Assembly: GCF_001280425.1 (NCBI RefSeq)
Contig: NZ_LIUF01000002.1
Location: forward strand, 620,001-684,000
Source: Haloarcula rubripromontorii
GTDB taxonomy: Archaea; Halobacteriota; Halobacteria; Halobacteriales; Haloarculaceae
Reading direction: 5' to 3'
Length of the DNA: 64,000 nt
Shown piece by piece: positions 1 through 64,000 of this stretch; within the stretch, counting starts at the first letter, position 1; each line of letters opens with the position of its first letter. Under the pieces are notes generated by a model. It did not search any database, had not been told where the DNA came from, and saw only the letters and a list, made by a program, of their open reading frames with translations. The translations under genes were made by a program, and so were the position numbers.

Positions 1-28
1 TCTAGGTACAGAGTTAATATAGGATAGC

Positions 29-38
29 GTTATAAATT
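29..38 (+). promoter_or_regulatory. TATA-like box before the first gene
   Basis: An AT-rich element (tataaatttt, beginning near 30) lies about 20 nt before the ATG at 51, inside otherwise GC-rich DNA. The spacing suggests a leaderless or very short-leader transcript. This is a pattern call only. Confidence 0.4.
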
Positions 39-50
39 TTACGTGGATAA

Positions 51-458
51 ATGAATAATCAAAGGAATGGAGGGTCTCAGAGCGACCAGTGGTGTGGGAT
101 GACGCCGTCGGAGCGAACGCTGTCTACGGCGGATGTAGATGACGTGTTCGAGGTGTTGGCTGATTGGCGCCGCCGCGCCGTCTGTCGCTACTTTGCAAGG
201 GGTGACCGGACGGCCGCTGACGTTGGGGCGCTCGCATCGGCGATCTCGGAGCTGGGGGGCACGAGTACGGTCGATGCAGCAGACACGTCACCCGCGACTA
301 TCCGAGCCCAACTCGAAGAGGAGCACCTGCCAGTGCTCCATCGGATTGGACTCATCGACTACGACGAGCGAAGCGGCGCAGTGAAGTACTGGGGATCGCC
401 CACCGTCGAAAAGTGGGCTGACCACGCGGCGGCTGTCACGCAGCAGACCGACTTCTAA
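51..458 (+). CDS. Haloarchaeal winged-helix protein (DUF7344-like)
   Basis: The 135-residue protein has a predicted winged-helix fold from about residue 30. It reads VFEVLADWRRRAV, then helices, and a wing-like segment near the end (IGLIDYDERSGAVKYW). This layout is typical of the many small DNA-binding proteins of haloarchaea annotated as DUF7344, so I infer a transcription regulator of unknown target. A second in-frame ATG at residue 17 (position 99) could be the true start; I keep 51 because of the TATA-like box just upstream. A relative with the same build is encoded at 15277-15612. Confidence 0.7.
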   Translation: MNNQRNGGSQSDQWCGMTPSERTLSTADVDDVFEVLADWRRRAVCRYFARGDRTAADVGALASAISELGGTSTVDAADTSPATIRAQLEEEHLPVLHRIGLIDYDERSGAVKYWGSPTVEKWADHAAAVTQQTDF

Positions 459-509
459 CCGACCGCGAGGCGCATCTGGGGGGATGTCGCCTGTCGGAGC
501 CGCTACTGC

Positions 510-517
510 TTTTTAAC
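510..517 (+). promoter_or_regulatory. TATA box for the aldo/keto reductase
   Basis: The sequence tttttaac lies about 28 nt before the ATG at 538, the distance expected for an archaeal TATA box driving a leaderless mRNA. Confidence 0.45.
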
Positions 518-537
518 GGGGGTCCAAACGCCGGAGC

Positions 538-1299
538 ATGGACCTCCCACCAGTCGGACTCGGCACGATGGGCATCGAGGACGCGGCGGTCGTTCGGACG
601 GCCATCGACCGTGGCTACCGCCACCTCGATACCGCGCAGATCTATGACAACGAGAGTACTGTCGGCGCGGGCATCGCCGCCGCCGGAACCGACCGTGCAG
701 ACCTGACTGTCGCGACGAAGCTCTGGATCGACGCACTCGCGGCAACTGCCGTCCGCCCGGCGACAGAAGCGAGTCTCGACCGGCTCGGCCTCGACGCCGT
801 CGACCTGCTGTACGTCCACCGTCCACGCGGCGACTACGACCCGGAAACGACGCTGCCCGCCGTCGAGGCCCTGTGCGAGGCGGGACTGACCGAACACGTC
901 GGACTCTCGAACTTCGACCCGGACCAGCTGGCCATCGCGCGCGACCACCTCGATGCGATTGCTGCACATCAGGTCGAGTTCCATCCGCTGTTCTGGCGGG
1001 AATCACTGCTCGCTGACGCCCAGAAACACGGCTATCCGCTGGTCGCGTACGCACCGCTGGCCGGCGGTCGCGTGTTCGAGGAACCGGCCATCGTCGACAT
1101 CGCGGACCAGCACGACACGTCGCCGGCCGCCGTCAGCATCGCCTGGGTGACCAGCTACGAAACCGTCGTCACGATTCCGAAGGCGTCCTCCCGGCCCCAT
1201 CTCGAAGCCAACCTCGCTGCTGCCGACTTGGAGCTGACTGATGCCGAAATTGCGCGTATCGAAGCCATCGAGCGTGAAGAAGAACTGTTCCCGGAGTGA
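538..1299 (+). CDS. Aldo/keto reductase
   Basis: A 253-residue (beta/alpha)8-barrel NAD(P)H-dependent oxidoreductase that reduces aldehydes or ketones in the cytoplasm; the substrate cannot be read from sequence. The start PPVGLGTMG and the phrase YRHLDTAQIYDNE are family hallmarks. The catalytic tetrad can be placed at D31, Y36, K61 and H94. The C-terminal half holds the cofactor region (VTIPKASSRPHLEANL). At 253 residues it is slightly shorter than the usual 270-330, consistent with the compact archaeal/bacterial type. It has its own TATA element and stands alone. Confidence 0.9.
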   Translation: MDLPPVGLGTMGIEDAAVVRTAIDRGYRHLDTAQIYDNESTVGAGIAAAGTDRADLTVATKLWIDALAATAVRPATEASLDRLGLDAVDLLYVHRPRGDYDPETTLPAVEALCEAGLTEHVGLSNFDPDQLAIARDHLDAIAAHQVEFHPLFWRESLLADAQKHGYPLVAYAPLAGGRVFEEPAIVDIADQHDTSPAAVSIAWVTSYETVVTIPKASSRPHLEANLAAADLELTDAEIARIEAIEREEELFPE

Positions 1300-1439
1300 C
1301 TCCTTGCCGTCCGCCACGAGCGGCCAGGCGTGGTCCGAGACTGTCTGGCTCGGTGGTCCGCTGACCGTGTCCGTGAGTGGTCCCTCCCTTCCGAAACCCG
1401 AATCTGATAGCCGATACCGATACCGTTTGGCTACGCGTC

Positions 1440-1445
1440 TTTAAG
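1440..1445 (+). promoter_or_regulatory. TATA box of the halorhodopsin gene
   Basis: The sequence tttaag begins 29 nt before the ATG at 1469. This fits transcription starting at or next to the start codon, so the halorhodopsin mRNA is probably leaderless. Confidence 0.45.
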
Positions 1446-1468
1446 TGTGCTCTTCGTAGTTAGCATAC

Positions 1469-2299
1469 ATGACAGCTGCCAGTACCACTGCAACGACAGT
1501 GCTTCAGGCGACACAGTCAGACGTGCTTCAGGAGATACAGTCGAATTTCCTCCTGAACTCCTCGCTCTGGGTGAACATCGCGCTGGCGGGCGTCGCCATC
1601 CTCCTGTTCGTCGCGATGGGTCGAGATATAGAGTCGCCCCGCGCGAAACTCATCTGGGTTGCGACGATGCTGGTGCCGCTGGTCTCGATTTCCAGCTACG
1701 CCGGCCTGGCTTCCGGGCTGACGGTCGGGTTTCTGCAGATGCCGCCGGGCCACGCCCTCGCCGGTCAGGAAGTCCTGTCGCCGTGGGGCCGGTACCTGAC
1801 GTGGACGTTCTCGACACCGATGATTCTCCTGGCGCTGGGCCTGTTGGCAGACACCGACATCGCGTCGCTGTTCACCGCCATCACGATGGACATCGGGATG
1901 TGCGTGACCGGCCTCGCCGCCGCGCTCATTACCTCCTCGCACCTGCTGCGCTGGGTGTTTTACGGCATCAGCTGTGCGTTCTTCCTCGCAGTGCTGTACG
2001 TCCTGCTCGTCCAGTGGCCAGCCGACGCGGAAGCTGCCGGCACAAGTGAGATATTCGGGACGCTCAAGCTTCTCACCGTGGTGCTGTGGCTCGGCTACCC
2101 GATCCTCTGGGCGCTGGGTTCCGAGGGGGTTGCCCTTCTGAGTGTCGGCGCCACTTCGTGGGGCTACTCCGGGCTAGATATCCTCGCAAAGTACGTGTTC
2201 GCGTTCCTGCTTCTGCGCTGGGTCGCCGCCAACGAAGGCACCGTCTCAGGGTCCGGGATGGGTATCGGTTCCGGCGGAGCTGCGCCTGCAGACGACTGA
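1469..2299 (+). CDS. hop: Halorhodopsin, light-driven inward chloride pump
   Basis: A 276-residue seven-helix retinal protein of the cell membrane. The ion-selectivity triad sits at T111, S115 and A122 (helix C, RYLTWTFSTPMILLALG). Bacteriorhodopsin has D, T, D there, so this is the chloride-pump TSA signature rather than a proton pump. R108 matches the arginine near the anion site, and the retinal Schiff-base lysine is K241 in LDILAKYVF, with counter-ion D237. The loop TSSHLLRW and the C-terminal PADD are also typical of halorhodopsins. The residues before helix A are probably removed or extracellular. The gene has its own promoter and is followed by a small membrane protein gene. Confidence 0.96.
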   Translation: MTAASTTATTVLQATQSDVLQEIQSNFLLNSSLWVNIALAGVAILLFVAMGRDIESPRAKLIWVATMLVPLVSISSYAGLASGLTVGFLQMPPGHALAGQEVLSPWGRYLTWTFSTPMILLALGLLADTDIASLFTAITMDIGMCVTGLAAALITSSHLLRWVFYGISCAFFLAVLYVLLVQWPADAEAAGTSEIFGTLKLLTVVLWLGYPILWALGSEGVALLSVGATSWGYSGLDILAKYVFAFLLLRWVAANEGTVSGSGMGIGSGGAAPADD

Positions 2300-2370
2300 G
2301 TAGGGTATTGAGACAACGGCGCTGTTCTGCCGTCTCTCCGTCGTTGCCCGCACCAACAAATGCAGAAAAA

Positions 2371-2383
2371 ATAAGCTATATCG
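2371..2383 (+). promoter_or_regulatory. TATA-like element for the small membrane protein
   Basis: An AT-rich run ending in ctatatc lies 20-30 nt before the ATG at 2402, so this short gene appears to have its own leaderless promoter rather than relying on read-through from hop. Confidence 0.4.
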
Positions 2384-2401
2384 CCCATGTGACTAGTCTG
2401 T

Positions 2402-2584
2402 ATGCCCTCCCCATTCGAGAACCCGATTGTTCGCTACGGTCTCCCACTAGTCAGCGCTACGGTCGTTGCGGCCGTCGCGCTCCTCTTGCTCGAAGGAACG
2501 ATACGCTACGTCGCACTCGGGATCGCCGCACTCGAAGTTGTGGTTGTGCCACAAATTCTGAAACAGGCGGCGTCGAACGCATAG
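2402..2584 (+). CDS. Small one- or two-helix membrane protein
   Basis: A 60-residue protein with one clear hydrophobic helix (about residues 13-31, GLPLVSATVVAAVALLLLEG) and a second weaker hydrophobic stretch (residues 34-50). It has no recognised domain. It begins 102 nt after the halorhodopsin stop, on the same strand, with its own TATA-like element. It converges with the aspS gene. A role alongside halorhodopsin is only a guess from position. Confidence 0.6.
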   Translation: MPSPFENPIVRYGLPLVSATVVAAVALLLLEGTIRYVALGIAALEVVVVPQILKQAASNA

Positions 2585-2743
2585 TCAGAGCCGGGTCGGA
2601 CTTCCGTCCTCGTGTCGGTTCGGAGCGAAGCCTTTCGGCTATCCAGCTCTGTCATTCCAAACTCAGAGAGCGCGAACCGCGACGAGATAGTGTGACTCGC
2701 TCCGCTCGCCTCACAAGCTCCCGCTCAACAGTAGCGTCGTCGC

Positions 2744-4048
2744 CTACGGGCTCAGACGCTGGCGATCCCGCGGGAACAGCACCGCTTCCCGGATGTTCTC
2801 CAGACCGAGCATCGTCATGATGAGGCGCTCGCCGCCCAGTCCCCAGCCGGCGTGTGGCGGCATGCCGTACTTGAACATCTTGGTGTAGTACTCGAAGGCC
2901 TCCGGGTCCAGCCCCTGCTGTTCGAACCCTTCGACGAGATGCTCGAAGCGGTGCTCACGCTGACCGCCCGAGACTAGTTCCATCGACGGGTGCATCATGT
3001 CGAAGCCGGTCGAGACCTCCTCGTCGTCGTCGTGGTCCTTGATGTAGAACGGCTTGATCTCGCTGGGCCAGTCGGTGATGAAGTAGTGCTCACCGACCTC
3101 CTGCCCGAGGACGTGCTCGGCTTCCGTCGAGAGGTCGTCGCCCCACACCAGCGGCTCGTCGAGTTCGCCTGTGGCGTTGATCTTGTCGAGTGCCTCCTCG
3201 TAGGTGAGCCGCGGGAAGTCGCCCTCCGGCGCTGCGAACTCGTCTTCGAGGCCGAGCGCTTCGAGTTCGTCCTGGCAGTTTTCGGCGACGCCCTCGTAGG
3301 CAGACTTGACGACGTGTTCGCAGGCGTCCATCGCCTCGGTGTGGTCGTAGAAGGCCGACTCGAAGTCGATGGAGGTCGCCTCGTTGAGGTGCCGTGGCGT
3401 GTTGTGTTCCTCGGCGCGGAAGATCGGGCCGATTTCGAAGACGCGTTCGAGGCCGGAGCCGACCATCAGCTGCTTGAACAGCTGTGGGCTCTGGTTCATG
3501 AACGCTTCCTGCCCGAAGTACGTGATCGGGAACAGTTCGGTGCCGCCCTCGGTCCCCGTGGCGACGATCTTCGGCGTGTTGATCTCCGTGCAGTTGAGGT
3601 CGCGGAACGCCTCGCGTACCGAGCGGAGGACTTCCGCGCGGATCTCGAAGATGGCCTTCACTTCGTCCTTGCGGAGGTCGAGCGTCCGGTTGTCGAGGCG
3701 GGTCGGTAGTTCGGCGTCGACCTTGCCTGACGGGTCGAGGGGCAGTTCGGGGTCGGCTTCCGAAATCACGTCGACGGACTCCGGCGTGACTTCGACACCG
3801 GTGGGCGCGCGCGGTTCCTCTTCGACAGCGCCGGTCACCGAGATGACCGATTCGCGCTGGACGTTCAGTCCCGTTTCCACGAGGTCGTCGTCCATCTCGT
3901 CTTTCTCGAACTTGACCTGTATCTTGCCGGTGGTGTCTCGAAGGATAAGGAAGGCAATACCACCGAGATCTCGGATCTCGTGGACCCAGCCGGCGACGGT
4001 GACCGTGTCACCCGGCGTCGCGTCCGCCGTGTAGGTTCGGTTTTCCAT
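2744..4048 (-). CDS. aspS: Aspartyl-tRNA(Asp/Asn) synthetase, probably non-discriminating
   Basis: A 434-residue class IIb synthetase that charges tRNA-Asp with aspartate in the cytoplasm. An N-terminal OB-fold binds the anticodon (residues 13-95), followed by the catalytic core with flipping-loop and motif 2 ([15 protein letters not shown] from about 210) and motif 3 (GLGGERL from about 403). The length fits the archaeal AspRS/AsnRS type. The discriminating Thermococcus enzyme, as I recall it, has Trp in the anticodon-binding turn; here the aligned residue is His23 (GWVHEIRD). This is the state associated with charging tRNA-Asn too. A gatB gene at 15669-17186 supplies the amidation step, which fits. 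Confidence 0.93.
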
Positions 4049-4239
4049 GGACGTTCGTTCTTGTGGCCGGAACTTAAGAACAGTCTTTCGAGGTGAGGAC
4101 GCAAGTCGTTCTCGGCTGGGATGGGAGTGAAAACTTCACCAGTACTTTTCAGGCCCGACCGAAGCGGTAGCTCGGTGCCATTTGAACGTATAAACAGTTG
4201 ATAGTGTGTTTTATGTGATATACTTTCAAACCCGACCAC

Positions 4240-5139
4240 ATGGCCCTCCCCCGATGGTTTCCCGTTGCGCGGAAAGAGGCAGTCGCGCTACTCAAATCGA
4301 AAGGAACCTGGCTACTTGCTCCCCTGCTCGTCGTCTGGGGCTACGGTCCCACTTACATTAGTTGGGACATCCTTGGTCCGGACGTTACGGTCGGGTTCGT
4401 TCAGGCGGCCGGGTCCACGCTGCTCCCACTCTGTGTCCTGTTACTCACGTATCGGTCGATTGTCAAAGAGCGCACGTCGGGGAGCTTGAAATTCCTGCTT
4501 GGACTGCCCCTCACGCGAACTGATATTCTCATCGGCAAGGTCTTCGGTCGGAGCGTCGGCGCAGTGCTTCCATTTGCCCTCGCAGCGGTCATTCTCGGCG
4601 TGATTGGCGGTGTCAAGTTCGGGCTGTTCTCCCCGCTGCGTTTTATCGGCGTGTTTCTGGTGACGGTGCTGTACATCGCTGTACTCGTGTCAATCGCAAC
4701 AGCGGCATCAGCAGTGACGACCAGCACAGTCCGTGTCACCGCCGTGCTGTTCGGCGGTTTCTTTCTGCTGCTGACACTGGGATGGAAAATCGTTGGTGTC
4801 CGGCTCTACTCAGCTGTGACCGGGAACGCAGTGAATCCGCTCGAACCGCCCGCCGACGGCCTGTTGTTCGCTATCCTTCGGATTTCACCGGGGCGTGCGT
4901 ACCGAACCGTAACGAACTGGATACTCGGACTGGCAAACTCCGGCGGCCAGTACACGTCAGTCGCCACGGTACTGTATCCCGGGCACTCGATCAACGAGTA
5001 CGTGGTTGACACAGCCTTCAGTGGACAGTCAGTCCCAGCCTACCTGCACGAGTCGGTCGCTCTCGTCGTATTGCTTCTCTGGGGAGTCATCCCGCTCGCA
5101 CTGGCCAGCTATCGATTCAACCGGGGTGACCTCGCGTGA
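4240..5139 (+). CDS. ABC-2 type transporter permease
   Basis: A 299-residue integral membrane protein with about six transmembrane helices, starting with the amphipathic VARKEAVALLKSKGTW segment common to ABC-2 permeases. The phrase KERTSGSLKFLLGLPLTRTDILIGK marks the cytoplasmic loop that contacts the ATPase in this family. A large extracellular loop (about 190-270) separates the last helices. Its stop overlaps the GTG start of the ATPase gene by 4 nt, so the two are translationally coupled. The substrate is unknown; related haloarchaeal systems are often annotated as drug, copper-processing or antibiotic exporters without proof. Confidence 0.88.
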   Translation: MALPRWFPVARKEAVALLKSKGTWLLAPLLVVWGYGPTYISWDILGPDVTVGFVQAAGSTLLPLCVLLLTYRSIVKERTSGSLKFLLGLPLTRTDILIGKVFGRSVGAVLPFALAAVILGVIGGVKFGLFSPLRFIGVFLVTVLYIAVLVSIATAASAVTTSTVRVTAVLFGGFFLLLTLGWKIVGVRLYSAVTGNAVNPLEPPADGLLFAILRISPGRAYRTVTNWILGLANSGGQYTSVATVLYPGHSINEYVVDTAFSGQSVPAYLHESVALVVLLLWGVIPLALASYRFNRGDLA

Positions 5140-5885
5140 CGCCGCCGGCAATCGAGACGGAGGGGCTTTCGAAACAGTACGGCGAGGTTGATGCGCTCGA
5201 TGCACTGAACATGACCGTAGCGCAGGGCGAGGTGTACGGTTTTCTCGGCCCGAACGGCGCCGGGAAGTCGACCACGATCAATCTGCTGATGGACTACGTC
5301 AAACCAACGTCGGGGACCGCGCGCGTGCTGGGTCACGACCCGTGGACCGATGTCGTCGCCTGCCACCAGCGCGTTGGTATCTGCCCCGACCGCTTCGAAA
5401 CATACGAGTCGCTGTCCGCGCGGCGGCATCTCGAACTGGTGATCGATACGAAGCGTGCGGACGACGACCCGCGAGCACTGCTTGAGCGCGTTGGGTTGGC
5501 TGATGCTATCGAAAGACCCGCCGGTGAGTTCTCACAGGGGATGGAACAGCGGTTAGCACTCGCCATGAGTCTCGTCGGGGAGCCGGACCTCCTGATTCTC
5601 GACGAGCCGTTCACCGGGCTTGACCCCCACGGCGTCGCGCTGGTGCGAGATGTTGTCGAATCGGAGTCCGACCGCGGTGCGACGGTCTTCTTTTCCAGTC
5701 ACGTCCTCGGACAGGTCGATCTGGTCTGTGACCGTGTCGGGATTCTGTACAAGGGGACCCTCATTGCAGAAGGCACGCTGCCGGCGCTCCGAGACACCTG
5801 CGGCCTCTCGTCCGATGCGACGGTCGAAGACATCTTCATGACGCTGACTGATGGCTCCGCTCACGTTACCGAGGTGGACGGATGA
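5136..5885 (+). CDS. ABC transporter ATP-binding protein
   Basis: A 249-residue cytoplasmic ATPase powering the permease encoded just upstream. Walker A is GPNGAGKST at residues 38-46, the Walker B/D-loop is LLILDEPFTGLDPHG, and the H-switch is in FFSSHVLGQ. The signature motif is unusual, FSQGMEQR instead of LSGGQ, as seen in many ABC-2 exporters. The C-terminus is the short regulatory extension of the CcmA/NatA type. The start is GTG at 5136, overlapping the permease stop (GTGA). Its own stop overlaps the next gene (ATGA at 5882). Confidence 0.93.
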   Translation: MTPPAIETEGLSKQYGEVDALDALNMTVAQGEVYGFLGPNGAGKSTTINLLMDYVKPTSGTARVLGHDPWTDVVACHQRVGICPDRFETYESLSARRHLELVIDTKRADDDPRALLERVGLADAIERPAGEFSQGMEQRLALAMSLVGEPDLLILDEPFTGLDPHGVALVRDVVESESDRGATVFFSSHVLGQVDLVCDRVGILYKGTLIAEGTLPALRDTCGLSSDATVEDIFMTLTDGSAHVTEVDG

Positions 5886-6454
5886 ACCGCCGCCGGTATC
5901 TGGCTGTGTCGACGGCGGTGCTGTCCGGACTCGCTGGCTGTCTGGGCGACACTGAGTACACGATCTCCAGCGTGGAGACCGAAGCTGATTCGCACCCGCT
6001 GGCACTGGATGTGACAGTGATTGATCGGGGCATCGCAATCGAAAGCCCCGGTCGGCTGGATATAACCCTCCGAAACACTGGGACACAGGACGTTACAATA
6101 AAGAACACTGGCGTCTGGCCACTCGGAATGTTAGGGCTGACGCTAGCGGGTGAGTCAGTGTCCGCTGACATTCTCCTGTTGACTGATGCGTATGAGCAGT
6201 CAAATGCTGTCGAGGTACGGCCAAACGGAGCGAGAAGAGACAGCGACCCAATCACCGGAACACTGGCGACTGCTGAATCTATTCAGCGGCAGTACGAACT
6301 CATCGGGCGGCGGGTTTCAACCGCCGGCACGTACACGCTGCAGGGCTACTTTGACGACGTTCCGCTATCCTACCGCACTGGCGAGGATACCGACTGGGTC
6401 GCGTACCACCCGACAGTAACTGTGACACTCACCGAACAGTCGGTGCTTTCCTGA
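5882..6454 (+). CDS. Predicted Tat-type lipoprotein of the ABC operon
   Basis: A 190-residue secreted lipoprotein of unknown function. The N-terminus has an arginine pair (NRRRYLAV) followed by a hydrophobic segment and a lipobox ending in LAGC, with the lipidated cysteine at residue 20. This is the usual haloarchaeal Tat lipoprotein signal. The mature part is predicted beta-rich with phrases like DITLRNTGTQDVTI that suggest an immunoglobulin-like fold. It overlaps the ATPase gene by 4 nt, so it is probably a surface partner of this transporter. I do not recognise the family. Confidence 0.78.
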   Translation: MNRRRYLAVSTAVLSGLAGCLGDTEYTISSVETEADSHPLALDVTVIDRGIAIESPGRLDITLRNTGTQDVTIKNTGVWPLGMLGLTLAGESVSADILLLTDAYEQSNAVEVRPNGARRDSDPITGTLATAESIQRQYELIGRRVSTAGTYTLQGYFDDVPLSYRTGEDTDWVAYHPTVTVTLTEQSVLS

Positions 6455-6593
6455 GACACAGCGGCGTCTGTGCCTCGAATCCGCACAGCGGGGCGTCGTG
6501 CTGCTGGCGAGTCAGCGGGGAGTGCCGGACAATACCGTCGCGTCCAGGCCAATATCCTGAACTTTTGTACTGGTAGCCGTCGAAACAGTCGAT

Positions 6594-7085
6594 ATGGCCG
6601 ACGCGGAGTACCCTATCGACGACCTGGACCGGAACATCATCTATGCACTACAGCAGGATGCGAGACATACTTCGGCGAGTGAAATTGCCGAGTCGCTCGA
6701 TGTCTCCGCACGAACGGTCCGGAACCGTATCACGAAGCTCGAAGAGGCCGGCGTCATTGCGGGCTACGATGTCGATGTCGATTATGAGGCCGCGGGGTAT
6801 CAACTCCATACGCTCATCGTCTGTACGGCACCAATCCACGAGCGCGAGGAGGTCGCGCAGCGGGCACTCGACGTCTCCGGCGTCGTCGCTATCCGGGAGG
6901 TCATGACTGGGGCCGACAACGTCCACGTCGAGGTGGTCGGAACCGACGGCAACGACCTGAGCCGCATCGGCAGGGACCTCAACGATATCGGACTGGAAGT
7001 CGTCGACGAGGACCTCATTCGGAACGAGTACACTCGGCCGTTTCACCAGTTCGGGCACAACGAGGCCGAGGGTGAGTCTACATAG
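6594..7085 (+). CDS. Lrp/AsnC family transcription regulator
   Basis: A 163-residue regulator. The N-terminal winged helix-turn-helix (residues 8-58; DLDRNIIYALQQDAR, then SEIAESLDVSARTVRNRI) is followed by the RAM/AsnC effector domain (about 70-145), which usually binds amino acids and mediates oligomerisation. Lrp-type regulators in haloarchaea control amino-acid and nitrogen genes. The next genes downstream are a TrkA-N protein and an amino-acid type APC transporter, which are plausible targets. Repeated TTCCGGAA-like motifs lie between (7093-7168). Confidence 0.92.
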   Translation: MADAEYPIDDLDRNIIYALQQDARHTSASEIAESLDVSARTVRNRITKLEEAGVIAGYDVDVDYEAAGYQLHTLIVCTAPIHEREEVAQRALDVSGVVAIREVMTGADNVHVEVVGTDGNDLSRIGRDLNDIGLEVVDEDLIRNEYTRPFHQFGHNEAEGEST

Positions 7086-7092
7086 TATACTC

Positions 7093-7168
7093 TTCCGAAA
7101 ATAGATTATATAGCTACAATAATCCGGAATCGGAACTATTTCCTAGATATTTATCGGTTTCCGGAATT
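7093..7168. promoter_or_regulatory. Three TTCCGGAA-like motifs upstream of the TrkA-N/APC pair
   Basis: The motifs are ttccgaaa (7093-7100), aatccggaat (7121-7130) and ttccggaatt (7159-7168). They are variants of one palindromic core within 76 nt, interleaved with AT-rich TATA-like stretches (gattatatag, gatatttatc). The layout resembles repeated operator sites for a dimeric regulator such as the adjacent Lrp-like protein. Binding is inferred, not shown. Confidence 0.35.
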
Positions 7169-7212
7169 GATGTTGGTGTACTGGCCGGGTAGCTCTGGCC
7201 GCTACGAACCCA

Positions 7213-7680
7213 ATGATATCTCCTACCGGACTCCGCGAACGAGTGGACGACGACATCGACCCCCCGTCAGTACTGGTCATCAGCGACCGGTACGTCGGGT
7301 CTGCGGTAGTAACGACGTTAGGTCGTGGCACCGATGTCTGTCTCGTCACCGACCACGACGGCGTTGCCGGGCAAACGCCCGACGACGCCCGCGTGGTAGT
7401 CGGTGACGGGCGGGAGCGTGCTGTTCTCCGAGACGCCGGGGCTCAAACGACTGACATCGCCCTGATCTCGATGCAGACCGACCACGGGGCGTTCCTCGTG
7501 ACACAACTGCTTCGGACGCAATTCGATGTCGAAACCGTAGTCGTTGTACTGAACGACCCGCAGCATCGACCGGCGTTCGAGTCGGTCGGTTCCGAGGTGG
7601 TCTGTGGTTCCCAAGTCTTGGCAGCCGAGCTTGAACGGACTGTCGAAACAGCGTTCAAAACGCTCGAAACCGCGAAATAA
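7213..7680 (+). CDS. TrkA-N (RCK-N) domain protein
   Basis: A 155-residue single-domain protein with a Rossmann-like fold. It opens with SVLVISDRYVGSAVVTTLG and continues with DARVVVGDGRERAVLRDAG, which match the nucleotide-binding half of TrkA/RCK proteins. The glycine-rich loop is weak (SDRYVGS rather than GxGxxG), so nucleotide binding may be lost or altered. There is no TrkA-C domain. The stop codon overlaps the start of the APC transporter gene (TAATG), so the protein is probably a coupled partner that senses nucleotide and gates or regulates that transporter. Confidence 0.8.
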   Translation: MISPTGLRERVDDDIDPPSVLVISDRYVGSAVVTTLGRGTDVCLVTDHDGVAGQTPDDARVVVGDGRERAVLRDAGAQTTDIALISMQTDHGAFLVTQLLRTQFDVETVVVVLNDPQHRPAFESVGSEVVCGSQVLAAELERTVETAFKTLETAK

Positions 7681-9884
7681 TGGCCAAGGATCTGGAACGC
7701 GATCTCGGACTGCTGTCAGTGGTAGCGATATCAATCGGCGCAATGGTCGGCAGCGGCATCTTCATCCTGCCGGCGCTGGCGGTGAAAGACGCCGGGGCCG
7801 GTATCATCGTTGCCTACCTTCTCGCGGGCGTGCTCGTGCTGCCCGCCGCACTCAGCAAGGCCGAAATGGCGACAGCAATGCCGGAGGCCGGCGGCACGTA
7901 CGTCTATATCGAGCGGTCGATGGGGCCGCTGCTTGGAACGGTCTCCGGCCTCGGCACGTGGTTTTCGCTCTCGTTCAAGGGCGCGCTCGCGCTCGTCGGC
8001 GGCGTGCCGTACCTCGTCCTGCTCTTCGATCTGCCGATCCGGCCGGTTGCGATCACGCTGGCCGTCGTTCTTGTCCTCGTCAACATCCTCGGCGCGGAGC
8101 AGACCGGCCGACTCCAGATCGGCATCGTCGCGGTGATGCTCGTAGCGATTGGCTGGTTCGTCGCTGGTGGCGGGCCGGCAGTCAACACCGCGACGTACGG
8201 TGGGATGTGGGACTACGGTGTCGAAGGAATCTTCGCCGCAACCGGCCTCGTGTTCGTCTCCTTCGCCGGCGTGACGAAGATTGCCTCTATCGCCGAGGAG
8301 GTCGAAGACCCGGACCGCGTCATCCCGCTTGGAATGCTTGGATCGCTCGCCTTCACTACGCTGCTGTACGTGCTTGTCGTCGCCGTCGTCGTCGGCGTCA
8401 TCCCGCTCGACCAGCTCGCCGGGAGCACGACGCCCATTGCGGACGCGGCAGAGACGACGCTCGGCACAGCTGGTGTCGCGGCCGTCGTTCTGGCGGCGAT
8501 TCTGGCGCTGGTCAGTACAGCTAACGCCGGTATCCTCTCCTCCTCGCGCTACCCGTTCGCCATGAGCCGTGATGGGCTCGCGCCCGATCTGCTCAGCACG
8601 GTCAGCGACCGCTTTGGCACGCCGGTGACCGCCATCACGCTGACCGGCGGCGTGATGTTGCTGCTTATCCTCTTCGTTCCGATTCTGGAGATTGCGAAGC
8701 TCGCGAGCGCGTTCAAGATCCTCGTGTTCGCGCTCATCAACGTCGCGCTCATCGGCTTCCGTGAGAGCGACGCCCCCGACTATGACCCCTCCTTCGAGGT
8801 ACCGCTCTACCCGTGGACGCCGATATTCGGCACCCTCACCGGATTCGCCCTGCTGACGCAGATGGGTCCGGTTGCGATAGTCGGGGCCGTCGGCATTGTC
8901 GTCGGCAGTGTCGTCTGGTATCTGGGCTACGTCCGACCGCGAGTCACCAGAGAGGGCGCGATCAAGGAGTCCGTCCGCCGGAGCATCGGCGACCGCGCGC
9001 TCGACCGGACCGAGGAGACGCTCGACGAGACGGCGGATACCTCCGTGCTTGTCGCCCTTCCCGAGGGGTCCTCGCGGCAGAGCGAAGCGACACTGCTTGA
9101 GGTCGGGGCCGCGCTCTCGCCGACCGGCAGCAGCCTTTCTGTCGTCCAGTTCGACGAAGTGCCCGACCAGCAGCCCCTCGATTACGCCTCCGGCGTGCAA
9201 TCCCCGGACGACCGCGAATTCGAGTGTCGGACCGATACGCTGGCGGCTGCCCTCGACGTCCCGGTCGAGTACGGCGAACTTGTCAGCCACCACCCCGAAC
9301 GGGCCGTCGCCAACGCCGTCGACGAGCGGGGCGTCGATGTGCTGCTGGTGGAACGTGGCGCGTCCTTCGAGGACTCGCTACTGGGCGACAGTGTCGACCG
9401 CATCCGGAAACAGACGGACTGTGATACCATCGCCGTCGACGCACAGCCGCTCGACGCGCTGGAGACGATTACGCTGGTCACGACCCGTGGTCCATATGAC
9501 CCGCTGAAAGTCCGCGTTGGGAACGCTGTCGCGACAGCGACCGAGGCCGACCTTCAGTTCCTCTACCCGCTTGATGAGCGCCAGTCGGCCGAACAACGCC
9601 AGCAACTCGAAGCGTACCACGACGACCTGCTGGAACTCTGTGACGTGCCGACGGAGCGACGCTTCGTCGACCGGCAGGACCTTTCAGCGGCGATAGACGC
9701 AGCTGACAGCGACAGGACCCTCCTGATACACGCACACAACGGTGGGCTTTCGGCCCGCCGGTCAAACAGCGACGGGACTACGCAGTCGGCAATTCAAGAC
9801 AGCGACCACGCGTCGATAGAAGTAGACACGAAACGCCATCCCGACGGTGTCGTCGGCCGCCTGCTCGAACGGCTGGCGTTCTAA
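7680..9884 (+). CDS. APC-family amino-acid type transporter with C-terminal Usp-like region
   Basis: A 734-residue fusion. Residues 1-430 form an APC-superfamily permease of about 12 helices. It opens with ISIGAMVGSGIFILPAL, the family's substrate-binding unwound helix 1, and has EAGGTYVYIERSMG in helix 3. Residues 455-734 are soluble and resemble two diverged universal-stress domains (TSVLVALPEG near 457; ITLVTTRGPYDPLK near 600). Such APC-Usp fusions are common in haloarchaea. The substrate is probably an amino acid or other cation, unproven. The gene overlaps the TrkA-N gene by 1 nt, and its stop at 9884 abuts the GGGP synthase stop at 9885. Confidence 0.88.
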   Translation: MAKDLERDLGLLSVVAISIGAMVGSGIFILPALAVKDAGAGIIVAYLLAGVLVLPAALSKAEMATAMPEAGGTYVYIERSMGPLLGTVSGLGTWFSLSFKGALALVGGVPYLVLLFDLPIRPVAITLAVVLVLVNILGAEQTGRLQIGIVAVMLVAIGWFVAGGGPAVNTATYGGMWDYGVEGIFAATGLVFVSFAGVTKIASIAEEVEDPDRVIPLGMLGSLAFTTLLYVLVVAVVVGVIPLDQLAGSTTPIADAAETTLGTAGVAAVVLAAILALVSTANAGILSSSRYPFAMSRDGLAPDLLSTVSDRFGTPVTAITLTGGVMLLLILFVPILEIAKLASAFKILVFALINVALIGFRESDAPDYDPSFEVPLYPWTPIFGTLTGFALLTQMGPVAIVGAVGIVVGSVVWYLGYVRPRVTREGAIKESVRRSIGDRALDRTEETLDETADTSVLVALPEGSSRQSEATLLEVGAALSPTGSSLSVVQFDEVPDQQPLDYASGVQSPDDREFECRTDTLAAALDVPVEYGELVSHHPERAVANAVDERGVDVLLVERGASFEDSLLGDSVDRIRKQTDCDTIAVDAQPLDALETITLVTTRGPYDPLKVRVGNAVATATEADLQFLYPLDERQSAEQRQQLEAYHDDLLELCDVPTERRFVDRQDLSAAIDAADSDRTLLIHAHNGGLSARRSNSDGTTQSAIQDSDHASIEVDTKRHPDGVVGRLLERLAF

Positions 9885-10598
9885 CTACTGAACGGTCGCC
9901 GTCGCATCCTTCGCGCCTTGCACCGTCTCTCGCACTGCGTCGACGCCTTCGTCGTGGACGAGGTCGCCGACGACGATGGTGTCTGCGTGCTGTGCCATGG
10001 TGCGGGCGGACTCGTAATCGTGGATGCCGCCGCCATAGAACAGCGTCGCGTCGTCGAGCGTGTCTGCGGCGGCGGCGACGATGTCGGTGTCGCCGAGCAT
10101 CCCCGAGTACTCGACGTAGACAATCTCCTGCCCGAGGAGGTGTTCGGCGGCTTCGGCGTAGGCGGCCACGTCGGCCGCGTCGAGGTCGCAGTTGGCCTGC
10201 GTGTAGGACGCTACCGACGCCTCTGGGTTCATGACGATGTAGGCCTCGGTGAAGGTCCGCGACCAGTCGATCTCGTCGTCGATGCGTATCCACTCCTTGT
10301 GCGCGCCGGTGATCCAGGCCACATCGCCGGCGTTCATCACGACCGGAATGAGATAGCCGTCGTGACGGTCGCTGTGGACGACTGACGCGGGATTAGACGG
10401 TTCGATGTACACGGGGATGTCGTGTTTCCCGCAGGCGTCGACGACCCGCTTCATCTTCTCCTCTGTCATTCCGGTGGTCCCGCCGACTTCGATGGCGTCG
10501 GTCCCCGTCGCCGCGACGTCTTCGAACGTTTCTCCGTCAACCAGCGTCTTGTCGGGGTCTATCTTCACGATGTGGTCCCAGTCCGCCCAGTCGCTCAT
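9885..10598 (-). CDS. Geranylgeranylglyceryl phosphate synthase
   Basis: A 237-residue TIM-barrel prenyltransferase that joins geranylgeranyl diphosphate to sn-glycerol-1-phosphate, the first ether bond of archaeal membrane lipids. Recognisable PcrB/GGGPS segments are the early [28 protein letters not shown], the mid-barrel YVEYSG, and the glycerol-phosphate loop [14 protein letters not shown] place the start at the ATG at 10598 ([10 protein letters not shown]), since the upstream 17 in-frame residues do not look like the family. It is convergent with the APC gene with no intergenic base. Confidence 0.92.
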
Positions 10599-10752
10599 AC
10601 CTGCCAGACTTGCGCGTGGCCGTATAACCGCTTCGGATACATGTATCACAGTGAGTCGCGCTGACAGCCCGACTCGGACAGTCCGACCGGCGTCGGCTCC
10701 GGATATATATGTCTCCGAAGATTTATGACGGTTATGTTACAATCGTCAGACA

Positions 10753-11229
10753 ATGACAGCGGACAAGCGCCGGTACGTCGTCACTGCTATCCGAGGTGTG
10801 CTCGTTCTCACGGGCGCTGTCGTGACGGTGGCAGTGTTGTACTCCTTCTCGACGATGCCGACAGCGGCGGCGTCCGGTGACAGCTTCGTCCGCGGACTCT
10901 CGTATCTGTTCGGTAGCGTCTTCTTCGTCCTCGCACTGGGCGGTGCCGGACTCGGCCTTGCCCTCCCATCGCTTCTGGGGGCCGACGACGCGCTGGCGTT
11001 CGACCGCTGGCAACGTCGCTGTCTCCAGGCTGCCGGTGGCCTCTTTGTCGGCGGCTTCGTCGTTGGACTGGCGACGGGACTGCTCACCGAGTTGCCGCTC
11101 GGGCTCCTCCTCTGGCTCGTCGCCAGTGCTCTTGCTGTGCTCGTCGTTAGTTGTGTGCTGGTCTGGCGACTGTTTGCGGTGTTCGTTACTGCGCTGGTCC
11201 GTCTCATCGCCGCGGAAACCGGTGAGTGA
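10753..11229 (+). CDS. Hypothetical four-helix membrane protein
   Basis: A 158-residue protein with four predicted membrane helices: about 12-32, 48-72, 89-109 and 115-145. The N-terminus is basic (TADKRRYVV) and there is a short charged loop (DDALAFDRWQRR) between helices 2 and 3. No family recognised. It is preceded by AT-rich DNA (ggatatatatg and gatttatg, 10691-10727) and followed 61 nt later by the Rieske gene on the same strand. Confidence 0.7.
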   Translation: MTADKRRYVVTAIRGVLVLTGAVVTVAVLYSFSTMPTAAASGDSFVRGLSYLFGSVFFVLALGGAGLGLALPSLLGADDALAFDRWQRRCLQAAGGLFVGGFVVGLATGLLTELPLGLLLWLVASALAVLVVSCVLVWRLFAVFVTALVRLIAAETGE

Positions 11230-11290
11230 CGCAGACAGCGTAGGCGTGCGACGGTAACGCTGATACCAGCGGCAACCTAACGCGCCAGTC

Positions 11291-11692
11291 GTGCAGCGAC
11301 TTACCACAGTCGAGACGGTCCACGAAGACGGGTCGTGGCTGTTCACCGCCGAAGACTCTTACGGAGACCTCGAAGAGGTCGTTCTTGTCCCCTGTGAGGA
11401 CGGCGTCGAGGCATGGGTGAACCGATGTACGCACGAGGCACAGCGATTCGACACCGGGCGGGGCGTTCCGATGCGAGATGACCAGCTCATCTGCCCCCGA
11501 CACGGCTCACTGTTCGACGCCTGTGACGGCGGCTGTGACAACGGCGACGCCGCCGGGACGACGCTCCCCGGCGTCGAGATATCGGAGACCCACGGCGACG
11601 TGTTCCTCACCGACGACGACTACGCGTTCGCTCACGAGGGTGGTATCGACGACGATGACGGGCCGAGTTCCACATCTCACCTCCAGCTGTGA
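11291..11692 (+). CDS. Rieske [2Fe-2S] protein
   Basis: A 133-residue soluble ferredoxin-type Rieske protein. The cluster ligands are C46/H48 (CTH) and C68/H71 (CPRH), spaced as in dioxygenase-type Rieske ferredoxins and NirD-like subunits. There is no membrane anchor, so it is a cytoplasmic electron carrier rather than a bc1 subunit. An acidic C-terminal tail (GGIDDDDGPSS) follows the fold. The start is GTG at 11291. The stop overlaps the GTG start of the next gene by 4 nt (GTGA at 11689). Confidence 0.9.
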   Translation: MQRLTTVETVHEDGSWLFTAEDSYGDLEEVVLVPCEDGVEAWVNRCTHEAQRFDTGRGVPMRDDQLICPRHGSLFDACDGGCDNGDAAGTTLPGVEISETHGDVFLTDDDYAFAHEGGIDDDDGPSSTSHLQL

Positions 11693-11880
11693 CCGGCGGC
11701 CACAGCATCGATCGGGACCGCCTGCGGGCCGGCGTCGTCGAGTGCCCGCTCTGTGAACGCCAGATTCCCGACCCGGTTGCACACGCGGTCGTCTACGGTG
11801 CCGTCGAGACGGTCACAGCTGACAACGCCGATGCCGTCGAGTGTCCAGTCTGTGATGGCGTGACGTTCGTCGCCGACTGA
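11689..11880 (+). CDS. Small two-CPxC zinc-ribbon-like protein
   Basis: A 63-residue protein with CPLC at 19-22 and CPVC at 52-55, an arrangement that would bind one zinc ion. It starts at a GTG overlapping the Rieske gene stop, so the two are translationally coupled and may work together. No enzyme motif is seen. It converges with topA, whose stop lies 10 nt away. Confidence 0.75.
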   Translation: MTGGHSIDRDRLRAGVVECPLCERQIPDPVAHAVVYGAVETVTADNADAVECPVCDGVTFVAD

Positions 11881-11889
11881 CGGCCCGGT

Positions 11890-14373
11890 TCAGGCCTCCA
11901 GTTCGTCCTGCCACTCGCGGACCTGCGTGGCGCTGACGCCCTGGACCTCGGTGGCGACGATGTCGGGGTCGGCCTCCCGGAGCGCCGCCAGCGAGTCGAC
12001 GCCGGCGTCGCCGAGCTTCTCCGCGGTCGCCGAGCCGATGCCGCTCAGGTCCTCCAGGTCCTCGACGGCCGTGCGGGCCTGGTACTCCTCGTAGTTGCAG
12101 ATGGGACAGCCCAGTTCCCAAGGGTCGTCGCTGTCGGCGTCGATGACCAGCTCCGGCAGGTCGTGCTCCTCGCAAAAGGCCTCGGTCACGGAAATGTCGC
12201 CGTTGCGGGGCAGCGGCAGCGAGTAGTCGCAGTCGGGGTAGCGCGTACAGCCGACGAGCCGGGAGCCCGACCGGAGGTGTTTGATAGCCAACTCTCCGTC
12301 GTGCTCGTCGCCACACTCGGGACACGGCCCAATCACTTCGTCTTCGCTTTCGTCTGCCTTCTCGGCCTCACAGCGGGGACAGCCGTGGACGAAGGTGTCC
12401 CGGCCGGCGAGCATCTTGACGTGGTGCATGTCGTGCTCCTCGCAGTGCTCTTCGAGCACCTGGGGCTCGCCCGTCGACGGCAGCGGGAGCGTGTTGCGAC
12501 ACTCGGGGAAGCCGTCACAGCCGACGAAGTACGACCCCTGGCGCGAGCGCCGGACCAGCATGTCCTCGCCGCACTTGGGACAGGGACCGAGCGTCTTGTC
12601 GGCTTTCAGCGACTCCTGAAGGTGCTCGCCGATTTCCTCGCGGGAATCGCGGAGTTCCTCGAAGACGCGCTTGAGCATCTCGCGGGACTCGTCGGCCACG
12701 TCGTCAAGCGTCGCTTCGCCGTTTGCGATGGCGGTCATGTCAGCCTCCAGTTGGGCGGTCATCTCGTCGCTGACGACGTGGTCGGCGAACTCCTCGGCGG
12801 CCTCGACGACGGCCATCGCCAGCGTCGTCGGCCGGGGCGGGTCGCCTTCGATGTAGCCGCGGTCGTACAGTTTCTCGATGGAGTTGTGCCGCGTCGACTT
12901 CGTCCCCAGCCCCTTGTCCTCCATCGTCTGGATGAGCCGCGACTGGCCGTAGCGGCGGGGCGGCTGGGTCTGCTTGGCCTCCATCCGGACCTCCGAGATG
13001 GCCAGCTCCTCGCCCTCTTCGACGTCGGGGACGTGGTTCTCGCTGGCGCTGGAGTAGGGATACACGTCGTGATAGCCCGGTTCGACGAGGCGTTTGCCGT
13101 TGGCCTTCAGCGAGCGGCCGCCGGCGTCGGCGACGACCCGCAGGTGCTCCCACGTGGCGGCCTCGGCGACCGTCGCGAAGAAGCGCCGCACGACCAGCTC
13201 GTAGATCTCCCACTCGTCGTCCGAGAGGTCGACCTTCGGCGGAATCTCGCCCGTCGGGTGAATGGGCGGGTGGTCGGTGGTCTCCTCGTCGCCCTCGGTG
13301 GCGGTGATGTCCTCTTGCTCCAGCAGCGCCTCGGCGTCCTCGCCGAAGTGTCCGGCACCGACGAACTCGTCGAGTAGCGCGTCCTCTTCGAGGTCCTCGG
13401 GATACACCGTGTTGTCGGTCCGGGGGTAGGTGATGTAGCCGGTGGTGTACAGCTCCTCGGCGATGGACATCGCCTGCTGGGCGGAGTAGCCCAGCGAACT
13501 GGCCGCGGAGATGAAGGCGGTGGTGTTGAACGGCGTCGGCGGACTGTCGGTGCGGGTCCGGCGACGGACGCTCGTCACCGTCGCCGCGTCGACGCTCGTC
13601 AGGTCGGCGTAGGCGTCGTCGGCGTCGTCCTCGACCCAGACCCGCTCGGCCTCCTTCCCGTCGTCGTCGTAGAAGTACTGGGCCTCAAAGCCCGAGCCGT
13701 TCTTCTGCAGGTCGGCGAATATCTCCCAGTAGTCCTCGGGATCGAACGCCTGTATCTCGCGCTCGCGGTCGACAATGAGCTTCAGCGTCGGCGACTGGAC
13801 CCGACCCACTGAGATGAAGTCGTCGCCCAGTTGCCGGGCCGACAGCGAGAGGAAGCGCGTGAGCGCCGCGCCCCACACGAGGTCGATAATCTGGCGGGCC
13901 TCGCCCGCGGCCGCCAGGTCGAAGTCGATGTCGTCGGGGTTGGCGAAGGCGTCCCGGACCTCCCGTTCGGTGATCGAAGAGAAGCGGACGCGGTCGACGG
14001 GCACGTCGGTTTCCTCGCGGATGAGTTCGTAGGCCTCCTTGCCGATGAGTTCTCCCTCGCGGTCGTAGTCCGTCGCGATGGTGGCCTCGTCGGCCTCCCG
14101 CGCCAGTTGCTGCAGCGTCGTGACGATGTTCTCCTGTGTCGGTTCCTTCGTCACGTCGGCGTCGATGAGTTCGACCGGCTCGACGTCGCGCCAGTCGTTG
14201 TACTCCTCGGGGAAGTCGACGCCGACGACGTGTCCGGAGAGGCCGACCACGCGGGTGTCACCCCACCGATAGACGTTGACGCCGTTGCGCCGATTCGCGG
14301 ACGCACCCCCTTCTGAGAGGATCTCCGCGATGCGGCGAGCGGCGTTGTCCTTCTCGGTGATAATCAGCCGCAT
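11890..14373 (-). CDS. topA: DNA topoisomerase I (type IA)
   Basis: An 827-residue type IA enzyme that relaxes negatively supercoiled DNA. The N-terminal Toprim domain begins LIITEKDNAARRIA and has the metal-binding DYDREGE at 102-108. The active-site tyrosine is Y316 in GYITYPRTDNT. After about residue 610 come C-terminal zinc ribbons (CPKCGEDM with CDGFPEC; CPECGDEH with CTRYPDC; plus degenerate CEEH/CPRC and CPIC sets). A helix-hairpin-helix closes the protein (DLSGIGSATAEKL). I choose the ATG at 14373, which has an AGGTGGTG Shine-Dalgarno 5 nt upstream and starts with the family-typical MRLIITEK; a longer frame reaching 14520 is not supported. Confidence 0.95.
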   Translation of the reverse strand: MRLIITEKDNAARRIAEILSEGGASANRRNGVNVYRWGDTRVVGLSGHVVGVDFPEEYNDWRDVEPVELIDADVTKEPTQENIVTTLQQLAREADEATIATDYDREGELIGKEAYELIREETDVPVDRVRFSSITEREVRDAFANPDDIDFDLAAAGEARQIIDLVWGAALTRFLSLSARQLGDDFISVGRVQSPTLKLIVDREREIQAFDPEDYWEIFADLQKNGSGFEAQYFYDDDGKEAERVWVEDDADDAYADLTSVDAATVTSVRRRTRTDSPPTPFNTTAFISAASSLGYSAQQAMSIAEELYTTGYITYPRTDNTVYPEDLEEDALLDEFVGAGHFGEDAEALLEQEDITATEGDEETTDHPPIHPTGEIPPKVDLSDDEWEIYELVVRRFFATVAEAATWEHLRVVADAGGRSLKANGKRLVEPGYHDVYPYSSASENHVPDVEEGEELAISEVRMEAKQTQPPRRYGQSRLIQTMEDKGLGTKSTRHNSIEKLYDRGYIEGDPPRPTTLAMAVVEAAEEFADHVVSDEMTAQLEADMTAIANGEATLDDVADESREMLKRVFEELRDSREEIGEHLQESLKADKTLGPCPKCGEDMLVRRSRQGSYFVGCDGFPECRNTLPLPSTGEPQVLEEHCEEHDMHHVKMLAGRDTFVHGCPRCEAEKADESEDEVIGPCPECGDEHDGELAIKHLRSGSRLVGCTRYPDCDYSLPLPRNGDISVTEAFCEEHDLPELVIDADSDDPWELGCPICNYEEYQARTAVEDLEDLSGIGSATAEKLGDAGVDSLAALREADPDIVATEVQGVSATQVREWQDELEA

Positions 14374-14596
14374 CGGACACCACCTGTTGCTGTCATTACC
14401 CGTCGCTACGGAGTCAGTTGTTCTAAAGGCTTTCGGGAAAATCAGGCGACAGCGCGGGTGTGCGGGCGCTTGCGGGGCCGCTCGCGCTCGCGCGAAGGTA
14501 GCCATTATAACTTCGGCCATGCCCCGCGGAGGTGGCGACCCTCGGCACTACTCATCACTTCGACGCACTCTTGCCACTGCCACCCCGACTGTCAGT

Positions 14597-15145
14597 ATGG
14601 ATCGCCGGACGACCAAACTCCTCCGCGGAACCGCCGCCACGCTCGTCTTTGCGACGGCGGCGTTTCACCTCTGGTGGGGACTCCCGCGAAGCATCATCTA
14701 CGCGCAGGCGATAGAGGGACTGTTCGGACGGGGTCTCCCGCCGGACCCTCGCCCGTTTCTGTTTGTCGCCTTCGCAGCGGTACTGCTCGCTGGCCCGTAT
14801 CTCATCACCCGTGGCATCGTCGGTCTACGGAACGCCTATATCGCCGGGACTGTCCTCATGATTGCGTCCATCGCCGGGTGGGTGTTCTGGCACGCCACCG
14901 GGCACGGGGCCTTCCTCGTCGACGGGTTCTCCGCACCATCGTCCGGTGGCGGTGGCCACCACCACGGCGGGAGCACTGCCCTGCTGATACTGGACCATTT
15001 CACCACGGAACCGGTCGAATCAGCTATCAAGACCATCGAAGCGTTCGCCGTAACGATATTCGTGACACTGCTGTGGAAGGACCCTGCGATTATCCCGGGC
15101 GAGCGGCGTGAGAACGTCGAGTCGAACGCATCGAGCGAATCGTAG
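14597..15145 (+). CDS. Hypothetical membrane protein with His/Gly-rich loop
   Basis: A 182-residue protein with four or five predicted helices (about 12-32, 55-75, 82-103, 130-150). A striking loop between residues 112 and 126 is rich in Ser, Gly and His (SSGGGGHHHGGS), which could bind a metal. The start at 14597 is chosen because the upstream in-frame extension to 14276 overlaps the topA start and promoter region and is not membrane-like. An AT element (cattataac, 14502-14510) lies further upstream. The family is not recognised. Confidence 0.72.
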   Translation: MDRRTTKLLRGTAATLVFATAAFHLWWGLPRSIIYAQAIEGLFGRGLPPDPRPFLFVAFAAVLLAGPYLITRGIVGLRNAYIAGTVLMIASIAGWVFWHATGHGAFLVDGFSAPSSGGGGHHHGGSTALLILDHFTTEPVESAIKTIEAFAVTIFVTLLWKDPAIIPGERRENVESNASSES

Positions 15146-15276
15146 CACACGACGCCCCGTAGCGGATCTTCGGACAGTCTCTGACAGTAACCACGCCTGT
15201 AGAATTCAGGATCGACTCGGCAAGAGAACGGCGGTATCGTGACATTTATTATCAGTAGTGTGTCTCTTGTTACAGG

Positions 15277-15612
15277 ATGGGAACTTCTATCCCGGACGTG
15301 GTATGGGACACAGGGATGGACCGGGTGTTTGAAGCACTGTTTACCCGCCGGCGTCGAATGATTCTGTTCATGTTGAAACAGCGGAGTCCACGGCCGATTG
15401 TCGACTTTCTGCCCAGAAGTGCTGGAGCCAGAAATACCGAAGCCGAACTCCGACACGACGACCTGCCCCGACTGGCCAGTTTAGCGTACATCGACTGGGA
15501 CCGAGCGGCCGACGAGGTCTCACGGGGCCAGCGATTCGACGAAATCGAACCGATGCTCGAACTACTCGAAAATCACGCTGATGAACTGCCGGATGACTGG
15601 CCACGGCGGTGA
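15277..15612 (+). CDS. Winged-helix protein (DUF7344-like)
   Basis: A 111-residue predicted DNA-binding protein with VFEALFTRRRRMILFMLKQ as first helix, a recognition helix near DDLPRLASLAYIDWD and a wing. The build matches the haloarchaeal DUF7344 group and the first gene of the window. It has its own TATA-like element (atttattatc, 15244-15253) about 30 nt before the ATG. Target genes are unknown. Confidence 0.68.
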   Translation: MGTSIPDVVWDTGMDRVFEALFTRRRRMILFMLKQRSPRPIVDFLPRSAGARNTEAELRHDDLPRLASLAYIDWDRAADEVSRGQRFDEIEPMLELLENHADELPDDWPRR

Positions 15613-15668
15613 CAGGGCGACAGAGAGACAGAGTCGCCCTGCCCGGTACGGTCGAGTAGAACGCGCTC

Positions 15669-17186
15669 CTAGCCCTCCAGTTCCTCGCGCAGTAGCCCGT
15701 TCACGTCGCCGGGGTCGGCGCTCCCACCGGTCTTTTGCATGACCTGCCCGACGAGGAAGTTGAGCGCGCCGCCCTCGCCGCTGTGGTAGTCCTCGACGGC
15801 GTCGGGGTTCTCGTCGATGGCATCCACGACAGCCTGCTGGACCTCGTCGCCGGAGGTCTTGCCCAGTCCCTCGCGGTCAACAACGGTATCGGGGTCGTCG
15901 CCCGTGTCGAGCATCTCTCGAAGCACGGTCTCATGGGCGTTTTTGGCCGTGATCTCGTCCTCGGCGACGAGTTCCACGAGCCGGGTCACCTCGTCGAACC
16001 GGTCGTCGATGTCCGTGATTTCCATGTCGCGGTAGTTCAGTTCGCCAAGCAGATTGTCGGCGACCCACGTCGCGGCTAGGTTGGCATCGAAGCGTTCGGC
16101 CACGTCCTCGAAGAAGTCCGCGACCTGCTTCGTGCTCGTGAGCTTCGAGGCAGCCTCCTCGCTCAGGCCGTACTCTTCGACGAAGCGCTCGCGGCGGGCG
16201 TCGGGGAGTTCCGGGATGGGGACCTCGTCTTTCCAGTGGCTGACTCGTAGCGGCGGCAGGTCGGCCTCCCGGAAGTAGCGGTAGTCCTTCTCTTCCTCTT
16301 TCGAGCGCATCGACACCGTGTTGCCGTGGGTCTCGTTGAAGTGGCGGGTCTCCTGTTCGACGGCGCGGCCCGACTGGATGAGCTTCCGCTGGCGGGAGGC
16401 CTCGAAGGACAGCGCCTGCTCCGCGCCCTTGTGACTGGAGATGTTCTTGACCTCGGTGCGGTTGGCGTCTTCGAGGACGGCCTCGTCGATGTCGCCGTCC
16501 TCGTTCACCTCGCTCGCATCGACCATCGAGAGGTTCGCGTCGATACGGAGGCTGCCGTCCCGCGTCGCGTCGAACACGCCCAGGTACTCAAGCACTTCTT
16601 CGAGCTTTTCGAGGAACGACCGGACCTCGCCCGGCGCACGGAAGTCCGGTTCCGTGACAATCTCCATCAGCGGCGTCCCGGCGCGGTTGTAGTCGATGAG
16701 CGTGTAATCCGCGCGCTCGATGGAGCAGGTTCGGGACTCCAGCGGGCCGGACCCCTCGCGGACGTGCTTGATGGAACCGGGGTCCTCTTCGAGATGCGCC
16801 CGGCGGATGTCGACGCTGCGACGCTCGCCCTCGACGGAGAATTCGAGTTCCCCGTCCTGACAGATCGGCGAATCGTACTGCGTTATCTGGAAGTTCTTCG
16901 GGAGATCGGGGTAGTAGTAGTTCTTCCGGTGGAAGGTGGTTTCTTCGGGGATATCGGCGTCGATAGCCTTGCCGACCTTCACGGCGGCCTCGACCGCGCC
17001 CTCGTTGATCACCGGAAGCGCGCCGGGAAGGCCAAGACACACTGGACAGGTGTGGGTGTTTGGTTCGGCACCGGCCACGTCGGTCGAGCAACCACAGAAG
17101 ATCTTCGTCGCCGTCTCAAGCTGGACGTGGACCTCCAGCCCGATGACAGCCGCGAGTTCGCGGGCTTCGGACGCTTGTGCAGTCAT
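15669..17186 (-). CDS. gatB: Asp-tRNA(Asn)/Glu-tRNA(Gln) amidotransferase subunit B
   Basis: A 505-residue subunit of the GatCAB amidotransferase, which converts mischarged Asp-tRNA-Asn and Glu-tRNA-Gln to the amide forms using ammonia from GatA. The start IGLEVHVQLET and the zinc site at C31, C33, C47 and C50 (FCGCSTD; TCPVCLGLPG) are diagnostic. VKNISSHKGAEQAL and the C-terminal YqeY-like tRNA-binding helical domain (from about 350) complete it. Full length. gatA and gatC are not in the window. It is divergent from the smc cluster. Together with the AspRS type at 2744 it supports an indirect Asn-tRNA pathway. Confidence 0.96.
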   Translation of the reverse strand: MTAQASEARELAAVIGLEVHVQLETATKIFCGCSTDVAGAEPNTHTCPVCLGLPGALPVINEGAVEAAVKVGKAIDADIPEETTFHRKNYYYPDLPKNFQITQYDSPICQDGELEFSVEGERRSVDIRRAHLEEDPGSIKHVREGSGPLESRTCSIERADYTLIDYNRAGTPLMEIVTEPDFRAPGEVRSFLEKLEEVLEYLGVFDATRDGSLRIDANLSMVDASEVNEDGDIDEAVLEDANRTEVKNISSHKGAEQALSFEASRQRKLIQSGRAVEQETRHFNETHGNTVSMRSKEEEKDYRYFREADLPPLRVSHWKDEVPIPELPDARRERFVEEYGLSEEAASKLTSTKQVADFFEDVAERFDANLAATWVADNLLGELNYRDMEITDIDDRFDEVTRLVELVAEDEITAKNAHETVLREMLDTGDDPDTVVDREGLGKTSGDEVQQAVVDAIDENPDAVEDYHSGEGGALNFLVGQVMQKTGGSADPGDVNGLLREELEG

Positions 17187-17329
17187 TATCCGGGGTTCGG
17201 TGGCGCGTGGCTAAAGGCTAACGACCCTGTACAGTGTCGGGACGGACTCGACCCTCCAGAGCGGACGTATCACTCGAACTTCCAATGTCTGACGTAGGTA
17301 TAAGTGTCCACAATGGATGGGTTACGGAT

Positions 17330-17632
17330 ATGTGCGGCAACCGAGTCGAGGAACTCGAAACGCGCGTCAGAGAACTGGAAGCGTCGGTCGAGGGACTGAC
17401 CGACGAACTCGTCGAATGCAAGGTTCGTATCCGGGAACTCGAAGCCAGCGTCGACGAGGACAACGGATTCAGCGCCGACGAGTCCGACTCGGAAGAATCG
17501 GCCGCCACCCAAACGGAGGCCGACACACCTAACACTGCGGATACCGACGAGGGTGATAACAGGGAGGAAGCCGAAGCCGCGTCGGAGACCGAGACCGAAG
17601 AGGACTCCGAATCCGACATCATCGTCGCGTAG
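17330..17632 (+). CDS. Small coiled-coil protein with acidic tail, upstream of smc (DUF7518-like)
   Basis: A 100-residue protein. The first half is a heptad-type coiled coil (NRVEELETRVRELEASV, then LTDELVECKVRIRELEASV). The second half is a disordered Glu/Asp/Ser/Thr-rich tail. I choose the ATG at 17330 (MCGNRVEELE), where the coil begins; ATGs at 17285 and 17234 give unlikely N-terminal extensions. It ends 21 nt before smc on the same strand. From memory the same small gene sits next to smc in other haloarchaea, so a role with the condensin complex is a fair inference. Confidence 0.75.
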   Translation: MCGNRVEELETRVRELEASVEGLTDELVECKVRIRELEASVDEDNGFSADESDSEESAATQTEADTPNTADTDEGDNREEAEAASETETEEDSESDIIVA

Positions 17633-17653
17633 GGCTGTCGGCCACACCACCGT

Positions 17654-20600
17654 ATGCATATCAAAGAGCTCGTCCTCGACAATTTCAAGAGCTTCGGGCG
17701 CAAGACCCGAATTCCGTTCTACGAAGACTTTACCACTATCAGCGGCCCGAACGGCTCGGGCAAGTCCAACATCATCGACGCGATTCTGTTTGCGCTTGGA
17801 CTCGCTCGCACCTCGGGTATCCGCGCCGAGAAGCTGACCGACCTCATCTACAACCCCGGCCACGCCGACGAGGACGCCGAGTACGACGGTGAACGGCAGG
17901 CCAGCGTCGAGGTGATTCTGGCCAACGACGACCGGACCCTCGAACGGTCACAGGTCGTCAACGCCGCCGGCACCGAGGACGTGGGTGATGTGGACGAGAT
18001 CGCAATCAAACGCCGGGTCAAGGAGACCGAGGACAACTATTACTCCTACTACTACATCAACGGTCGCTCGGTCAACCTCTCGGACATTCAGGACCTGCTC
18101 GCGCAGGCGGGCGTGACGCCGGAGGGATACAACGTCGTCATGCAGGGCGACGTGACTGAGATCATCAACATGACGGCCGGCTCCCGTCGTGAAATCATCG
18201 ACGAGATCGCCGGCGTCGCCCAGTTCGACGCGAAGAAGGCCGACGCCTTCGACGAACTGGAGGTCGTTCAGGAGCGCATTGACGAGGCCGAACTCCGCAT
18301 CGAGGAGAAACAGGAGCGCCTCGACCAGCTTGAAGACGAACGGGAAACGGCGCTGAAGTATCAGGACCTCCGCGATGAGAAAGAGGAGTACGAGGGCTAC
18401 CGGAAGGCCGCCGAACTCGAAGACAAACGGGACGAACTGACGGCGGTCGAGGAGACCATCGACGAGCTCGAAAGCGAACTCACCGAACTCCAGACGGAAC
18501 TCGACGAGCGTCAGGGCGCGGTCATCCGGCTGGAGGACGAACTCCACGAACTCAACGGGGAAATCGAGCGCAAGGGCGAGGACGAACAGCTCGCCATCAA
18601 GCGGGACATCGAGGAGATAAAGGGCGATATCTCGCGGCTGGAGGACAAGATCGAGTCCGCCGAGGAGACTGTCGAGGCCGCCGAGAACGAGCGCCGGCAG
18701 GCGTTCGTCCAGATAGACCGCAAGCAGGAGACCATCGACGACCTCGAAAGCGACATCCGCGAGACGAAAGTCGCCAAGTCGAACGTCAAAGCCGACATCG
18801 CCGAGAAGGAGTCCGAACTCGCCGAGGTCCAGCAGCGCATCGACGAGGTCGGCGAGGAGTTCCAGGAGGTCAAGGACGAACTCGAATCGAAGCGCTCGCG
18901 GCTGGAGACGCTCAAAAGCGAGAAGAACGACCTCCAGCGCGAGCAGGACCGCCTGCTCGACGAGGCCCGCCGGCGCTCGAACGCCGAGGACGAGAAGCGG
19001 GCGGCTATCGAGGACGCCGAGGCCGAGATTCCCGACCTCGAAGCCGACATCGAGGACCTGGAGACGGAACTGGAGAAAGCCGAGCAGAACAAGGCGACCA
19101 TCGGCGAGGTCGTCGACGACCTCCGGGCCGAGAAGCGGGAACTCCAGTCGGACCTCGACGACCTCGAAGACGAAATCAGCGCGAAACAGCAGGAGTACGC
19201 CCAGCTAGAGGCCAAGGCCGGCGAAGACGGCGACTCCTCCTATGGCCGCGCGGTGACGGCGATTCTCAACGCCGGGCAGGACGGCGTCCACGGCACCGCC
19301 GGGCAACTCGGCGGTGTCGACCCCGAGTACGCCACGGCCTGTGAGACGGCGGCCGGCGGGCGACTCGCCCACGTCGTCGTCGACGACGACAGCGTGGGCC
19401 AGCGCTGTATCGAGTACCTCAAATCGCGTAGCGCTGGCCGGGCGACGTTCCTGCCGATTACGCAGATGCAGAACCGCTCGCTGGGCTCGCTGCCGAGCGC
19501 CGACGGCGTCATCGACTTCGCGTACAACCTCGTCGATTTCGACCGTGAGTACGCGGGCATCTTCTCGTACGTGCTCGGCGACACCGTCGTCGTCGACAGC
19601 ATGGACACCGCCCGCGAGCTGATGGGCGACTACCGGATGGTCACCCTTGACGGCGACCTCGTCGAGAAGTCCGGCGCGATGACCGGGGGTTCGTCCTCGG
19701 GCACGCGCTACTCCTTCTCGGGCGGCGCGGGCAAGCTCGAACGGGTCGCCACGCGCATCAACGAACTCGAAGACGAGCGCGCCGACGTGCGCGAGGACCT
19801 GCGGGACGTGGAGGAGCGACTCGACGACGCCCGCGACCGCGAGTCCGACGCGACCGAGCAGGTCCGGGACATCGAGACGAGCATCGAGCGCAAGGAGACC
19901 GCGCTCGAAGACACCCGCGACCGCATCGACCAACTGGAGGCCGATCTGGAAGAAATCGCCGCCGAGCGCGAGGACGTGGCCGACCAGATGGACGAGCTGG
20001 AGGCCGACATCGAGGCAAAGACCGAGGAGATCGACGCGCTCCAGTCCGACATCGACGAGCTGGAAGCCGAGGTCGAGGACTCGGAACTGCCGGACCTGAC
20101 CGACCGGCGCGAATCCATCGAGGACGACATCGACGCGCTGGAGGACCGCCAGGGCGAACTCGACGCGGAACTCAACGAGTACCAGCTGGAGAAACAGTAC
20201 GCCGAGGACGCCATCGAGGACCTCCACGACGACATCGAGGCGGCCCAGAACCGCAAGGCAGAACACGAGGAGCGCATCGACGACCTCGAAGCGAAGGTCG
20301 CCGAGAAGCAGGAGCTGAAAGCCGAGAAGGAACAGGCCGTCGCCGACCTCGAAGAAGAACTGGCCGAACTCAAATCCGAACGCGAGGACCTGAAAGCCGA
20401 CCTGCAGGAGGCAAAGGAGGCCCGCGACGAGCAACAGGCCGCAGTCTCCGAAGTCGAGCGGGACCTCGAATCCGAGCAGGAAACGCAGGAACGTCTGGAG
20501 TGGGAAATCGACGAACTCGAAGCGCAGGTCGGCGACTACGACCCCGAGGACGTGCCCGACCACGAGACGGTCGAACAGGAGATCGACCGGCTGGAGACGG

Positions 20601-21247
20601 AGATGGAGAAGCTGGAGCCGGTCAACATGCGCGCCATCGAGGAGTACGACCGGGTCGACGACGACCTGCAGGAACTCGAAGACAAGAAGGCGACGCTGGT
20701 CGAGGAGGCCGACGGCATCCGCGACCGCATCGACACCTATGAGGCGCGCAAGAAGGAGACGTTCATGGACTCCTTTACGGAGATAAACGACCAGTTCCAG
20801 GACATCTTCGAGCGGCTCTCGAACGGCACCGGCCATCTCCACCTCGAAGACGAGGACGACCCATTCGAGGGCGGGCTGACGATGAAGGCCCAGCCGGGCG
20901 ACAAGCCCATCCAGCGGTTGAACGCCATGTCCGGCGGAGAGAAGTCCCTGACGGCGCTGGCGTTCATCTTCGCCATCCAGCGGCACAACCCCGCGCCGTT
21001 CTACGCGCTGGACGAGGTCGACGCCTTCCTCGACGCGGCCAACGCCGATCTCGTCGGCGAACTGGTGGACGAACTCGCCGGCGACGCCCAGTTCGTCGTC
21101 GTTTCCCACCGCTCGGCCATGCTCGAACGATCCGAGCGGGCCATCGGCGTGATGATGCAGGGCGACAACGTGAGCGCCGTAACTGGCATCGACCTCAGCG
21201 GTGAGGGCGCAGACGACGGTGATGAGGAGGTCCCTGCCGATGACTAG
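17654..21247 (+). CDS. smc: Chromosome segregation protein SMC
   Basis: A 1197-residue structural maintenance of chromosomes ATPase that compacts and segregates DNA as a dimer. Walker A is GPNGSGKSN at residues 31-39. Two long coiled-coil arms flank a globular hinge at about 525-680 (GQLGGVDPEYATACETA to GAMTGGSSSG). The C-terminal head has the signature LNAMSGGEKSL, then Walker B FYALDEVDAFLD and VVSHRSAM. Length and order match archaeal and bacterial SMCs. It is followed by overlapping scpA. Confidence 0.97.
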   Translation: MHIKELVLDNFKSFGRKTRIPFYEDFTTISGPNGSGKSNIIDAILFALGLARTSGIRAEKLTDLIYNPGHADEDAEYDGERQASVEVILANDDRTLERSQVVNAAGTEDVGDVDEIAIKRRVKETEDNYYSYYYINGRSVNLSDIQDLLAQAGVTPEGYNVVMQGDVTEIINMTAGSRREIIDEIAGVAQFDAKKADAFDELEVVQERIDEAELRIEEKQERLDQLEDERETALKYQDLRDEKEEYEGYRKAAELEDKRDELTAVEETIDELESELTELQTELDERQGAVIRLEDELHELNGEIERKGEDEQLAIKRDIEEIKGDISRLEDKIESAEETVEAAENERRQAFVQIDRKQETIDDLESDIRETKVAKSNVKADIAEKESELAEVQQRIDEVGEEFQEVKDELESKRSRLETLKSEKNDLQREQDRLLDEARRRSNAEDEKRAAIEDAEAEIPDLEADIEDLETELEKAEQNKATIGEVVDDLRAEKRELQSDLDDLEDEISAKQQEYAQLEAKAGEDGDSSYGRAVTAILNAGQDGVHGTAGQLGGVDPEYATACETAAGGRLAHVVVDDDSVGQRCIEYLKSRSAGRATFLPITQMQNRSLGSLPSADGVIDFAYNLVDFDREYAGIFSYVLGDTVVVDSMDTARELMGDYRMVTLDGDLVEKSGAMTGGSSSGTRYSFSGGAGKLERVATRINELEDERADVREDLRDVEERLDDARDRESDATEQVRDIETSIERKETALEDTRDRIDQLEADLEEIAAEREDVADQMDELEADIEAKTEEIDALQSDIDELEAEVEDSELPDLTDRRESIEDDIDALEDRQGELDAELNEYQLEKQYAEDAIEDLHDDIEAAQNRKAEHEERIDDLEAKVAEKQELKAEKEQAVADLEEELAELKSEREDLKADLQEAKEARDEQQAAVSEVERDLESEQETQERLEWEIDELEAQVGDYDPEDVPDHETVEQEIDRLETEMEKLEPVNMRAIEEYDRVDDDLQELEDKKATLVEEADGIRDRIDTYEARKKETFMDSFTEINDQFQDIFERLSNGTGHLHLEDEDDPFEGGLTMKAQPGDKPIQRLNAMSGGEKSLTALAFIFAIQRHNPAPFYALDEVDAFLDAANADLVGELVDELAGDAQFVVVSHRSAMLERSERAIGVMMQGDNVSAVTGIDLSGEGADDGDEEVPADD

Positions 21248-22262
21248 CGAGCCGCCACATGGCTCGGAACAGTCGAGCGGCGACAGTGAGGAGCCGCGAG
21301 ACGACGAGGCGACGGACGACCAGCCGGACGATATCCCACTTGACATCACCGGCCACGAGGACCGCGAGCCGCCCGGCGAGTCGGACGACGCCGCGGCGCT
21401 GCTGGGGGACTCTGCTGGCGCAGACACCCCGGAGCAGGCCGACGCCACGGACGGGGAGACTGCGGACGACGGCGACGAGGATGGGGACGTCGAACCGGTC
21501 GAGGTGCTGGTCCAGCTCGCGGACGACGGCGAGATCGACCCGTGGGACATCGACGTGGTGCGGGTCACCGACAAGTTCCTCGACCGCATCGACGACGCGG
21601 ACCTGCGCACGTCGGGCCGGGCGTTGTTCTACGCGAGCGTCCTCATCCGGATGAAAAGCGACGCGATGCTCGGCGAGGGACAGACTGAGGAGGAACCGGC
21701 CGAGCCGTGGGAGCAGGCGATGCACGAGGACGCGCCCATCGAGGAGCCGGACCCCTTCGCCGCGCTGGAGTCGGAGATGGACCGCCGGCTCGAACGCCGG
21801 CGCGCCCGCGGGATGCCACAGACGCTCGACGAACTGGTTCGAGACCTCCGGGACGCCGAGCGCGACTCGTGGTGGAAGGAGTCCCGGGAGTATGACACCA
21901 GCGACTCCCCGAGTGGGTTCGACCGCGGGACGCAAGAACTGGATTACCGCGGGGCCGACGACATGCGACTGGACGAGGAGCCGTCGGCCGCGGACGTGAC
22001 CGGGACAGCCCACGCCGAGAACATCGACGACATCATCGCCGACGTCCACGACGCCGTCCGCGAGCAGTACGACAAGGGCCGCGAGGAGGTGCTGTACCGC
22101 GAGGTCGACACCGCCGGCGGGACCCGCGTAGAGACGTTCCTCGGGTTGCTCTTTCTGGCCCACCGCGGACAGGTCCGGCTCCAGCAGGACGACCTCTTCG
22201 GCGACCTCTGGATTCAGGACCCGAGCGCCGCGACCGGGTCGGACGAGGCCGTCGCGGACTGA
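21240..22262 (+). CDS. scpA: Segregation and condensation protein A
   Basis: A 340-residue kleisin that bridges the SMC heads. A long disordered acidic N-terminus (to about residue 80) precedes the conserved VEVLVQLADDGEIDPWDIDVVRVTDKF, which holds the N-terminal helices binding the SMC neck. The C-terminal winged helix (about 265-325: FLGLLFLAHRGQVRLQQDDLFGDLWIQ) binds the SMC cap. The ATG at 21240 overlaps the smc stop by 8 nt and has a strong GAGGAGG Shine-Dalgarno 8-9 nt upstream, so SMC and ScpA are translationally coupled. No scpB is seen nearby. Confidence 0.93.
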   Translation: MTSEPPHGSEQSSGDSEEPRDDEATDDQPDDIPLDITGHEDREPPGESDDAAALLGDSAGADTPEQADATDGETADDGDEDGDVEPVEVLVQLADDGEIDPWDIDVVRVTDKFLDRIDDADLRTSGRALFYASVLIRMKSDAMLGEGQTEEEPAEPWEQAMHEDAPIEEPDPFAALESEMDRRLERRRARGMPQTLDELVRDLRDAERDSWWKESREYDTSDSPSGFDRGTQELDYRGADDMRLDEEPSAADVTGTAHAENIDDIIADVHDAVREQYDKGREEVLYREVDTAGGTRVETFLGLLFLAHRGQVRLQQDDLFGDLWIQDPSAATGSDEAVAD

Positions 22263-22335
22263 CCGGGCCGGAACTGCCCCGTCCGTAGCGGGGCCGGCAA
22301 ACAGGTTCAAACGGGTCGAACCCTAAACGGAAGTA

Positions 22336-23439
22336 ATGGCGACCCAGTCCTCGCCGCCGGAGTTGCCGGACCCGGAAGCGCTCGCGGATACCTTCCACGT
22401 CTACGAGGTCGACAGGACCGCAGAGGACGGCGTCCGGTACTACGGCGAGCCGATGACCGAGTCAGAGCAGGTCATCCACCGCATCGCGCCGGCGTTCCGC
22501 CAGCGCGGGTATCGCGTCGCGCTCAAACGAGAGATGGGCGAGTGGGTACTGATTGCACAGGAGCGGTCGCTCGGCGTCGACGGCATCCCGTGGTTGAACG
22601 TCGGACTCGCCGTCCTGACGCTGTTGTCGACGCTGTACGCCGGGACTCGCTGGTACGGGCTGTCCGTTCTCGAAGACCCGACAGCGATGCTCGCGGCGTG
22701 GCCCTTCGCCGCGGCAGCGCTCGGCATCCTCGCAGTCCACGAGTTCGGCCACTACGTCATGAGTCGCTACCACGAGGTAGAGGCGAGCCTGCCGTACTTC
22801 CTGCCGTTCCCGAATGTCCTCGGGACGCTGGGGGCGGTCATCAGCATGAACGACCACATCCCCGACCGCAAGGCGCTGTTCGACATCGGCGTCGCCGGCC
22901 CGCTCGCGGGCCTCGCCGCGACGGTCGTCGTGACTGCTATCGGCGTGACGCTCCCGCCGGTGGAGGTCACGAGCGGCATCGTCACGAACATCGAACTCGG
23001 CTACCCGCTCCTGCTGCAGGGCATCGCCGCGGCGATGGGCGAACCGCTGGAGTACGCGAACCCGCAACTGCTCCCGAACCCGGTCGTCATCGGCGGCTGG
23101 GTGGGGGCGTTCGTGACCTTCCTGAACCTCCTGCCTGTCGGGCAACTCGACGGCGCACACGTCGCCCGGTCGCTGTTTGGCGACCGCCTGTCGCTGGTCC
23201 AGCTAGCCGTCCCCGCCGCCCTGTTCGGGCTCGCGGGCTACCTCGTCGCCTTCGAAGGCGGGCGGGCGGCCGGGCTGTGGGCGTTCTGGGGAATTCTGGC
23301 GCTGGTGTTCGGCCGGCTCGGCTCCGCGACGCCGCTGGACGAGACGCCGCTGGGACTGGGCCGCTGGGCTGTCGGCCTGCTTACGTTCGTTCTGGGGATG
23401 CTCTGTTTCGTCCCGGTGCCGCTCGTCATCACGATGTAG
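22336..23439 (+). CDS. Site-2-type intramembrane zinc metalloprotease (M50)
   Basis: A 367-residue multi-helix membrane protease. The zinc motif is HEFGH at 135-139 and the second zinc ligand region is LLPVGQLDGAHV near 260, the equivalent of the usual NPxPxLDG. A soluble N-terminal domain of about 85 residues precedes the membrane core. The family cleaves membrane-bound regulators or anti-sigma-like substrates within the bilayer; the target here is unknown. It lies 73 nt after scpA on the same strand. Confidence 0.92.
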   Translation: MATQSSPPELPDPEALADTFHVYEVDRTAEDGVRYYGEPMTESEQVIHRIAPAFRQRGYRVALKREMGEWVLIAQERSLGVDGIPWLNVGLAVLTLLSTLYAGTRWYGLSVLEDPTAMLAAWPFAAAALGILAVHEFGHYVMSRYHEVEASLPYFLPFPNVLGTLGAVISMNDHIPDRKALFDIGVAGPLAGLAATVVVTAIGVTLPPVEVTSGIVTNIELGYPLLLQGIAAAMGEPLEYANPQLLPNPVVIGGWVGAFVTFLNLLPVGQLDGAHVARSLFGDRLSLVQLAVPAALFGLAGYLVAFEGGRAAGLWAFWGILALVFGRLGSATPLDETPLGLGRWAVGLLTFVLGMLCFVPVPLVITM

Positions 23440-23469
23440 CGCCCGCCGCTCGTTCTCACCGAAGGCGAC

Positions 23470-24120
23470 TCACAGCCCGTACGGGTCGTATTCGGGCCTG
23501 TTGTCCACGTCGGCAGCGAGATCATATCGCTCCCGGAACTCAGTGAGTAGCTCGTCAGCAGCGGCGGTAAACAGCACGGCGACGCCGTAGGGGTAGGAGT
23601 ACGAGTCGGCGTCGGGCGCGTCGGGATCGATGAAGATAGCGTCCGTCGGCGGCTCGCCGATACCGGGAAGTTCGGTCAGCAGCGACTCCATCGGCACGAG
23701 GCCGGTGAGTACACTCGGGACGAACGTGCCGCCGGGCAGCGGCGCGCGCGGCTGCACGAAACACTCTGCGACCGGCTCGCCGTCCTCTTCGAGAACAGTG
23801 CTCGCCGGCCGTTCCAGGCCCGGTTCCCAGAGGTCCGCCGCCACTGCCGGCACGTCGGTGTCGACGGCGAAATCCATCGCAACGCGGTCACGCCGCTCGA
23901 ACGAAAGCAGCGACCAAGCCTCATCCGAGTCGTCGGGGTCGCCGCCCAGCGTCGCCTCGACGAGATCGCCCGTCCGGAGGTCGTCGACCGCCGGCTGCCG
24001 CTCGCCGTAGCCGGACTGGTACACGGTGTAGAGCCGCGTTGCAGCAGTGTCGAACAGATTGATATGTGGGACCGCGTTGACGACCCGGTAGACCCTGAAC
24101 ACGCCCGTGCGCTCGTCCAT
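23470..24120 (-). CDS. Conserved haloarchaeal protein of unknown function (DUF6663-like)
   Basis: A 216-residue soluble acidic protein, predicted alpha/beta. It starts MDERTGVFRVYRVV and carries a proline/glycine-rich centre (VQPRAPLPGGTFVPS). I recall this layout from haloarchaeal proteins named DUF6663, but the assignment is not certain and no catalytic motif is visible. It sits 48 nt downstream of the small zinc protein gene at 24169-24405 on the same strand, probably in one unit. Confidence 0.72.
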   Translation of the reverse strand: MDERTGVFRVYRVVNAVPHINLFDTAATRLYTVYQSGYGERQPAVDDLRTGDLVEATLGGDPDDSDEAWSLLSFERRDRVAMDFAVDTDVPAVAADLWEPGLERPASTVLEEDGEPVAECFVQPRAPLPGGTFVPSVLTGLVPMESLLTELPGIGEPPTDAIFIDPDAPDADSYSYPYGVAVLFTAAADELLTEFRERYDLAADVDNRPEYDPYGL

Positions 24121-24168
24121 AGTCCCCCGACGCGCTCCATCGGCAAGACTCCGCGGACTCGCCGCCGC

Positions 24169-24405
24169 TCAGGCAGCCGTCATAAGTGTGAGCCACTCGG
24201 TCAGGCAATCGTCGCTACAGTGATGATGGCGCTGTCGGTCGCCGGTCGTGTCTACGACGCCGACAACGAGATGCCAGTCGTCGGCGTACACGTGGCCGCC
24301 ACAGACCACGCAATCGCGAACGGTCTCGTTGTCCGTCTGTTTCCCGACTGACACCGTCTCGACGTAGTAGGTCCCACCGAGAGCGTACGGCGTTGGCAAC
24401 TTCAT
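24169..24405 (-). CDS. Small zinc-binding protein (CVVC...HHHC type)
   Basis: A 78-residue protein. CVVCGG near residue 32 and HHHCSDDC near residue 64 form a treble-clef-like metal site seen in small haloarchaeal proteins. The ATG at 24405 (MKLPTPYALGG) is preferred over a 20-residue longer reading. It is divergent from the gene at 24500 and upstream of the DUF6663-like gene. Confidence 0.68.
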   Translation of the reverse strand: MKLPTPYALGGTYYVETVSVGKQTDNETVRDCVVCGGHVYADDWHLVVGVVDTTGDRQRHHHCSDDCLTEWLTLMTAA

Positions 24406-24499
24406 CGTCGCAGTCTGGGGGCCACACACCCCTAAATGACAGGGCAAAACCGTCCGGTCCGTCACAACACGGAGGTAGCTTCGGCTCTAAGCCACAGAC

Positions 24500-24769
24500 A
24501 TGAGTCACTCCACAGACCTTCCAGATCCGGACCCGGAACAGCTCCGCCTGGCCATCGAGCGACTGCTCGACGAGACGGTTGACCGCAACGAGCCACTCCA
24601 CCTCTCGGCCGACGAGCTGTCTGTCTCTATTCCGATGCAGTTCGGCTCGGATGCACCACAAGCGACGTGGCGGTTCGACGGCGACGTGACGGTCTCAGTC
24701 GATGGTATTCGGGGGCCGCTCAGAGAATGGGTCGACCTCGTCGACAGTCGGTCCACGGACACAAAGTGA
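24500..24769 (+). CDS. Hypothetical small halophilic protein
   Basis: An 89-residue acidic soluble protein. Residues 1-35 are helical (DPEQLRLAIERLLDETVD) and residues 45-85 read as a small beta sheet (ELSVSIPMQFGS; WRFDGDVTVSVDG). No family recognised. Composition fits genuine haloarchaeal coding sequence and it starts with a clean ATG after an intergenic promoter region shared with the divergent zinc protein gene. Confidence 0.62.
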   Translation: MSHSTDLPDPDPEQLRLAIERLLDETVDRNEPLHLSADELSVSIPMQFGSDAPQATWRFDGDVTVSVDGIRGPLREWVDLVDSRSTDTK

Positions 24770-25366
24770 GCCAGCACAACGCGAAGAGCGGCCTCCAGAA
24801 CATTGCATACGGTGTGGAAGTGTCGCCTGTATGTGTGAAATAGGCCACAGTTCTTACGGTCCCATCTCATTTCGGTGTAGTCCAATCGCCGAGTGGACAC
24901 GGCGGCACGCCACCAACTGTGTCTGTCAACGGAATCTCCTGGTCCTCGCCGCCGTGTCCGCCCGTCCATCCTATCGTCTACCTGCTGTTGACCGTCCACA
25001 GCCCGTAGGCCGCGAGGCACGCCACGAACGTGATGGTGCCGAGTTTGCCGCCAAACTCGTCGAAGACGCGCTTGGCCGCGACGAAGATGGCGCAAGCCCG
25101 AGGGTACTTGCTCCGAAGAGATGCGCCGACGCATGGACGGGGCTAAGGAATAGCGACGGACCTCCCTATCCCTGCATAACGGGCTGTACTCCAGCCCCGT
25201 TTCTCCCGGTGAGCATCCGGCACACACTTGGAGAACATACTCACAGAGGGCCGACAGCCAACAGCAACGTGAATGTGGAACAGGCTGGGGCCTCGTCTCG
25301 ATGTGAACATCGATGGATCGCTGAGACAATGAGCGCAGACGGGGGGCGGCGACTCACCGCGGCCGC
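24770..25366. other. 597-bp stretch with no intact gene
   Basis: No intact gene is supported on either strand here; long open frames in it have composition unlike the surrounding proteins. The only protein-like segment is the broken small gene at 24978-25134, listed separately. Confidence 0.5.
24978..25134 (-). pseudogene. Probable frameshifted small membrane protein gene
   Basis: On the minus strand, residues AIFVAAKRVFDEFGG, KLGTITFVACLAAYG and LWTVNSR are read from 25091 to a stop at 24978. They make a convincing amphipathic loop and C-terminal membrane helix. This frame has no start codon upstream: it meets a stop after about 15 more codons. An ATG at 25134 (MRRRISSEQVPSGL) is in a frame one base off. 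A single-base shift between about 25090 and 25100 would join them into a protein of about 50 residues. It may be a decayed gene or a sequencing artefact. Confidence 0.35.
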
Positions 25367-25612
25367 TCAGTCGCTTCCGCCGTGCGAGTGGCCGACGAGC
25401 AGCGACACGGCGTTACAGACGACGAGTGCGACGAACGCGGTCCGCGTCGCTCCGGAGTGCAGGCCAGTAACCAGTAGCGGGAGATAGAGAAACGGGAGCG
25501 CAATCGCTGTCCAGAATGCGATACCTCGAACGGCGGAGACGAATGGCTCGTCGAACTCCGGTATGGACTCATCAAACTGGGCGAGTAACTCGTATGCAGA
25601 CGAACTTGACAT
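25367..25612 (-). CDS. Small two-helix membrane protein
   Basis: An 81-residue protein with a soluble start (SSSSAYELLAQFDESIPEFDEPF) then two membrane helices (about 28-50 and 55-75) and a His-rich end (GHSHGGSD). I choose the ATG at 25612, as the longer frame runs through the promoter area, which contains a perfect palindrome at 25655-25668. Its function is unknown; it may resemble small haloarchaeal membrane proteins annotated only as hypothetical. Confidence 0.62.
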   Translation of the reverse strand: MSSSSAYELLAQFDESIPEFDEPFVSAVRGIAFWTAIALPFLYLPLLVTGLHSGATRTAFVALVVCNAVSLLVGHSHGGSD

Positions 25613-25648
25613 GTGGGAGGGACCTGTCCACGACTTCCACTGGAGATA

Positions 25649-25668
25649 GCTTATAACCTCTAGAGGTT
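25649..25668 (-). promoter_or_regulatory. TATA box overlapped by a perfect 14-bp palindrome
   Basis: The 14-bp palindrome aacctctagaggtt (25655-25668) directly abuts the TATA-like ttataagc (read on the minus strand, 25649-25656). The element is placed about 40 nt before the start codon at 25612. A repressor bound here would block TBP/TFB entry. This is inferred from symmetry and position. Confidence 0.4.
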
Positions 25669-25828
25669 TCCGCCCGTTTCGCTTCGTTTCACGCGCAGGG
25701 ACACCCCAGTGGTCCATTTTACTATAGTCTGAGCGGCGCTTAGACGTTTTATTCGCGGCGCAGATGTTGTGTGATACTGAGTGGCACTTCCGATTTCACT
25801 GATACCTCCGGTTGGCGTATCCGACCGA

Positions 25829-26260
25829 TTACGGTCCGAGTAGTGACACGGTTACGTCGTGTTCTGTATCCGCTAGTGTCGTGCTATCGGCGACGTGGTC
25901 GGGAAGTGACTCACGCCACTCGGCGAGTCGTTGCTCGTGGTATGTCCGATGGCGGTCCACCGAGTACGTCTCGTCGTCCGCGTCCCGAAGTTCGTCGGCG
26001 GTGTCGTCGGGCGTCGGATACGACGGTGCGTCCGTCGCCAGTAGTGAGTCGGGCTGGATGTGTATCGGTTCATCGTCGTCGTCGGGCTGGACGACGTGGA
26101 GACGCGCCCGCATCCGACCGCTGAACGGCGGTGTGACGCGTAACACGGTCTCTGATCCGTCTGCAGTCGCTTCAATGGCTGCGACGAGGTCAGTTGCGTT
26201 TATTGCAATTGACTTGATGTCTGTTGGATCTGTGTCCATGGCTGAGTCTGTGGGTTCCAT
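25829..26260 (-). CDS. Hypothetical haloarchaeal acidic protein
   Basis: A 143-residue protein rich in Asp and Thr, with an N-terminal helix (DIKSIAINATDLVAAIEA), a beta segment (VLRVTPPFSGRMRARLHVV), and an extended acidic linker ending in a helix (HRTYHEQRLAEWRESLPDHV). I recall similar proteins in haloarchaea annotated with DUF numbers (possibly DUF8009) but cannot confirm. It starts 12 nt after the stop of the PPOX-like gene on the same strand, so the two form an operon. An alternative ATG is at residue 8. Confidence 0.65.
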   Translation of the reverse strand: MEPTDSAMDTDPTDIKSIAINATDLVAAIEATADGSETVLRVTPPFSGRMRARLHVVQPDDDDEPIHIQPDSLLATDAPSYPTPDDTADELRDADDETYSVDRHRTYHEQRLAEWRESLPDHVADSTTLADTEHDVTVSLLGP

Positions 26261-26272
26261 TGGTGCAGGCTG

Positions 26273-26710
26273 TTACATTCGGTTGCTGTAGTCCCAGGTG
26301 TGGAGGCGGTCGGGTGTGATGGTGATCTGTATCTCACGGCGGTCAGGTGCAAGCAGTCGTTTGGCCAGCGGCGAGTCAGTGCCGCCGAGATACCGGTGTA
26401 ACAAGTCAGTGAGAACGCTTTTATCCTCGTCCGCTGTCATCGTCGCTGTCCCGTTACCCCTGACACCGCAGTACGGTGGCTCGTTCGTCGAGACTTCGAA
26501 CGAGACATCGGCGTCATAGTCGAGGTAGTCGACGACTGCCGCGTCCGCCCCAGTCGCACACTCGAAGGCACCGTCAACGAACCGATACCAGAGCGAGAGC
26601 ATCCAGGGCCTGTCTGCTGGGGTTCGACACCCGAGGCGGAGTGGCACAGTTTCGGCGCTGAGAAACTGTTCCATCTCCTCGCTTGTCCACGGTCCGGAGA
26701 CAGTCACCAT
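26273..26710 (-). CDS. Pyridoxamine 5'-phosphate oxidase-like FMN-binding protein
   Basis: A 145-residue split-barrel protein. The segments LRLGCRTPADRPWMLSLWYRF, DAAVVDYLDYDADVSFEVSTN and YCGVRGNGTATM follow the strand order of the PPOX/FMN-binding split barrel. The activity could be FMN-, F420- or heme-linked and cannot be chosen. Start chosen at the ATG at 26710; a second ATG at 26716 is two codons upstream. It is the first gene of a two-gene unit with 25829-26260. Confidence 0.75.
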   Translation of the reverse strand: MVTVSGPWTSEEMEQFLSAETVPLRLGCRTPADRPWMLSLWYRFVDGAFECATGADAAVVDYLDYDADVSFEVSTNEPPYCGVRGNGTATMTADEDKSVLTDLLHRYLGGTDSPLAKRLLAPDRREIQITITPDRLHTWDYSNRM

Positions 26711-26835
26711 ACACACAGCGTACGGACGCCGCTATGTTAACATCTCTGGCATGAGTCACTGCATTGTGACAGTACAGCCGCATAAAATGGCAATAGAATA
26801 ACTACTACATTCTCATAATCGATAATATGCTGGAT

Positions 26836-26845
26836 ACCTTTATTT
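26836..26845 (+). promoter_or_regulatory. TATA-like element and upstream region of the HalX regulator
   Basis: AT-rich cctttatttc sits about 60 nt before the GTG at 26903. A Shine-Dalgarno-like ggaggg (26891-26896) lies just before the start, so this gene probably has a short leader rather than a leaderless mRNA. Confidence 0.35.
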
Positions 26846-26902
26846 CGTTGTTCAGGAAAGTCACCATGAGAGCAGTACGCAAGTCGACAGGAGGGATAAT
26901 AA

Positions 26903-27493
26903 GTGCAAATGCGTGGTGAGACGGAGGAGGCAACGGTGCTCGTCGTCGACGATGAGCAAGACATCGCAGATCTGTATTCGACGTGGCTGCAGACCGCACA
27001 CGACGTTCGAACCGCACACAGCGGTACGGAAGCGCTCCAGTTAGCTGACGCGTCGGTCGACGTCGTTTTTCTGGACCGACAGATGCCCGAGATGAGTGGT
27101 GACGAGGTGCTAGACGCGATTGCACAACAGGGCATCGACCCGGCAGTGGTGATGGTGACGGCCGTCGACCCGGATTTCGACATCGTCGAGATGCCCTTCG
27201 ACGAGTACCTGACCAAGCCGGTCACCCGCGAGGAGCTCCTCGACACTGTCTCGGAGATGCTCGTCCGAACCACGTACGACGAGCAGGTCCAGGAGTACTT
27301 CGCCGTGGCTTCGAAGAAGGCAACGCTAGAGATGCAGAAGAACACGCCGCAACTCGAAGCGAGCGACGAATACCAGAGCGTCAACGAACAGTTCCACGAA
27401 CTCCGTGAAAGAGTCGACGCCACGGCGGCAGAGATTAACGATTTCGAGTCTGTTTTCCAGCAGTTCCCCGGCAGCGGCCTCTCGTCTGGGTAA
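26903..27493 (+). CDS. Response regulator with HalX domain
   Basis: A 196-residue receiver protein. The REC domain (residues 10-115) has acidic pocket D16/D17, phosphoacceptor D58 in VVFLDRQMPEMSG, and switch K at DEYLTKPV. The C-terminal HalX domain (about 118-185, a helical haloarchaeal module) replaces a DNA-binding output, so the protein probably works by protein contact. The start is GTG at 26903 with a purine-rich Shine-Dalgarno; an ATG at 26909 is an alternative. No kinase gene is adjacent; the multi-PAS kinase at 30245 is 2.7 kb away. Confidence 0.9.
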   Translation: MQMRGETEEATVLVVDDEQDIADLYSTWLQTAHDVRTAHSGTEALQLADASVDVVFLDRQMPEMSGDEVLDAIAQQGIDPAVVMVTAVDPDFDIVEMPFDEYLTKPVTREELLDTVSEMLVRTTYDEQVQEYFAVASKKATLEMQKNTPQLEASDEYQSVNEQFHELRERVDATAAEINDFESVFQQFPGSGLSSG

Positions 27494-27685
27494 CCGCTGG
27501 CGATTCTTGTTCAGTGAAACTTCGCTCCAGTCTCCGCCACTGCCATGCCGAACGTACCGGCGTTTGAGAGCCACTCACCGCTGCGGTGACCTGCTCGAAC
27601 ACCACTCTTTCAACCGGCACAACGCTGTCTGTCCGGGTTCGTGACAGAGATGCTGGTCGCTACTGACCGATGTGATCTGGATAAT

Positions 27686-27829
27686 GCCCGGGGAGGGCTC
27701 CGAACCCTCGATCTCCGCATGGCCCAGGTCTGGGGCGTGACGAGCGCCCCGGGTCATGACGGGTTGCACTGCCGCATGAGTCAAGAGACCCTATGAGTGC
27801 GGCGCTATGTCCAGCTAAGCCACCCGGGC
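27686..27829 (-). tRNA. tRNA-Met (CAT), elongator type, with 71-nt intron
   Basis: Acceptor stem GCCCGGG/CCCGGGC, D-arm, anticodon stem CCGCA/TGCGG and T-arm GAGGG/CCCTC can be drawn by hand. Exon 1 is 27829-27792, ending in the loop CTCATA. The 71-nt intron is 27791-27721, placed after position 37 as usual in archaea. Exon 2 is 27720-27686. Mature length is 73 nt without CCA. A GGTCT/AGACC pairing near the intron ends suggests the bulge-helix-bulge for the splicing endonuclease. A CAT elongator tRNA with a similar intron (about 75 nt in Haloferax, from memory) is known in halophiles. No CCA is encoded. Confidence 0.92.
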
Positions 27830-27943
27830 GCGGGTGCATTCAGCCGTTGGCCGTTAGCCGTCTTGAAGGTTCTCATCTCCACCGGGACTGTGGCACAGTC
27901 CCACGCTGGGTGGGCGCATCGTCGCTGATACTCGACCCGCGGA

Positions 27944-27949
27944 TTTAAG
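27944..27949 (+). promoter_or_regulatory. TATA box of the PH-like/coiled-coil gene
   Basis: The sequence tttaag begins 30 nt before the ATG at 27974, the standard position for a leaderless archaeal promoter. Confidence 0.45.
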
Positions 27950-27973
27950 CCATCACGCAGGTATGCAGGCAGT

Positions 27974-28984
27974 ATGGAGATACCAGACCTCGTCCAGCAG
28001 GAACTCGGGGACGAGGAGATCCGGGGCGGTGTCAACCTCGGCGACGAAGACGCGGCCTGTTTCACACCGACCCGGACGCTCGTCTACCGCAGTGAGGGCC
28101 TTCTCAGCGACGAGAAGGTCGCCAGCTATCCACACGACTTCGAACGGCTCACCGTTTCGGAGGGCCGGCGCAAGACCAAGTTCTCGCTCATCTACACCGG
28201 CGAGAAGCTCGAGCTGTCCGTTCCCGGCAACCGTAGCGACGCCGTCCTCGAACGGCTACTCGAAGGCAAGCTCGCCGTCTCGGGCGCTATTGCCCCGGAC
28301 GAGAGTCTCGCCGGCGTGTTCCGGTTCAGCGAACTCACGCTGGTGGTTACCGACCGCCAGTTGCTCAAGCACATCGGTAACGTCACCTGGGATGCCGACT
28401 ACGAAGCGTTCTCCTTCGATGACGTGACCGGCCTTGAGTTCGAAGAGGGCAGCGTCGCTACGGCTGTCGTGCTCTCGTTTAACGAGCGACCGGAACGCAT
28501 CAAGGCTCCGTCCGAGGAAGCACCGATGGTCCGGAAAACGCTCGAAGAGGCACTCTTCGCGTATCACGACGTCGACTCGCTTGCCGACCTCAACACCAAG
28601 GTCGGGGCCGACCCAGACGAGAGTGCAGACGAAGCTGGCAACGGTCTCGGCCTGGAATCCGGTATCGACCCCCTTGTGAGCAACGACGAGGAGGGCGGTG
28701 ATGATTCCGAGACTGCATCTGCGAGCACCAGCACGCAGGCCGCGACCCAACCGGCCAGTGAGCAGGGACCTACCGCCGAAGCCACGACGGAGACACGAGC
28801 CACTGGCACAGCAGGGATAGACACTGACTCGGTCGAGCCGGACACCTCCACGGACCCCGATATCACTGAACTCGAAGCACAGGTCGCCGAACTGACCGCT
28901 GCTGTCGAGGCCCAGAACGAACAGCTCCAGAAGCAAGAGCGTACGATCAAACAGCTCATCAAGGAACTCCGGCAAGGCCGCTGA
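27974..28984 (+). CDS. PH-like double-domain protein with C-terminal coiled coil (DUF7115-like)
   Basis: A 336-residue soluble protein. Residues 1-200 contain two beta-rich units, TRTLVYRSEGLLSDEKVASY with FSLIYTGEKLELSVPG, and LVVTDRQLLKHIGNVTWD with DDVTGLEFEEGS, resembling bacterial PH/GRAM-like folds. Residues 215-300 are a disordered Ser/Thr/Ala/Glu linker and the last 35 residues are a coiled coil (LEAQVAELTAAVEAQNEQL). I recall the family as haloarchaeal DUF7115; function unknown. Leaderless, divergent from the upstream tRNA-Met. It converges with the gene at 29167. Confidence 0.75.
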   Translation: MEIPDLVQQELGDEEIRGGVNLGDEDAACFTPTRTLVYRSEGLLSDEKVASYPHDFERLTVSEGRRKTKFSLIYTGEKLELSVPGNRSDAVLERLLEGKLAVSGAIAPDESLAGVFRFSELTLVVTDRQLLKHIGNVTWDADYEAFSFDDVTGLEFEEGSVATAVVLSFNERPERIKAPSEEAPMVRKTLEEALFAYHDVDSLADLNTKVGADPDESADEAGNGLGLESGIDPLVSNDEEGGDDSETASASTSTQAATQPASEQGPTAEATTETRATGTAGIDTDSVEPDTSTDPDITELEAQVAELTAAVEAQNEQLQKQERTIKQLIKELRQGR

Positions 28985-29132
28985 GACTGCTGTTTCTGAC
29001 GGGGGCGAAAATTTGAGACCGCGGTCGTGCTCCTTTGCTCGCGGGTCGTTCCTCCCCGCTCGCTTTCCGAGGGCCGCTCACTCCGTTCCGCTCCTCGCTG
29101 CTCACGGCTCCGTTCGTCGCCGTTCGCCTAAC

Positions 29133-29166
29133 CGAGGCCGTGGCCTCTGTCGCGGCCACGGCCTCG
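29133..29166. terminator. Perfect 13-bp hairpin between two convergent genes
   Basis: Arms at 29133-29145 and 29154-29166 (cgaggccgtggcc and its complement) flank an 8-nt loop. They sit immediately before the stop of the minus-strand gene (29167) and 148 nt after the stop at 28984. The site is well placed to act as a bidirectional transcription stop or RNA-processing element. The rest of 28985-29132 is GC-rich with no gene. Confidence 0.45.
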
Positions 29167-29532
29167 CTACTCCCGCCCTAACACTTTCCGAATACACGTC
29201 GATCCGAACGGTCCCAGTTCGCCACCGTCGAACTGGACGAAGTGGCCCGTACTGATAGCTGCACCACAGCGCTGACACGAGAACTCCCCCTCACGGACAG
29301 TGACATCGCTGTCGAAATTCACGTACGACCCCTGTGACCGCGGGCGGACGACGCCGTTCTCGCGTTCGATGAGGCCCCGCATCACGGCGGTATCGAGTAT
29401 CTCGCGCTGGACCTGTGGATTGGTTGTCACCGTCTCGATACGGTCGAGGGCGTCGGCGACGGACAGCTCCCCGTGTTCCAGATGGGCGAGCAGTTCGACA
29501 CCCAGTTCGACCGGGTCTCGCGTCTCGGACAC
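29167..29532 (-). CDS. DUF5830-like zinc-ribbon regulator-like protein
   Basis: A 121-residue protein. The N-terminal helical part (VELGVELLAHLEHGELSVADALDRIE, then QREILDTAVMRGLIERENGVV) resembles a winged helix. The C-terminal zinc ribbon has CQRC near residue 91 and a single Cys near residue 116 (FGSTCIRKV). This build matches my recollection of the haloarchaeal DUF5830 family. I choose the GTG at 29532 (starts SETRDPVELG) because an upstream extension to 29730 overlaps the divergent membrane gene. Its function is unknown. Confidence 0.72.
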   Translation of the reverse strand: MSETRDPVELGVELLAHLEHGELSVADALDRIETVTTNPQVQREILDTAVMRGLIERENGVVRPRSQGSYVNFDSDVTVREGEFSCQRCGAAISTGHFVQFDGGELGPFGSTCIRKVLGRE

Positions 29533-29607
29533 AATCACCGATTCAACCCCGAACAACGTAAAAGATACCACAAAGCGTTTGTCGATTGCTGCCGCCCAAT
29601 TGGGTAG

Positions 29608-30267
29608 ATGGACCGCCTCGCGAAGCGACAGCTGGTCGGGACCGCCGGGCTGGTGGCAGTCGTCGCTATCGTGACGACGCTGCTTACACCCGAGCGCGTG
29701 GTGGCCCAACTGATGCACCTCGCGGACCATCCTGTCTACCTCGCGGGCGTTATCGTCGGACTGTATCTGGTCCGCCCGTTCTTCGCGTGGCCGACGATGC
29801 CGCTATCCGCGTTCGTCGGCTTCACTCTCGGCATCAAGTATGGCTTCCCGGTCGCACTGATGGGTGCACTCGTCACCTGCCTCATCCCCTACCGCTTCGC
29901 ACTCCGGGCTGGCGAACAGGGTGGGATGTTCGGCTGGCTGGGGGACTCCGGCCGCCGGATCATCGAGGTGACCGGCGAGATGCGGGGCGTCCTCGCAGCG
30001 CGGCTCTCACCGGTTCCCGCGGACCCTGTGTCCTATGGGGCCGGATTCGCCCGCGTCTCGCCCCGGTCGTTCGCCGTCGGTACCTTCCTCGGCGAGATTC
30101 CGTGGGTCGCCGTCGAGGTCACGGCAGGGGCGTCCCTGCGGTCGTTGACGCTCACCGGCCTCACTATCGACGCGCTCCCACACGTCCTGCTGTTTTCTGC
30201 GGCGCTGGCTGTGCTGGTGCTTGCGGGACCGGCCTATCGCCACATCAACGCTCCGAACACGTCGTGA
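29608..30267 (+). CDS. VTT/TMEM64 (DedA-like) family membrane protein
   Basis: A 219-residue polytopic membrane protein. A hydrophobic start (about 10-30) precedes the VTT domain (residues 45-190) with TMPLSAFVGFTLGIKYGFPVAL, the inner repeat, and DPVSYGAGFARVSPRSFAVGTFLGEIPWVAVE, the family's proline/glycine-rich re-entrant motif. Relatives are proposed lipid scramblases or transporters. Its 3' end overlaps the convergent histidine kinase gene by 23 nt. Confidence 0.82.
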   Translation: MDRLAKRQLVGTAGLVAVVAIVTTLLTPERVVAQLMHLADHPVYLAGVIVGLYLVRPFFAWPTMPLSAFVGFTLGIKYGFPVALMGALVTCLIPYRFALRAGEQGGMFGWLGDSGRRIIEVTGEMRGVLAARLSPVPADPVSYGAGFARVSPRSFAVGTFLGEIPWVAVEVTAGASLRSLTLTGLTIDALPHVLLFSAALAVLVLAGPAYRHINAPNTS

Positions 30268-32821
30268 ACTCGAACCGCGCGCCGCCGCTTTCGCTCTCTG
30301 TCACCGACACCGACCAGCCGTGAGCCTGTGCGACCTCAGCGACGATTGCCAGCCCGAAGCCGGTCCCGGTGTCGCTTGTGGTGTAGCCGCGGCCGAACAC
30401 GTCCTGTCGCTCCTCCGGAGGGATTCCGTCCCCGTCGTCGGCCACGTAAAAGCCGTCGTCCGTCGTGCCGACGGAGACCGTCATCGGCGCGTCGTCGTCC
30501 GCTGGGGTCCCGTGTTCCACGCTGTCGTCGGTCCCTGACCGACTGCTCGTGGACCCATGTTCCACACTGTTTCGGAACAGATTCTCGAACACCGTCCGGA
30601 GCCGTGCCGCGTCGGCCTCAACCGTCGCCGTTCCGTGTTTTTCCAGCCTGGCCTCGCCTGTTTCGACATCGGCCCAGGCCTGCCCAGCGAGGGCGGCGAG
30701 GTCAACCATCGTCGTCTCGCCGACCGTCTCGCCCTGCCTGGCGAGGGTCAGCAGGTCGTTGATGAGGTCGTCCATCCGGTCGGCCGCGGACTCTGCCGCC
30801 TCGAGGTGTGATACGTCACCCGATGTCCGGGCGACCGAGATTCGCCCCTTGACCACGTTCAGCGGGTTCCGGAGGTCGTGGCTCACGACGGAAGCGAACT
30901 CCGCGAGCTGCCGCTCTCTCTCTTTCCGGTCGCTGATGTCGCGGATGACGCCCGCCGTGCCGTTGAACTCGCCATCGGCTGCCGGAAGTAACGCGATGTG
31001 GATCTCGATGGGGGTGTACTCCCCGTTCTGGTCGACAATATCGGTTTCGAAGGTCACGTTCTGCCGGGTCGGATCGGACAGCATGGTCCGGATGAGGTCG
31101 CTGCCGCGGTCGATATCATCACCGGCCATGATCGTGGAGATGTGTTCGCCGATGAGCGCGTCCGGTTCGAAGCCCGTCAGTCGCTCTATCGCCTCGTTCG
31201 CGTAGGTGAACACGCCCTCGTCGTCGAGGGTGTACACCGGGTCGCCGACAGCCTCGATGATCGTCTCGTAGCGTTCGAGTTCCCGCTTGCGCTGCTTTCG
31301 TTCCGTCGTCTCACGCATCACACCGACAGAGCCGTCGAAGGTCCCATCCTCGTCGAACAGTGGTGCGATTCTGTCCTCGTTAATCCTGACTGTCCCGTCA
31401 GCGGATATCGTGCGTATCTCGCAGGACGCCCACGTTTTCTCGTCGTCGAGCAGGTCACGAATGAGTTCTGCCGCCTCCTCGACGTCCGCGTCGGGCATGA
31501 ACCGGGCCGGCTCCGAGCCGATGATTTCCGAGCGGTCGTACCCCAGATGGACGGCCATCGCCTCGTTCACCATCTCTATGGTCCCGTCCCTATCGAGGAC
31601 GTACATCGGATCTCCGACGTTTTCAACCAGCGTGCGATACTCTCTGAGCTCCCGCTCTCGACGCTTCCGCTCGGTGATGTCCCGGCCGATCCCGGCAATC
31701 CCGAACGGGTCACCGCGCTCGTCCTCGATGAGCGATCCCTTGAACTCATACTGGAGTTGCTCGCCGTCAGCCGTCTCGACACCTGCCTCGATGGTTCCGT
31801 ATCCGGTCCCCAACGTCTCCTCGAATATCCGCCATAGTTTATCATGGTCAGAATCTACAATGAGGTCGTCAATTCCTATCGACGCTAATTTCTCGTTGGT
31901 GTACCCGGTCACCGACGGGACGGTGTCGTTCCACCGGACCAGGCTCCCGTCGGTACCGACCACGTAGAACATATCGTCGATAGAGTCGATGAGTTTCTCG
32001 GTAAATGCCCGCTGATCCGCGAGTTCCCGTTCGCGCTCCTCGCGGGCAGTGACGTCAGTGATGAACCCTTCGAGGATTTCGACGCCGTCGTCGTCAGTGT
32101 CGACGACACGCCCGCGTTCCCACATCCACCGAGTCTCACCGTCAGCCGTCTCGATCTTGTAGGAGACTTCGAACGGTTCGTCGGCGGCGATGCAGGTCTG
32201 GACCGTCTCCCAGAGACGCTCCGTCTCGGATTCCTCTATGAGCGTGCCCCAGGAAACGTCGCCACTCTCAAGCGCCGTCGAACTGTAGCCGACCAGCTCC
32301 GCTGCACCGTCGCTGACGAACTCCATCGGCCAATCGGGTTCGTTCCGCGCCCGATACACCATTCCCGGAAGGTTCGAGATGAGCGTCGACAGCATCCGCT
32401 CAGACTCTTCGAGCGCGGTCTTGGCCCGTTGTTCCCCTACAGCCCGCTCGATACGGTTCGCGAGCACGGCGTACTGGTCCGTTCCGACTCCCTTCTGCAG
32501 GTATTCGGTGACGCCGGCAGAGATCGCGTCACTCGCGATTTCCTCGCTTCCTTTGCCAGTAAAGAGGATAAACGGGAGTTCCTCGTACTCCTCGCGAACG
32601 ACCCTCAAAAACTCGAGTCCGTCCATGCCCGGCATGTCGTGGTCGCTGACGACACAGTCGAACGCGTGTTCAGATAGTCGCGCTAACCCGTCGGCCGCAC
32701 TTCGCTCGGTACAGACAGAGATGTCGCCGTGCGTTTGCTCTAGATGGACCGCAACGAGGTCACCGAGGTCGGGGTCGTCGTCGACATGCAGCACCGAAAT
32801 CTCTTCCCCGTGACCACTCAT
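30245..32821 (-). CDS. Multi-PAS hybrid histidine kinase
   Basis: An 858-residue cytoplasmic sensor kinase. An N-terminal receiver (1-125, phosphoacceptor D60 in VVSDHDMPGMDG) is followed by four PAS domains (about 142-258, 276-385, 395-507 and 518-632). HisKA has H648 in FASVVSHDLRNPLN, and HATPase closes it with DGDGIPPEERQDVFGRGYT and a G2-type TGFGLAI. Receiver-first, PAS-rich kinases are typical of haloarchaea. I choose the ATG at 32821, preceded by GGGAGGT and a TATA-like element near 32846; the longer reading begins inside the zinc-finger gene. No transmembrane segment is seen. Confidence 0.93.
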   Translation of the reverse strand: MSGHGEEISVLHVDDDPDLGDLVAVHLEQTHGDISVCTERSAADGLARLSEHAFDCVVSDHDMPGMDGLEFLRVVREEYEELPFILFTGKGSEEIASDAISAGVTEYLQKGVGTDQYAVLANRIERAVGEQRAKTALEESERMLSTLISNLPGMVYRARNEPDWPMEFVSDGAAELVGYSSTALESGDVSWGTLIEESETERLWETVQTCIAADEPFEVSYKIETADGETRWMWERGRVVDTDDDGVEILEGFITDVTAREERERELADQRAFTEKLIDSIDDMFYVVGTDGSLVRWNDTVPSVTGYTNEKLASIGIDDLIVDSDHDKLWRIFEETLGTGYGTIEAGVETADGEQLQYEFKGSLIEDERGDPFGIAGIGRDITERKRRERELREYRTLVENVGDPMYVLDRDGTIEMVNEAMAVHLGYDRSEIIGSEPARFMPDADVEEAAELIRDLLDDEKTWASCEIRTISADGTVRINEDRIAPLFDEDGTFDGSVGVMRETTERKQRKRELERYETIIEAVGDPVYTLDDEGVFTYANEAIERLTGFEPDALIGEHISTIMAGDDIDRGSDLIRTMLSDPTRQNVTFETDIVDQNGEYTPIEIHIALLPAADGEFNGTAGVIRDISDRKERERQLAEFASVVSHDLRNPLNVVKGRISVARTSGDVSHLEAAESAADRMDDLINDLLTLARQGETVGETTMVDLAALAGQAWADVETGEARLEKHGTATVEADAARLRTVFENLFRNSVEHGSTSSRSGTDDSVEHGTPADDDAPMTVSVGTTDDGFYVADDGDGIPPEERQDVFGRGYTTSDTGTGFGLAIVAEVAQAHGWSVSVTESESGGARFEFTTCSER

Positions 32822-32867
32822 ACCTCCCTTTTCATTGTTCCAAGCTAATAAACCCGTGAGCGCCTCG

Positions 32868-32990
32868 TCAGTAGAACGTGTCAGCGCAGTCGTACACGAC
32901 GCCGTGCTCCGGACAGACGTACTTGCAGTGTCGGTGGTACATTGCCCGTTCACAGAGCGGACAGGGTCGACCGCCGGGCTGCTCGTCCAT
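32868..32990 (-). CDS. 40-residue zinc-finger protein (HVO_2523-type)
   Basis: A very short gene of 40 codons plus stop. Two CxxC-like sets lie at C10/C13 (CPLC) and C22/C26 (CKYVC), with YDCADTFY at the end. Phrases such as GRPCPLC, MYHRHCKYVCPEHG and GVVYDCAD match my memory of the small HVO_2523-type zinc-finger proteins of Haloferax and relatives. It ends 46 nt before the kinase start and is divergent from the molybdoenzyme at 33096. It is easy to miss in automatic annotation because of its size. Confidence 0.82.
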   Translation of the reverse strand: MDEQPGGRPCPLCERAMYHRHCKYVCPEHGVVYDCADTFY

Positions 32991-33095
32991 GATTCCGTAG
33001 AACAACCCCGCTCGCTTGTGTCTTCCGGAGTTTCGGAACGAAATCTGGGTGAAATTGGAACAATCTCTTTTGCCGGGTAGACCGTCAGTTCAGCT

Positions 33096-34616
33096 ATGAC
33101 TGACGACCTTCTCGACTCGCCCGGCGGGCGGCTGCTGGTCAGCGCCCTCGCAGCCGTCGCGGGCCTGGCCGGCTCCTACGCGGTCACTGGCTACGCACCC
33201 GCGTTCATCGCCTCGCCTATCGAACGGACGCTCGCACGGTCGATGCCCGGTATCGTCGTCTCGACCGCCATCTCGACGCTTGGCAGTCTCGGCCAACAGT
33301 TGAATCTCCTGTTCGCCATCGCGCTCGCTGGGCTGTTCATCGCACTGGCGGCCAGGGCAGCTATCCTCATCGGGCAACTGGCGAACAACCGCGCCCTCCC
33401 CGTTGTCGGAACAGCTGTCGTCACCTGGGCAGTCAGCGTCGTTCTCACCGGCGAAGTCGTCCTTGCCGCTGGCCCGGCGGTCCCCGCCGCCGCCGTCGTC
33501 GGCCTTGCGCAACTCCTCGACGGATTCAGTGGCTCGGTGTCACCGATATCCTCGAAACGACGGCGGGCGCTCTCGACGGTCGGTGCGGCTGTCGCCGCGG
33601 CAACGGTCGGCTACACGGCTGGTAACCGGCGATCGGTCGCCACGACGGGCGACGACGCGCCCGTACTGAATGCGCCAGGGGCAGACCTCGACGATGTCGA
33701 CGAGAAGCTTGCCGTCGCCGCGGAGTCCTCGCTTGGCTTTGGCGACATAGACCCGCTGGTCAGCGAGAACTTCTACGAGGTCGATATCAACTCCATCGAC
33801 CCGCAGATCTCGGCCGCGGACTGGTCGCTCTCTATCACCGGTGCCGTCGAAAAGGAGATCACGCTCGACTACGGGGACATCCTGGAGATGGACGCCGAAA
33901 ATCGGTTCGTCACGCTCCGTTGTGTGGGGGAGAGCCTCAACGGCTACAAGACGGATAACGCGCTCTGGACCGGCGTTCCCGTCGACAGCCTGCTCGAAGA
34001 AGCCGGCGTCCAGAGCGGCTGTGAGTGCGTGATGCTCCGAGCTGAAGACGACTACTACGAAGAGTTCCCCATCGACGCGCTCCGGGGCGGGATGCTCGCC
34101 TACGGTATGAACGGGAAGATACTCCCGCGCGGCCACGGCTACCCCGTCCGGGCGCTCGTTCCCGGCCACTGGGGCGAGGTCAACGTCAAGTGGATCTCGG
34201 AGATCGAAGTCCTTGACAAGGAGGCCGACGGCTACTGGGAGAAACGCGGTTGGCAGGGGACCGGACCGGTGAATCCGGTCGCCAAACTCCACCACGAATC
34301 GATGCTTTCGGACGGCCGTCGGCGGATCGGCGGCCCCGCCTACGCCGGCCTGCGCGGCGTCCAGCGCGTCGAGGTCTCCACCGACGGCGGCGAGACGTGG
34401 GCGGACGCGACGCTCTCGGAGCAACTGCCGGCGGCCGACGGCAACGGTCCCGCTGAGGACGCGTGGCGACAGTGGGAGTACACCTACGACCCGCCCTCGG
34501 GCGGCCACACCGTTGTCGTTCGGATGGTCGACCAGCGCGGCGAAGTGCAGCCCGAGGAAGAAACGGACTCCTATCCCAGCGGTGCCTCGGGCTGGGTCTC
34601 CAAACAGTACTCGTAG
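33096..34616 (+). CDS. Membrane-fused sulfite-oxidase-type molybdopterin oxidoreductase
   Basis: A 506-residue protein. Residues 1-180 hold four helices (about 12-33, 52-65, 70-93, 103-140), then a basic patch and a further hydrophobic helix (KRRRALSTVGAAVAAATVG, about 154-172). Residues 215-400 are the Moco domain of the sulfite oxidase family, with candidate Mo-ligand Cys276 in FVTLRCVGES, and GHWGEVNVKWISEIEV. Residues 400-506 are the Ig-like dimerisation domain (VQRVEVSTDGGETWADA). The substrate is unknown; sulfite or a sulfoxide-like compound is plausible. The internal RRR-helix looks like a Tat-type signal, which would send the Moco domain outside. Confidence 0.88.
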   Translation: MTDDLLDSPGGRLLVSALAAVAGLAGSYAVTGYAPAFIASPIERTLARSMPGIVVSTAISTLGSLGQQLNLLFAIALAGLFIALAARAAILIGQLANNRALPVVGTAVVTWAVSVVLTGEVVLAAGPAVPAAAVVGLAQLLDGFSGSVSPISSKRRRALSTVGAAVAAATVGYTAGNRRSVATTGDDAPVLNAPGADLDDVDEKLAVAAESSLGFGDIDPLVSENFYEVDINSIDPQISAADWSLSITGAVEKEITLDYGDILEMDAENRFVTLRCVGESLNGYKTDNALWTGVPVDSLLEEAGVQSGCECVMLRAEDDYYEEFPIDALRGGMLAYGMNGKILPRGHGYPVRALVPGHWGEVNVKWISEIEVLDKEADGYWEKRGWQGTGPVNPVAKLHHESMLSDGRRRIGGPAYAGLRGVQRVEVSTDGGETWADATLSEQLPAADGNGPAEDAWRQWEYTYDPPSGGHTVVVRMVDQRGEVQPEEETDSYPSGASGWVSKQYS

Positions 34617-34659
34617 TGCAAAGCGAGCGGCACATACCGCTGTAGTCGCTACCGTGCGT

Positions 34660-34950
34660 ATGGACGAGACGATTGCCGGTGAGGTCATTCACGTCGTCCC
34701 GCCGGCCGATCACGAGGACTACGACTTCGAGCCCGAGATGGCGTCGCTCGCCGAATCGCGCTACGTTATCGTCTGCCGCAAAGGCGGGACGCCGTCGTGG
34801 CTCGAACGGATTGCAGCATTTCTCCGCCGCCAGCCCATCGAACCAATCACACTCGTCGCAGATTCGGCAGCCGAGGAAGGGACAGAAATCACCGCGACCG
34901 TCGAGGAAACGACGATTACCGGCGTGTACGACGTGACGGAGTTCCGGTAG
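34660..34950 (+). CDS. Hypothetical 96-residue protein
   Basis: A small acidic protein. An N-terminal strand (AGEVIHVVPPADHE), a short helical middle (PSWLERIAAFLRRQP) and a final beta segment (EITATVEETTITGVYDVTEFR) suggest an alpha/beta fold. It begins 43 nt after the molybdoenzyme gene on the same strand. The ATG at 34660 is preferred because the longer reading starts inside that gene. Family not recognised. Confidence 0.6.
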   Translation: MDETIAGEVIHVVPPADHEDYDFEPEMASLAESRYVIVCRKGGTPSWLERIAAFLRRQPIEPITLVADSAAEEGTEITATVEETTITGVYDVTEFR

Positions 34951-35132
34951 CCGGCGCTTGGCGCGTCAGCGAGCGTGAAAAGAACGGGCTTCAAGCGCGG
35001 TGAAAGCCGACTCCGTGTGTCACACAAACCACATGCCTCCAAAATTGGTCCGATATTGTAAACATGTCCCTATTGGTATCATCAACTATACTGCTGTGGG
35101 AGTTTTGACCACAAAGCTTAGTAATCACTGTG

Positions 35133-35140
35133 GGTTTTAT
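35133..35140 (+). promoter_or_regulatory. TATA-like element in the AT-richer intergene
   Basis: The sequence gggttttatg lies about 50 nt before the ATG at 35188. A purine-rich ggggaga follows at about 35178-35184, so a short leader with Shine-Dalgarno is likely. Confidence 0.35.
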
Positions 35141-35187
35141 GTCCCCCGAGTCAATTGTTTCTTCCAGTAGTAGCCGGGGAGACATAC

Positions 35188-35361
35188 ATGACACTTGAAT
35201 CAAAAGAGCGTGGTAATGGCGACTGTGACAATGCTGCAGACGCCCTGTCAAAAATGACGGGAAAACCTCGGGAAGAATTCGATGCATCCGATTACGAGAT
35301 TCCGGATTTTGACGAACAGGAAATCGTAGTTAAGGAAGAAGAGCCCGAGTCCAGTCGTTAG
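35188..35361 (+). CDS. Small acidic protein of a possible gene pair
   Basis: A 57-residue acidic soluble protein (TLESKERGNGDCDNAADALSK and YEIPDFDEQEIVVKEE) with no recognised domain. The ATG at 35188 has a Shine-Dalgarno upstream; a longer reading to 35155 is less likely. Base composition is lower in GC than the neighbours. Its 3' end overlaps the gene at 35330-35731 by 32 nt in convergent orientation, so the two form a compact block between normal chromosomal genes. Confidence 0.55.
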   Translation: MTLESKERGNGDCDNAADALSKMTGKPREEFDASDYEIPDFDEQEIVVKEEEPESSR

Positions 35362-35731
35362 ACTGTAGGTCAGCCCACTCTGCGTACCTCATACAGATCT
35401 TTTGGTAGTTTTCGTCCAAGTATTTCTCGCAAAATCTTGGAGCATCAGCTAGCTCAACCGTTGGGAAATCGGTAGTCACACGATCTCGTTCATTGGGATG
35501 TCGAATATCCATATGAAGTCCCTCACGAGTTATATCGTGACCTCTCGGATGGTCTGGCTGATGATCAAAGCATGCTACCTGTACCCAATCATCCTCCTGA
35601 GACACTTCTGGAGCGATATTATATTCCAACTGAACGTAGAAGGACTGGATCTTACCACCCTCAACATCTAGTTCTGTGCGTCGCTGAACCAGGGGAGCAT
35701 GTAGTGATTCAGTATAACAACTCCCATTCAT
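35330..35731 (-). CDS. DUF7718-like protein
   Basis: A 133-residue protein. The core reads IQSFYVQLEYNIA, DDWVQVACFDHQPDHPRGHDITREGLHMDI and RFCEKYLDENYQKICMRYAEW. This DHN-type strand followed by GHDxxxEGLHMD is what I remember of the haloarchaeal DUF7718 family, which often sits in mobile or accessory spots beside a short partner gene. Function unknown. GC is noticeably lower than the ribonucleotide reductase next to it. The start is the ATG at 35731. Confidence 0.72.
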   Translation of the reverse strand: MNGSCYTESLHAPLVQRRTELDVEGGKIQSFYVQLEYNIAPEVSQEDDWVQVACFDHQPDHPRGHDITREGLHMDIRHPNERDRVTTDFPTVELADAPRFCEKYLDENYQKICMRYAEWADLQSNDWTRALLP

Positions 35732-35769
35732 ATATTGAATATTGAGGGTGGATTCGCTCTATTTCCCGA

Positions 35770-38700
35770 TTAGCACTCGGACCAGCCACAGGACTCGCAG
35801 GTCTTGCAACCCTCTGAGTAGTACAGCGACAGCGAGCCACAGTCAGGACACTCCGGGCTCTCGCCGGCGTCGATGATGTCCTGCTGGTCGCCGCTCGTGT
35901 CGGCTGCGGCAGCCGCGCCGCCGTCGGTCTGGGTCTGCGTAGCGGTCCCGTCTTCGGCCTTCTCGGCGGTCTCTTCAAGCGTGGTCTGGTCGGGATAGGC
36001 CTTGTCGACATCGCCGTCAAGGTAGCGACGCAGGGCCGTGCCGATGGCGTCCGGGATGGACTGTATCTGCTCGCCCTTGTCCCAGGCGACCTTCGGCGAC
36101 CGGATCCCCTGCAGTTCGTCGGCGATCTCCTCGGGGTCGACGCCCGAGCGGAGCGCGGTCGAGATGGTCTTGGCCAGTGCCTCGGTAAAGGAGGCCGTGA
36201 ACCCGCCGGAGTTGCCGATGTTGGCGAACAGCTCGAAGGGGCGGTCGGCCTCAGGGTCCTCGTTGATGTTGACGTACAGTTTCCCGTAGCCGGTGTCGAT
36301 GCGCTGGGTCACGCCGTGGAGCACGTCCGGCCGGGTCTGCTTCTTGGCGAACTCGGCGTCGGTATCGCCGTCGGCGACGCTCAGGATTTCCTCGACGGAG
36401 TCGTTGAGGGCGGCCTGGACGGCCTCGTCTTCGAGGAAGCCCTCGATGCCGCCGAAGACCTCCTCTATCTGGGCGACGACCTCCTCGGCGTCCATGTCCG
36501 AGAACTCCGTGTTCTGGGCGCGCGTAGTCAGCACCTGCTTGCTTCGGGTGCCGTCGCGGTAGTAGGTGACGCCCTTGCCGCCGTGGTCGTAGATGTACTC
36601 GAACACTTCGGCGGCGTCCTCGGTCGTGGAGTCGTTCGGGGCGTTGACCGTCTTCGAGATAGCGGAGTCGACGCCCTCCTGACAGGCCACCTGAATACCT
36701 GCGTGCTGCTTCGCCGAGAGGTCGCCCGTCGTGACGAACAGTTCGCCGATGGCGTCGGGCACAGTCGTCAGCCCGTCGACGCCGTCGAACTCGTTGTTGG
36801 CCATCTGCTCCTGGGCCTCCTGTTTGACGGCCTCGACGTCGATGTCGTTGTCCTCCAGGGCCCGCAGGAAGTAGTCGTCGAACTCGACGAGCATCTCGTC
36901 GCCCTGCACGTCGTCGGAGACGTTCTTGTAGTAGGCGACGTTGTAGATCGGCTCACACCCACCGGTGGTGTTGCCGATCATCGAGGTTGTCCCGGTCGGG
37001 GCGATGGTCGTGGTGTTGTGGTTGCGGATGGGGTAGCCGTCTTCCCAGTCCGCGGCGTCCTCGCCGGTCTGCTTCTCGAACCAGTCGGGGTATGCCGTCG
37101 GGTTCGCGTACTTGGAGTTCTCCCACTCGGAGAAGACACCACGTTCCTCGGCGAGTTCGTGACTCGTAGCCTTGGACCCGTGGTTGATGTGTCGCATCGT
37201 CTGCCGGGCGATCTCGTTGGCCTCCTCGGTCCCGTAGGCGACGCCGAGCTGGATGTACAGCTGCGCGAGGCCCATGATCCCGAGGCCGATCTTGCGCATC
37301 TCCCGGACCTTCTGCTCGATCTTCTCGACTGGGAAGTCGGACATCGTAACGACGTTTTCGAGGAAGCGGGTGCCGAGTTCGATGCGTCGGTCGAACTCGT
37401 CCCAGTCGATCGCTTCTTCGAGGAACGCGTCGATAGCCCCTTCAATCGAGTCGTACTCGTCAGCGTGCCGGTCCGACCAGACGCGCCAGTCCGGCGCGTC
37501 CGTGGCGGCCAGCGTCGAGAGGTTGATGTGCCCGAGGTTACAGGCCTCGTACTCCTCGAGAGGCTGTTCGCCACACGGGTTCGTGGCGAGAACCTCGTGT
37601 TCGGGGTGTTCCTCAACGTCGAAGGAGTGTTGCTTGTTCACCCGTTCGAGGTAGATGACGCCGGGCTCGCCGTTCTCGTGAGCGCCCTCGACGATGTCGT
37701 CCCAGAGTTCCTCGGCCGGAATCGAGAGTTCCTCACCGACCTCGACGTGCTCGCCGAGGCCGAACATGTCGTACAGTTCCTTCGTCTCCTCGGTGACGAT
37801 GTGGGGCTCGCCGGTCCGCGGGTTGGTGAAGGTGAACTCCTCGCCGGCTTTCAGCGCCTGCATGAAGTCGTCGGTGACGCCGACGGAGATGTTGAAGTTC
37901 GAGAGATGGCCCTCGACGGCGTTCCGGAGGTGCTTTGGCACCTTTCCGTCGTCGTCGATGAGTTCCCGTGCTTCCTCCAGCGCCTCGGCAAAGGAGTTGT
38001 GCGTGAAGTCGTCCGGGTCGTTCAGGCGAAGCGTCTCGGCCAGCGAGACGTCCTTGTTCTTGGCGTGGATGAACTGGATGACATCCGGGTGAGAGACGCG
38101 CATGACGCCCATCTGTGCGCCGCGGCGAGCCCCGCCCTGTGCGATAGTTTCGCACATCTGGTCGTAGGTCCGCATGAACGTGATGGGGCCGGAAGCGATG
38201 CCGCCGGTGGAGCCGACGGGGTCGCCGTACGGGCGGAGCTTCCAGAACGCATAGCCCATGCCACCGCCGGACTGGAAGACCTGCGCGGCCTCCTTTGCGG
38301 TCTGGTGGATGTCGTCGATGTCGTCGGCCGGCGAGTCGACGAAGCAGGCCGAAAGCTGCTGGAGTTCGTCGCCGGCGTTCATCAGCGTCGGCGAGTTCGG
38401 CATAAAGGAGAGCTGTTCCATCTGCTCCTGGAAGGCGTCGGCGGTTGTCTCGACGTGGTCGCGGACGCCCTCGGGCAGTTCCGGTACGACCGTCTCGTAG
38501 GCGAACTTGTTGACGTTATAGACAGAGAGTTCGGTCTCGACATCGTCGTCGACGGACGTTCCCTTGCCGAACACCTCGTCTGCGAGCTCGTCGCGACGCG
38601 GGTGGTCGGGCTTCAGCTGGTCCGGCGAGACGTGTACGTCGACGTCTTGTTTGTTGGCCTCGAACACGGCCTCGGCGAGTGCGATATTCTTCGCGACGCG

Positions 38701-38874
38701 GTCGAAGAGGTCCTCGGGTTCCTCGATGAGGTCACCGTCGGCATCCTTCCGGAGGTAGCGAGCCGGGAGGATGTTGTGGTAGGCGTTGCCTGTGAGTCGC
38801 TCTTCGATAGTGTCACCGTCAGTACGTTTGATCGGGAGCGTGATCTCGTCGGCGGAAAGGTCGCTGTTACTCAT
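35770..38874 (-). CDS. nrdJ: Adenosylcobalamin-dependent ribonucleotide reductase (class II)
   Basis: A 1034-residue enzyme that makes deoxyribonucleotides, using B12 to form the thiyl radical, and works with or without oxygen. The N-terminal ATP-cone-like part and the early LSACFVDSPADDIDDI and GGMGYAFWKLRPYG belong to the catalytic barrel. The active-site region NPCGEQPLEEYEACNLG is visible, and PTGTTSMIGNTTGG follows. The C-terminus has a zinc-type tail, CPDCGSLSLYY then CKTCESCGW, used for reduction. The ATG at 38874 has a GGAGGAGG Shine-Dalgarno 10 nt upstream; a longer reading to 39021 is not supported. Confidence 0.95.
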   Translation of the reverse strand: MSNSDLSADEITLPIKRTDGDTIEERLTGNAYHNILPARYLRKDADGDLIEEPEDLFDRVAKNIALAEAVFEANKQDVDVHVSPDQLKPDHPRRDELADEVFGKGTSVDDDVETELSVYNVNKFAYETVVPELPEGVRDHVETTADAFQEQMEQLSFMPNSPTLMNAGDELQQLSACFVDSPADDIDDIHQTAKEAAQVFQSGGGMGYAFWKLRPYGDPVGSTGGIASGPITFMRTYDQMCETIAQGGARRGAQMGVMRVSHPDVIQFIHAKNKDVSLAETLRLNDPDDFTHNSFAEALEEARELIDDDGKVPKHLRNAVEGHLSNFNISVGVTDDFMQALKAGEEFTFTNPRTGEPHIVTEETKELYDMFGLGEHVEVGEELSIPAEELWDDIVEGAHENGEPGVIYLERVNKQHSFDVEEHPEHEVLATNPCGEQPLEEYEACNLGHINLSTLAATDAPDWRVWSDRHADEYDSIEGAIDAFLEEAIDWDEFDRRIELGTRFLENVVTMSDFPVEKIEQKVREMRKIGLGIMGLAQLYIQLGVAYGTEEANEIARQTMRHINHGSKATSHELAEERGVFSEWENSKYANPTAYPDWFEKQTGEDAADWEDGYPIRNHNTTTIAPTGTTSMIGNTTGGCEPIYNVAYYKNVSDDVQGDEMLVEFDDYFLRALEDNDIDVEAVKQEAQEQMANNEFDGVDGLTTVPDAIGELFVTTGDLSAKQHAGIQVACQEGVDSAISKTVNAPNDSTTEDAAEVFEYIYDHGGKGVTYYRDGTRSKQVLTTRAQNTEFSDMDAEEVVAQIEEVFGGIEGFLEDEAVQAALNDSVEEILSVADGDTDAEFAKKQTRPDVLHGVTQRIDTGYGKLYVNINEDPEADRPFELFANIGNSGGFTASFTEALAKTISTALRSGVDPEEIADELQGIRSPKVAWDKGEQIQSIPDAIGTALRRYLDGDVDKAYPDQTTLEETAEKAEDGTATQTQTDGGAAAAADTSGDQQDIIDAGESPECPDCGSLSLYYSEGCKTCESCGWSEC

Positions 38875-39448
38875 CGCCCGCTCCTCCTCCCGACAGCGGT
38901 CGTCTGTCGGTCGATACCCCTCGTCGTAGCTACCCGTGATCCTGTCATTTCTGGCGGCGAATACGTATTCATCGATAGCGTTTAATCCTTCTTGTCTGCG
39001 ATTCGGTGGTGGCCGTAGCAAGCTCTGAAGTCGCGGCTACGGTACTCGACGAACTGTGCTGGTGACGCGTGAAACGATAGCCGCGTACAACGGGATAGAT
39101 GCCGGCGATTCTTCTTAATACTGTCTAGACCGAGGTGAAAGTGAAAACCCGTCCTCGTGAACCACCAGACGTGACCGAGATATCCAGTAGAAACAGGCGG
39201 GGGTTCAGGTGTGCTGACATACGCTCACTAACAGTACGTAGGGAGGTAATAAGACTGTGTCAGCCCCTCCGCTGTAGTGCGGTTTTGGCAAACCAGGCCT
39301 GTCAGTCCGTGCGGTGTCGATACCGCGTGCATTCTCGCTGTTCCGCTCCTGATTCTTCCGGGAACGTGGCCGCTATGGCGTCCGAGAGCGAACAAATTGG
39401 CAGGCGAGAGGCGGGACGCTTACAGGTCTGTGGACCGAAGGAAAACGC
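38875..39448. other. Long intergenic region between divergent nrdJ and J-domain gene
   Basis: 574 bp with no convincing gene on either strand. It contains the nrdJ promoter side (Shine-Dalgarno ggaggagg read on the minus strand near 38884-38892, and AT-rich cgtttaatcc at 38978-38990) and cttcttaatactg at 39108-39120. No B12-riboswitch-like structure was recognised. Confidence 0.45.
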
Positions 39449-40018
39449 GTGCAGTACGACGGGCTCACCAAGGGAATCGCAGTGGTGTTTGGAGGCCTGA
39501 CAGTCGTTCTGACGGCGGTGGGCCTCGTAATCAATCCTGCGGTGCTCTTTCTGGCGCTCATGTTTGGGGTGTCGACGTATTTCATGTACTACCACCTCAG
39601 CGGGAAGATGGCGGCAAGCCTCTACGAACGGGTCGAGCGACAGGCAGCACAGAACACGGGGAACGGCCGTCGCGGCGGGTTCGGAGCCGGCCCACGAGAG
39701 GAGTGGGAACCGCCACGAGACGGTCGCCGAGCGCGCCGCTCACAGGCGAGCCAGGGTGGCCAGCGTCGCCGTCAACGACGCCAGCGCCAGCGGCGCCAGA
39801 CAGCGGGCGGCCGGCAGCGCCGACAGCGCGTTCAGTCGTCGGGGCCGAGTCCGGCAGAGGCCTACCGACGGCTGGGCCTCGACCCGGATGCCGACCAGAG
39901 TACCATCAAGCGGGCCTACCGGGAGAAAGTCAAAGAGGTCCATCCAGACACCGACGGCGGGAGTGAACGGGAATTCAAGCAGGTGCAGGCAGCCTACGAG
40001 ACGCTGACTGACGACTGA
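39449..40018 (+). CDS. Membrane-anchored protein with C-terminal J domain
   Basis: A 189-residue protein. Two N-terminal helices (about 8-28 and 30-48) anchor it. A long Arg/Gln/Gly-rich linker (about 70-132) follows. A C-terminal J domain (135-189) has the HPD motif at 165-167, so it can stimulate Hsp70 ATPase. The linker is very basic (QRRRQRRQRQRRQ), unusual for a halophile, and probably contacts nucleic acid, membrane or an acidic partner. The start is GTG at 39449. There is no G/F or zinc domain, so it is not a full DnaJ chaperone. Confidence 0.88.
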   Translation: MQYDGLTKGIAVVFGGLTVVLTAVGLVINPAVLFLALMFGVSTYFMYYHLSGKMAASLYERVERQAAQNTGNGRRGGFGAGPREEWEPPRDGRRARRSQASQGGQRRRQRRQRQRRQTAGGRQRRQRVQSSGPSPAEAYRRLGLDPDADQSTIKRAYREKVKEVHPDTDGGSEREFKQVQAAYETLTDD

Positions 40019-40055
40019 CCGCAATTTCCATAAGCGGTGCTCCAGACCCGGACGT

Positions 40056-40739
40056 ATGGACAACGACACGCCGCCGCTTATTGTCGACATCGACGGAACG
40101 CTGACCGACGAGAACCGCGCAATTGACCCCCACGTCATGCCGGTCCTCCGCGAGTGGCCTGCACGCGTCGTCATCGCTACCGGCAAGGCAATGCCGTTCC
40201 CGATTGCCCTCTGTGAGTTTCTGGGTATCGAACGGACAGTCGTCGCCGAGAACGGTGGCGTCGTGTTCGTCGAAGCGACAGACGAACTCAGGCTGGAAGG
40301 CGATCACGAGGCGGCGTTAGCGGTCGGCGAGGCCTACCGCGATCTGGGCCACGACCTCGGCTTCGGGCAGGTCGATCTGGCAAACCGATGGCGCGAGACG
40401 GAACTCGTCGTGTCGCGCGACCGGCCGCTTGAACCACTGGAGGAGCTGGCTTCGGCGCGCGGGCTTGTCGTCCTCGACACCGGCTTCGCCTACCATGTGA
40501 CGGACCCGGTCGTCGACAAGGGAACGGGTCTTGAAGCGGTGTGTGCGGAACTTGGCTTTGAGCCCGCCGAGTTTCTGGCGGTCGGCGACTCGGTAAACGA
40601 CGCCCAGATGTTCGACCTGGCCGGCGAGGCTGTTGCCGTTGCTAATGCCGATGAGACGGCACTCGAACGGGCCGACCGGGTGACCGACGCGAGCTACGGC
40701 GACGGCTTTCTCGAAGCGGTTGCGCCCTACCGGAGCTAA
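40056..40739 (+). CDS. Phosphoglycolate phosphatase (HAD superfamily, archaeal type)
   Basis: A 227-residue HAD hydrolase removing phosphate from 2-phosphoglycolate or a similar small sugar phosphate. Motif I is VDIDGTLTDEN (D11/D13), motif II IATGKA, motif III in DPVVDKGTGLEAV and motif IV VGDSVNDAQMF. The cap (about 80-150) is the type C2 of the Thermoplasma Ta0175-like enzymes. The exact substrate cannot be proven by sequence. It begins 37 nt after the J-domain gene on the same strand. Confidence 0.88.
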   Translation: MDNDTPPLIVDIDGTLTDENRAIDPHVMPVLREWPARVVIATGKAMPFPIALCEFLGIERTVVAENGGVVFVEATDELRLEGDHEAALAVGEAYRDLGHDLGFGQVDLANRWRETELVVSRDRPLEPLEELASARGLVVLDTGFAYHVTDPVVDKGTGLEAVCAELGFEPAEFLAVGDSVNDAQMFDLAGEAVAVANADETALERADRVTDASYGDGFLEAVAPYRS

Positions 40740-41014
40740 CCCCCCGTTCGGTGCTTTCACTCGCTGTCAGACCTGTTGCTAACCGGACTGGCGAACAGGT
40801 GACGCCATCGACACCAGCTCGCACACGGCGCGGCGTCACGCAACTGCGAAGGCCGTGTGACGGTTCAGTCCATGAACCGTGCTGGCCGCGCCTTCGCGTA
40901 TAAATATCCGTCCGAGCGCTACTGTGAGAGATACCCTCAGCCATCGGTTTCAGGAGCGCTCTGGAGCCGTAAATCCGGGGAAGGCTTATGTCTGCCCCAC
41001 GGTAACGAGGGAAC
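40740..41014. other. Structured intergenic region before the GTPBP1-like gene
   Basis: 275 bp with no gene. It contains the nested hairpin at 40846-40897 and a strong TATA-like tataaata at 40899-40906. The nearest promoter-like element before the next gene (aggcttatg, near 40982) is 33 nt upstream of its ATG. Confidence 0.5.
40846..40897. ncRNA. Candidate structured RNA: nested double hairpin
   Basis: The outer stem is gcgaaggc at 40846-40853 with its exact complement at 40890-40897 (8 bp). The inner stem is acggttca at 40860-40867 with its complement at 40873-40880 (8 bp) around a 5-nt loop. An alternative 6-bp pairing uses cgtcac (near 40833-40838) and gtgacg (40856-40861), so a switch between forms is possible. 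A TATA-like box follows at 40899-40906, which on the minus strand would lie just upstream of this element. Expression is not shown. Confidence 0.35.
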
Positions 41015-42643
41015 ATGAGCCCCGACCGGGCTGTCCTCCGGCGCGCGCTTGACCGCGGCGAGCGGGAGGGCGGCAGCGTCGAGTTCAAAGAACGGCTCAC
41101 CGAAGAGCTCCACCTCTCCGAGGGGCGACTCGAATCCCTCGCGGCGCAACTCCGCCACCGCGTCCTCTCTGGAGACGGGGAGGCGACGTACGTCGTCGGC
41201 GTCACCGACGACGGTGGTCTCGCCGGCATCTCGCCGGCGGAGTTTTCCGAGTCCATGGACGTACTCAGCCTGCTGGCAGAGGAAGCCGGCGCACACATCG
41301 AGGACGTGAAAACGTGGGGCGTCGACGGTGTCTCCGAAGACGGGTCGACAGCCACCGACGGCATCGTGGGCGTCGCGACGGTCTCCGAGGGGTCGGTCCT
41401 CGCGGACGACGACCACATCGTCGTGGGAACGGCCGGCCACGTCGACCACGGCAAATCCACGCTCGTAGGGTCGCTGGTCACCGGCGACGCAGACGACGGC
41501 GAGGGCGGGACACGCGGCTTTCTGGACGTACAGCCACACGAGGTCGAGCGGGGGCTGTCCGCGGACCTCTCCTACGGCGTCTACGGCTTCGACGATGACG
41601 GGGAGCCGATCCGTATGGACAACCCACATCGAAAGGACGACCGCGCTCGCGTCGTCGAGGAGTCCGACAGACTGATCTCTTTCGTCGACACTGTCGGTCA
41701 CGAGCCGTGGCTTCGGACGACGATACGCGGCCTCGTCGGCCAGAAGCTCGACTACGGCCTCCTGACCGTCGCGGCCGACGACGGGGTGACAGAGACGACG
41801 CGAGAACACCTCGGTATTCTCCTGGCGACGGATCTCCCGACGATTGTCGCCATCACCAAAACCGACCTCGTCGATCAAGAGCGGGTCGCCGAGGTCGAAC
41901 GTTCCGTCGAGCAGGCACTTCGAGAGGTCGACAAGACGCCGCTCCGGGTGGAGCGCCACGGCGTGGACACGGCAATAAACGAGATCTCCGAGACCGTCGT
42001 GCCGGTAATTACCACCAGCGCCGTCACCAAGGAGGGGCTGGACGACCTCGACGAGATGTTCGAGGCGCTGCCCAAGACTGCCGGTGAAGTTGGCGACTTC
42101 CGGATGTACGTCGACCGGACGTACAATGTCCAGGGCGTCGGTGCGGTCGCGTCTGGCACAATCAAATCCGGCGAGGTCGAGGCCGGCGACGAACTGCTCC
42201 TCGGACCGATGCAGGACGGGAGCTTCCGGGATGTCGAGGTCCGGTCCATCGAGATGCACTACCACCGGGTCGACGAGGCCAAGGCCGGCCGCATCGTCGG
42301 CATCGCGCTGAAGGGCGTCCGCGAGGCAGACATCGAGCGCGGGATGGTCCTGCTACCGAGCGACGCGGACCCGTCGCCGGTCCGTGAGTTCGAGGCCGAG
42401 GTGATGGTGTTGAACCACCCGACCCGTATCGGCGACGGCTACGAACCCGTGGTCCACCTCGAAACGGTCAGCGAGGCCGCCGCGTTCTACCCGGAGGGTG
42501 GACAACTGCTCCCGGGTGACGCCGGCACGGCCCGCGTCAGGTTCAAGTTCCGCTCCTACCTCGTCGAGGAGGGCCAGAAGTTCGTCTTCCGCGAGGGGAG
42601 TTCGAAAGGCGTCGGGACCGTCACCGACACCGATCCGGCGTAG
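41015..42643 (+). CDS. GTPBP1-like translational GTPase
   Basis: A 542-residue GTPase. The N-terminal domain (1-130) has SVEFKERLTEELHLSEGRLE and TYVVGVTDDGGLAGIS, seen in the GTPBP1/GTPBP2 family. The G domain has G1 at 141-148 (GHVDHGKS), G3 DTVGHEPW and G4 TKTD. The last 200 residues are two EF-Tu-like beta barrels. Archaeal members resemble EF-1A and may act in ribosome rescue or mRNA decay as proposed for human GTPBP1; this is inference. The start at 41015 follows a short purine-rich region. Confidence 0.9.
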   Translation: MSPDRAVLRRALDRGEREGGSVEFKERLTEELHLSEGRLESLAAQLRHRVLSGDGEATYVVGVTDDGGLAGISPAEFSESMDVLSLLAEEAGAHIEDVKTWGVDGVSEDGSTATDGIVGVATVSEGSVLADDDHIVVGTAGHVDHGKSTLVGSLVTGDADDGEGGTRGFLDVQPHEVERGLSADLSYGVYGFDDDGEPIRMDNPHRKDDRARVVEESDRLISFVDTVGHEPWLRTTIRGLVGQKLDYGLLTVAADDGVTETTREHLGILLATDLPTIVAITKTDLVDQERVAEVERSVEQALREVDKTPLRVERHGVDTAINEISETVVPVITTSAVTKEGLDDLDEMFEALPKTAGEVGDFRMYVDRTYNVQGVGAVASGTIKSGEVEAGDELLLGPMQDGSFRDVEVRSIEMHYHRVDEAKAGRIVGIALKGVREADIERGMVLLPSDADPSPVREFEAEVMVLNHPTRIGDGYEPVVHLETVSEAAAFYPEGGQLLPGDAGTARVRFKFRSYLVEEGQKFVFREGSSKGVGTVTDTDPA

Positions 42644-42654
42644 CGCCCGGCGTT

Positions 42655-43149
42655 TTACTGATTCGTCCCGTCAGTCGACTGCCTGTAGCCGTCGGCCGTC
42701 TCCTCGGCGAGGCCGAACAGCACGGCCCACTCCAGCAGATTCGTGACACGGTCCAGCCAGACGGCCTCCCAGTCGGCGTGTCGCTCACGCTCCCAGCGGG
42801 GCACCTCGTCCCGGAGCGTGTCGAACGCGGCCTCGGCGTCGACTGGCTCCGAGCCGAGCGCGCCGAGGAGGGCGTCGACGCCGAAGACGGAGTCCTCGAA
42901 CGCGCTCGCGAGGGCCGCCCGGTCGGGGTCGGTCTGCGTCCGGTAGTAGCCCCGCTCGCTCTCGGCGACCAGCCCCAGCGCCTGCAGGAACACGAGGTAC
43001 TTCTGTGCTGTTTCGCGGGCCGTCACGTCGGTCGCCGTCTGAATCGCGCGACAGCAGTCCGCCTCGCTGTCGGGGACCAGCGGAATCGCCTCGCGGGCGG
43101 TCCGGAGAAACGAGAGCGAGCGGGGCGGCGGCGCGACCTTGTAGCGCAC
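42655..43149 (-). CDS. Hypothetical helical protein, distal gene of the mch unit
   Basis: A 164-residue mostly helical protein. A central stretch (AQKYLVFLQALGLVAESERGYYRT) looks like a winged helix, and the C-terminal half is an alpha bundle (FDTLRDEVPRWERERHADWEAVWLDRV). It starts with GTG at 43149, two bases after the mch stop, so it is translated with mch. Family not recognised; a small regulatory or tRNA/cofactor-related role is possible but not supported. Confidence 0.68.
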   Translation of the reverse strand: MRYKVAPPPRSLSFLRTAREAIPLVPDSEADCCRAIQTATDVTARETAQKYLVFLQALGLVAESERGYYRTQTDPDRAALASAFEDSVFGVDALLGALGSEPVDAEAAFDTLRDEVPRWERERHADWEAVWLDRVTNLLEWAVLFGLAEETADGYRQSTDGTNQ

Positions 43150-43151
43150 GG

Positions 43152-44084
43152 TCAGAGGCCGAAGCTCTCGGCTAACACGCGCTTGCTCGTCTCTCCGACG
43201 ACGTGCGTGTCGCCGCCGACAACATCGATGGTGACGGCGGCCGGGCCGAACAGTTCGACGGGAAGCTCCGCGAAGTCCCAGTCCACATCCTCGAAAACAC
43301 CCTCTAGTGGTTCGCCGTACTCTCTGGCGGCGACGGAGGGGACCTCGTCGAAGCGGTCGAAGGACTCGTCGACGGTGAGGTGGACCTCGCTGCCGTAGGC
43401 GAGCGCGTCAGTCGTCCGGGCCATCGCGGTCGCCTCGTCGCCGGCGACGGGCGCGACCGGCGCGCGGCCGGTGGCCGACAGCACCGACACCGGGTCGAAG
43501 CCGAGTTCGGCCAGCCGGAAGACGGCCAGTTCGGCGGCACGGGCCGCGGCGACGACGCTCCCGGTGACACTCGCCGTCGCGAACGACGGCAGGAACACGC
43601 CCGTCTCGGGGACGCCGGTGCGCTCGGCAACCTGGCTTGCAACATCCTCATCTGGAAGTTTGTCGGTCTCAAGGGCCAGTACAGCGAAGTCAGCGTCCTC
43701 TCGGTAGCCGATGCGCTGGAAGGCCTCTTCCTCGGCCACCAGCGCGCGTGCCGGGCCGCTCCCGAGCGCCTCGAAGTCGTCGACGGCCAGTTCCCAGCCG
43801 CCCTTCTGTGAGCACAGCAGGGCCAGCGCCGGGTGGTCCGTCGACAGTTCGACGTGGTTCAACGGTGCGCCGCCGACGGTGTCCATCGTGGACTGAACCG
43901 TCGCCAGCCCGGCCGTCTGGATTTCCGCCAGCAGCATGCCGGCCTCGACAGCGCCGGGGACCTCGACACCGAAATCCAGCACCGCGGCGTCGCCCTCCAG
44001 CGCGTGTACGTCTATCGTGAGTTCGTCCGCGAAGTCGATGGCCTCGTCGACGAGTTCTGTGGCCATTCGATTGAGACTATCCAT
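43152..44084 (-). CDS. mch: Methenyltetrahydromethanopterin cyclohydrolase
   Basis: A 310-residue enzyme interconverting methenyl- and formyl-tetrahydromethanopterin. The segments MDTVGGAPLNHVELSTDHP, GFDPVSVLSATGRAPVAPV and DEATAMARTTDALAYGSEVHL are diagnostic of Mch. In methanogens it belongs to the C1 pathway; halophilic archaea are non-methanogenic and use the enzyme for folate-like C1 supply, as I recall from the literature. It has a full-length catalytic region. Downstream gene 42655-43149 is coupled. Confidence 0.9.
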   Translation of the reverse strand: MDSLNRMATELVDEAIDFADELTIDVHALEGDAAVLDFGVEVPGAVEAGMLLAEIQTAGLATVQSTMDTVGGAPLNHVELSTDHPALALLCSQKGGWELAVDDFEALGSGPARALVAEEEAFQRIGYREDADFAVLALETDKLPDEDVASQVAERTGVPETGVFLPSFATASVTGSVVAAARAAELAVFRLAELGFDPVSVLSATGRAPVAPVAGDEATAMARTTDALAYGSEVHLTVDESFDRFDEVPSVAAREYGEPLEGVFEDVDWDFAELPVELFGPAAVTIDVVGGDTHVVGETSKRVLAESFGL

Positions 44085-44108
44085 ACGCCGTCTTTGGCAC
44101 CCTTCCCT

Positions 44109-44441
44109 TTAATCTCCGCCTTCGGCCGCGTCGCTTCTGGCCGCCCGACCGAGATGCGCTTCGACGGCGTCGACCTTGTCTTGTGCCTGCTGGTCGACGG
44201 TCCGCTTGTCGTCGATTTTCAGGAACGTGCTCACGCGGTCAGTCTGCTCCCCGACAGCCTCGTGAGCGGCGTGGGTGGCCGCGAACAGTTCCTCGCTGTC
44301 CTCCGCTTCGATTATCGTCCCCATCGGCGTCGTCTCGTACTCGACGTCGAACGCCTCCAGCGCTGCGACGGCGTCGGCGACGTACGACGACATGCTGTCT
44401 TCGATGACCGGTGCGACCGAGAGAAACCCTATGCAAGTCAC
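44109..44441 (-). CDS. Thiamine-binding protein, MTH1187/YkoF family
   Basis: A 110-residue ferredoxin-like protein. GFLSVAPVIEDSMSSYVADAVAAL, then YETTPMGTIIEAEDSEELF, match the MTH1187/YkoF family, which binds thiamine or HMP. It could be a vitamin-handling or storage protein; the exact ligand is unproven. The start is GTG at 44441. It ends 24 nt before the mch start on the same strand. Confidence 0.82.
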   Translation of the reverse strand: MTCIGFLSVAPVIEDSMSSYVADAVAALEAFDVEYETTPMGTIIEAEDSEELFAATHAAHEAVGEQTDRVSTFLKIDDKRTVDQQAQDKVDAVEAHLGRAARSDAAEGGD

Positions 44442-44513
44442 ATCGGTTCACACGCGCGCCTGCGACCTAACCGCTGTGGTGTTGAGAACTGAAGACGCCG
44501 CCGTCAGAAGCGC

Positions 44514-45161
44514 TTACTCGGTGTCTTCGACCGGTGCACCGCGCGCGTTCGTCTTCACGCTCTGGAGACCCTGTTTCGCCTTCTGCTTGGAGGCGTAGCC
44601 CTGCCCGCAGTCGGCGATTATCTCACCGTTGTCGTGGCGGAGCCGCCAGCGGGCCTTGTCCTCGCTGTCTTTGAACAGTTCGAACGTCGCCTTGCTTCCC
44701 CCCTCGTCGGGAGCCGTCTCGTCTCTCGTCTGGTCGACGACGTACGCGCCGGGGGCGTTGTTCTTGACGCTCTCGAGCCCTTGCTTTGCCTTCTGCTTGG
44801 AGGCGTACCCCTCGCCGCTGTCGGCGATGATGTTCCCGTTGTCGTGGACGAGTCGCCAGCGGTACTGCTCGCCGCGGTCCTCATACACCTCGAACGTGGC
44901 CTTGCTCGCGACGACTTCGGTCTCAACTGCCCCCTCTTCTTCCTCCCACTCCATCTCGATTTCGAGGGTAACGGTGCCGTCCTCGCGCTCGACCCCGACC
45001 TCGAAGTCAGATTCGGCCGGCGGGGCGACCGTCACAGTCTGTTCCTCGTCGGCCGGCACGGGCTCGCCGCGGCTGAGTCTGTTGGCCAATCGTCGGAAGT
45101 ACGACGCGATTCCTCTGCGACTACGCGTTTCCTGTGACTCGTGGACTGTCTCGTCTGTCAT
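44514..45161 (-). CDS. Protein with tandem DUF1508 (YegP/HVO_2922-type) domains
   Basis: A 215-residue acidic protein. An N-terminal disordered part (1-80) precedes two copies of the DUF1508 unit: KATFEVYEDRGEQYRWRLVH then GYASKQKAKQGLESVK (about 85-140), and KATFELFKDSEDKARWRLRH then GYASKQKAKQGLQSVK (about 155-210). The repeated pattern is exact for the hallmark GYASKQKAKQGL. This family is common in haloarchaea with no proven function; a nucleic-acid or stress role has been guessed. It may be preceded by an AT-rich promoter (near 45185-45200). Confidence 0.88.
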   Translation of the reverse strand: MTDETVHESQETRSRRGIASYFRRLANRLSRGEPVPADEEQTVTVAPPAESDFEVGVEREDGTVTLEIEMEWEEEEGAVETEVVASKATFEVYEDRGEQYRWRLVHDNGNIIADSGEGYASKQKAKQGLESVKNNAPGAYVVDQTRDETAPDEGGSKATFELFKDSEDKARWRLRHDNGEIIADCGQGYASKQKAKQGLQSVKTNARGAPVEDTE

Positions 45162-45282
45162 GCGCTCTCACTGTCGATGGGGTAACAAATAATGGTATTC
45201 CCCAGTGGCGAGTGGCGCTACGATCGCGCAAAGTACCCGACAGCGGTAGATGAAACACTCGCTTGCGGATGTCGGATCGGAG

Positions 45283-45298
45283 AATGCGCTGGCTGGGA
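45283..45298. repeat. 16-bp direct copy of the tRNA-Gly 3' end (att-like)
   Basis: aatgcgctggctggga here is identical to 45494-45509, which is the 3' end of the tRNA-Gly gene plus its flank. The spacing is 211 bp. Short copies of a tRNA 3' end are the classic sign of a past site-specific integration; no integrase gene is in between. Confidence 0.55.
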
Positions 45299-45343
45299 GT
45301 GAGCAATCGCGGATCGATTGCGACTCACGCCAGACGAAGTCTG
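45299..45343. repeat. Two consecutive hairpins next to the tRNA-like copy
   Basis: Hairpin 1 has arms gtgag/ctcac (45299-45303/45324-45328) and caatcg/cgattg (45304-45309/45315-45320). Hairpin 2 is cagac/gtctg (45331-45335/45339-45343) with a 3-nt loop. They directly abut the copied end at 45298. Confidence 0.5.
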
Positions 45344-45493
45344 TCTGCGTTGGAACCGAACCAGACGGTCGCCCTCACACGCTCCGTTCGTTGCTGGCGC
45401 TGCGATTGGCAGGGTCCAAATCCAGTTCGGTTTTCCGACCCACAGATTACGAACACACGCCACGCAATGCTCGATAGAACGGTTCGTCGTAGA

Positions 45494-45509
45494 AATGCGC
45501 TGGCTGGGA
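45494..45509. repeat. Native copy of the 16-bp tRNA-Gly end repeat
   Basis: The same 16 bases as 45283-45298, overlapping the 3' end of the tRNA-Gly gene (45497) by 13 bases. Confidence 0.55.
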
Positions 45510-45567
45510 TTTGAACCCAGGTTGTGACCATGGCAAGGTCACGTGATACCAACTACACTACCAGCGC
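45497..45567 (-). tRNA. tRNA-Gly (GCC)
   Basis: A 71-nt gene on the minus strand: acceptor GCGCTGG/CCAGCGC, D-arm with GGTATCAC, anticodon stem GACC/GGTC around TTGCCAT (anticodon GCC), and T-arm GGGTTCAAATCCC. No intron and no encoded CCA. The 3' flank is duplicated upstream (see repeat at 45283). Confidence 0.95.
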
Positions 45568-45915
45568 GCACTTCGTTTGCCCTGACCCTTGCGACCGTCG
45601 GCCGCTCGGTACCAGCGCGCAACGCCTCGTTGCAATCAAATCTGGCGAGGGTGAGAGTAAAAAGCCTTCCGTTTTCCGGGGAAAACCATGGGAAGTGAGG
45701 GCAATCATCGCCCCGGCTGAGCGCCGGATCGTGTGATGGCGTCACGAGACATGGACTTTCGGAAGCGGCAATCCAGTGAGCCGTTGCATCGGTCTCGAAC
45801 CGGCATGACGGACCATGTGAACGCAACGCATCGCGAACGCGAAACGGGGGCTTTTTAAGCCCTGGAAAGGGAGATATCGGCACAGTCTAGTGGCGCGACG
45901 TGGAAGCGTCACGGC
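45568..45915. other. 348-bp intergene upstream of the ribosomal super-operon
   Basis: No gene supported. It carries an AT element on the minus strand (gagtaaaaag, 45653-45662, facing the tRNA) and the promoter of the SPOUT-like gene with the inverted repeat at 45848-45862. Confidence 0.5.
45848..45862 (+). promoter_or_regulatory. TATA box inside an inverted repeat, head of the ribosomal cluster
   Basis: gggctt ... aagccc with a 3-nt centre encloses the TATA-like ctttttaag. It lies 54-68 nt before the ATG at 45916, so the leader is likely about 35-40 nt. The symmetry suggests a regulatory site or RNA/DNA structure for the whole cluster. Confidence 0.45.
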
Positions 45916-46761
45916 ATGACGACCAGCGTACTCGTGCCGTCTTCCCTCGCACGGGAAGCCGAGGACAGACGCGAGGCAACTCGCAAGCTCGGTTACGTGG
46001 CCCGCGCGGCCGCGGTCTACCGGGTTGATCGGCTGACAGTGTATCCCGACCCTGACGGGGCGGGCAAGTGGGAAGACGGGTTCGTCGAAACCGTACTGCG
46101 GTACGCCGCGACGCCCCCACACCTCCGAAAGGAGATGTGGGGTAAGCGGGACGAACTGGAGTACGTCGGCGTCCTGCCGCCGCTCCGCGTGCGTTCACAG
46201 ACCGGCTCCGGATCTGAGGGTTCGGGGTCGTTAAGACAGGGAATCGTGACCGAGGTCGGAGCTGATGGGCGCGTCCGGGTCAATTGCGGCATGCAACACC
46301 CGATCTCCCTGCCCGTCCCAGCGGATATGGACGTGGCACAGGGGGAGCGCGTGACCGTCAGGGTCTCTTCGCGACGGCCGGTCCGGGCGAAACTCGTCGA
46401 CGCCCCTACAACGGGATTCGACGTTGTCGCCGCGGACCTCGATGCGGCACTCTCGCGCGACGATGCCGGGCTCACTATCGCGTCCTCGCGATACGGCGAG
46501 CCGGTAACGTCGACCCGTCTCGGCCAACTGGTCGAGCGGCGCGACGCCGAGGGCGGCATGACCGTCGCCTTCGGGGCACCCGAGCGCGGGTTACCGTCGA
46601 TACTCGACGTTGCCCCGGACGCCGTCGGGGGAGACCAGACGAGCGACGAACCAGAAGGGTTCGACCTCTGGCTGAATACGGTTCCGAACCAGGGCAGTGA
46701 GGTCGTGCGAACGGAAGAAGCTCTGTTCGCCTCCCTCACCTGTCTAACCCTCACGGAGTAA
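45916..46761 (+). CDS. SPOUT-like RNA methyltransferase-type protein (COG2106-like)
   Basis: A 281-residue protein heading the ribosomal cluster. The start TTSVLVPSSLAREAEDRREATRKLG and YVGVLPPLRVRSQ are features of a SPOUT-like archaeal family with a central beta-rich insertion (LRQGIVTEVGADGRVRVNCG, about 105-155) that probably binds RNA. The C-terminal part GAPERGLPSILDVAP resembles the cofactor-knot region. The target is presumably rRNA, inferred from the position 4 nt before rpl3. Confidence 0.8.
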   Translation: MTTSVLVPSSLAREAEDRREATRKLGYVARAAAVYRVDRLTVYPDPDGAGKWEDGFVETVLRYAATPPHLRKEMWGKRDELEYVGVLPPLRVRSQTGSGSEGSGSLRQGIVTEVGADGRVRVNCGMQHPISLPVPADMDVAQGERVTVRVSSRRPVRAKLVDAPTTGFDVVAADLDAALSRDDAGLTIASSRYGEPVTSTRLGQLVERRDAEGGMTVAFGAPERGLPSILDVAPDAVGGDQTSDEPEGFDLWLNTVPNQGSEVVRTEEALFASLTCLTLTE

Positions 46762-46765
46762 ACGA

Positions 46766-47782
46766 ATGCCACAACCAAGCAGACCACGCAAAGGCTCAAT
46801 GGGCTTTGGCCCGCGCAAGCGCTCGACGAGCGAGACACCTCGCTTCAACAGCTGGCCGTCCGACGACGGACAGCCGGGCGTCCAGGGGTTCGCCGGCTAC
46901 AAGGCAGGCATGACTCACGTCGTGCTTGTCAACGACGAACCCAACTCCCCCCGCGAGGGGATGGAGGAGACTGTCCCCGTGACAGTCATCGAGACGCCGC
47001 CGATGCGCGCCGTCGCCCTGCGAGCGTACGAAGACACGCCGTACGGTCAGCGTCCGCTGACGGAAGTCTGGACCGACGAGTTCCACTCGGAACTCGACCG
47101 GACCCTGGACGTTCCGGAGGACCACGACCCGGACGCTGCTGAGGAACAGATACGCGACGCTCACGAGGCCGGTGACCTCGGGGACCTGCGACTCATTACG
47201 CACACCGTCCCCGACGCCGTCCCGAGCGTCCCGAAGAAAAAGCCCGACGTGATGGAGACTCGCGTCGGCGGTGGGTCCGTTTCGGACCGCCTCGACTACG
47301 CCCTCGACCTCGTCGAGGACGGTGGCGAACACGCCATGAACGACATCTTCCGCGCCGGCGAGTACGCCGACGTGGCCGGTGTCACGAAAGGCAAGGGGAC
47401 GCAGGGTCCCGTCAAGCGGTGGGGCGTCCAGAAGCGGAAAGGCAAACACGCCCGTCAGGGATGGCGTCGACGGATCGGCAACCTCGGTCCGTGGAACCCG
47501 TCCCGCGTGCGCTCGACGGTCCCCCAGCAGGGGCAGACCGGCTACCACCAGCGCACCGAGCTCAACAAGCGCCTCATCGACATCGGCGAGGGCGACGAAC
47601 CCACCGTTGATGGCGGCTTCGTCAACTACGGCGAGGTCGATGGGTCGTACACGCTCGTGAAGGGCTCCGTGCCCGGTCCGGACAAGCGCCTGGTGCGCTT
47701 CCGGCCCGCAGTGCGTCCGAACGACCAGCCGCGCCTCGACCCCGAGGTGCGCTACGTCTCCAACGAATCGAACCAGGGATAA
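46766..47782 (+). CDS. rpl3: Ribosomal protein uL3
   Basis: A 338-residue large-subunit protein near the peptidyl transferase centre. PRKGSMGFGPRKRS at the start, the GYKAGMTHVV loop and GVTKGKGTQGPVKRWGVQ are archaeal uL3 landmarks. It starts 4 nt after the SPOUT-like gene stop and is followed 3 nt later by rpl4, so it is translated in the same unit. Confidence 0.97.
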   Translation: MPQPSRPRKGSMGFGPRKRSTSETPRFNSWPSDDGQPGVQGFAGYKAGMTHVVLVNDEPNSPREGMEETVPVTVIETPPMRAVALRAYEDTPYGQRPLTEVWTDEFHSELDRTLDVPEDHDPDAAEEQIRDAHEAGDLGDLRLITHTVPDAVPSVPKKKPDVMETRVGGGSVSDRLDYALDLVEDGGEHAMNDIFRAGEYADVAGVTKGKGTQGPVKRWGVQKRKGKHARQGWRRRIGNLGPWNPSRVRSTVPQQGQTGYHQRTELNKRLIDIGEGDEPTVDGGFVNYGEVDGSYTLVKGSVPGPDKRLVRFRPAVRPNDQPRLDPEVRYVSNESNQG

Positions 47783-47785
47783 CCT

Positions 47786-48526
47786 ATGCAGGCAACAATC
47801 TACGACCTGGACGGCAACACAGACGGCGAGGTCAACCTGCCGGACGTCTTCGAGACGCCGGTTCGGTCCGACCTCATCGGCAAAGCTGTACGTGCCGCAC
47901 AGGCCAACCGAAAGCAGGACTACGGGTCCGACGAGTACGCCGGCCTCCGAACGCCGGCCGAGTCCTTCGGTAGCGGCCGCGGGCAGGCACACGTCCCGAA
48001 GCAGGACGGCCGTGCCCGCCGCGTCCCGCAGGCGGTCAAGGGCCGACGCGCCCACCCGCCGAAAGCCGAGAAGGACCGCTCGCTCGACCTCAACGACAAG
48101 GAACGGCAGCTGGCCGTTCGCTCGGCGCTGGCCGCGACGGCCGACGCCGACCTCGTCGCCGACCGCGGCCACGAGTTCGACCGTGACGAAGTCCCCGTCG
48201 TCGTCTCTGATGACTTCGAGGACCTCGTCAAGACGCAGGAAGTCGTCTCGCTGCTGGAGGCGCTCGATGTCCACGCGGACATCGACCGCGCCGACGAGAC
48301 GAAAATCAAGGCTGGACAGGGGTCGGCCCGCGGACGGAAGTACCGTCGTCCCGCCTCGATTCTCTTCGTGACCAGCGACGAGCCGTCGACGGCCGCCCGC
48401 AACCTCGCGGGGGCCGACGTGGCGACCGCCAGCGAGGTCAACACCGAAGACCTCGCGCCCGGCGGCGCACCCGGTCGACTCACAATCTTCACCGAATCCG
48501 CACTCGCGGAGGTGGCCGAGCGATGA
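47786..48526 (+). CDS. rpl4: Ribosomal protein uL4
   Basis: A 246-residue protein with a globular domain and a long basic loop (GSGRGQAHVPKQDGRARRVPQ, about 61-85) reaching the exit tunnel. LRTPAESFGSGRG is the family motif. The stop overlaps the start of rpl23 by 4 nt. Confidence 0.97.
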   Translation: MQATIYDLDGNTDGEVNLPDVFETPVRSDLIGKAVRAAQANRKQDYGSDEYAGLRTPAESFGSGRGQAHVPKQDGRARRVPQAVKGRRAHPPKAEKDRSLDLNDKERQLAVRSALAATADADLVADRGHEFDRDEVPVVVSDDFEDLVKTQEVVSLLEALDVHADIDRADETKIKAGQGSARGRKYRRPASILFVTSDEPSTAARNLAGADVATASEVNTEDLAPGGAPGRLTIFTESALAEVAER

Positions 48527-48780
48527 GCTGGGATGTCATCAAACACCCACACGTCACTGAGAAGGCCATGAACGACATGGACTTCCAGAACAAGCTCCAG
48601 TTCGCCGTCGACGACCGCGCCTCCAAGGGCGAGGTCGCCGACGCCGTCGAGGAGCAGTACGACGTGACGGTCGAACAGGTCAACACGCAGAACACGATGG
48701 ACGGCGAGAAGAAGGCCGTCGTTCGTCTCTCCGAGGACGACGACGCGCAGGAAGTCGCCTCCAGAATTGGGGTGTTCTAA
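48523..48780 (+). CDS. rpl23: Ribosomal protein uL23
   Basis: An 85-residue compact protein at the tunnel exit, the docking site for SRP. Starts SWDVIKHPHVTEKAMNDM and ends with the short archaeal form. Overlaps rpl4 by 4 nt (ATGA). Confidence 0.96.
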   Translation: MSWDVIKHPHVTEKAMNDMDFQNKLQFAVDDRASKGEVADAVEEQYDVTVEQVNTQNTMDGEKKAVVRLSEDDDAQEVASRIGVF

Positions 48781-48782
48781 CG

Positions 48783-49505
48783 ATGGGACGACGAATCCAA
48801 GGACAACGGCGCGGCCGCGGGACCTCCACGTTCCGTGCTCCGTCGCACCGTTACAAGGCTGATCTGGAGCACCGCAAGGTCGAGGACGGCGACGTCGTCG
48901 CCGGCACGGTCGTCGACATCGAGCACGACCCTGCCCGCTCGGCACCAGTCGCCGCCGTCGAGTTCGAAGACGGCGACCGTCGACTCATCCTCGCGCCGGA
49001 AGGCGTCGGGGTGGGCGACGAGCTACAGGTCGGCGTCAGCGCCGAGATCGCACCCGGGAACACGCTCCCGCTGGCCGAAATCCCAGAGGGAGTCCCGGTG
49101 TGTAACGTCGAATCCAGCCCCGGTGACGGTGGGAAGTTCGCCCGCGCGTCGGGTGTCAACGCCCAGCTGCTCACCCACGACCGCAACGTCGCGGTCGTCA
49201 AGCTCCCCTCCGGGGAGATGAAGCGGCTTGACCCGCAGTGTCGCGCCACCATCGGCGTCGTTGCCGGTGGCGGCCGGACTGACAAGCCGTTCGTCAAGGC
49301 TGGCAACAAGCATCACAAGATGAAAGCGCGAGGGACGAAGTGGCCAAATGTCCGCGGTGTTGCGATGAACGCCGTCGACCACCCGTTCGGTGGTGGCGGC
49401 CGCCAGCACCCCGGCAAGCCCAAGTCCATCTCGCGGAACGCCCCGCCTGGCCGTAAGGTCGGGGACATCGCCTCGAAGCGAACAGGTCGAGGTGGCAACG
49501 AATGA
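48783..49505 (+). CDS. rpl2: Ribosomal protein uL2
   Basis: A 240-residue protein of the peptidyl transferase region. It starts [21 protein letters not shown] and has the conserved [15 protein letters not shown] loop with the His linked to peptide bond formation. Overlaps rps19 by 4 nt. Confidence 0.97.
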
Positions 49506-49924
49506 GCTCAGAATACCAAATCGGCCACGAAGGAGAGTTCTCCTTCCGCGGCCACACGCTCGACGAGCTGCAGGCAATGGAGCTCGAGGAAGTCGCGGAA
49601 CTGCTCCCCGCTCGACAGCGGCGAAGTATCGTACGCGGCCTGACTGAGGAGAAACACAAGCTCCTCGAGAAGGCCCGCGAGGCCGGCGAAGAGGAGACAG
49701 CCAACGATCCGATCCGGACGCACCTGCGCGACATGCCGGTGCTCCCGGAGATGGTCGGGCTGACCTTCGCCGTCCACGACGGCCAGAACTTCGAGCGTGT
49801 CAAAGTCGAGCCCGAGATGCTCGGCCACTACCTCGGTGAGTTCCAGCTCACCCGGAGTAGCGTCGAACACGGTCAGGCCGGTATCGGAGCGACACGCTCC
49901 TCGAAGTTCGTACCGCTCAAATAA
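49502..49924 (+). CDS. rps19: Ribosomal protein uS19
   Basis: A 140-residue small-subunit head protein, with an N-terminal acidic helical extension typical of the archaeal form and the conserved [23 protein letters not shown] core. Starts at the ATG overlapping the rpl2 stop. Confidence 0.96.
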
Positions 49925-49926
49925 TC

Positions 49927-50388
49927 ATGGGAATCAGTTACTCAGTCGAAGCCGACCCGGACACGACGGCCAAAGCGATGCTCCGGGAGCGGCAGATGAG
50001 CTTCAAGCACAGCAAGGCCATCGCCCGCGAGATCAAGGGCAAAACGGCCGGCGAGGCTGTCGACTACCTCGAGGCGGTTATCGAGGGCGACCAGCCCGTT
50101 CCGTTCAAACAGCACAACTCGGGCGTCGGCCACAAAAGCAAGGTCGACGGCTGGGACGCCGGACGCTATCCGGAGAAGGCCAGCAAGGCCTTCCTCGACC
50201 TGCTCGAGAACGCGGTCGGCAACGCCGACCACCAGGGCTTCGACGGTGAGGCCATGACGATCAAGCACGTCGCCGCCCACAAGGTTGGCGAGCAGCAGGG
50301 TCGCAAGCCCCGCGCGATGGGGCGTGCCTCGGCGTGGAACAGCCCGCAGGTCGACGTCGAACTCATCCTCGAGGAGGTCGAAGACTAA
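49927..50388 (+). CDS. rpl22: Ribosomal protein uL22
   Basis: A 153-residue tunnel-wall protein. MSFKHSKAIAREIKGKT and NADHQGFDGEAMTIKHVAAH are archaeal landmarks. The stop overlaps the rps3 start (TAATG). Confidence 0.96.
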   Translation: MGISYSVEADPDTTAKAMLRERQMSFKHSKAIAREIKGKTAGEAVDYLEAVIEGDQPVPFKQHNSGVGHKSKVDGWDAGRYPEKASKAFLDLLENAVGNADHQGFDGEAMTIKHVAAHKVGEQQGRKPRAMGRASAWNSPQVDVELILEEVED

Positions 50389-51302
50389 TGGCCGACGAAC
50401 AACAGTTCATCGAGGACGGACTCCAGCGGACCCAGATAGACGAGTTCTTCGCAGAAGAACTCGGTCGCGCCGGCTACGGCGGCATGGATGTCGCCAAGAC
50501 GCCGATGGGGACCCAGATCGTGCTCAAAGCCGAGAAGCCAGGGATGGTCATCGGCAAGGGCGGGAAGAACATCCGGAAAATCACGACGGAACTCGAGGAC
50601 CGATTCAACCTCGACGACCCGCAGGTCGACGTGCAGGAAGTCGACGAGCCGGACCTCAACGCCCGCATCGTCGCGGACCGACTGGCCAACGCACTCGAGC
50701 GTGGCTGGTACTTCCGCAAAGCGGGCCACACCACCATCGACCGCATCATGGAGTCGGGCGCACTCGGCGCAGAGATCGTCCTCTCCGGAAAGGTCACGGG
50801 TGCTCGCTCACGCGTGGAGAAGTTCAACCGCGGCTACGTCAAGCACAACGGCGAGCCCGCGGAGGAGATCGTCGACAGCGGCGTCGGCGTCGCGGTGATG
50901 AAGCTCGGTACCATCGGGGTCCGAGTCAAGATCATCCCGCCGGACGCGGAGCTCCCCGACGACTTCGAGATCTACGAGGATGTCGACGTCGAGGACTACG
51001 TGGCTGACACCGACGGCGAGTCCGTCGAGGAACTCCTCGAAGGCGAGCCCGAAGACAGCGAAACCGCTGAGGAACTCGACGAGGACGTGGCCGCTGGGGC
51101 CGACGACGACTCCGAGACCGACGAGGAGTTCGTCGACGAGGAAATCGTCGAGGAAGACGTCGAAGTCCCGACTGACGACGACGTCGAGGACGTCGACGTC
51201 GACGAACTCGAAGAGGCTGTCGACGAAGAACTCGACGAGGACGTCGAAGCCGAAGCCGAAGAGCTGATGGACGAGATGGACGAGGAGGGTGACGACGAAT
51301 GA
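50388..51302 (+). CDS. rps3: Ribosomal protein uS3 with a long acidic tail
   Basis: A 304-residue small-subunit protein at the mRNA entry. The KH domain has VIGKGGKNIRKI at about 54-65. After about residue 205 comes a tail of roughly 100 residues almost entirely Asp/Glu with Val/Thr/Ser. Such acidic tails exist in haloarchaeal uS3 proteins. The start at 50388 shares one base with the rpl22 stop; the longer frame from 50334 is not used. Confidence 0.96.
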   Translation: MADEQQFIEDGLQRTQIDEFFAEELGRAGYGGMDVAKTPMGTQIVLKAEKPGMVIGKGGKNIRKITTELEDRFNLDDPQVDVQEVDEPDLNARIVADRLANALERGWYFRKAGHTTIDRIMESGALGAEIVLSGKVTGARSRVEKFNRGYVKHNGEPAEEIVDSGVGVAVMKLGTIGVRVKIIPPDAELPDDFEIYEDVDVEDYVADTDGESVEELLEGEPEDSETAEELDEDVAAGADDDSETDEEFVDEEIVEEDVEVPTDDDVEDVDVDELEEAVDEELDEDVEAEAEELMDEMDEEGDDE

Positions 51303-51514
51303 CCGTCCTCCACGTCCAGGAGATTCGGGACATGACGCCCGCCGAGCGCGAGGCGGAACTCGACGACCTGAAGACCGAACTACTGAACGCCCGGGCCGTC
51401 CAGGCCGCGGGTGGTGCGCCGGAAAACCCCGGCCGCATCAAGGAGCTGCGGAAGGCCATCGCCCGCATCAAGACGGTGCAGGGCGAAGAAGGCGACCTGC
51501 AGGAGAACGAATAA
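51299..51514 (+). CDS. rpl29: Ribosomal protein uL29
   Basis: A 71-residue helical hairpin ([42 protein letters not shown]) near the tunnel exit. Overlaps rps3 by 4 nt and the RNase P subunit gene by 1 nt. Confidence 0.96.
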
Positions 51515-51798
51515 TGCCACTGACACCCGAGACGCTCCCACGACACGAACTCGTCGGCCTCGACTGCGAGGTCGTCACGGCGTCCAACCCGGACGCCGTC
51601 GGTATCAGCGGAACTGTCGTCGCGGAGACGACACAGATGCTGACGGTCGAGGGAGCCGACCGGGTGTGGCACGTGCCGAAGGACGGCGCGACATTTTCGT
51701 TCGCCCTGTCGACCGAGACGGTATTGGTCGACGGCGACCGACTCGTCGCGCGTCCCGCTCGTCGCACAGAGAACACAGGAGATTCACTATGGCGCTAG
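51514..51798 (+). CDS. rnp1: RNase P protein component 1 (Rpp29/Pop4)
   Basis: A 94-residue beta-barrel subunit that works with the RNase P RNA in trimming the 5' ends of tRNA precursors. It starts [19 protein letters not shown], with [17 protein letters not shown] and [21 protein letters not shown], as in archaeal Rpp29. The start at 51514 follows the uL29 stop (TAATG), and its 3' end overlaps rps17 by 10 nt. Confidence 0.93.
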
Positions 51799-52142
51799 GA
51801 CTGAACGTACAGGAACCGGAGGAAGCCTGTGCCGATCAGAACTGCCCGTTCCACGGAGCCCTCTCCGTGCGCGGACAGACACTGAACGGCGAGGTAGCCT
51901 CCACTGACATGGAGAAGACCGTTGTCGTCGAGCGCGAGTACGACGTGAAGGTGCCGAAATACGACCGCTTCATGAAGCGGCGGAGCCGCGTTCCGGCTCA
52001 CGCACCTGACTGTCTCGACCTCGCGGTCGGTGACACGGTCACGATAGCAGAGTGTCGACCGCTCTCGAAAACGAAAAGCCACGTCGTCGTTAGCGCGGGC
52101 TCGGACGAGGCCGCGAACGACGAACAGGACGGTGATGCCTGA
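51789..52142 (+). CDS. rps17: Ribosomal protein uS17
   Basis: A 117-residue OB-fold protein. It starts [23 protein letters not shown] and contains [41 protein letters not shown] and [18 protein letters not shown]. Overlaps rnp1 by 10 nt, a tight coupling. Confidence 0.96.
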
Positions 52143-52540
52143 TGGAAGCACTCGGTGCTGACGTCACGCAAGGCCTGGAGAAGGGCTCGCTCATCACGTG
52201 TGCGGATAACACGGGAGCGCGCGAACTCAAGGTCATTTCCGTCCACGGCTACTCGGGAACGAAGAACCGCCACCCCAAGGCTGGGCTGGGCGACAAGATC
52301 ACGGTCTCGGTCACCAAGGGGACGCCCGAAATGCGTCGCCAGGTGCTCGAAGCCGTCGTCGTCCGCCAGCGAAAGCCGATCCGTCGACCCGACGGCACCC
52401 GCGTCAAGTTCGAAGACAACGCGGCCGTCATCGTCGACGAGAACGAGGACCCGCGCGGGACCGAGCTGAAAGGTCCCATCGCACGGGAAGTCGCACAGCG
52501 ATTCGGCAGTGTGGCATCAGCAGCGACGATGATCGTATAG
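52142..52540 (+). CDS. rpl14: Ribosomal protein uL14
   Basis: A 132-residue barrel protein at the subunit interface, with [20 protein letters not shown] and [21 protein letters not shown]. Overlaps rps17 stop by 1 nt. Confidence 0.97.
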
Positions 52541-52544
52541 AACC

Positions 52545-52907
52545 ATGAGCAAGCAACCAGACAAACAACGCAAGAGTCAACGACGTGCCCCGCTTCACGA
52601 GCGGCACAAGCAGGTCCGGGCGACGCTGTCTGCCGACCTCCGCGAGGAGTACGGCCAGCGAAACGTCCGCGTCAACGCTGGTGACACCGTCGAGGTGCTC
52701 CGCGGCGACTTCGCCGGCGAGGAAGGCGAAGTTCTGAACGTGGACCTCGATAAGGCCGTCATCCACGTCGAAGACGTCACGCTCGAGAAGACGGACGGTG
52801 AGGAAGTCCCGCGACCGCTTGACACCTCGAACGTCCGCGTGACGGACCTAGACCTCGAAGACGAGAAGCGCGAGGCGCGTCTCGAATCGGAGGATGATTC
52901 CGCATGA
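52545..52907 (+). CDS. rpl24: Ribosomal protein uL24
   Basis: A 120-residue protein with a basic start and a KOW motif ([24 protein letters not shown], about 44-67). Overlaps rps4e by 4 nt. Confidence 0.96.
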
Positions 52908-53608
52908 GTAACCACCAGAAGCGACTCTCGGTGCCAGACAGCTGGCCCGTAGAGCGCAAGACCGCGACGTTTACGGTGAAAGCCGGTGCCGGCCCGCACG
53001 GTGAGGACGGGGTTCCCCTCCTCATCGTCCTTCGGGACGTGCTCGGCTACGCCGACAACCGCAAGGAAGCCCGCTACGCCCTCAACGAGGACAACGTCCT
53101 CATCAACGGGAAGGCCATCTCTGACGAGGAACGCCCCGTCGGGATGTTCGATATTCTGGCCTTCACCGAGCGCGAGGAGTACTACCGCGTGTTCCCCGGC
53201 GAGGGTGGTCGGCTAGCGCTGACCGCAATCGACCCGGACGCGGCACAGTCCAAACTCGGCAAGATCGTCACCAAGACGCACGTCTCCGGTGGCGACGTCC
53301 AGCTGGGGCTCCACGACGGTGAGACGCTCATCGTCGAGGACGGCCAGACCTACGACGGTGGTGACTCCATCGTCGTCGGCAACGAGGACGGCGATGTCGT
53401 CGCTCACTTCGAATACGAAGAGGGCGCGCTCGTCACCGCCGTCGACGGCGCCCACGCGGGCGAAGTCGGCGAGATCGAGGAGATTCAGGTGACGCCGGGC
53501 TCGGCCCAGAACAACGTCATCGTCTCACAGGACGACGGCGAAGGCTTCGAGACGGTCGAAGAGTACGTCGTCGTCATCGACGAGAACTTCACAGGTGATG
53601 ACGAATGA
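52904..53608 (+). CDS. rps4e: Ribosomal protein eS4
   Basis: A 234-residue archaeal/eukaryotic protein. An S4-type RNA-binding part is near residues 40-85 ([22 protein letters not shown]), followed by the central and KOW-like domains ([18 protein letters not shown]). Overlaps rpl24 and rpl5 by 4 nt each. Confidence 0.96.
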
Positions 53609-54138
53609 GCTCCGAGAGCGAGTCCAGCGGCGATTTCCACGAGATGCGCGAACCGCGCATCGAGAAGGTCGTCGTTCACATGGGTATCGGCCACGGTGGC
53701 CGCGACCTCGCCAACGCAGAGGACATTCTCGGGGAAATCACCGGGCAGACGCCGGTACGAACGAAGGCCAAGCGGACTGTCGGCGAGTTCGACATCCGCG
53801 AGGGCGACCCAATCGGTGCGAAGGTTACCCTCCGCGACGAGATGGCCGAAGCGTTCCTCGAGACCGCACTGCCACTCGCCGAACTGTCGGCAACGCAGTT
53901 CGACGACACCGGCAACTTCAGTTTCGGCGTCGAGGAACACACCGAGTTCCCGAGTCAGGAGTACGACCCGAGCATCGGAATCTACGGGCTTGACGTGACG
54001 GTTAACCTCGTCCGCCCCGGCTACCGCGTCGCCAAGCGCGACAAGGCGTCGCGCTCGATTCCGACGAAGCATCGACTCAACCCGGCGGACGCAGTCGCCT
54101 TCATCGAGTCGACCTACGACGTGGAGGTGAGCGAATGA
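53605..54138 (+). CDS. rpl5: Ribosomal protein uL5
   Basis: A 177-residue protein binding 5S r[22 protein letters not shown] and [23 protein letters not shown] are archaeal uL5 landmarks. Overlaps both neighbours by 4 nt. Confidence 0.97.
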
Positions 54139-54320
54139 GCGAAAGTGAAACCACAGACGAGCCCGATTCCGAGACGGCATCCAGTGAGCGAACTGGCCAG
54201 CTCGAGTCCTGTCAGCGCTGCGGTCGCGAACAGGGACTCGTCGGCAAGTACGACATCTGGCTGTGCCGCCAGTGCTTCCGCGAGATTTCGCGGGGCATGG
54301 GCTTCAAGAAGTACAGCTAA
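54135..54320 (+). CDS. rps14: Ribosomal protein uS14, zinc form
   Basis: A 61-residue small-subunit protein with zinc ligands at C26, C29, C44 and C47 (CQRCG and CRQC). Residues 1-22 form a disordered acidic extension. Overlaps rpl5 by 4 nt. Confidence 0.95.
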
Positions 54321-54322
54321 CA

Positions 54323-54715
54323 ATGACAGGGAACGACCCATTTGCCAACGCACTGTCGGCGCTTAACAACGCCGAAAGCGTCGGGCACCTAGAGCAGACA
54401 GTATCGCCCGCTTCGAACGAGATCGGCAGCGTCCTCGAGGTCTTCTACGACCGCGGGTACATCGACGGATTCAGTTTCGTCGACGACGGCAAAGCCGGCG
54501 AGTTCGAAGTCGAACTGAAAGGAGCCATCAACGAGTGTGGCCCGGTCAAGCCCCGCTACTCAGCGGGTGCCGACGAGTTCGAGAAGTGGGAGAAGCGATT
54601 CCTCCCCGCCCGTGACTACGGGACGCTCGTCGTCACGACCAGCCACGGCATCATGAGCCACTACGAGGCTCGTGAGCAGGGCGTTGGTGGCCAAGTCATC
54701 GCGTACGTATACTAA
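54323..54715 (+). CDS. rps8: Ribosomal protein uS8
   Basis: A 130-residue protein binding central 16S rRNA, with NDPFANALSALNNAESVG at the start and VVTTSHGIMSHYEAREQGVGG at the end. The ATG at 54323 is 2 nt after the rps14 stop; longer upstream reading is not used. Confidence 0.96.
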   Translation: MTGNDPFANALSALNNAESVGHLEQTVSPASNEIGSVLEVFYDRGYIDGFSFVDDGKAGEFEVELKGAINECGPVKPRYSAGADEFEKWEKRFLPARDYGTLVVTTSHGIMSHYEAREQGVGGQVIAYVY

Positions 54716-54717
54716 CA

Positions 54718-55254
54718 ATGCCACGAGTAGAACTGGAGATTCCGGAGGACGTGGACGCCGAGCAGGACCATCTCGACATCACCGTCGAGGGGGACAACGG
54801 CAGCGTCACGCGTCGGCTCTGGTACCCTGACATCGACGTGTCCGTCGACGGCGACACGGTCGTCATCGAGTCCGACGAGGACAACGCCAAGACGATGTCG
54901 ACGATCGGTACCTTCCAGAGCCACATCGAGAATATGTTCCACGGCGTGACCGAGGGCTGGGAGTACGGTATGGAGGTCTTTTACTCTCACTTCCCGATGC
55001 AGGTCGACGTCGAGGGTGACGAAGTCGTCATCGAGAACTTCCTGGGCGAGAAGGCCCCCCGCCGCACGACGATCCACGGCGATACGGACGTCGAAATCGA
55101 CGGTGAGGAGCTGACTATCAGCGGTCCCGACATCGAAGCCGTCGGTCAGACCGCTGCGGACATCGAACAGCTCACGCGCATCAACGACAAGGACGTGCGC
55201 GTGTTCCAGGACGGGGTGTACATCACCCGAAAACCGAACCGAGGTGACGCCTGA
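54718..55254 (+). CDS. rpl6: Ribosomal protein uL6
   Basis: A 178-residue two-domain protein near the factor-binding site. It starts [17 protein letters not shown] and has the archaeal [20 protein letters not shown]. Overlaps rpl32e by 1 nt. Confidence 0.96.
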
Positions 55255-55979
55255 TGGCGGACAACGAAGAAGACGTCGAAGCAGAGGAAGCGTACACCGA
55301 GCTGACCGACATCAGCGGCGTTGGCCCGTCCAAGGCGGAATCGCTCCGCGAGGCCGGGTTCAACTCGGTCGAAGACGTTCGCGGTGCCGACCAGTCCGCG
55401 CTCGCCGATGTCAGTGGCATCGGGAACGCGCTGGCGGCCCGAATCAAGGCCGATGTCGGCGGACTCGAAGTCGATTCCGAGACCGAAGCCGAAGTCGAAG
55501 AGGAAGGCGGCGAAGAAGCGCCCGACGAGGACGTGGAGACGGAACTCCAGGCTCGCGGGCTCACCGACAAGACGCCGGACCTCTCCGACGAGGAGGCGCG
55601 GTTACTGACCCAGCGACACCGGGTCGGCAAGCCGCAGTTCAACCGCCAGGACCACCACAAGAAAAAGCGCGTCTCGACCTCGTGGCGCAAGCCCCGCGGC
55701 CAGCTCTCGAAGCAGCGCCGCGGCATCAAGGGCAAGGGCGACACGGTCGAGGCAGGCTTCCGCTCGCCGACCGCGGTTCGCGGCAAGCACCCGTCCGGCT
55801 TCGAGGAGGTCCGCGTGCACAACGTGGACGACCTCGAAGGCGTCGACGGCGACACTGAGGCCGTTCGGATCGCCTCAAAGGTCGGTGCTCGCAAGCGCGA
55901 GCGAATCGAAGAGGAAGCCGAGGACGCGGGTATCCGCGTTCTCAACCCCACCTACGTCGAAGTCGAGGTGAGTGAGTGA
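55254..55979 (+). CDS. rpl32e: Ribosomal protein eL32 with N-terminal helix-hairpin-helix
   Basis: A 241-residue protein. Residues 15-75 form two helix-hairpin-helix units ([20 protein letters not shown] and [17 protein letters not shown]), then an acidic linker (75-105), and residues 110-241 are the true eL32 core ([20 protein letters not shown]). The HhH part belongs to a DNA/RNA-binding class and is an unusual fusion kept in haloarchaea. The HhH sequence is like the end of TopA in this same window. Confidence 0.95.
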
Positions 55980-56428
55980 TGACTGATCTCTCTGCACAGA
56001 AGCGACTCGCGGCTGACGTCCTCGACGTCGGGAAGAACCGCGTCTGGTTCGACCCCGAGCGACAGGGCGACATCGCCGACGCGATCACCCGCGAGGACGT
56101 TCGCGAACTGGTCGATGAGGGCGCCGTTCAGGCGAAAGACAAGAAAGGCAACTCCCGTGGACGCGCCCGGGAGCGCCAGAAGAAGCGTGCGTACGGCCAC
56201 CAGAAGGGAGCCGGCTCCCGGAAGGGCAAGGCAGGCGCACGGCAGAACTCCAAGGAGGACTGGGAGTCACGCATCCGCGCACAGCGGACGAAGCTGCGCG
56301 AACTGCGTGACGAGGGAACGCTTTCGAGTTCGCAGTACCGCGACCTGTACGACAAGGCCGGCGGTGGCGAGTTCGACAGCGTTGCCGATCTCGAACGTTA
56401 CATCGACGCAAATCACGGTGACGCATAA
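55979..56428 (+). CDS. rpl19e: Ribosomal protein eL19
   Basis: A 149-residue helical protein. It starts TDLSAQKRLAADVLDVGKNRVW and has the basic GNSRGRARERQKKRAYGHQKG centre. I use the ATG at 55979 overlapping the eL32 stop by one base; a GTG one codon upstream is an alternative. Confidence 0.95.
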   Translation: MTDLSAQKRLAADVLDVGKNRVWFDPERQGDIADAITREDVRELVDEGAVQAKDKKGNSRGRARERQKKRAYGHQKGAGSRKGKAGARQNSKEDWESRIRAQRTKLRELRDEGTLSSSQYRDLYDKAGGGEFDSVADLERYIDANHGDA

Positions 56429-56991
56429 TGGCGACAGGACCACGATATAAAGTACCGATGCGGCGACGCCGCGAGGCCAGAACCGATTACCATCAGCGGT
56501 TGCGCCTGTTGAAATCCGGTAAGCCACGTCTCGTTGCTCGAAAGAGCAATAAACACGTCAGGGCGCAGCTGGTGACGCTTGGCCCCAACGGCGACGACAC
56601 TCTCGCGTCCGCTCACTCGAGCGACCTCGCCGAGTACGGCTGGGAGGCCCCGACGGGCAACATGCCCTCGGCCTACCTCACCGGTCTGCTCGCCGGGCTT
56701 CGCGCACAGGAAGCGGGCATCGAGGAGGCAGTGCTCGACATCGGACTCAACAGCCCGACCCCCGGAAGCAAAGTATTCGCAATACAGGAAGGCGCAATCG
56801 ACGCCGGCCTGGACATTCCGCACAACGACGACGTACTCGCCGACTGGCAGCGCACGCGCGGTGCCCACATCGCCGAGTACGACGAGCAGCTCGACGAGCC
56901 GCTGTACAGCGGCGACTTCGACGCTGCAGACCTCCCGGAGCACTTCGACGAGCTCCGCGAGACCCTACTGGACGGTGACATCGAACTATGA
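56428..56991 (+). CDS. rpl18: Ribosomal protein uL18
   Basis: A 187-residue 5S rRNA-binding protein, with the [22 protein letters not shown] start and [20 protein letters not shown] core. Overlaps eL19 by 1 nt and uS5 by 4 nt. Confidence 0.96.
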
Positions 56992-57626
56992 GTGCTAACA
57001 ACGGATGGGAGCCACGGACACGCCTCGGCAAGCAGGTTGTCGAGGGCGAAATCGACTCCATGCAGGAGGCGCTGAACTCCGGACTCCCGCTGAAAGAATC
57101 GGAAGTCGTCGACCAGCTCGTTCCCGATCTGGAAGACGAAGTGCTGGACATCAACATGGTCCAGCGGATGACAGACTCCGGCCGCCGCGTGAAGTTCCGC
57201 TGCGTGGTCGCCGTTGGCAACCGCGACGGCCTCATCGGCTACGCCGAAGGGCGTGACGATCAGGTCGGCGGTGCCATCCAGAAAGCTATCGACATCGCGA
57301 AGCTGAACATCATCGATGTCTCCCGCGGCTGTGGGTCCTGGGAGTGTGGCTGTGGCCGTCCCCACACGGTCGCGCTGCGCACCGAGGGCAAGGCCGGGAG
57401 CGTCGAAGTCGAGCTGCAGCCGGCCCCGCGCGGGCTGGGCCTCGCGGGCGGAGAGACCGTCCGCAAGGTGCTCGAACTCGCCGGTATCGAGGACATCTGG
57501 ACACGCAGTAGCGGGAACACGCGTACCACGGTCAACTTCGCGAAGGCGACCTTCAACGCCCTGCAGAACACGGCCGAGGCGCGCGTCCCCGAACGAACCT
57601 TCGAGAAGCGAGAGGTGATCGAGTGA
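56988..57626 (+). CDS. rps5: Ribosomal protein uS5
   Basis: A 212-residue protein at the decoding side. The dsRBD-like part has [21 protein letters not shown], and the C-terminus has [21 protein letters not shown]. Starts at the overlap with rpl18. Confidence 0.96.
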
Positions 57627-58090
57627 TGCACGCGCTCGTCCAGCTCCGTGGCGAAGTCAACATGCACAGCGACATCCAGGACACCCTGGAGATGCTCAAC
57701 ATCCACCACGTGAACCACTGCACGCTCGTCCCTGAGACGGACGCCTACCGCGGCATGGTGACGAAGGTCAACGACTTCGTCGCCTTCGGTGAGCCGAGCC
57801 AGGACACCTTGGAGACGATTCTGGCCACGCGCGCCGAGCCGCTTGAGGGCGACGCCGACGTGGACGACGAGTGGGTCGCCGAGAACACGGACTACGACGA
57901 CATCTCCGGGCTCGCGTTCGCGCTCCTCTCCGAGGAGACGACGCTGCGCGAGCAGGGACTGTCCCCGACGCTCCGTCTGCACCCGCCTCGCGGCGGCCAT
58001 GACGGCGTCAAACACCCCGTCAAGGAGGGCGGGCAGCTCGGGAAACACGACACCGAGGGAATCGACGACCTCCTGGAGGCGATGCGATAA
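57626..58090 (+). CDS. rpl30: Ribosomal protein uL30
   Basis: A 154-residue archaeal long-form uL30, with [22 protein letters not shown] and LRLHPPRGGHDGVKHPVKEGGQLG. I choose the ATG at 57626 that shares a base with the rps5 stop; a GTG one codon upstream is possible. Confidence 0.96.
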   Translation: MHALVQLRGEVNMHSDIQDTLEMLNIHHVNHCTLVPETDAYRGMVTKVNDFVAFGEPSQDTLETILATRAEPLEGDADVDDEWVAENTDYDDISGLAFALLSEETTLREQGLSPTLRLHPPRGGHDGVKHPVKEGGQLGKHDTEGIDDLLEAMR

Positions 58091-58587
58091 TGACGAGTAA
58101 AAAGAAACGACAGCGCGGCTCACGTACGCACGGCGGCGGCTCGCACAAGAACCGACGTGGTGCCGGTCACCGCGGCGGTCGCGGTGCCGCAGGCCGTGAC
58201 AAACACGAGTTCCACAACCACGAACCGCTCGGCAAGAGCGGCTTCAAGCGCCCGCAGAAGGTGCAGGAAGAGGCCGCAACTATCGACGTTCGCGAGATCG
58301 ACGAGAACGTCACGCTGCTGGCCGCCGACGACGTCGCCGAAGTCGAAGACGGTGGCTTCCGCGTCGATGTCCGTGATGTGGTCGAAGAGGCCGACGACGC
58401 CGATTACGTGAAGGTCCTCGGTGCCGGCCAGGTTCGCCACGAACTCACGCTCATCGCCGACGACTTCTCCGAGGGCGCTCGCGAGAAAGTCGAAGCCGCA
58501 GGCGGAAGCGTCGAACTGACCGACCTCGGCGAGCAGCGCCAGGCCGAGGCCGAAGAAACCGACGACGCGGACGCGGACGAGGAATAA
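58090..58587 (+). CDS. rpl15: Ribosomal protein uL15
   Basis: A 165-residue protein with a very basic glycine-rich start (RGSRTHGGGSHKNRRGAGHRGG) and an acidic disordered end. Overlaps rpl30 stop by one base and is followed 6 nt later by secY. Confidence 0.96.
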   Translation: MTSKKKRQRGSRTHGGGSHKNRRGAGHRGGRGAAGRDKHEFHNHEPLGKSGFKRPQKVQEEAATIDVREIDENVTLLAADDVAEVEDGGFRVDVRDVVEEADDADYVKVLGAGQVRHELTLIADDFSEGAREKVEAAGGSVELTDLGEQRQAEAEETDDADADEE

Positions 58588-58593
58588 CGAACG

Positions 58594-60057
58594 ATGAGCT
58601 GGAAGGACACCGCCGAACCACTGCTTGTCCGGATGCCCGCAGTCCAGCGGCCGGACGGACACGTCCCGTTCAAGCGCAAGCTCACTTGGACAGGGGGCGT
58701 GCTCCTGCTGTATTTCTTCCTGACGAACGTGAAGCTGTTCGGGCTGGACATCGACGCCAGTCAACAGGTGTTCGGGCGCTTCTCCTCGATTCTGGCCTCC
58801 GGCCAGGGGAGTATCATGCAGCTGGGTATCGGTCCGATCGTTACGGCGTCCATCGTGTTACAGCTCCTCGGTGGTGCGGACCTGCTCGGGCTGAACACCC
58901 AAGACGATCCGCGAGATCAGATCCTGTATCAGGGGCTCCAGAAGCTGCTGGTACTTGTGATGATCTGTCTCACCGGGCTCCCGATGGTGTTTGCCGGCGG
59001 CTTCCTCCCGGCTGACACAGCGGTCGCGAACTCACTGGGTATCGGCACGGCCGGTGTCCAGTGGCTCATCTTCGCCCAGATGTTCGTCGGCGGTGTCCTC
59101 ATCCTGTTTATGGACGAGGTCATCTCCAAATGGGGCGTCGGCTCCGGTATCGGCCTGTTCATTGTCGCCGGCGTGAGCCAACGGCTTGTCGGTGGCCTCC
59201 TGACGGCCCCGTTCCTCGGGAACAGCGAGGGGATCATCTACACCTGGTACCTGTTCATCACCGGCCAGCGCGGTACCGGACCAGTGCTGGCTGCTGATGG
59301 CCTCCAGACCGTGCTGCTCCAAGGCGAACTGCTGGGGCTGTTCACGACAGTCCTCATCTTCGCAGTGGTCGTCTACGCCGAATCGGTCCGTGTCGAGATC
59401 CCGCTGTCGAACGCCCGCGTGAAAGGGGCCCGTGGCCGGTTCCCGGTCAAGCTCATCTACGCGAGCGTCCTGCCGATGATCCTTGTCCGGGCGCTGCAGG
59501 CGAATATCCAGTTCCTGGGCCGGATCCTGAACGCCCAGCTGGGCTCGATGCCAGCGTTCCTCGGCACGTACGCCAACGGCCAGCCAACCGGCGGTCTGTT
59601 CTACTTCCTTGCCCCCGTTCAGAGCCGTGGCGACTGGATGTGGTGGCTCGAAGGAACGGCCCAACCGGTCTGGCAGATTCTGACTCGGGTCGGTATCGAC
59701 CTGTTCGTCATGCTGGTCGGCGGCGCTATCTTCGCCGTGTTCTGGGTCGAAACCACCGACATGGGCCCGGAGGCGACGGCCAAGCAGATCCACAACTCCG
59801 GGATGCAGATCCCCGGCTTCCGTCAGAACGTCGGCGTCATCGAAAAGGTCCTTGAGCGATATATCCCGCAAGTGACCGTCATCGGTGGGGCCTTGGTCGG
59901 ACTGCTCGCCGTGATGGCCAACATGCTGGGTACCATCGGCGGCGTCTCCGGTACTGGGCTGCTGCTGACAGTCTCCATCACGTACAAGCTGTACGAGGAG
60001 ATCGCTGAAGAGCAGCTCATGGAGATGCATCCGATGATGCGCCAGATGTTCGGGTAG
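58594..60057 (+). CDS. secY: Preprotein translocase subunit SecY
   Basis: A 487-residue ten-helix channel protein that moves proteins across or into the membrane together with SecE and SecBeta. PAVQRPDGHVPFKRKLTWTG, the helix pair TASIVLQLLGGADLLG, and the conserved RGTGPVLAADGLQ and FYFLAPVQSRGDW segments identify it. It closes the ribosomal cluster. It is the last gene before an AT-richer, non-ribosomal stretch; adk and cmk, often found next in other archaea, are not here. Confidence 0.97.
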   Translation: MSWKDTAEPLLVRMPAVQRPDGHVPFKRKLTWTGGVLLLYFFLTNVKLFGLDIDASQQVFGRFSSILASGQGSIMQLGIGPIVTASIVLQLLGGADLLGLNTQDDPRDQILYQGLQKLLVLVMICLTGLPMVFAGGFLPADTAVANSLGIGTAGVQWLIFAQMFVGGVLILFMDEVISKWGVGSGIGLFIVAGVSQRLVGGLLTAPFLGNSEGIIYTWYLFITGQRGTGPVLAADGLQTVLLQGELLGLFTTVLIFAVVVYAESVRVEIPLSNARVKGARGRFPVKLIYASVLPMILVRALQANIQFLGRILNAQLGSMPAFLGTYANGQPTGGLFYFLAPVQSRGDWMWWLEGTAQPVWQILTRVGIDLFVMLVGGAIFAVFWVETTDMGPEATAKQIHNSGMQIPGFRQNVGVIEKVLERYIPQVTVIGGALVGLLAVMANMLGTIGGVSGTGLLLTVSITYKLYEEIAEEQLMEMHPMMRQMFG

Positions 60058-60116
60058 AGCGGTAGAATATCTGGACTTCCTTAATTTCGCTCCGTCCTCT
60101 GAACAACTGCTTCGGC

Positions 60117-60127
60117 TTTATTTTTCC
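60117..60127 (+). terminator. T-rich run after secY
   Basis: tttatttttccc at 60117-60127 is a T-rich stretch 60 nt after the secY stop, the usual archaeal termination signal. No strong hairpin precedes it. Confidence 0.35.
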
Positions 60128-60448
60128 CGCTCAGAGAAGTTATCTTAGATGAGTAGCACACGTGACAGCATTGATGTCGCTCGTTACCGAAATAGTAGTT
60201 TGGCACACATAGACGCTGTGCTCGTCGACTGAGACTCACTGTAGTCCCTCAATCAGTCTGCGGGCTTTCATCCTCAGCCCTTAATAAAATAGTTGGTTCA
60301 TTTGCTGATGAATCTCGCGCTGCAGACAGCGGTGGCCGCCCCGTGGGAGGCGATTGAAGTGTGCAAGGACGGGGGCGCTGATAACTGAGGACAACGAAAA
60401 GGAGTATCCCGGACGGCCTACAAGATCCTTCGAGTTCATAGTGGTTTT

Positions 60449-60460
60449 ATTACGCGTAAT
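60449..60460. repeat. 12-bp perfect palindrome in the boundary region
   Basis: attacgcgtaat is self-complementary, in a low-GC stretch. It could be an operator or insertion remnant; no partner copy was found in the window. Confidence 0.35.
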
Positions 60461-60620
60461 TAGATACGATTATAAGGGGTGGCGTAGATATCCAGCCCGT
60501 TGTTTCCTAAATAAAATCTTCTGTAATTAACCGAATGCGTGAAGACTATGCAATGCATTAAAATGCTAATTCACACTCCAAGTTATCAGCTGTCTCATCA
60601 AGCTCGATGGAATGGGTCGC

Positions 60621-60872
60621 TCAAAATGGTGATTCTGACGTAGTTCTCGAAATGGAGAATGCTGTTGTGTCTCCTAATCTCATATTCGCCGGCAAAGTAC
60701 TGTCTGTTGACAGGTTTGGGAAGCGACCATCACTCAGGACAAGTTGGCTAGGGTTGAAGTACTCAGCGTCCGCTGCGTCTGAAAGTGACTTGACTGATTC
60801 TTCTAGAACTATTAGTTCACGACTGTTGTCTTCAGCCGGGTTTAAATACTTGAAATAGCACGGCGAGGGGTG
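60621..60872 (-). pseudogene. 5'-truncated gene remnant
   Basis: An 83-codon open frame on the minus strand reads like protein: YFKYLNPAEDNSRELIV, LEESVKSLSDAADAEYFNPS, FPNLSTDSTLPANMRLGD. It meets an in-frame stop (60873-60875) just upstream, and its first ATG lies deep inside, so it has no proper start. It looks like the C-terminal part of a lost gene. I do not recognise the family. A complementary plus-strand frame at 60607 is considered a shadow of it. Confidence 0.4.
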
Positions 60873-60921
60873 TCATTAATGATTGCAAAACGCTACGACA
60901 AAAAGTACTCGCTTAGCTCGC

Positions 60922-62127
60922 TCACTCCACACCGGCGTGCTTATCGAGGATAGTCGAAATGCGATCGCGTAGCTCAGATCCGATTTGGGGCCATGTATAC
61001 CGCTGCTCAACCAGTGTTCTGGCGGCGGTGCCGATAGCATGGCGTTTATTAGCGTCGGAAAGTAGCTGATGGATGGCGTTGGCGAATTCTGTCGCGTTGT
61101 CTGAAATGACGATATGCTTCCCGTCTAACGCGTTGATTCCTTCCCTTGCGAGTGGGGTAGCGACGACGGGCCGTCCCAGCGCCATCGCCTCAAGGACTTT
61201 GTTCTGGAGCCCGGATCCGTGTCGCATCGGCGCGACGACGATGTCAGCGCGATCAAGATACTCTGCAGGGTCATTCACGAACCCTGTTACCGTCACGCCC
61301 GGGCGTGCGTCTGTTGATGCGACTCGGTCGCTTGGATCTGTTCCAACGACTTGGAACTCGGCAGTAGGGTACTTGGACCGAATGGTGGGAAAAACTTCCT
61401 CTATAAAGTACAATGCGGCGTCTTCGTTCGGGAAGTAATCCATCTTTCCGAGAAAGACAATCCTTGGATCATTGGGTGCAGTCCTGAATTCATTGGACCC
61501 TCGTCCGATGAGGTCTGGCTTCACGCCGTTCGGGAGGATAGAGAGCGATGAAAAAGACTGCCGACCGGTGACAAAGTTGCGGTCCGCCTCCGTGATAATG
61601 AACGAGTGATCAAAGGAATTCGCGACGGACCGCTCGTACTTCCTGAGTCGCCGCCATTCGACCGGATAGATCGCGCGCCAAAGTCCAGTCGCGTCCTTCG
61701 AGGCTTCGCGATAGGTCCGAGATATCGCGTCTACGAGGTCCGCGGTCACTGGAGGCGACTGACCGAACGCGTACTCGGTCGTCCGAACGTGGTTACAGTG
61801 GAGCAGATCAAACCTGTGGGCGTGATCGTCGAGCCAAGCATCGACCTCATCGAATCTATAATAATGCGTTTGAAGCGGCTTCGAAGAGGCAAGCCCCGGT
61901 AGCGTGTTAAGATAGAATTTGTAGTTGGAATAAGTGAAGAGGTGGATGGCTTCAAACTCCGCTCTGAGCGCCTTGACAGCCGATTCGTCGATTGGTTCTT
62001 GATCGATGACGAGTAATTCAACATCGTGCTCCCGGGCGAGTTCGCGGGCTGTGTAAAACATCCGGAGCTTCGCACCCCCAGTGAGCGGATACGGAAGCCG
62101 AGAACAAAGTACCAGAATACGAGCCAA
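60922..62127 (-). CDS. Glycosyltransferase, family 4 type (GT-B fold)
   Basis: A 401-residue glycosyltransferase. The N-terminal half has ILVLCSRLPYPLTGGAKLRM and LREFEAIHLF-type strands. The C-terminal half has VFLGKMDYFPNEDAALYFIEEV, VTGFVNDPAEYLDRADIVVAPMRHGSG and the nucleotide-sugar-binding LQNKVLEAMALGRPVVATP. The start is uncertain: no ATG fits, since the first in-frame ATG upstream is at 62313; the TTG at 62127 begins exactly at ARILVLCS. GC is lower and codon use differs from the ribosomal genes. Divergent from the next glycosyltransferase. Confidence 0.85.
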   Translation of the reverse strand: MARILVLCSRLPYPLTGGAKLRMFYTARELAREHDVELLVIDQEPIDESAVKALRAEFEAIHLFTYSNYKFYLNTLPGLASSKPLQTHYYRFDEVDAWLDDHAHRFDLLHCNHVRTTEYAFGQSPPVTADLVDAISRTYREASKDATGLWRAIYPVEWRRLRKYERSVANSFDHSFIITEADRNFVTGRQSFSSLSILPNGVKPDLIGRGSNEFRTAPNDPRIVFLGKMDYFPNEDAALYFIEEVFPTIRSKYPTAEFQVVGTDPSDRVASTDARPGVTVTGFVNDPAEYLDRADIVVAPMRHGSGLQNKVLEAMALGRPVVATPLAREGINALDGKHIVISDNATEFANAIHQLLSDANKRHAIGTAARTLVEQRYTWPQIGSELRDRISTILDKHAGVE

Positions 62128-62330
62128 GGTGAGAGAGACTTTGCTGGAGCGGATTATGAGATTTGTGATAGCGATTTCCGTACCGGACCTCCTTCGCGAC
62201 CCTAAACGGCTGATTGTCGGGCTCCGGTTCGAAATCCGAGGATGATACCCTTCCCACAGCGTAAATCTACAGTGAGAGGGACCAGTATCGCATGGACAGA
62301 CATATATTTCCAAAACATCGAACCACCAGT

Positions 62331-63482
62331 ATGCAACTCGCTGTATTTGCTGAGGACTTCTATCCCGCGATCAACGGAGGTGCATTATTACAGTGGAGAA
62401 TCTGCCAGGTCGCTGCACAAGACGGGCACGACGTCACAGTGTTCACGGCGAAGACGAGCGAGACACGATGTTTAAGCCAGGTTGATGGAGTGAAGATTCA
62501 TCGACCAATGCGTGCGAAGCCAGAATCAGCAGAGGGGTATGAACCGCACGCGGTGTTGTACCGGATCGCGTTTTCGCTGTACACGTTCTTTTATGCGTAC
62601 CGCTGGTTTAGTCGGAATGATGTCGACGGGATATATGCGAGTTCCCTCTCCTTACATTGGGTTGCGAAGGTACTCTCTCGGTTCAAAGACGTTCCGGTCG
62701 TGAATTTCGTCGGTGGAACGCCGTCCGCGAGGTCCGAGTTCCAGTGGACGCCGAAATTTTTTCTTGAGCGTCTCAACTTCAGATTCTGGCTGGGGGACTT
62801 CGTCTACTGTCAGGCCTCCCGCGTTGCGAACGTCATCCAAACGGCGGGAAACAACGTCGAAACGACACCCGGTATCGTAAACGCGGAAGCAATCCGCATG
62901 GCCGACAAGTCGAGCGACAGAGAAGCTTTCCGACGCGAATGGGGGTTCGACAGCGACGACATCATTCTCAGCTTCGTAGGCAGGCTCGTCCCTCTAAAGA
63001 ACCCCGACACGGCCCTTGATATCGTCGCCGGTCTTCCCGACCGATATAAACTTGTGGTCGTCGGCGACGGACCGATGTTCGATCAGCTCGAGAATACGGT
63101 CGAACAGTGTGGGCTTTCCGACCGCATTCGCTTTACCGGTGTGTTGGAGCACGATTTGGCACTCGAAACTGTCGCAGCGACGGATGCCGTACTGCTCACG
63201 TCTGATTTCGAATCACATCCGACAGTTGTGTACGAAGGCCTCACGCTGGGGAAGCATGTGTTCGCGACGCCGGTCGGGACAATTCCAGAAACTGACTACC
63301 CACGCCTTCACGCAGGAACGGTCGACGAACTGCCTGAAATAATTCAAGAAACAGAGTGGAAACCACTCGAAACGTACGATGAGGAGGCCCTCGCAAAGTA
63401 TTCTATCGAGTCATCGACGAGAGCAATACTGGAGACCATGGAATCGCTGCGGACGACGCAGCAAAGTAGCGAGGTGGCGTGA
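62331..63482 (+). CDS. Glycosyltransferase, family 4 type (GT-B fold)
   Basis: A 383-residue glycosyltransferase. It starts QLAVFAEDFYPAINGGALLQW and has VGRLVPLKNPDTALDIVAG, VVVGDGPMFDQLENTVEQCG and RIRFTGVLEHDLALETVAATDAVLLTSDFESHPTVVYEGLTLG, all typical of GT4. It probably adds sugars in a surface polysaccharide or glycoprotein pathway, donor unknown. I choose the ATG at 62331 over 62292. The stop overlaps the next gene by 4 nt (GTGA). Confidence 0.88.
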   Translation: MQLAVFAEDFYPAINGGALLQWRICQVAAQDGHDVTVFTAKTSETRCLSQVDGVKIHRPMRAKPESAEGYEPHAVLYRIAFSLYTFFYAYRWFSRNDVDGIYASSLSLHWVAKVLSRFKDVPVVNFVGGTPSARSEFQWTPKFFLERLNFRFWLGDFVYCQASRVANVIQTAGNNVETTPGIVNAEAIRMADKSSDREAFRREWGFDSDDIILSFVGRLVPLKNPDTALDIVAGLPDRYKLVVVGDGPMFDQLENTVEQCGLSDRIRFTGVLEHDLALETVAATDAVLLTSDFESHPTVVYEGLTLGKHVFATPVGTIPETDYPRLHAGTVDELPEIIQETEWKPLETYDEEALAKYSIESSTRAILETMESLRTTQQSSEVA

Positions 63483-64000
63483 GATTGACGGGAAGCGTCG
63501 TTATCAGCCTCGAAGTGGAACTCGGATGGGCAAAACATGACCTCAACGAGTATGACCACCTCAGTGAAGACCGACGCACCGAAACAAGAACGCTGAGTAA
63601 TCTCTTGGACTGGTGTGAATCTGCCGAGGTCCCCATTACGTTTGATGTCGTCGGACATCTTTTGCTTGATGCGTGCGATGGCAACCATGAGGGGCGTCCT
63701 GGTGACGGGTGGTTCGATGCTGATCCGGGGACAGACGTTGAATCCGACCCTCTGTTCTATGCACCGGACATGATCGATGCAATCTGTTCGAGCCCGGTTC
63801 CCCACGACGTATGCACGCACACATTTTCGCACACGCCGTGTGGAGAGGTGACATCGGAAACGGTCGACTGGGAACTGCGACGGGCTCAGGACGCCCACGA
63901 CGAGTTTGGAATCCCGTGGTCGCGGGCGTTCGTCCCACCGCGTCACAGTTCAGCACACGAGCGTGTGCTCAAACAGAACGGTATCGACACGGTTCGCACT
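63479..64000 (+). CDS. Polysaccharide deacetylase family protein, cut by the window end
   Basis: The first 174 residues are visible and remain open at the window end. Features are SVVISLEVELGWAKHDLNEYD, VPITFDVVGHLL, DGWFDADPGTDVESDP, HDVCTHTFSHTPCGE (a DxxH-type metal motif area) and FVPPRHSS. They match the NodB-like deacetylase fold common in haloarchaeal glycan loci, which removes N-acetyl groups. The GTG at 63479 overlaps the stop of the glycosyltransferase, so the two are coupled. It is partial: the 3' end is missing. Confidence 0.78.
   Translation, partial: MRLTGSVVISLEVELGWAKHDLNEYDHLSEDRRTETRTLSNLLDWCESAEVPITFDVVGHLLLDACDGNHEGRPGDGWFDADPGTDVESDPLFYAPDMIDAICSSPVPHDVCTHTFSHTPCGEVTSETVDWELRRAQDAHDEFGIPWSRAFVPPRHSSAHERVLKQNGIDTVRT

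Follow-up and report, generated by a model that had tools for sequence, protein, structure and literature searches.

How does a Moco enzyme reach its place in the cell when its catalytic domain stands behind several membrane helices, and what might such an enzyme act on? A gene in a 64,000-nucleotide stretch of Haloarcula rubripromontorii DNA (contig NZ_LIUF01000002.1; the window below is this whole stretch) raises both questions. A first-pass annotation, made from the letters and their open reading frames, read the product as a sulfite-oxidase-type Moco domain joined to four N-terminal helices, a KRRR motif and a fifth helix, and proposed that the motif is an internal Tat-like signal behind Sec-inserted helices. 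We followed up this proposal by comparing the protein, and its gene neighbourhood, with those of its relatives.

Methods

Relatives were gathered from named genomes (12 loci), from 292 haloarchaeal genomes and from plasmids; among the matches listed by the 292-genome search, 30 loci and 80 further stretches were taken. This gave 127 proteins. Seven were duplicates and one, L014, was a paralogue; the 119 others were aligned (115 haloarchaeal and 4 bacterial). Helix statistics use 114 archaeal proteins, with L119 omitted for its truncated chosen start. One further relative, at G065:C1:109567-110968, seems to be interrupted, with two matching pieces and a stop inside each. Insertion energies (dG) and the hydrophobicity scan use approximate parameters.

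Neighbours were counted at 86 haloarchaeal loci, each taken with up to 4-6 kb of flanking sequence; together these hold 7581 mechanically called ORFs. L119 is kept among these loci, though its upstream test has no meaning, and L082, a copy of L011, is left out. An ORF is called methionine-rich if it has at least 8 Met within 60 residues, and the counts were also run at thresholds of 10 and 6. The FastTree phylogeny holds 102 archaeal rows; twelve near-identical Haloarcula rows, L119 and the four bacterial rows were left out of it.

Gene and domain layout

Read as an ORF, the gene runs on the plus strand from an ATG at 33096 to a stop codon ending at 34616 and encodes 506 aa (Table 1). Its nearest named relatives are from Haloarcula species (89-92% identity), and the host genome is 3.97 Mb. 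The C-terminal half belongs to the sulfite oxidase (Moco) superfamily, since it has both the Oxidored_molyb domain and the cysteine ligand: C276 aligns with the cysteine of MsrP and with that of three sulfite oxidase/dehydrogenase sequences, and all 115 archaeal members have Cys at this position. Residues 1-155 have zero Pfam matches up to E 10.

The hydrophobicity scan finds segments at residues 12-34, 69-91, 103-125, 123-141 and 155-175. An AF2 model made with 11 sequences, of modest confidence (mean pLDDT 64.4, pTM 0.55), has helices at 9-31, 36-49, 52-95, 101-118, 125-143, 153-179 and 198-211, with the Moco fold after them. Scan and model concur on four membrane helices, then the KRRR of residues 154-157, then a fifth helix, so the layout given in the first-pass annotation holds, as does its Moco domain on a membrane part. 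A poor additional scan segment at 46-65, where AF2 gives a low-confidence helix, was discounted as a membrane helix on its dG of 3.0.

Table 1. Features of the membrane-fused Moco gene and its immediate neighbours (window coordinates)
Feature	Position	Strand	Basis or remark
Receiver-PAS-histidine kinase, divergent to the Moco gene	30245-32851	-	
Membrane-fused Moco protein gene	33096..34616	+	Stop codon counted in
TM1, residues 12-34, predicted N-in	33129..33197	+	Hydrophobicity scan; AF2 helix 9-31
TM1-TM2 loop, residues 35-68, predicted outside; conserved P51, G63	33198..33299	+	Weighted conservation
TM2, residues 69-91, most hydrophobic of the helices	33300..33368	+	Hydrophobicity scan
TM3, residues ~103-122	33402..33461	+	Scan; AF2 helix 101-118
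TM4, residues ~123-141	33462..33518	+	Scan; AF2 helix 125-143
KRRR, residues 154-157, internal twin-arginine site	33555..33566	+	RR pair conservation; MsrP signal alignment
TM5, residues 158-177, weakly hydrophobic, proposed uncleaved Tat signal-anchor	33567..33626	+	Scan; AF2
RR, residues 178-179, positive charges right behind TM5	33627..33632	+	Family count of K/R
Oxidored_molyb, residues 236-381	33801..34238	+	Pfam, E 2.1e-39
C276, presumed Moco cysteine ligand	33921..33923	+	Alignment
Mo-co_dimer (dimerisation domain), residues 406-489	34311..34562	+	Pfam, E 1.4e-9
DUF7526 protein, 96 aa, directly downstream, same strand	34660-34950	+	

The internal twin-arginine site

A lone RR makes weak evidence for a Tat signal here, because the pair is common in these arginine-rich proteins; we judge an RR that is fixed at one place to be strong evidence. 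As controls, an additional RR lies ahead of the site in 61 of the 114 archaeal members, and the TM2-TM3 loop, whose basic residues are 247 R and 6 K, has an RR inside it in 37 of 114. At the KRRR site, an RR pair covering R156 is present in all 119 distinct relatives. Weighted conservation over the 115 archaeal rows is 1.00 for R156 and 0.97 for R155, values that within the first 200 residues are equalled, besides the start Met, only by P51 (0.99) and G63 (0.97). None of residues 70-154 reaches 0.85, and the distance of the RR from a fixed point in TM4 varies among relatives from 10 to 25 residues.

The Tat signal peptide of E. coli MsrP (KRRQVLKALG) aligns onto KRRRALSTVG of the window protein, although with so short a signal the RR itself accounts for part of the alignment, and the match to the NCBIfam MsrP profile begins at residue 153. 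Judged by their sequence, helix 5 and the enzyme half resemble a Tat-anchored protein of the MsrP/Sor type to which a domain of four helices has been added in front. TatC has three matches in the same genome.

Topology and assembly

Mean net loop charge (K+R minus D+E, 114 proteins) takes the values +0.45, -0.31, +1.29, -0.23 and +1.85, an alternation that an N-in, Moco-out topology predicts. The window protein itself has an acidic N terminus, with one R against three D, and two R in the outer loop predicted for it. On topology prediction, which had been suggested as a check, the family-mean charges fit N-in and Moco-out, but the first two loops of the window protein fit N-in less well than the mean does.

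With the approximate dG parameters, the predicted insertion energy of TM5 is above 0 in 97% of the 114 proteins, and the same is true of TM1 in 89%, TM3 in 81% and TM4 in 96%. Ranked by dG, TM5 comes highest in only 40 of 114 proteins, and by Kyte-Doolittle value it comes lowest in 57 of 114. Low TM5 hydrophobicity was tried as a diagnostic mark and failed, TM1, TM3 and TM4 being equally weak. At least one K or R lies near the end of TM5 in 101 of 114 proteins; the window protein has two.

Our proposed assembly is as follows. Helices 1-4 would be inserted via Sec with the N terminus inside, and the weak helix 5, with RR ahead of it and positive charges behind, would be left uncompleted by Sec. 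The Moco domain would fold and acquire its cofactor in the cytoplasm. Tat would recognise the internal RR and carry the Moco domain out, and helix 5 would stay as an uncleaved anchor. From the comparison of sequences, we consider dual-route Sec/Tat assembly likely. The internal Tat-like signal of the first-pass annotation is thus supported by the invariant RR, the family loop charges, the MsrP alignment and the TatC genes, and its premise that folded Moco proteins need Tat export applies if the domain lies outside, but not otherwise.

Could the RR instead be a positive-inside topology signal and nothing more, with helix 5 not crossing the membrane and the Moco domain cytoplasmic? Arginine is the usual basic residue in these proteins, so the missing lysine at the site says little; TM5 is weakly hydrophobic; and the N-terminal loops of the window protein are a poor fit to N-in. 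Open frames of ~205 aa with sulfite-oxidase-like matches also occur in these genomes, so the fold need not be exported. However, a topology signal alone accounts poorly for an RR that is kept in 119 of 119 relatives despite its 10-25-residue spacing, when the TM2-TM3 loop keeps one in 37 of 114, and the alignment onto the MsrP signal peptide and the positive charges behind TM5 speak against a cytoplasmic domain as well. So do the methionine-rich proteins encoded upstream in relatives, which by eye appear exported, many with Tat-type lipobox starts. We therefore hold a cytoplasmic Moco domain to be quite improbable and continue with dual-route assembly.

Relation to known dual-targeted Moco proteins

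The first-pass annotation took the actinobacterial Rieske proteins as its precedent. The principle is the same, but a closer precedent exists in Sco3746, a five-helix MoCo protein. Tooke et al. 2017 assigned three kinds of protein to the dual Sec/Tat route, namely five-TMD MoCo proteins (Sco3746), polyferredoxins and YkuE-like proteins, and their reporter fusions showed it for members of the first two groups (PMC5449189). Sco3746 needs both the RR and Tat, and the authors proposed that a weak last TMD followed by positive charges makes Sec let go (PMC5449189). The five-helix dual Sec/Tat MoCo kind is thus already known from that work.

Our first conclusion was that the window protein belongs to the same haem-MoCo family, and we dropped it on the histidine count and on the fit of published helix energies. 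The TMDs of the published family have haem b histidines, three of them conserved (PMC5449189). The window protein has zero His before the RR, as do 64 of 114 relatives, and the commonest His column before the RR is filled in 28 of 114. For lack of histidines, haem binding by the membrane domain of the window protein was rejected. His 67 and His 70, which lie near the start of TM2, occur in 28 and 19 of 114 relatives, respectively (e.g., L077, L083, L095, L102).

The same genome encodes a paralogue (L014/L159; 356 aa; G000:C1:454515-455582 (-)) that has five helices and an RR, and whose Moco domain lacks the dimerisation domain. Its membrane part weakly resembles cytochrome b561 (Pfam E 0.01, below the cut-off), and all 30 homologues fetched keep the RR and His 51, 119 and 133. 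To judge from these residues, the paralogue likely represents the haem-MoCo dual-targeted family of haloarchaea. On plasmids, a full-length match to it was absent (80% coverage of the query was reached in 0 of 35 records).

A Haloprofundus protein, listed in Table 4 of Tooke et al. among the euryarchaeal homologues they name (PMC5449189), allows a direct comparison. With the approximate parameters, the nearest histidine-bearing family protein lies at 0.51 from its published helix energies and the nearest window-family protein at 2.31; the 12 closest of 144 proteins are all haem-type. We take the published haloarchaeal example to fit the family of the histidine-bearing paralogue better than the window family.

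These observations bear on whether the window protein could nonetheless be a plain Sco3746 orthologue within the published haem-MoCo family, a reading that is compatible with the others considered here. It shares the plan of five helices and a MoCo domain with RR before TMD5, euryarchaeal homologues including the Haloprofundus protein have been reported, and the published helix positions of Sco3746 give a 37-residue TM1-TM2 loop (62-98), close to the spacing in the window family (PMC5449189). Orthology is nevertheless unlikely in view of the three conserved TMD histidines there and none before the RR here, of a distinct paralogue, encoded by this genome, with RR and invariant His 51, 119 and 133, and of the Haloprofundus energies lying nearest to the histidine-bearing family. 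Because haem histidines are lacking and those energies fit the paralogue, the window family is probably a separate, haem-free sister architecture, set apart from Sco3746 by its published description.

Gene neighbourhood

At the window locus, the divergent kinase and the Moco gene start ~245 bases apart, if the kinase starts at 32851. A ribonucleotide reductase gene also lies at this locus, and the neighbours of the Moco gene here are uninformative. Among the haloarchaeal loci, a partner conserved across all haloarchaea was not found: composition-filtered neighbours gave mainly genus-level genes and a winged-helix gene, the latter directly downstream of the Moco gene at 17 of 86 loci (assigned by Pfam for one). 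Just downstream in L010 and L052 lie a small winged-helix regulator and then a membrane protein of ~95 aa.

One kind of neighbour does stand out in relatives. Only 23 of the 7581 ORFs are methionine-rich, and 16 of these, from 16 different loci, share the strand of the Moco gene and end immediately ahead of it. At least 8 Met are thus found in 16 of 275 upstream ORFs vs 7 of 7306 others (Fisher p 1e-18), at least 10 in 13 of 275 vs 0 of 7306 (p 1e-19) and at least 6 in 21 of 275 vs 47 of 7306 (p 1e-14), with all three p values overstated, as ORFs and loci are not independent. Haem-type control loci, which are shorter (~4 kb) and include one row with a doubtful start (L171), give 0 of 30 at the threshold of at least 8 Met and 1 of 30 at that of at least 6. 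At 70 of the 86 loci, an upstream ORF passing the 8-Met threshold is absent; of 29 additional loci, whose flanks are short, two pass this threshold and one comes close to it. The pairing recurs across the family and is not the mark of one clade, because on the FastTree phylogeny the 18 rows with at least 8 Met require 12 changes (shuffled mean 16.8).

By eye, the methionine-rich proteins appear exported: some have low-complexity repeats (e.g., MDDGSMENET) behind a Tat-type lipobox start, and others have repeats ahead of a C-terminal membrane segment. Inspection also found a lipoprotein-like protein with a methionine-rich linker upstream at 10 of 86 loci, three of these 10 being among the 16 above threshold. 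Acidic, methionine-rich, low-complexity proteins of exported appearance are seen at L009:5314-5938, and the same type lies upstream of the Moco gene in L010, L049, L059, L066, L071, L077, L087, L099, L106 and L111; in most of these loci, the methionine-rich ORF abuts or slightly overlaps the Moco gene.

The window locus itself has no methionine-rich neighbour, and one search for such a partner elsewhere in its genome gave weak matches to the lipoprotein start only (best E 8.9e-4). Among the matches listed in open-licence literature, the haloarchaeal association was not found, and it is unmentioned in the portions consulted of PMC9751292, on chlorine redox biology, and of PMC10151825. The methionine-rich ORF directly upstream of these haloarchaeal Moco genes is new here.

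Bacteria offer a parallel. In the Brucella bcrS-abcS-bcrXQP locus, an ECF sigma/anti-sigma pair drives a methionine-rich repeat protein and MsrPQ under hypochlorite (PMC8315932), and the prototype, as cited there, is MrpX-YedY1 of Azospira (Melnyk et al. 2015). Among the actinobacterial relatives of the window protein, 7 of the 9 annotated loci opened have a fasciclin-domain gene nearby and 4 of 9 a sigma or anti-sigma gene; the Thermus locus has one sigma and one anti-sigma gene. The fasciclin-adjacent loci are L127, L128, L129, L152, L156, L157 and L158, and some of these proteins have Met in a linker. It is possible that the haloarchaeal methionine-rich proteins are archaeal counterparts of MrpX. 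In the relatives that have one, the apparently exported upstream protein would serve as a sacrificial oxidant sink and be regenerated by the enzyme.

The catalytic half

Members of the window family may reduce methionine sulfoxide in the cell envelope, although the profile and fold searches lean another way. NCBIfam scores are 119.5 bits for SorA (cut-off 600), 110.8 for SoxC (420) and 88 for SorT (570), all missing their cut-offs, and the MsrP profile NF003767 gives 61.8 bits against a cut-off of 207, also a miss. The best PDB relatives by sequence are SorA and other sulfite oxidases, and a fold search with the AF2 model gives SorA at E 7.9e-21 and MsrP at E 3e-10. In sequence, in modelled fold and in domain make-up, then, the catalytic half appears nearer to the sulfite dehydrogenases, which counts against a reductase.

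An active-site arginine near the N-terminal end of the domain is characteristic of sulfite-oxidising enzymes. In our alignment, the three sulfite oxidase/dehydrogenase sequences have this Arg with a nearby His, and the window protein has FYEVD there. At 225-235, Arg is absent from the window protein and from 99 of 115 archaeal members in all, and is present in 16 of 115; the bacterial relatives have an Arg there that is shifted by one. A haem partner was not seen at the loci inspected.

The main competing reading keeps the same dual Sec/Tat assembly and makes the enzyme a sulfite dehydrogenase akin to SorA/SorT/SoxC that works outside the cytoplasm, with the methionine-rich neighbours incidental or concerned with metal or oxidant handling. 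Its strength is that SorA comes top in NCBIfam and in the PDB, by sequence and by fold, and that the dimerisation domain is present. It has to contend, however, with a SorA cut-off that is missed by far, with the missing Arg and nearby His (the bacterial Arg being shifted), with recurrent neighbours among which, by eye and without annotation, a cytochrome c was not recognised, and with methionine-rich neighbours that are highly non-random. On balance, a sulfite dehydrogenase seems rather unlikely.

Methionine sulfoxide reductase is the reading that fares somewhat better than its rivals. The exported enzyme would most likely reduce an oxidised sulfur compound, and the first candidate, by analogy with MsrP, is the methionine sulfoxide of envelope proteins. 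Taken jointly, dual Sec/Tat assembly and reduction outside of an oxidised sulfur compound, methionine sulfoxide first, come out in our estimate at just above an even chance, a figure lowered slightly because the window protein's own loop charges count against N-in.

Significance

If the reading is right, dual-route assembly has a second MoCo family, separate from the published one. It would add a haem-free set to the few proteins thought to need Sec and then Tat, and the family supplies 119 natural variants around the hand-over helix. A 2018 review describes archaeal sulfite-oxidase-family Mo enzymes as widespread and, in the portion cited here, as not known to reduce methionine sulfoxide, with MsrP noted in archaea as not common (PMC6211008). 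The methionine-rich neighbours make this archaeal MsrP gap (PMC6211008) testable in a genetically tractable halophile. By analogy with the bacterial systems, we tentatively picture a haloarchaeal MrpX-MsrP-like shield, in which an acidic, methionine-rich exported decoy would be paired with a haem-free, one-polypeptide, Sec/Tat-built methionine sulfoxide reductase; we put this somewhat short of an even chance.

Comparison with known systems

The window protein resembles the Sco3746 type in its four TMDs, its RR directly ahead of TMD5, its weak TMD5 with positive charges behind and its C-terminal MoCo domain. It differs in having no haem b histidines, the histidine-bearing haloarchaeal family being the separate paralogue. 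In Sco2149, an actinobacterial Rieske protein (Keller et al. 2012), Sec-inserted helices are followed by an internal Tat signal and then a cofactor domain (PMC5449189), the order proposed here for the window protein; Sco2149, however, has three helices and an FeS domain.

With MsrP/MsrQ (E. coli yedYZ), the window protein shares the sulfite-oxidase fold, a Tat signal that aligns on KRRR and an envelope location (predicted here). MsrP, however, is a separate soluble protein whose electron donor, MsrQ, is a separate haem protein, and the window protein additionally has the dimerisation domain. That domain, together with the Moco domain and the best sequence and fold matches, is shared with SorA/SorT/SoxC, whereas the window protein scores far under the cut-offs of those families and lacks the Arg with its nearby His. 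Finally, as in MrpX-YedY1 and BcrXQP, relatives of the window gene have a methionine-rich protein encoded beside a sulfite-oxidase-family enzyme, and sigma/anti-sigma genes adjoin some of the bacterial relatives. Unlike MrpX and BcrX, the window locus has no methionine-rich partner and no MsrQ was seen, the haloarchaeal methionine-rich proteins are acidic, and the enzyme and its membrane part form one polypeptide.
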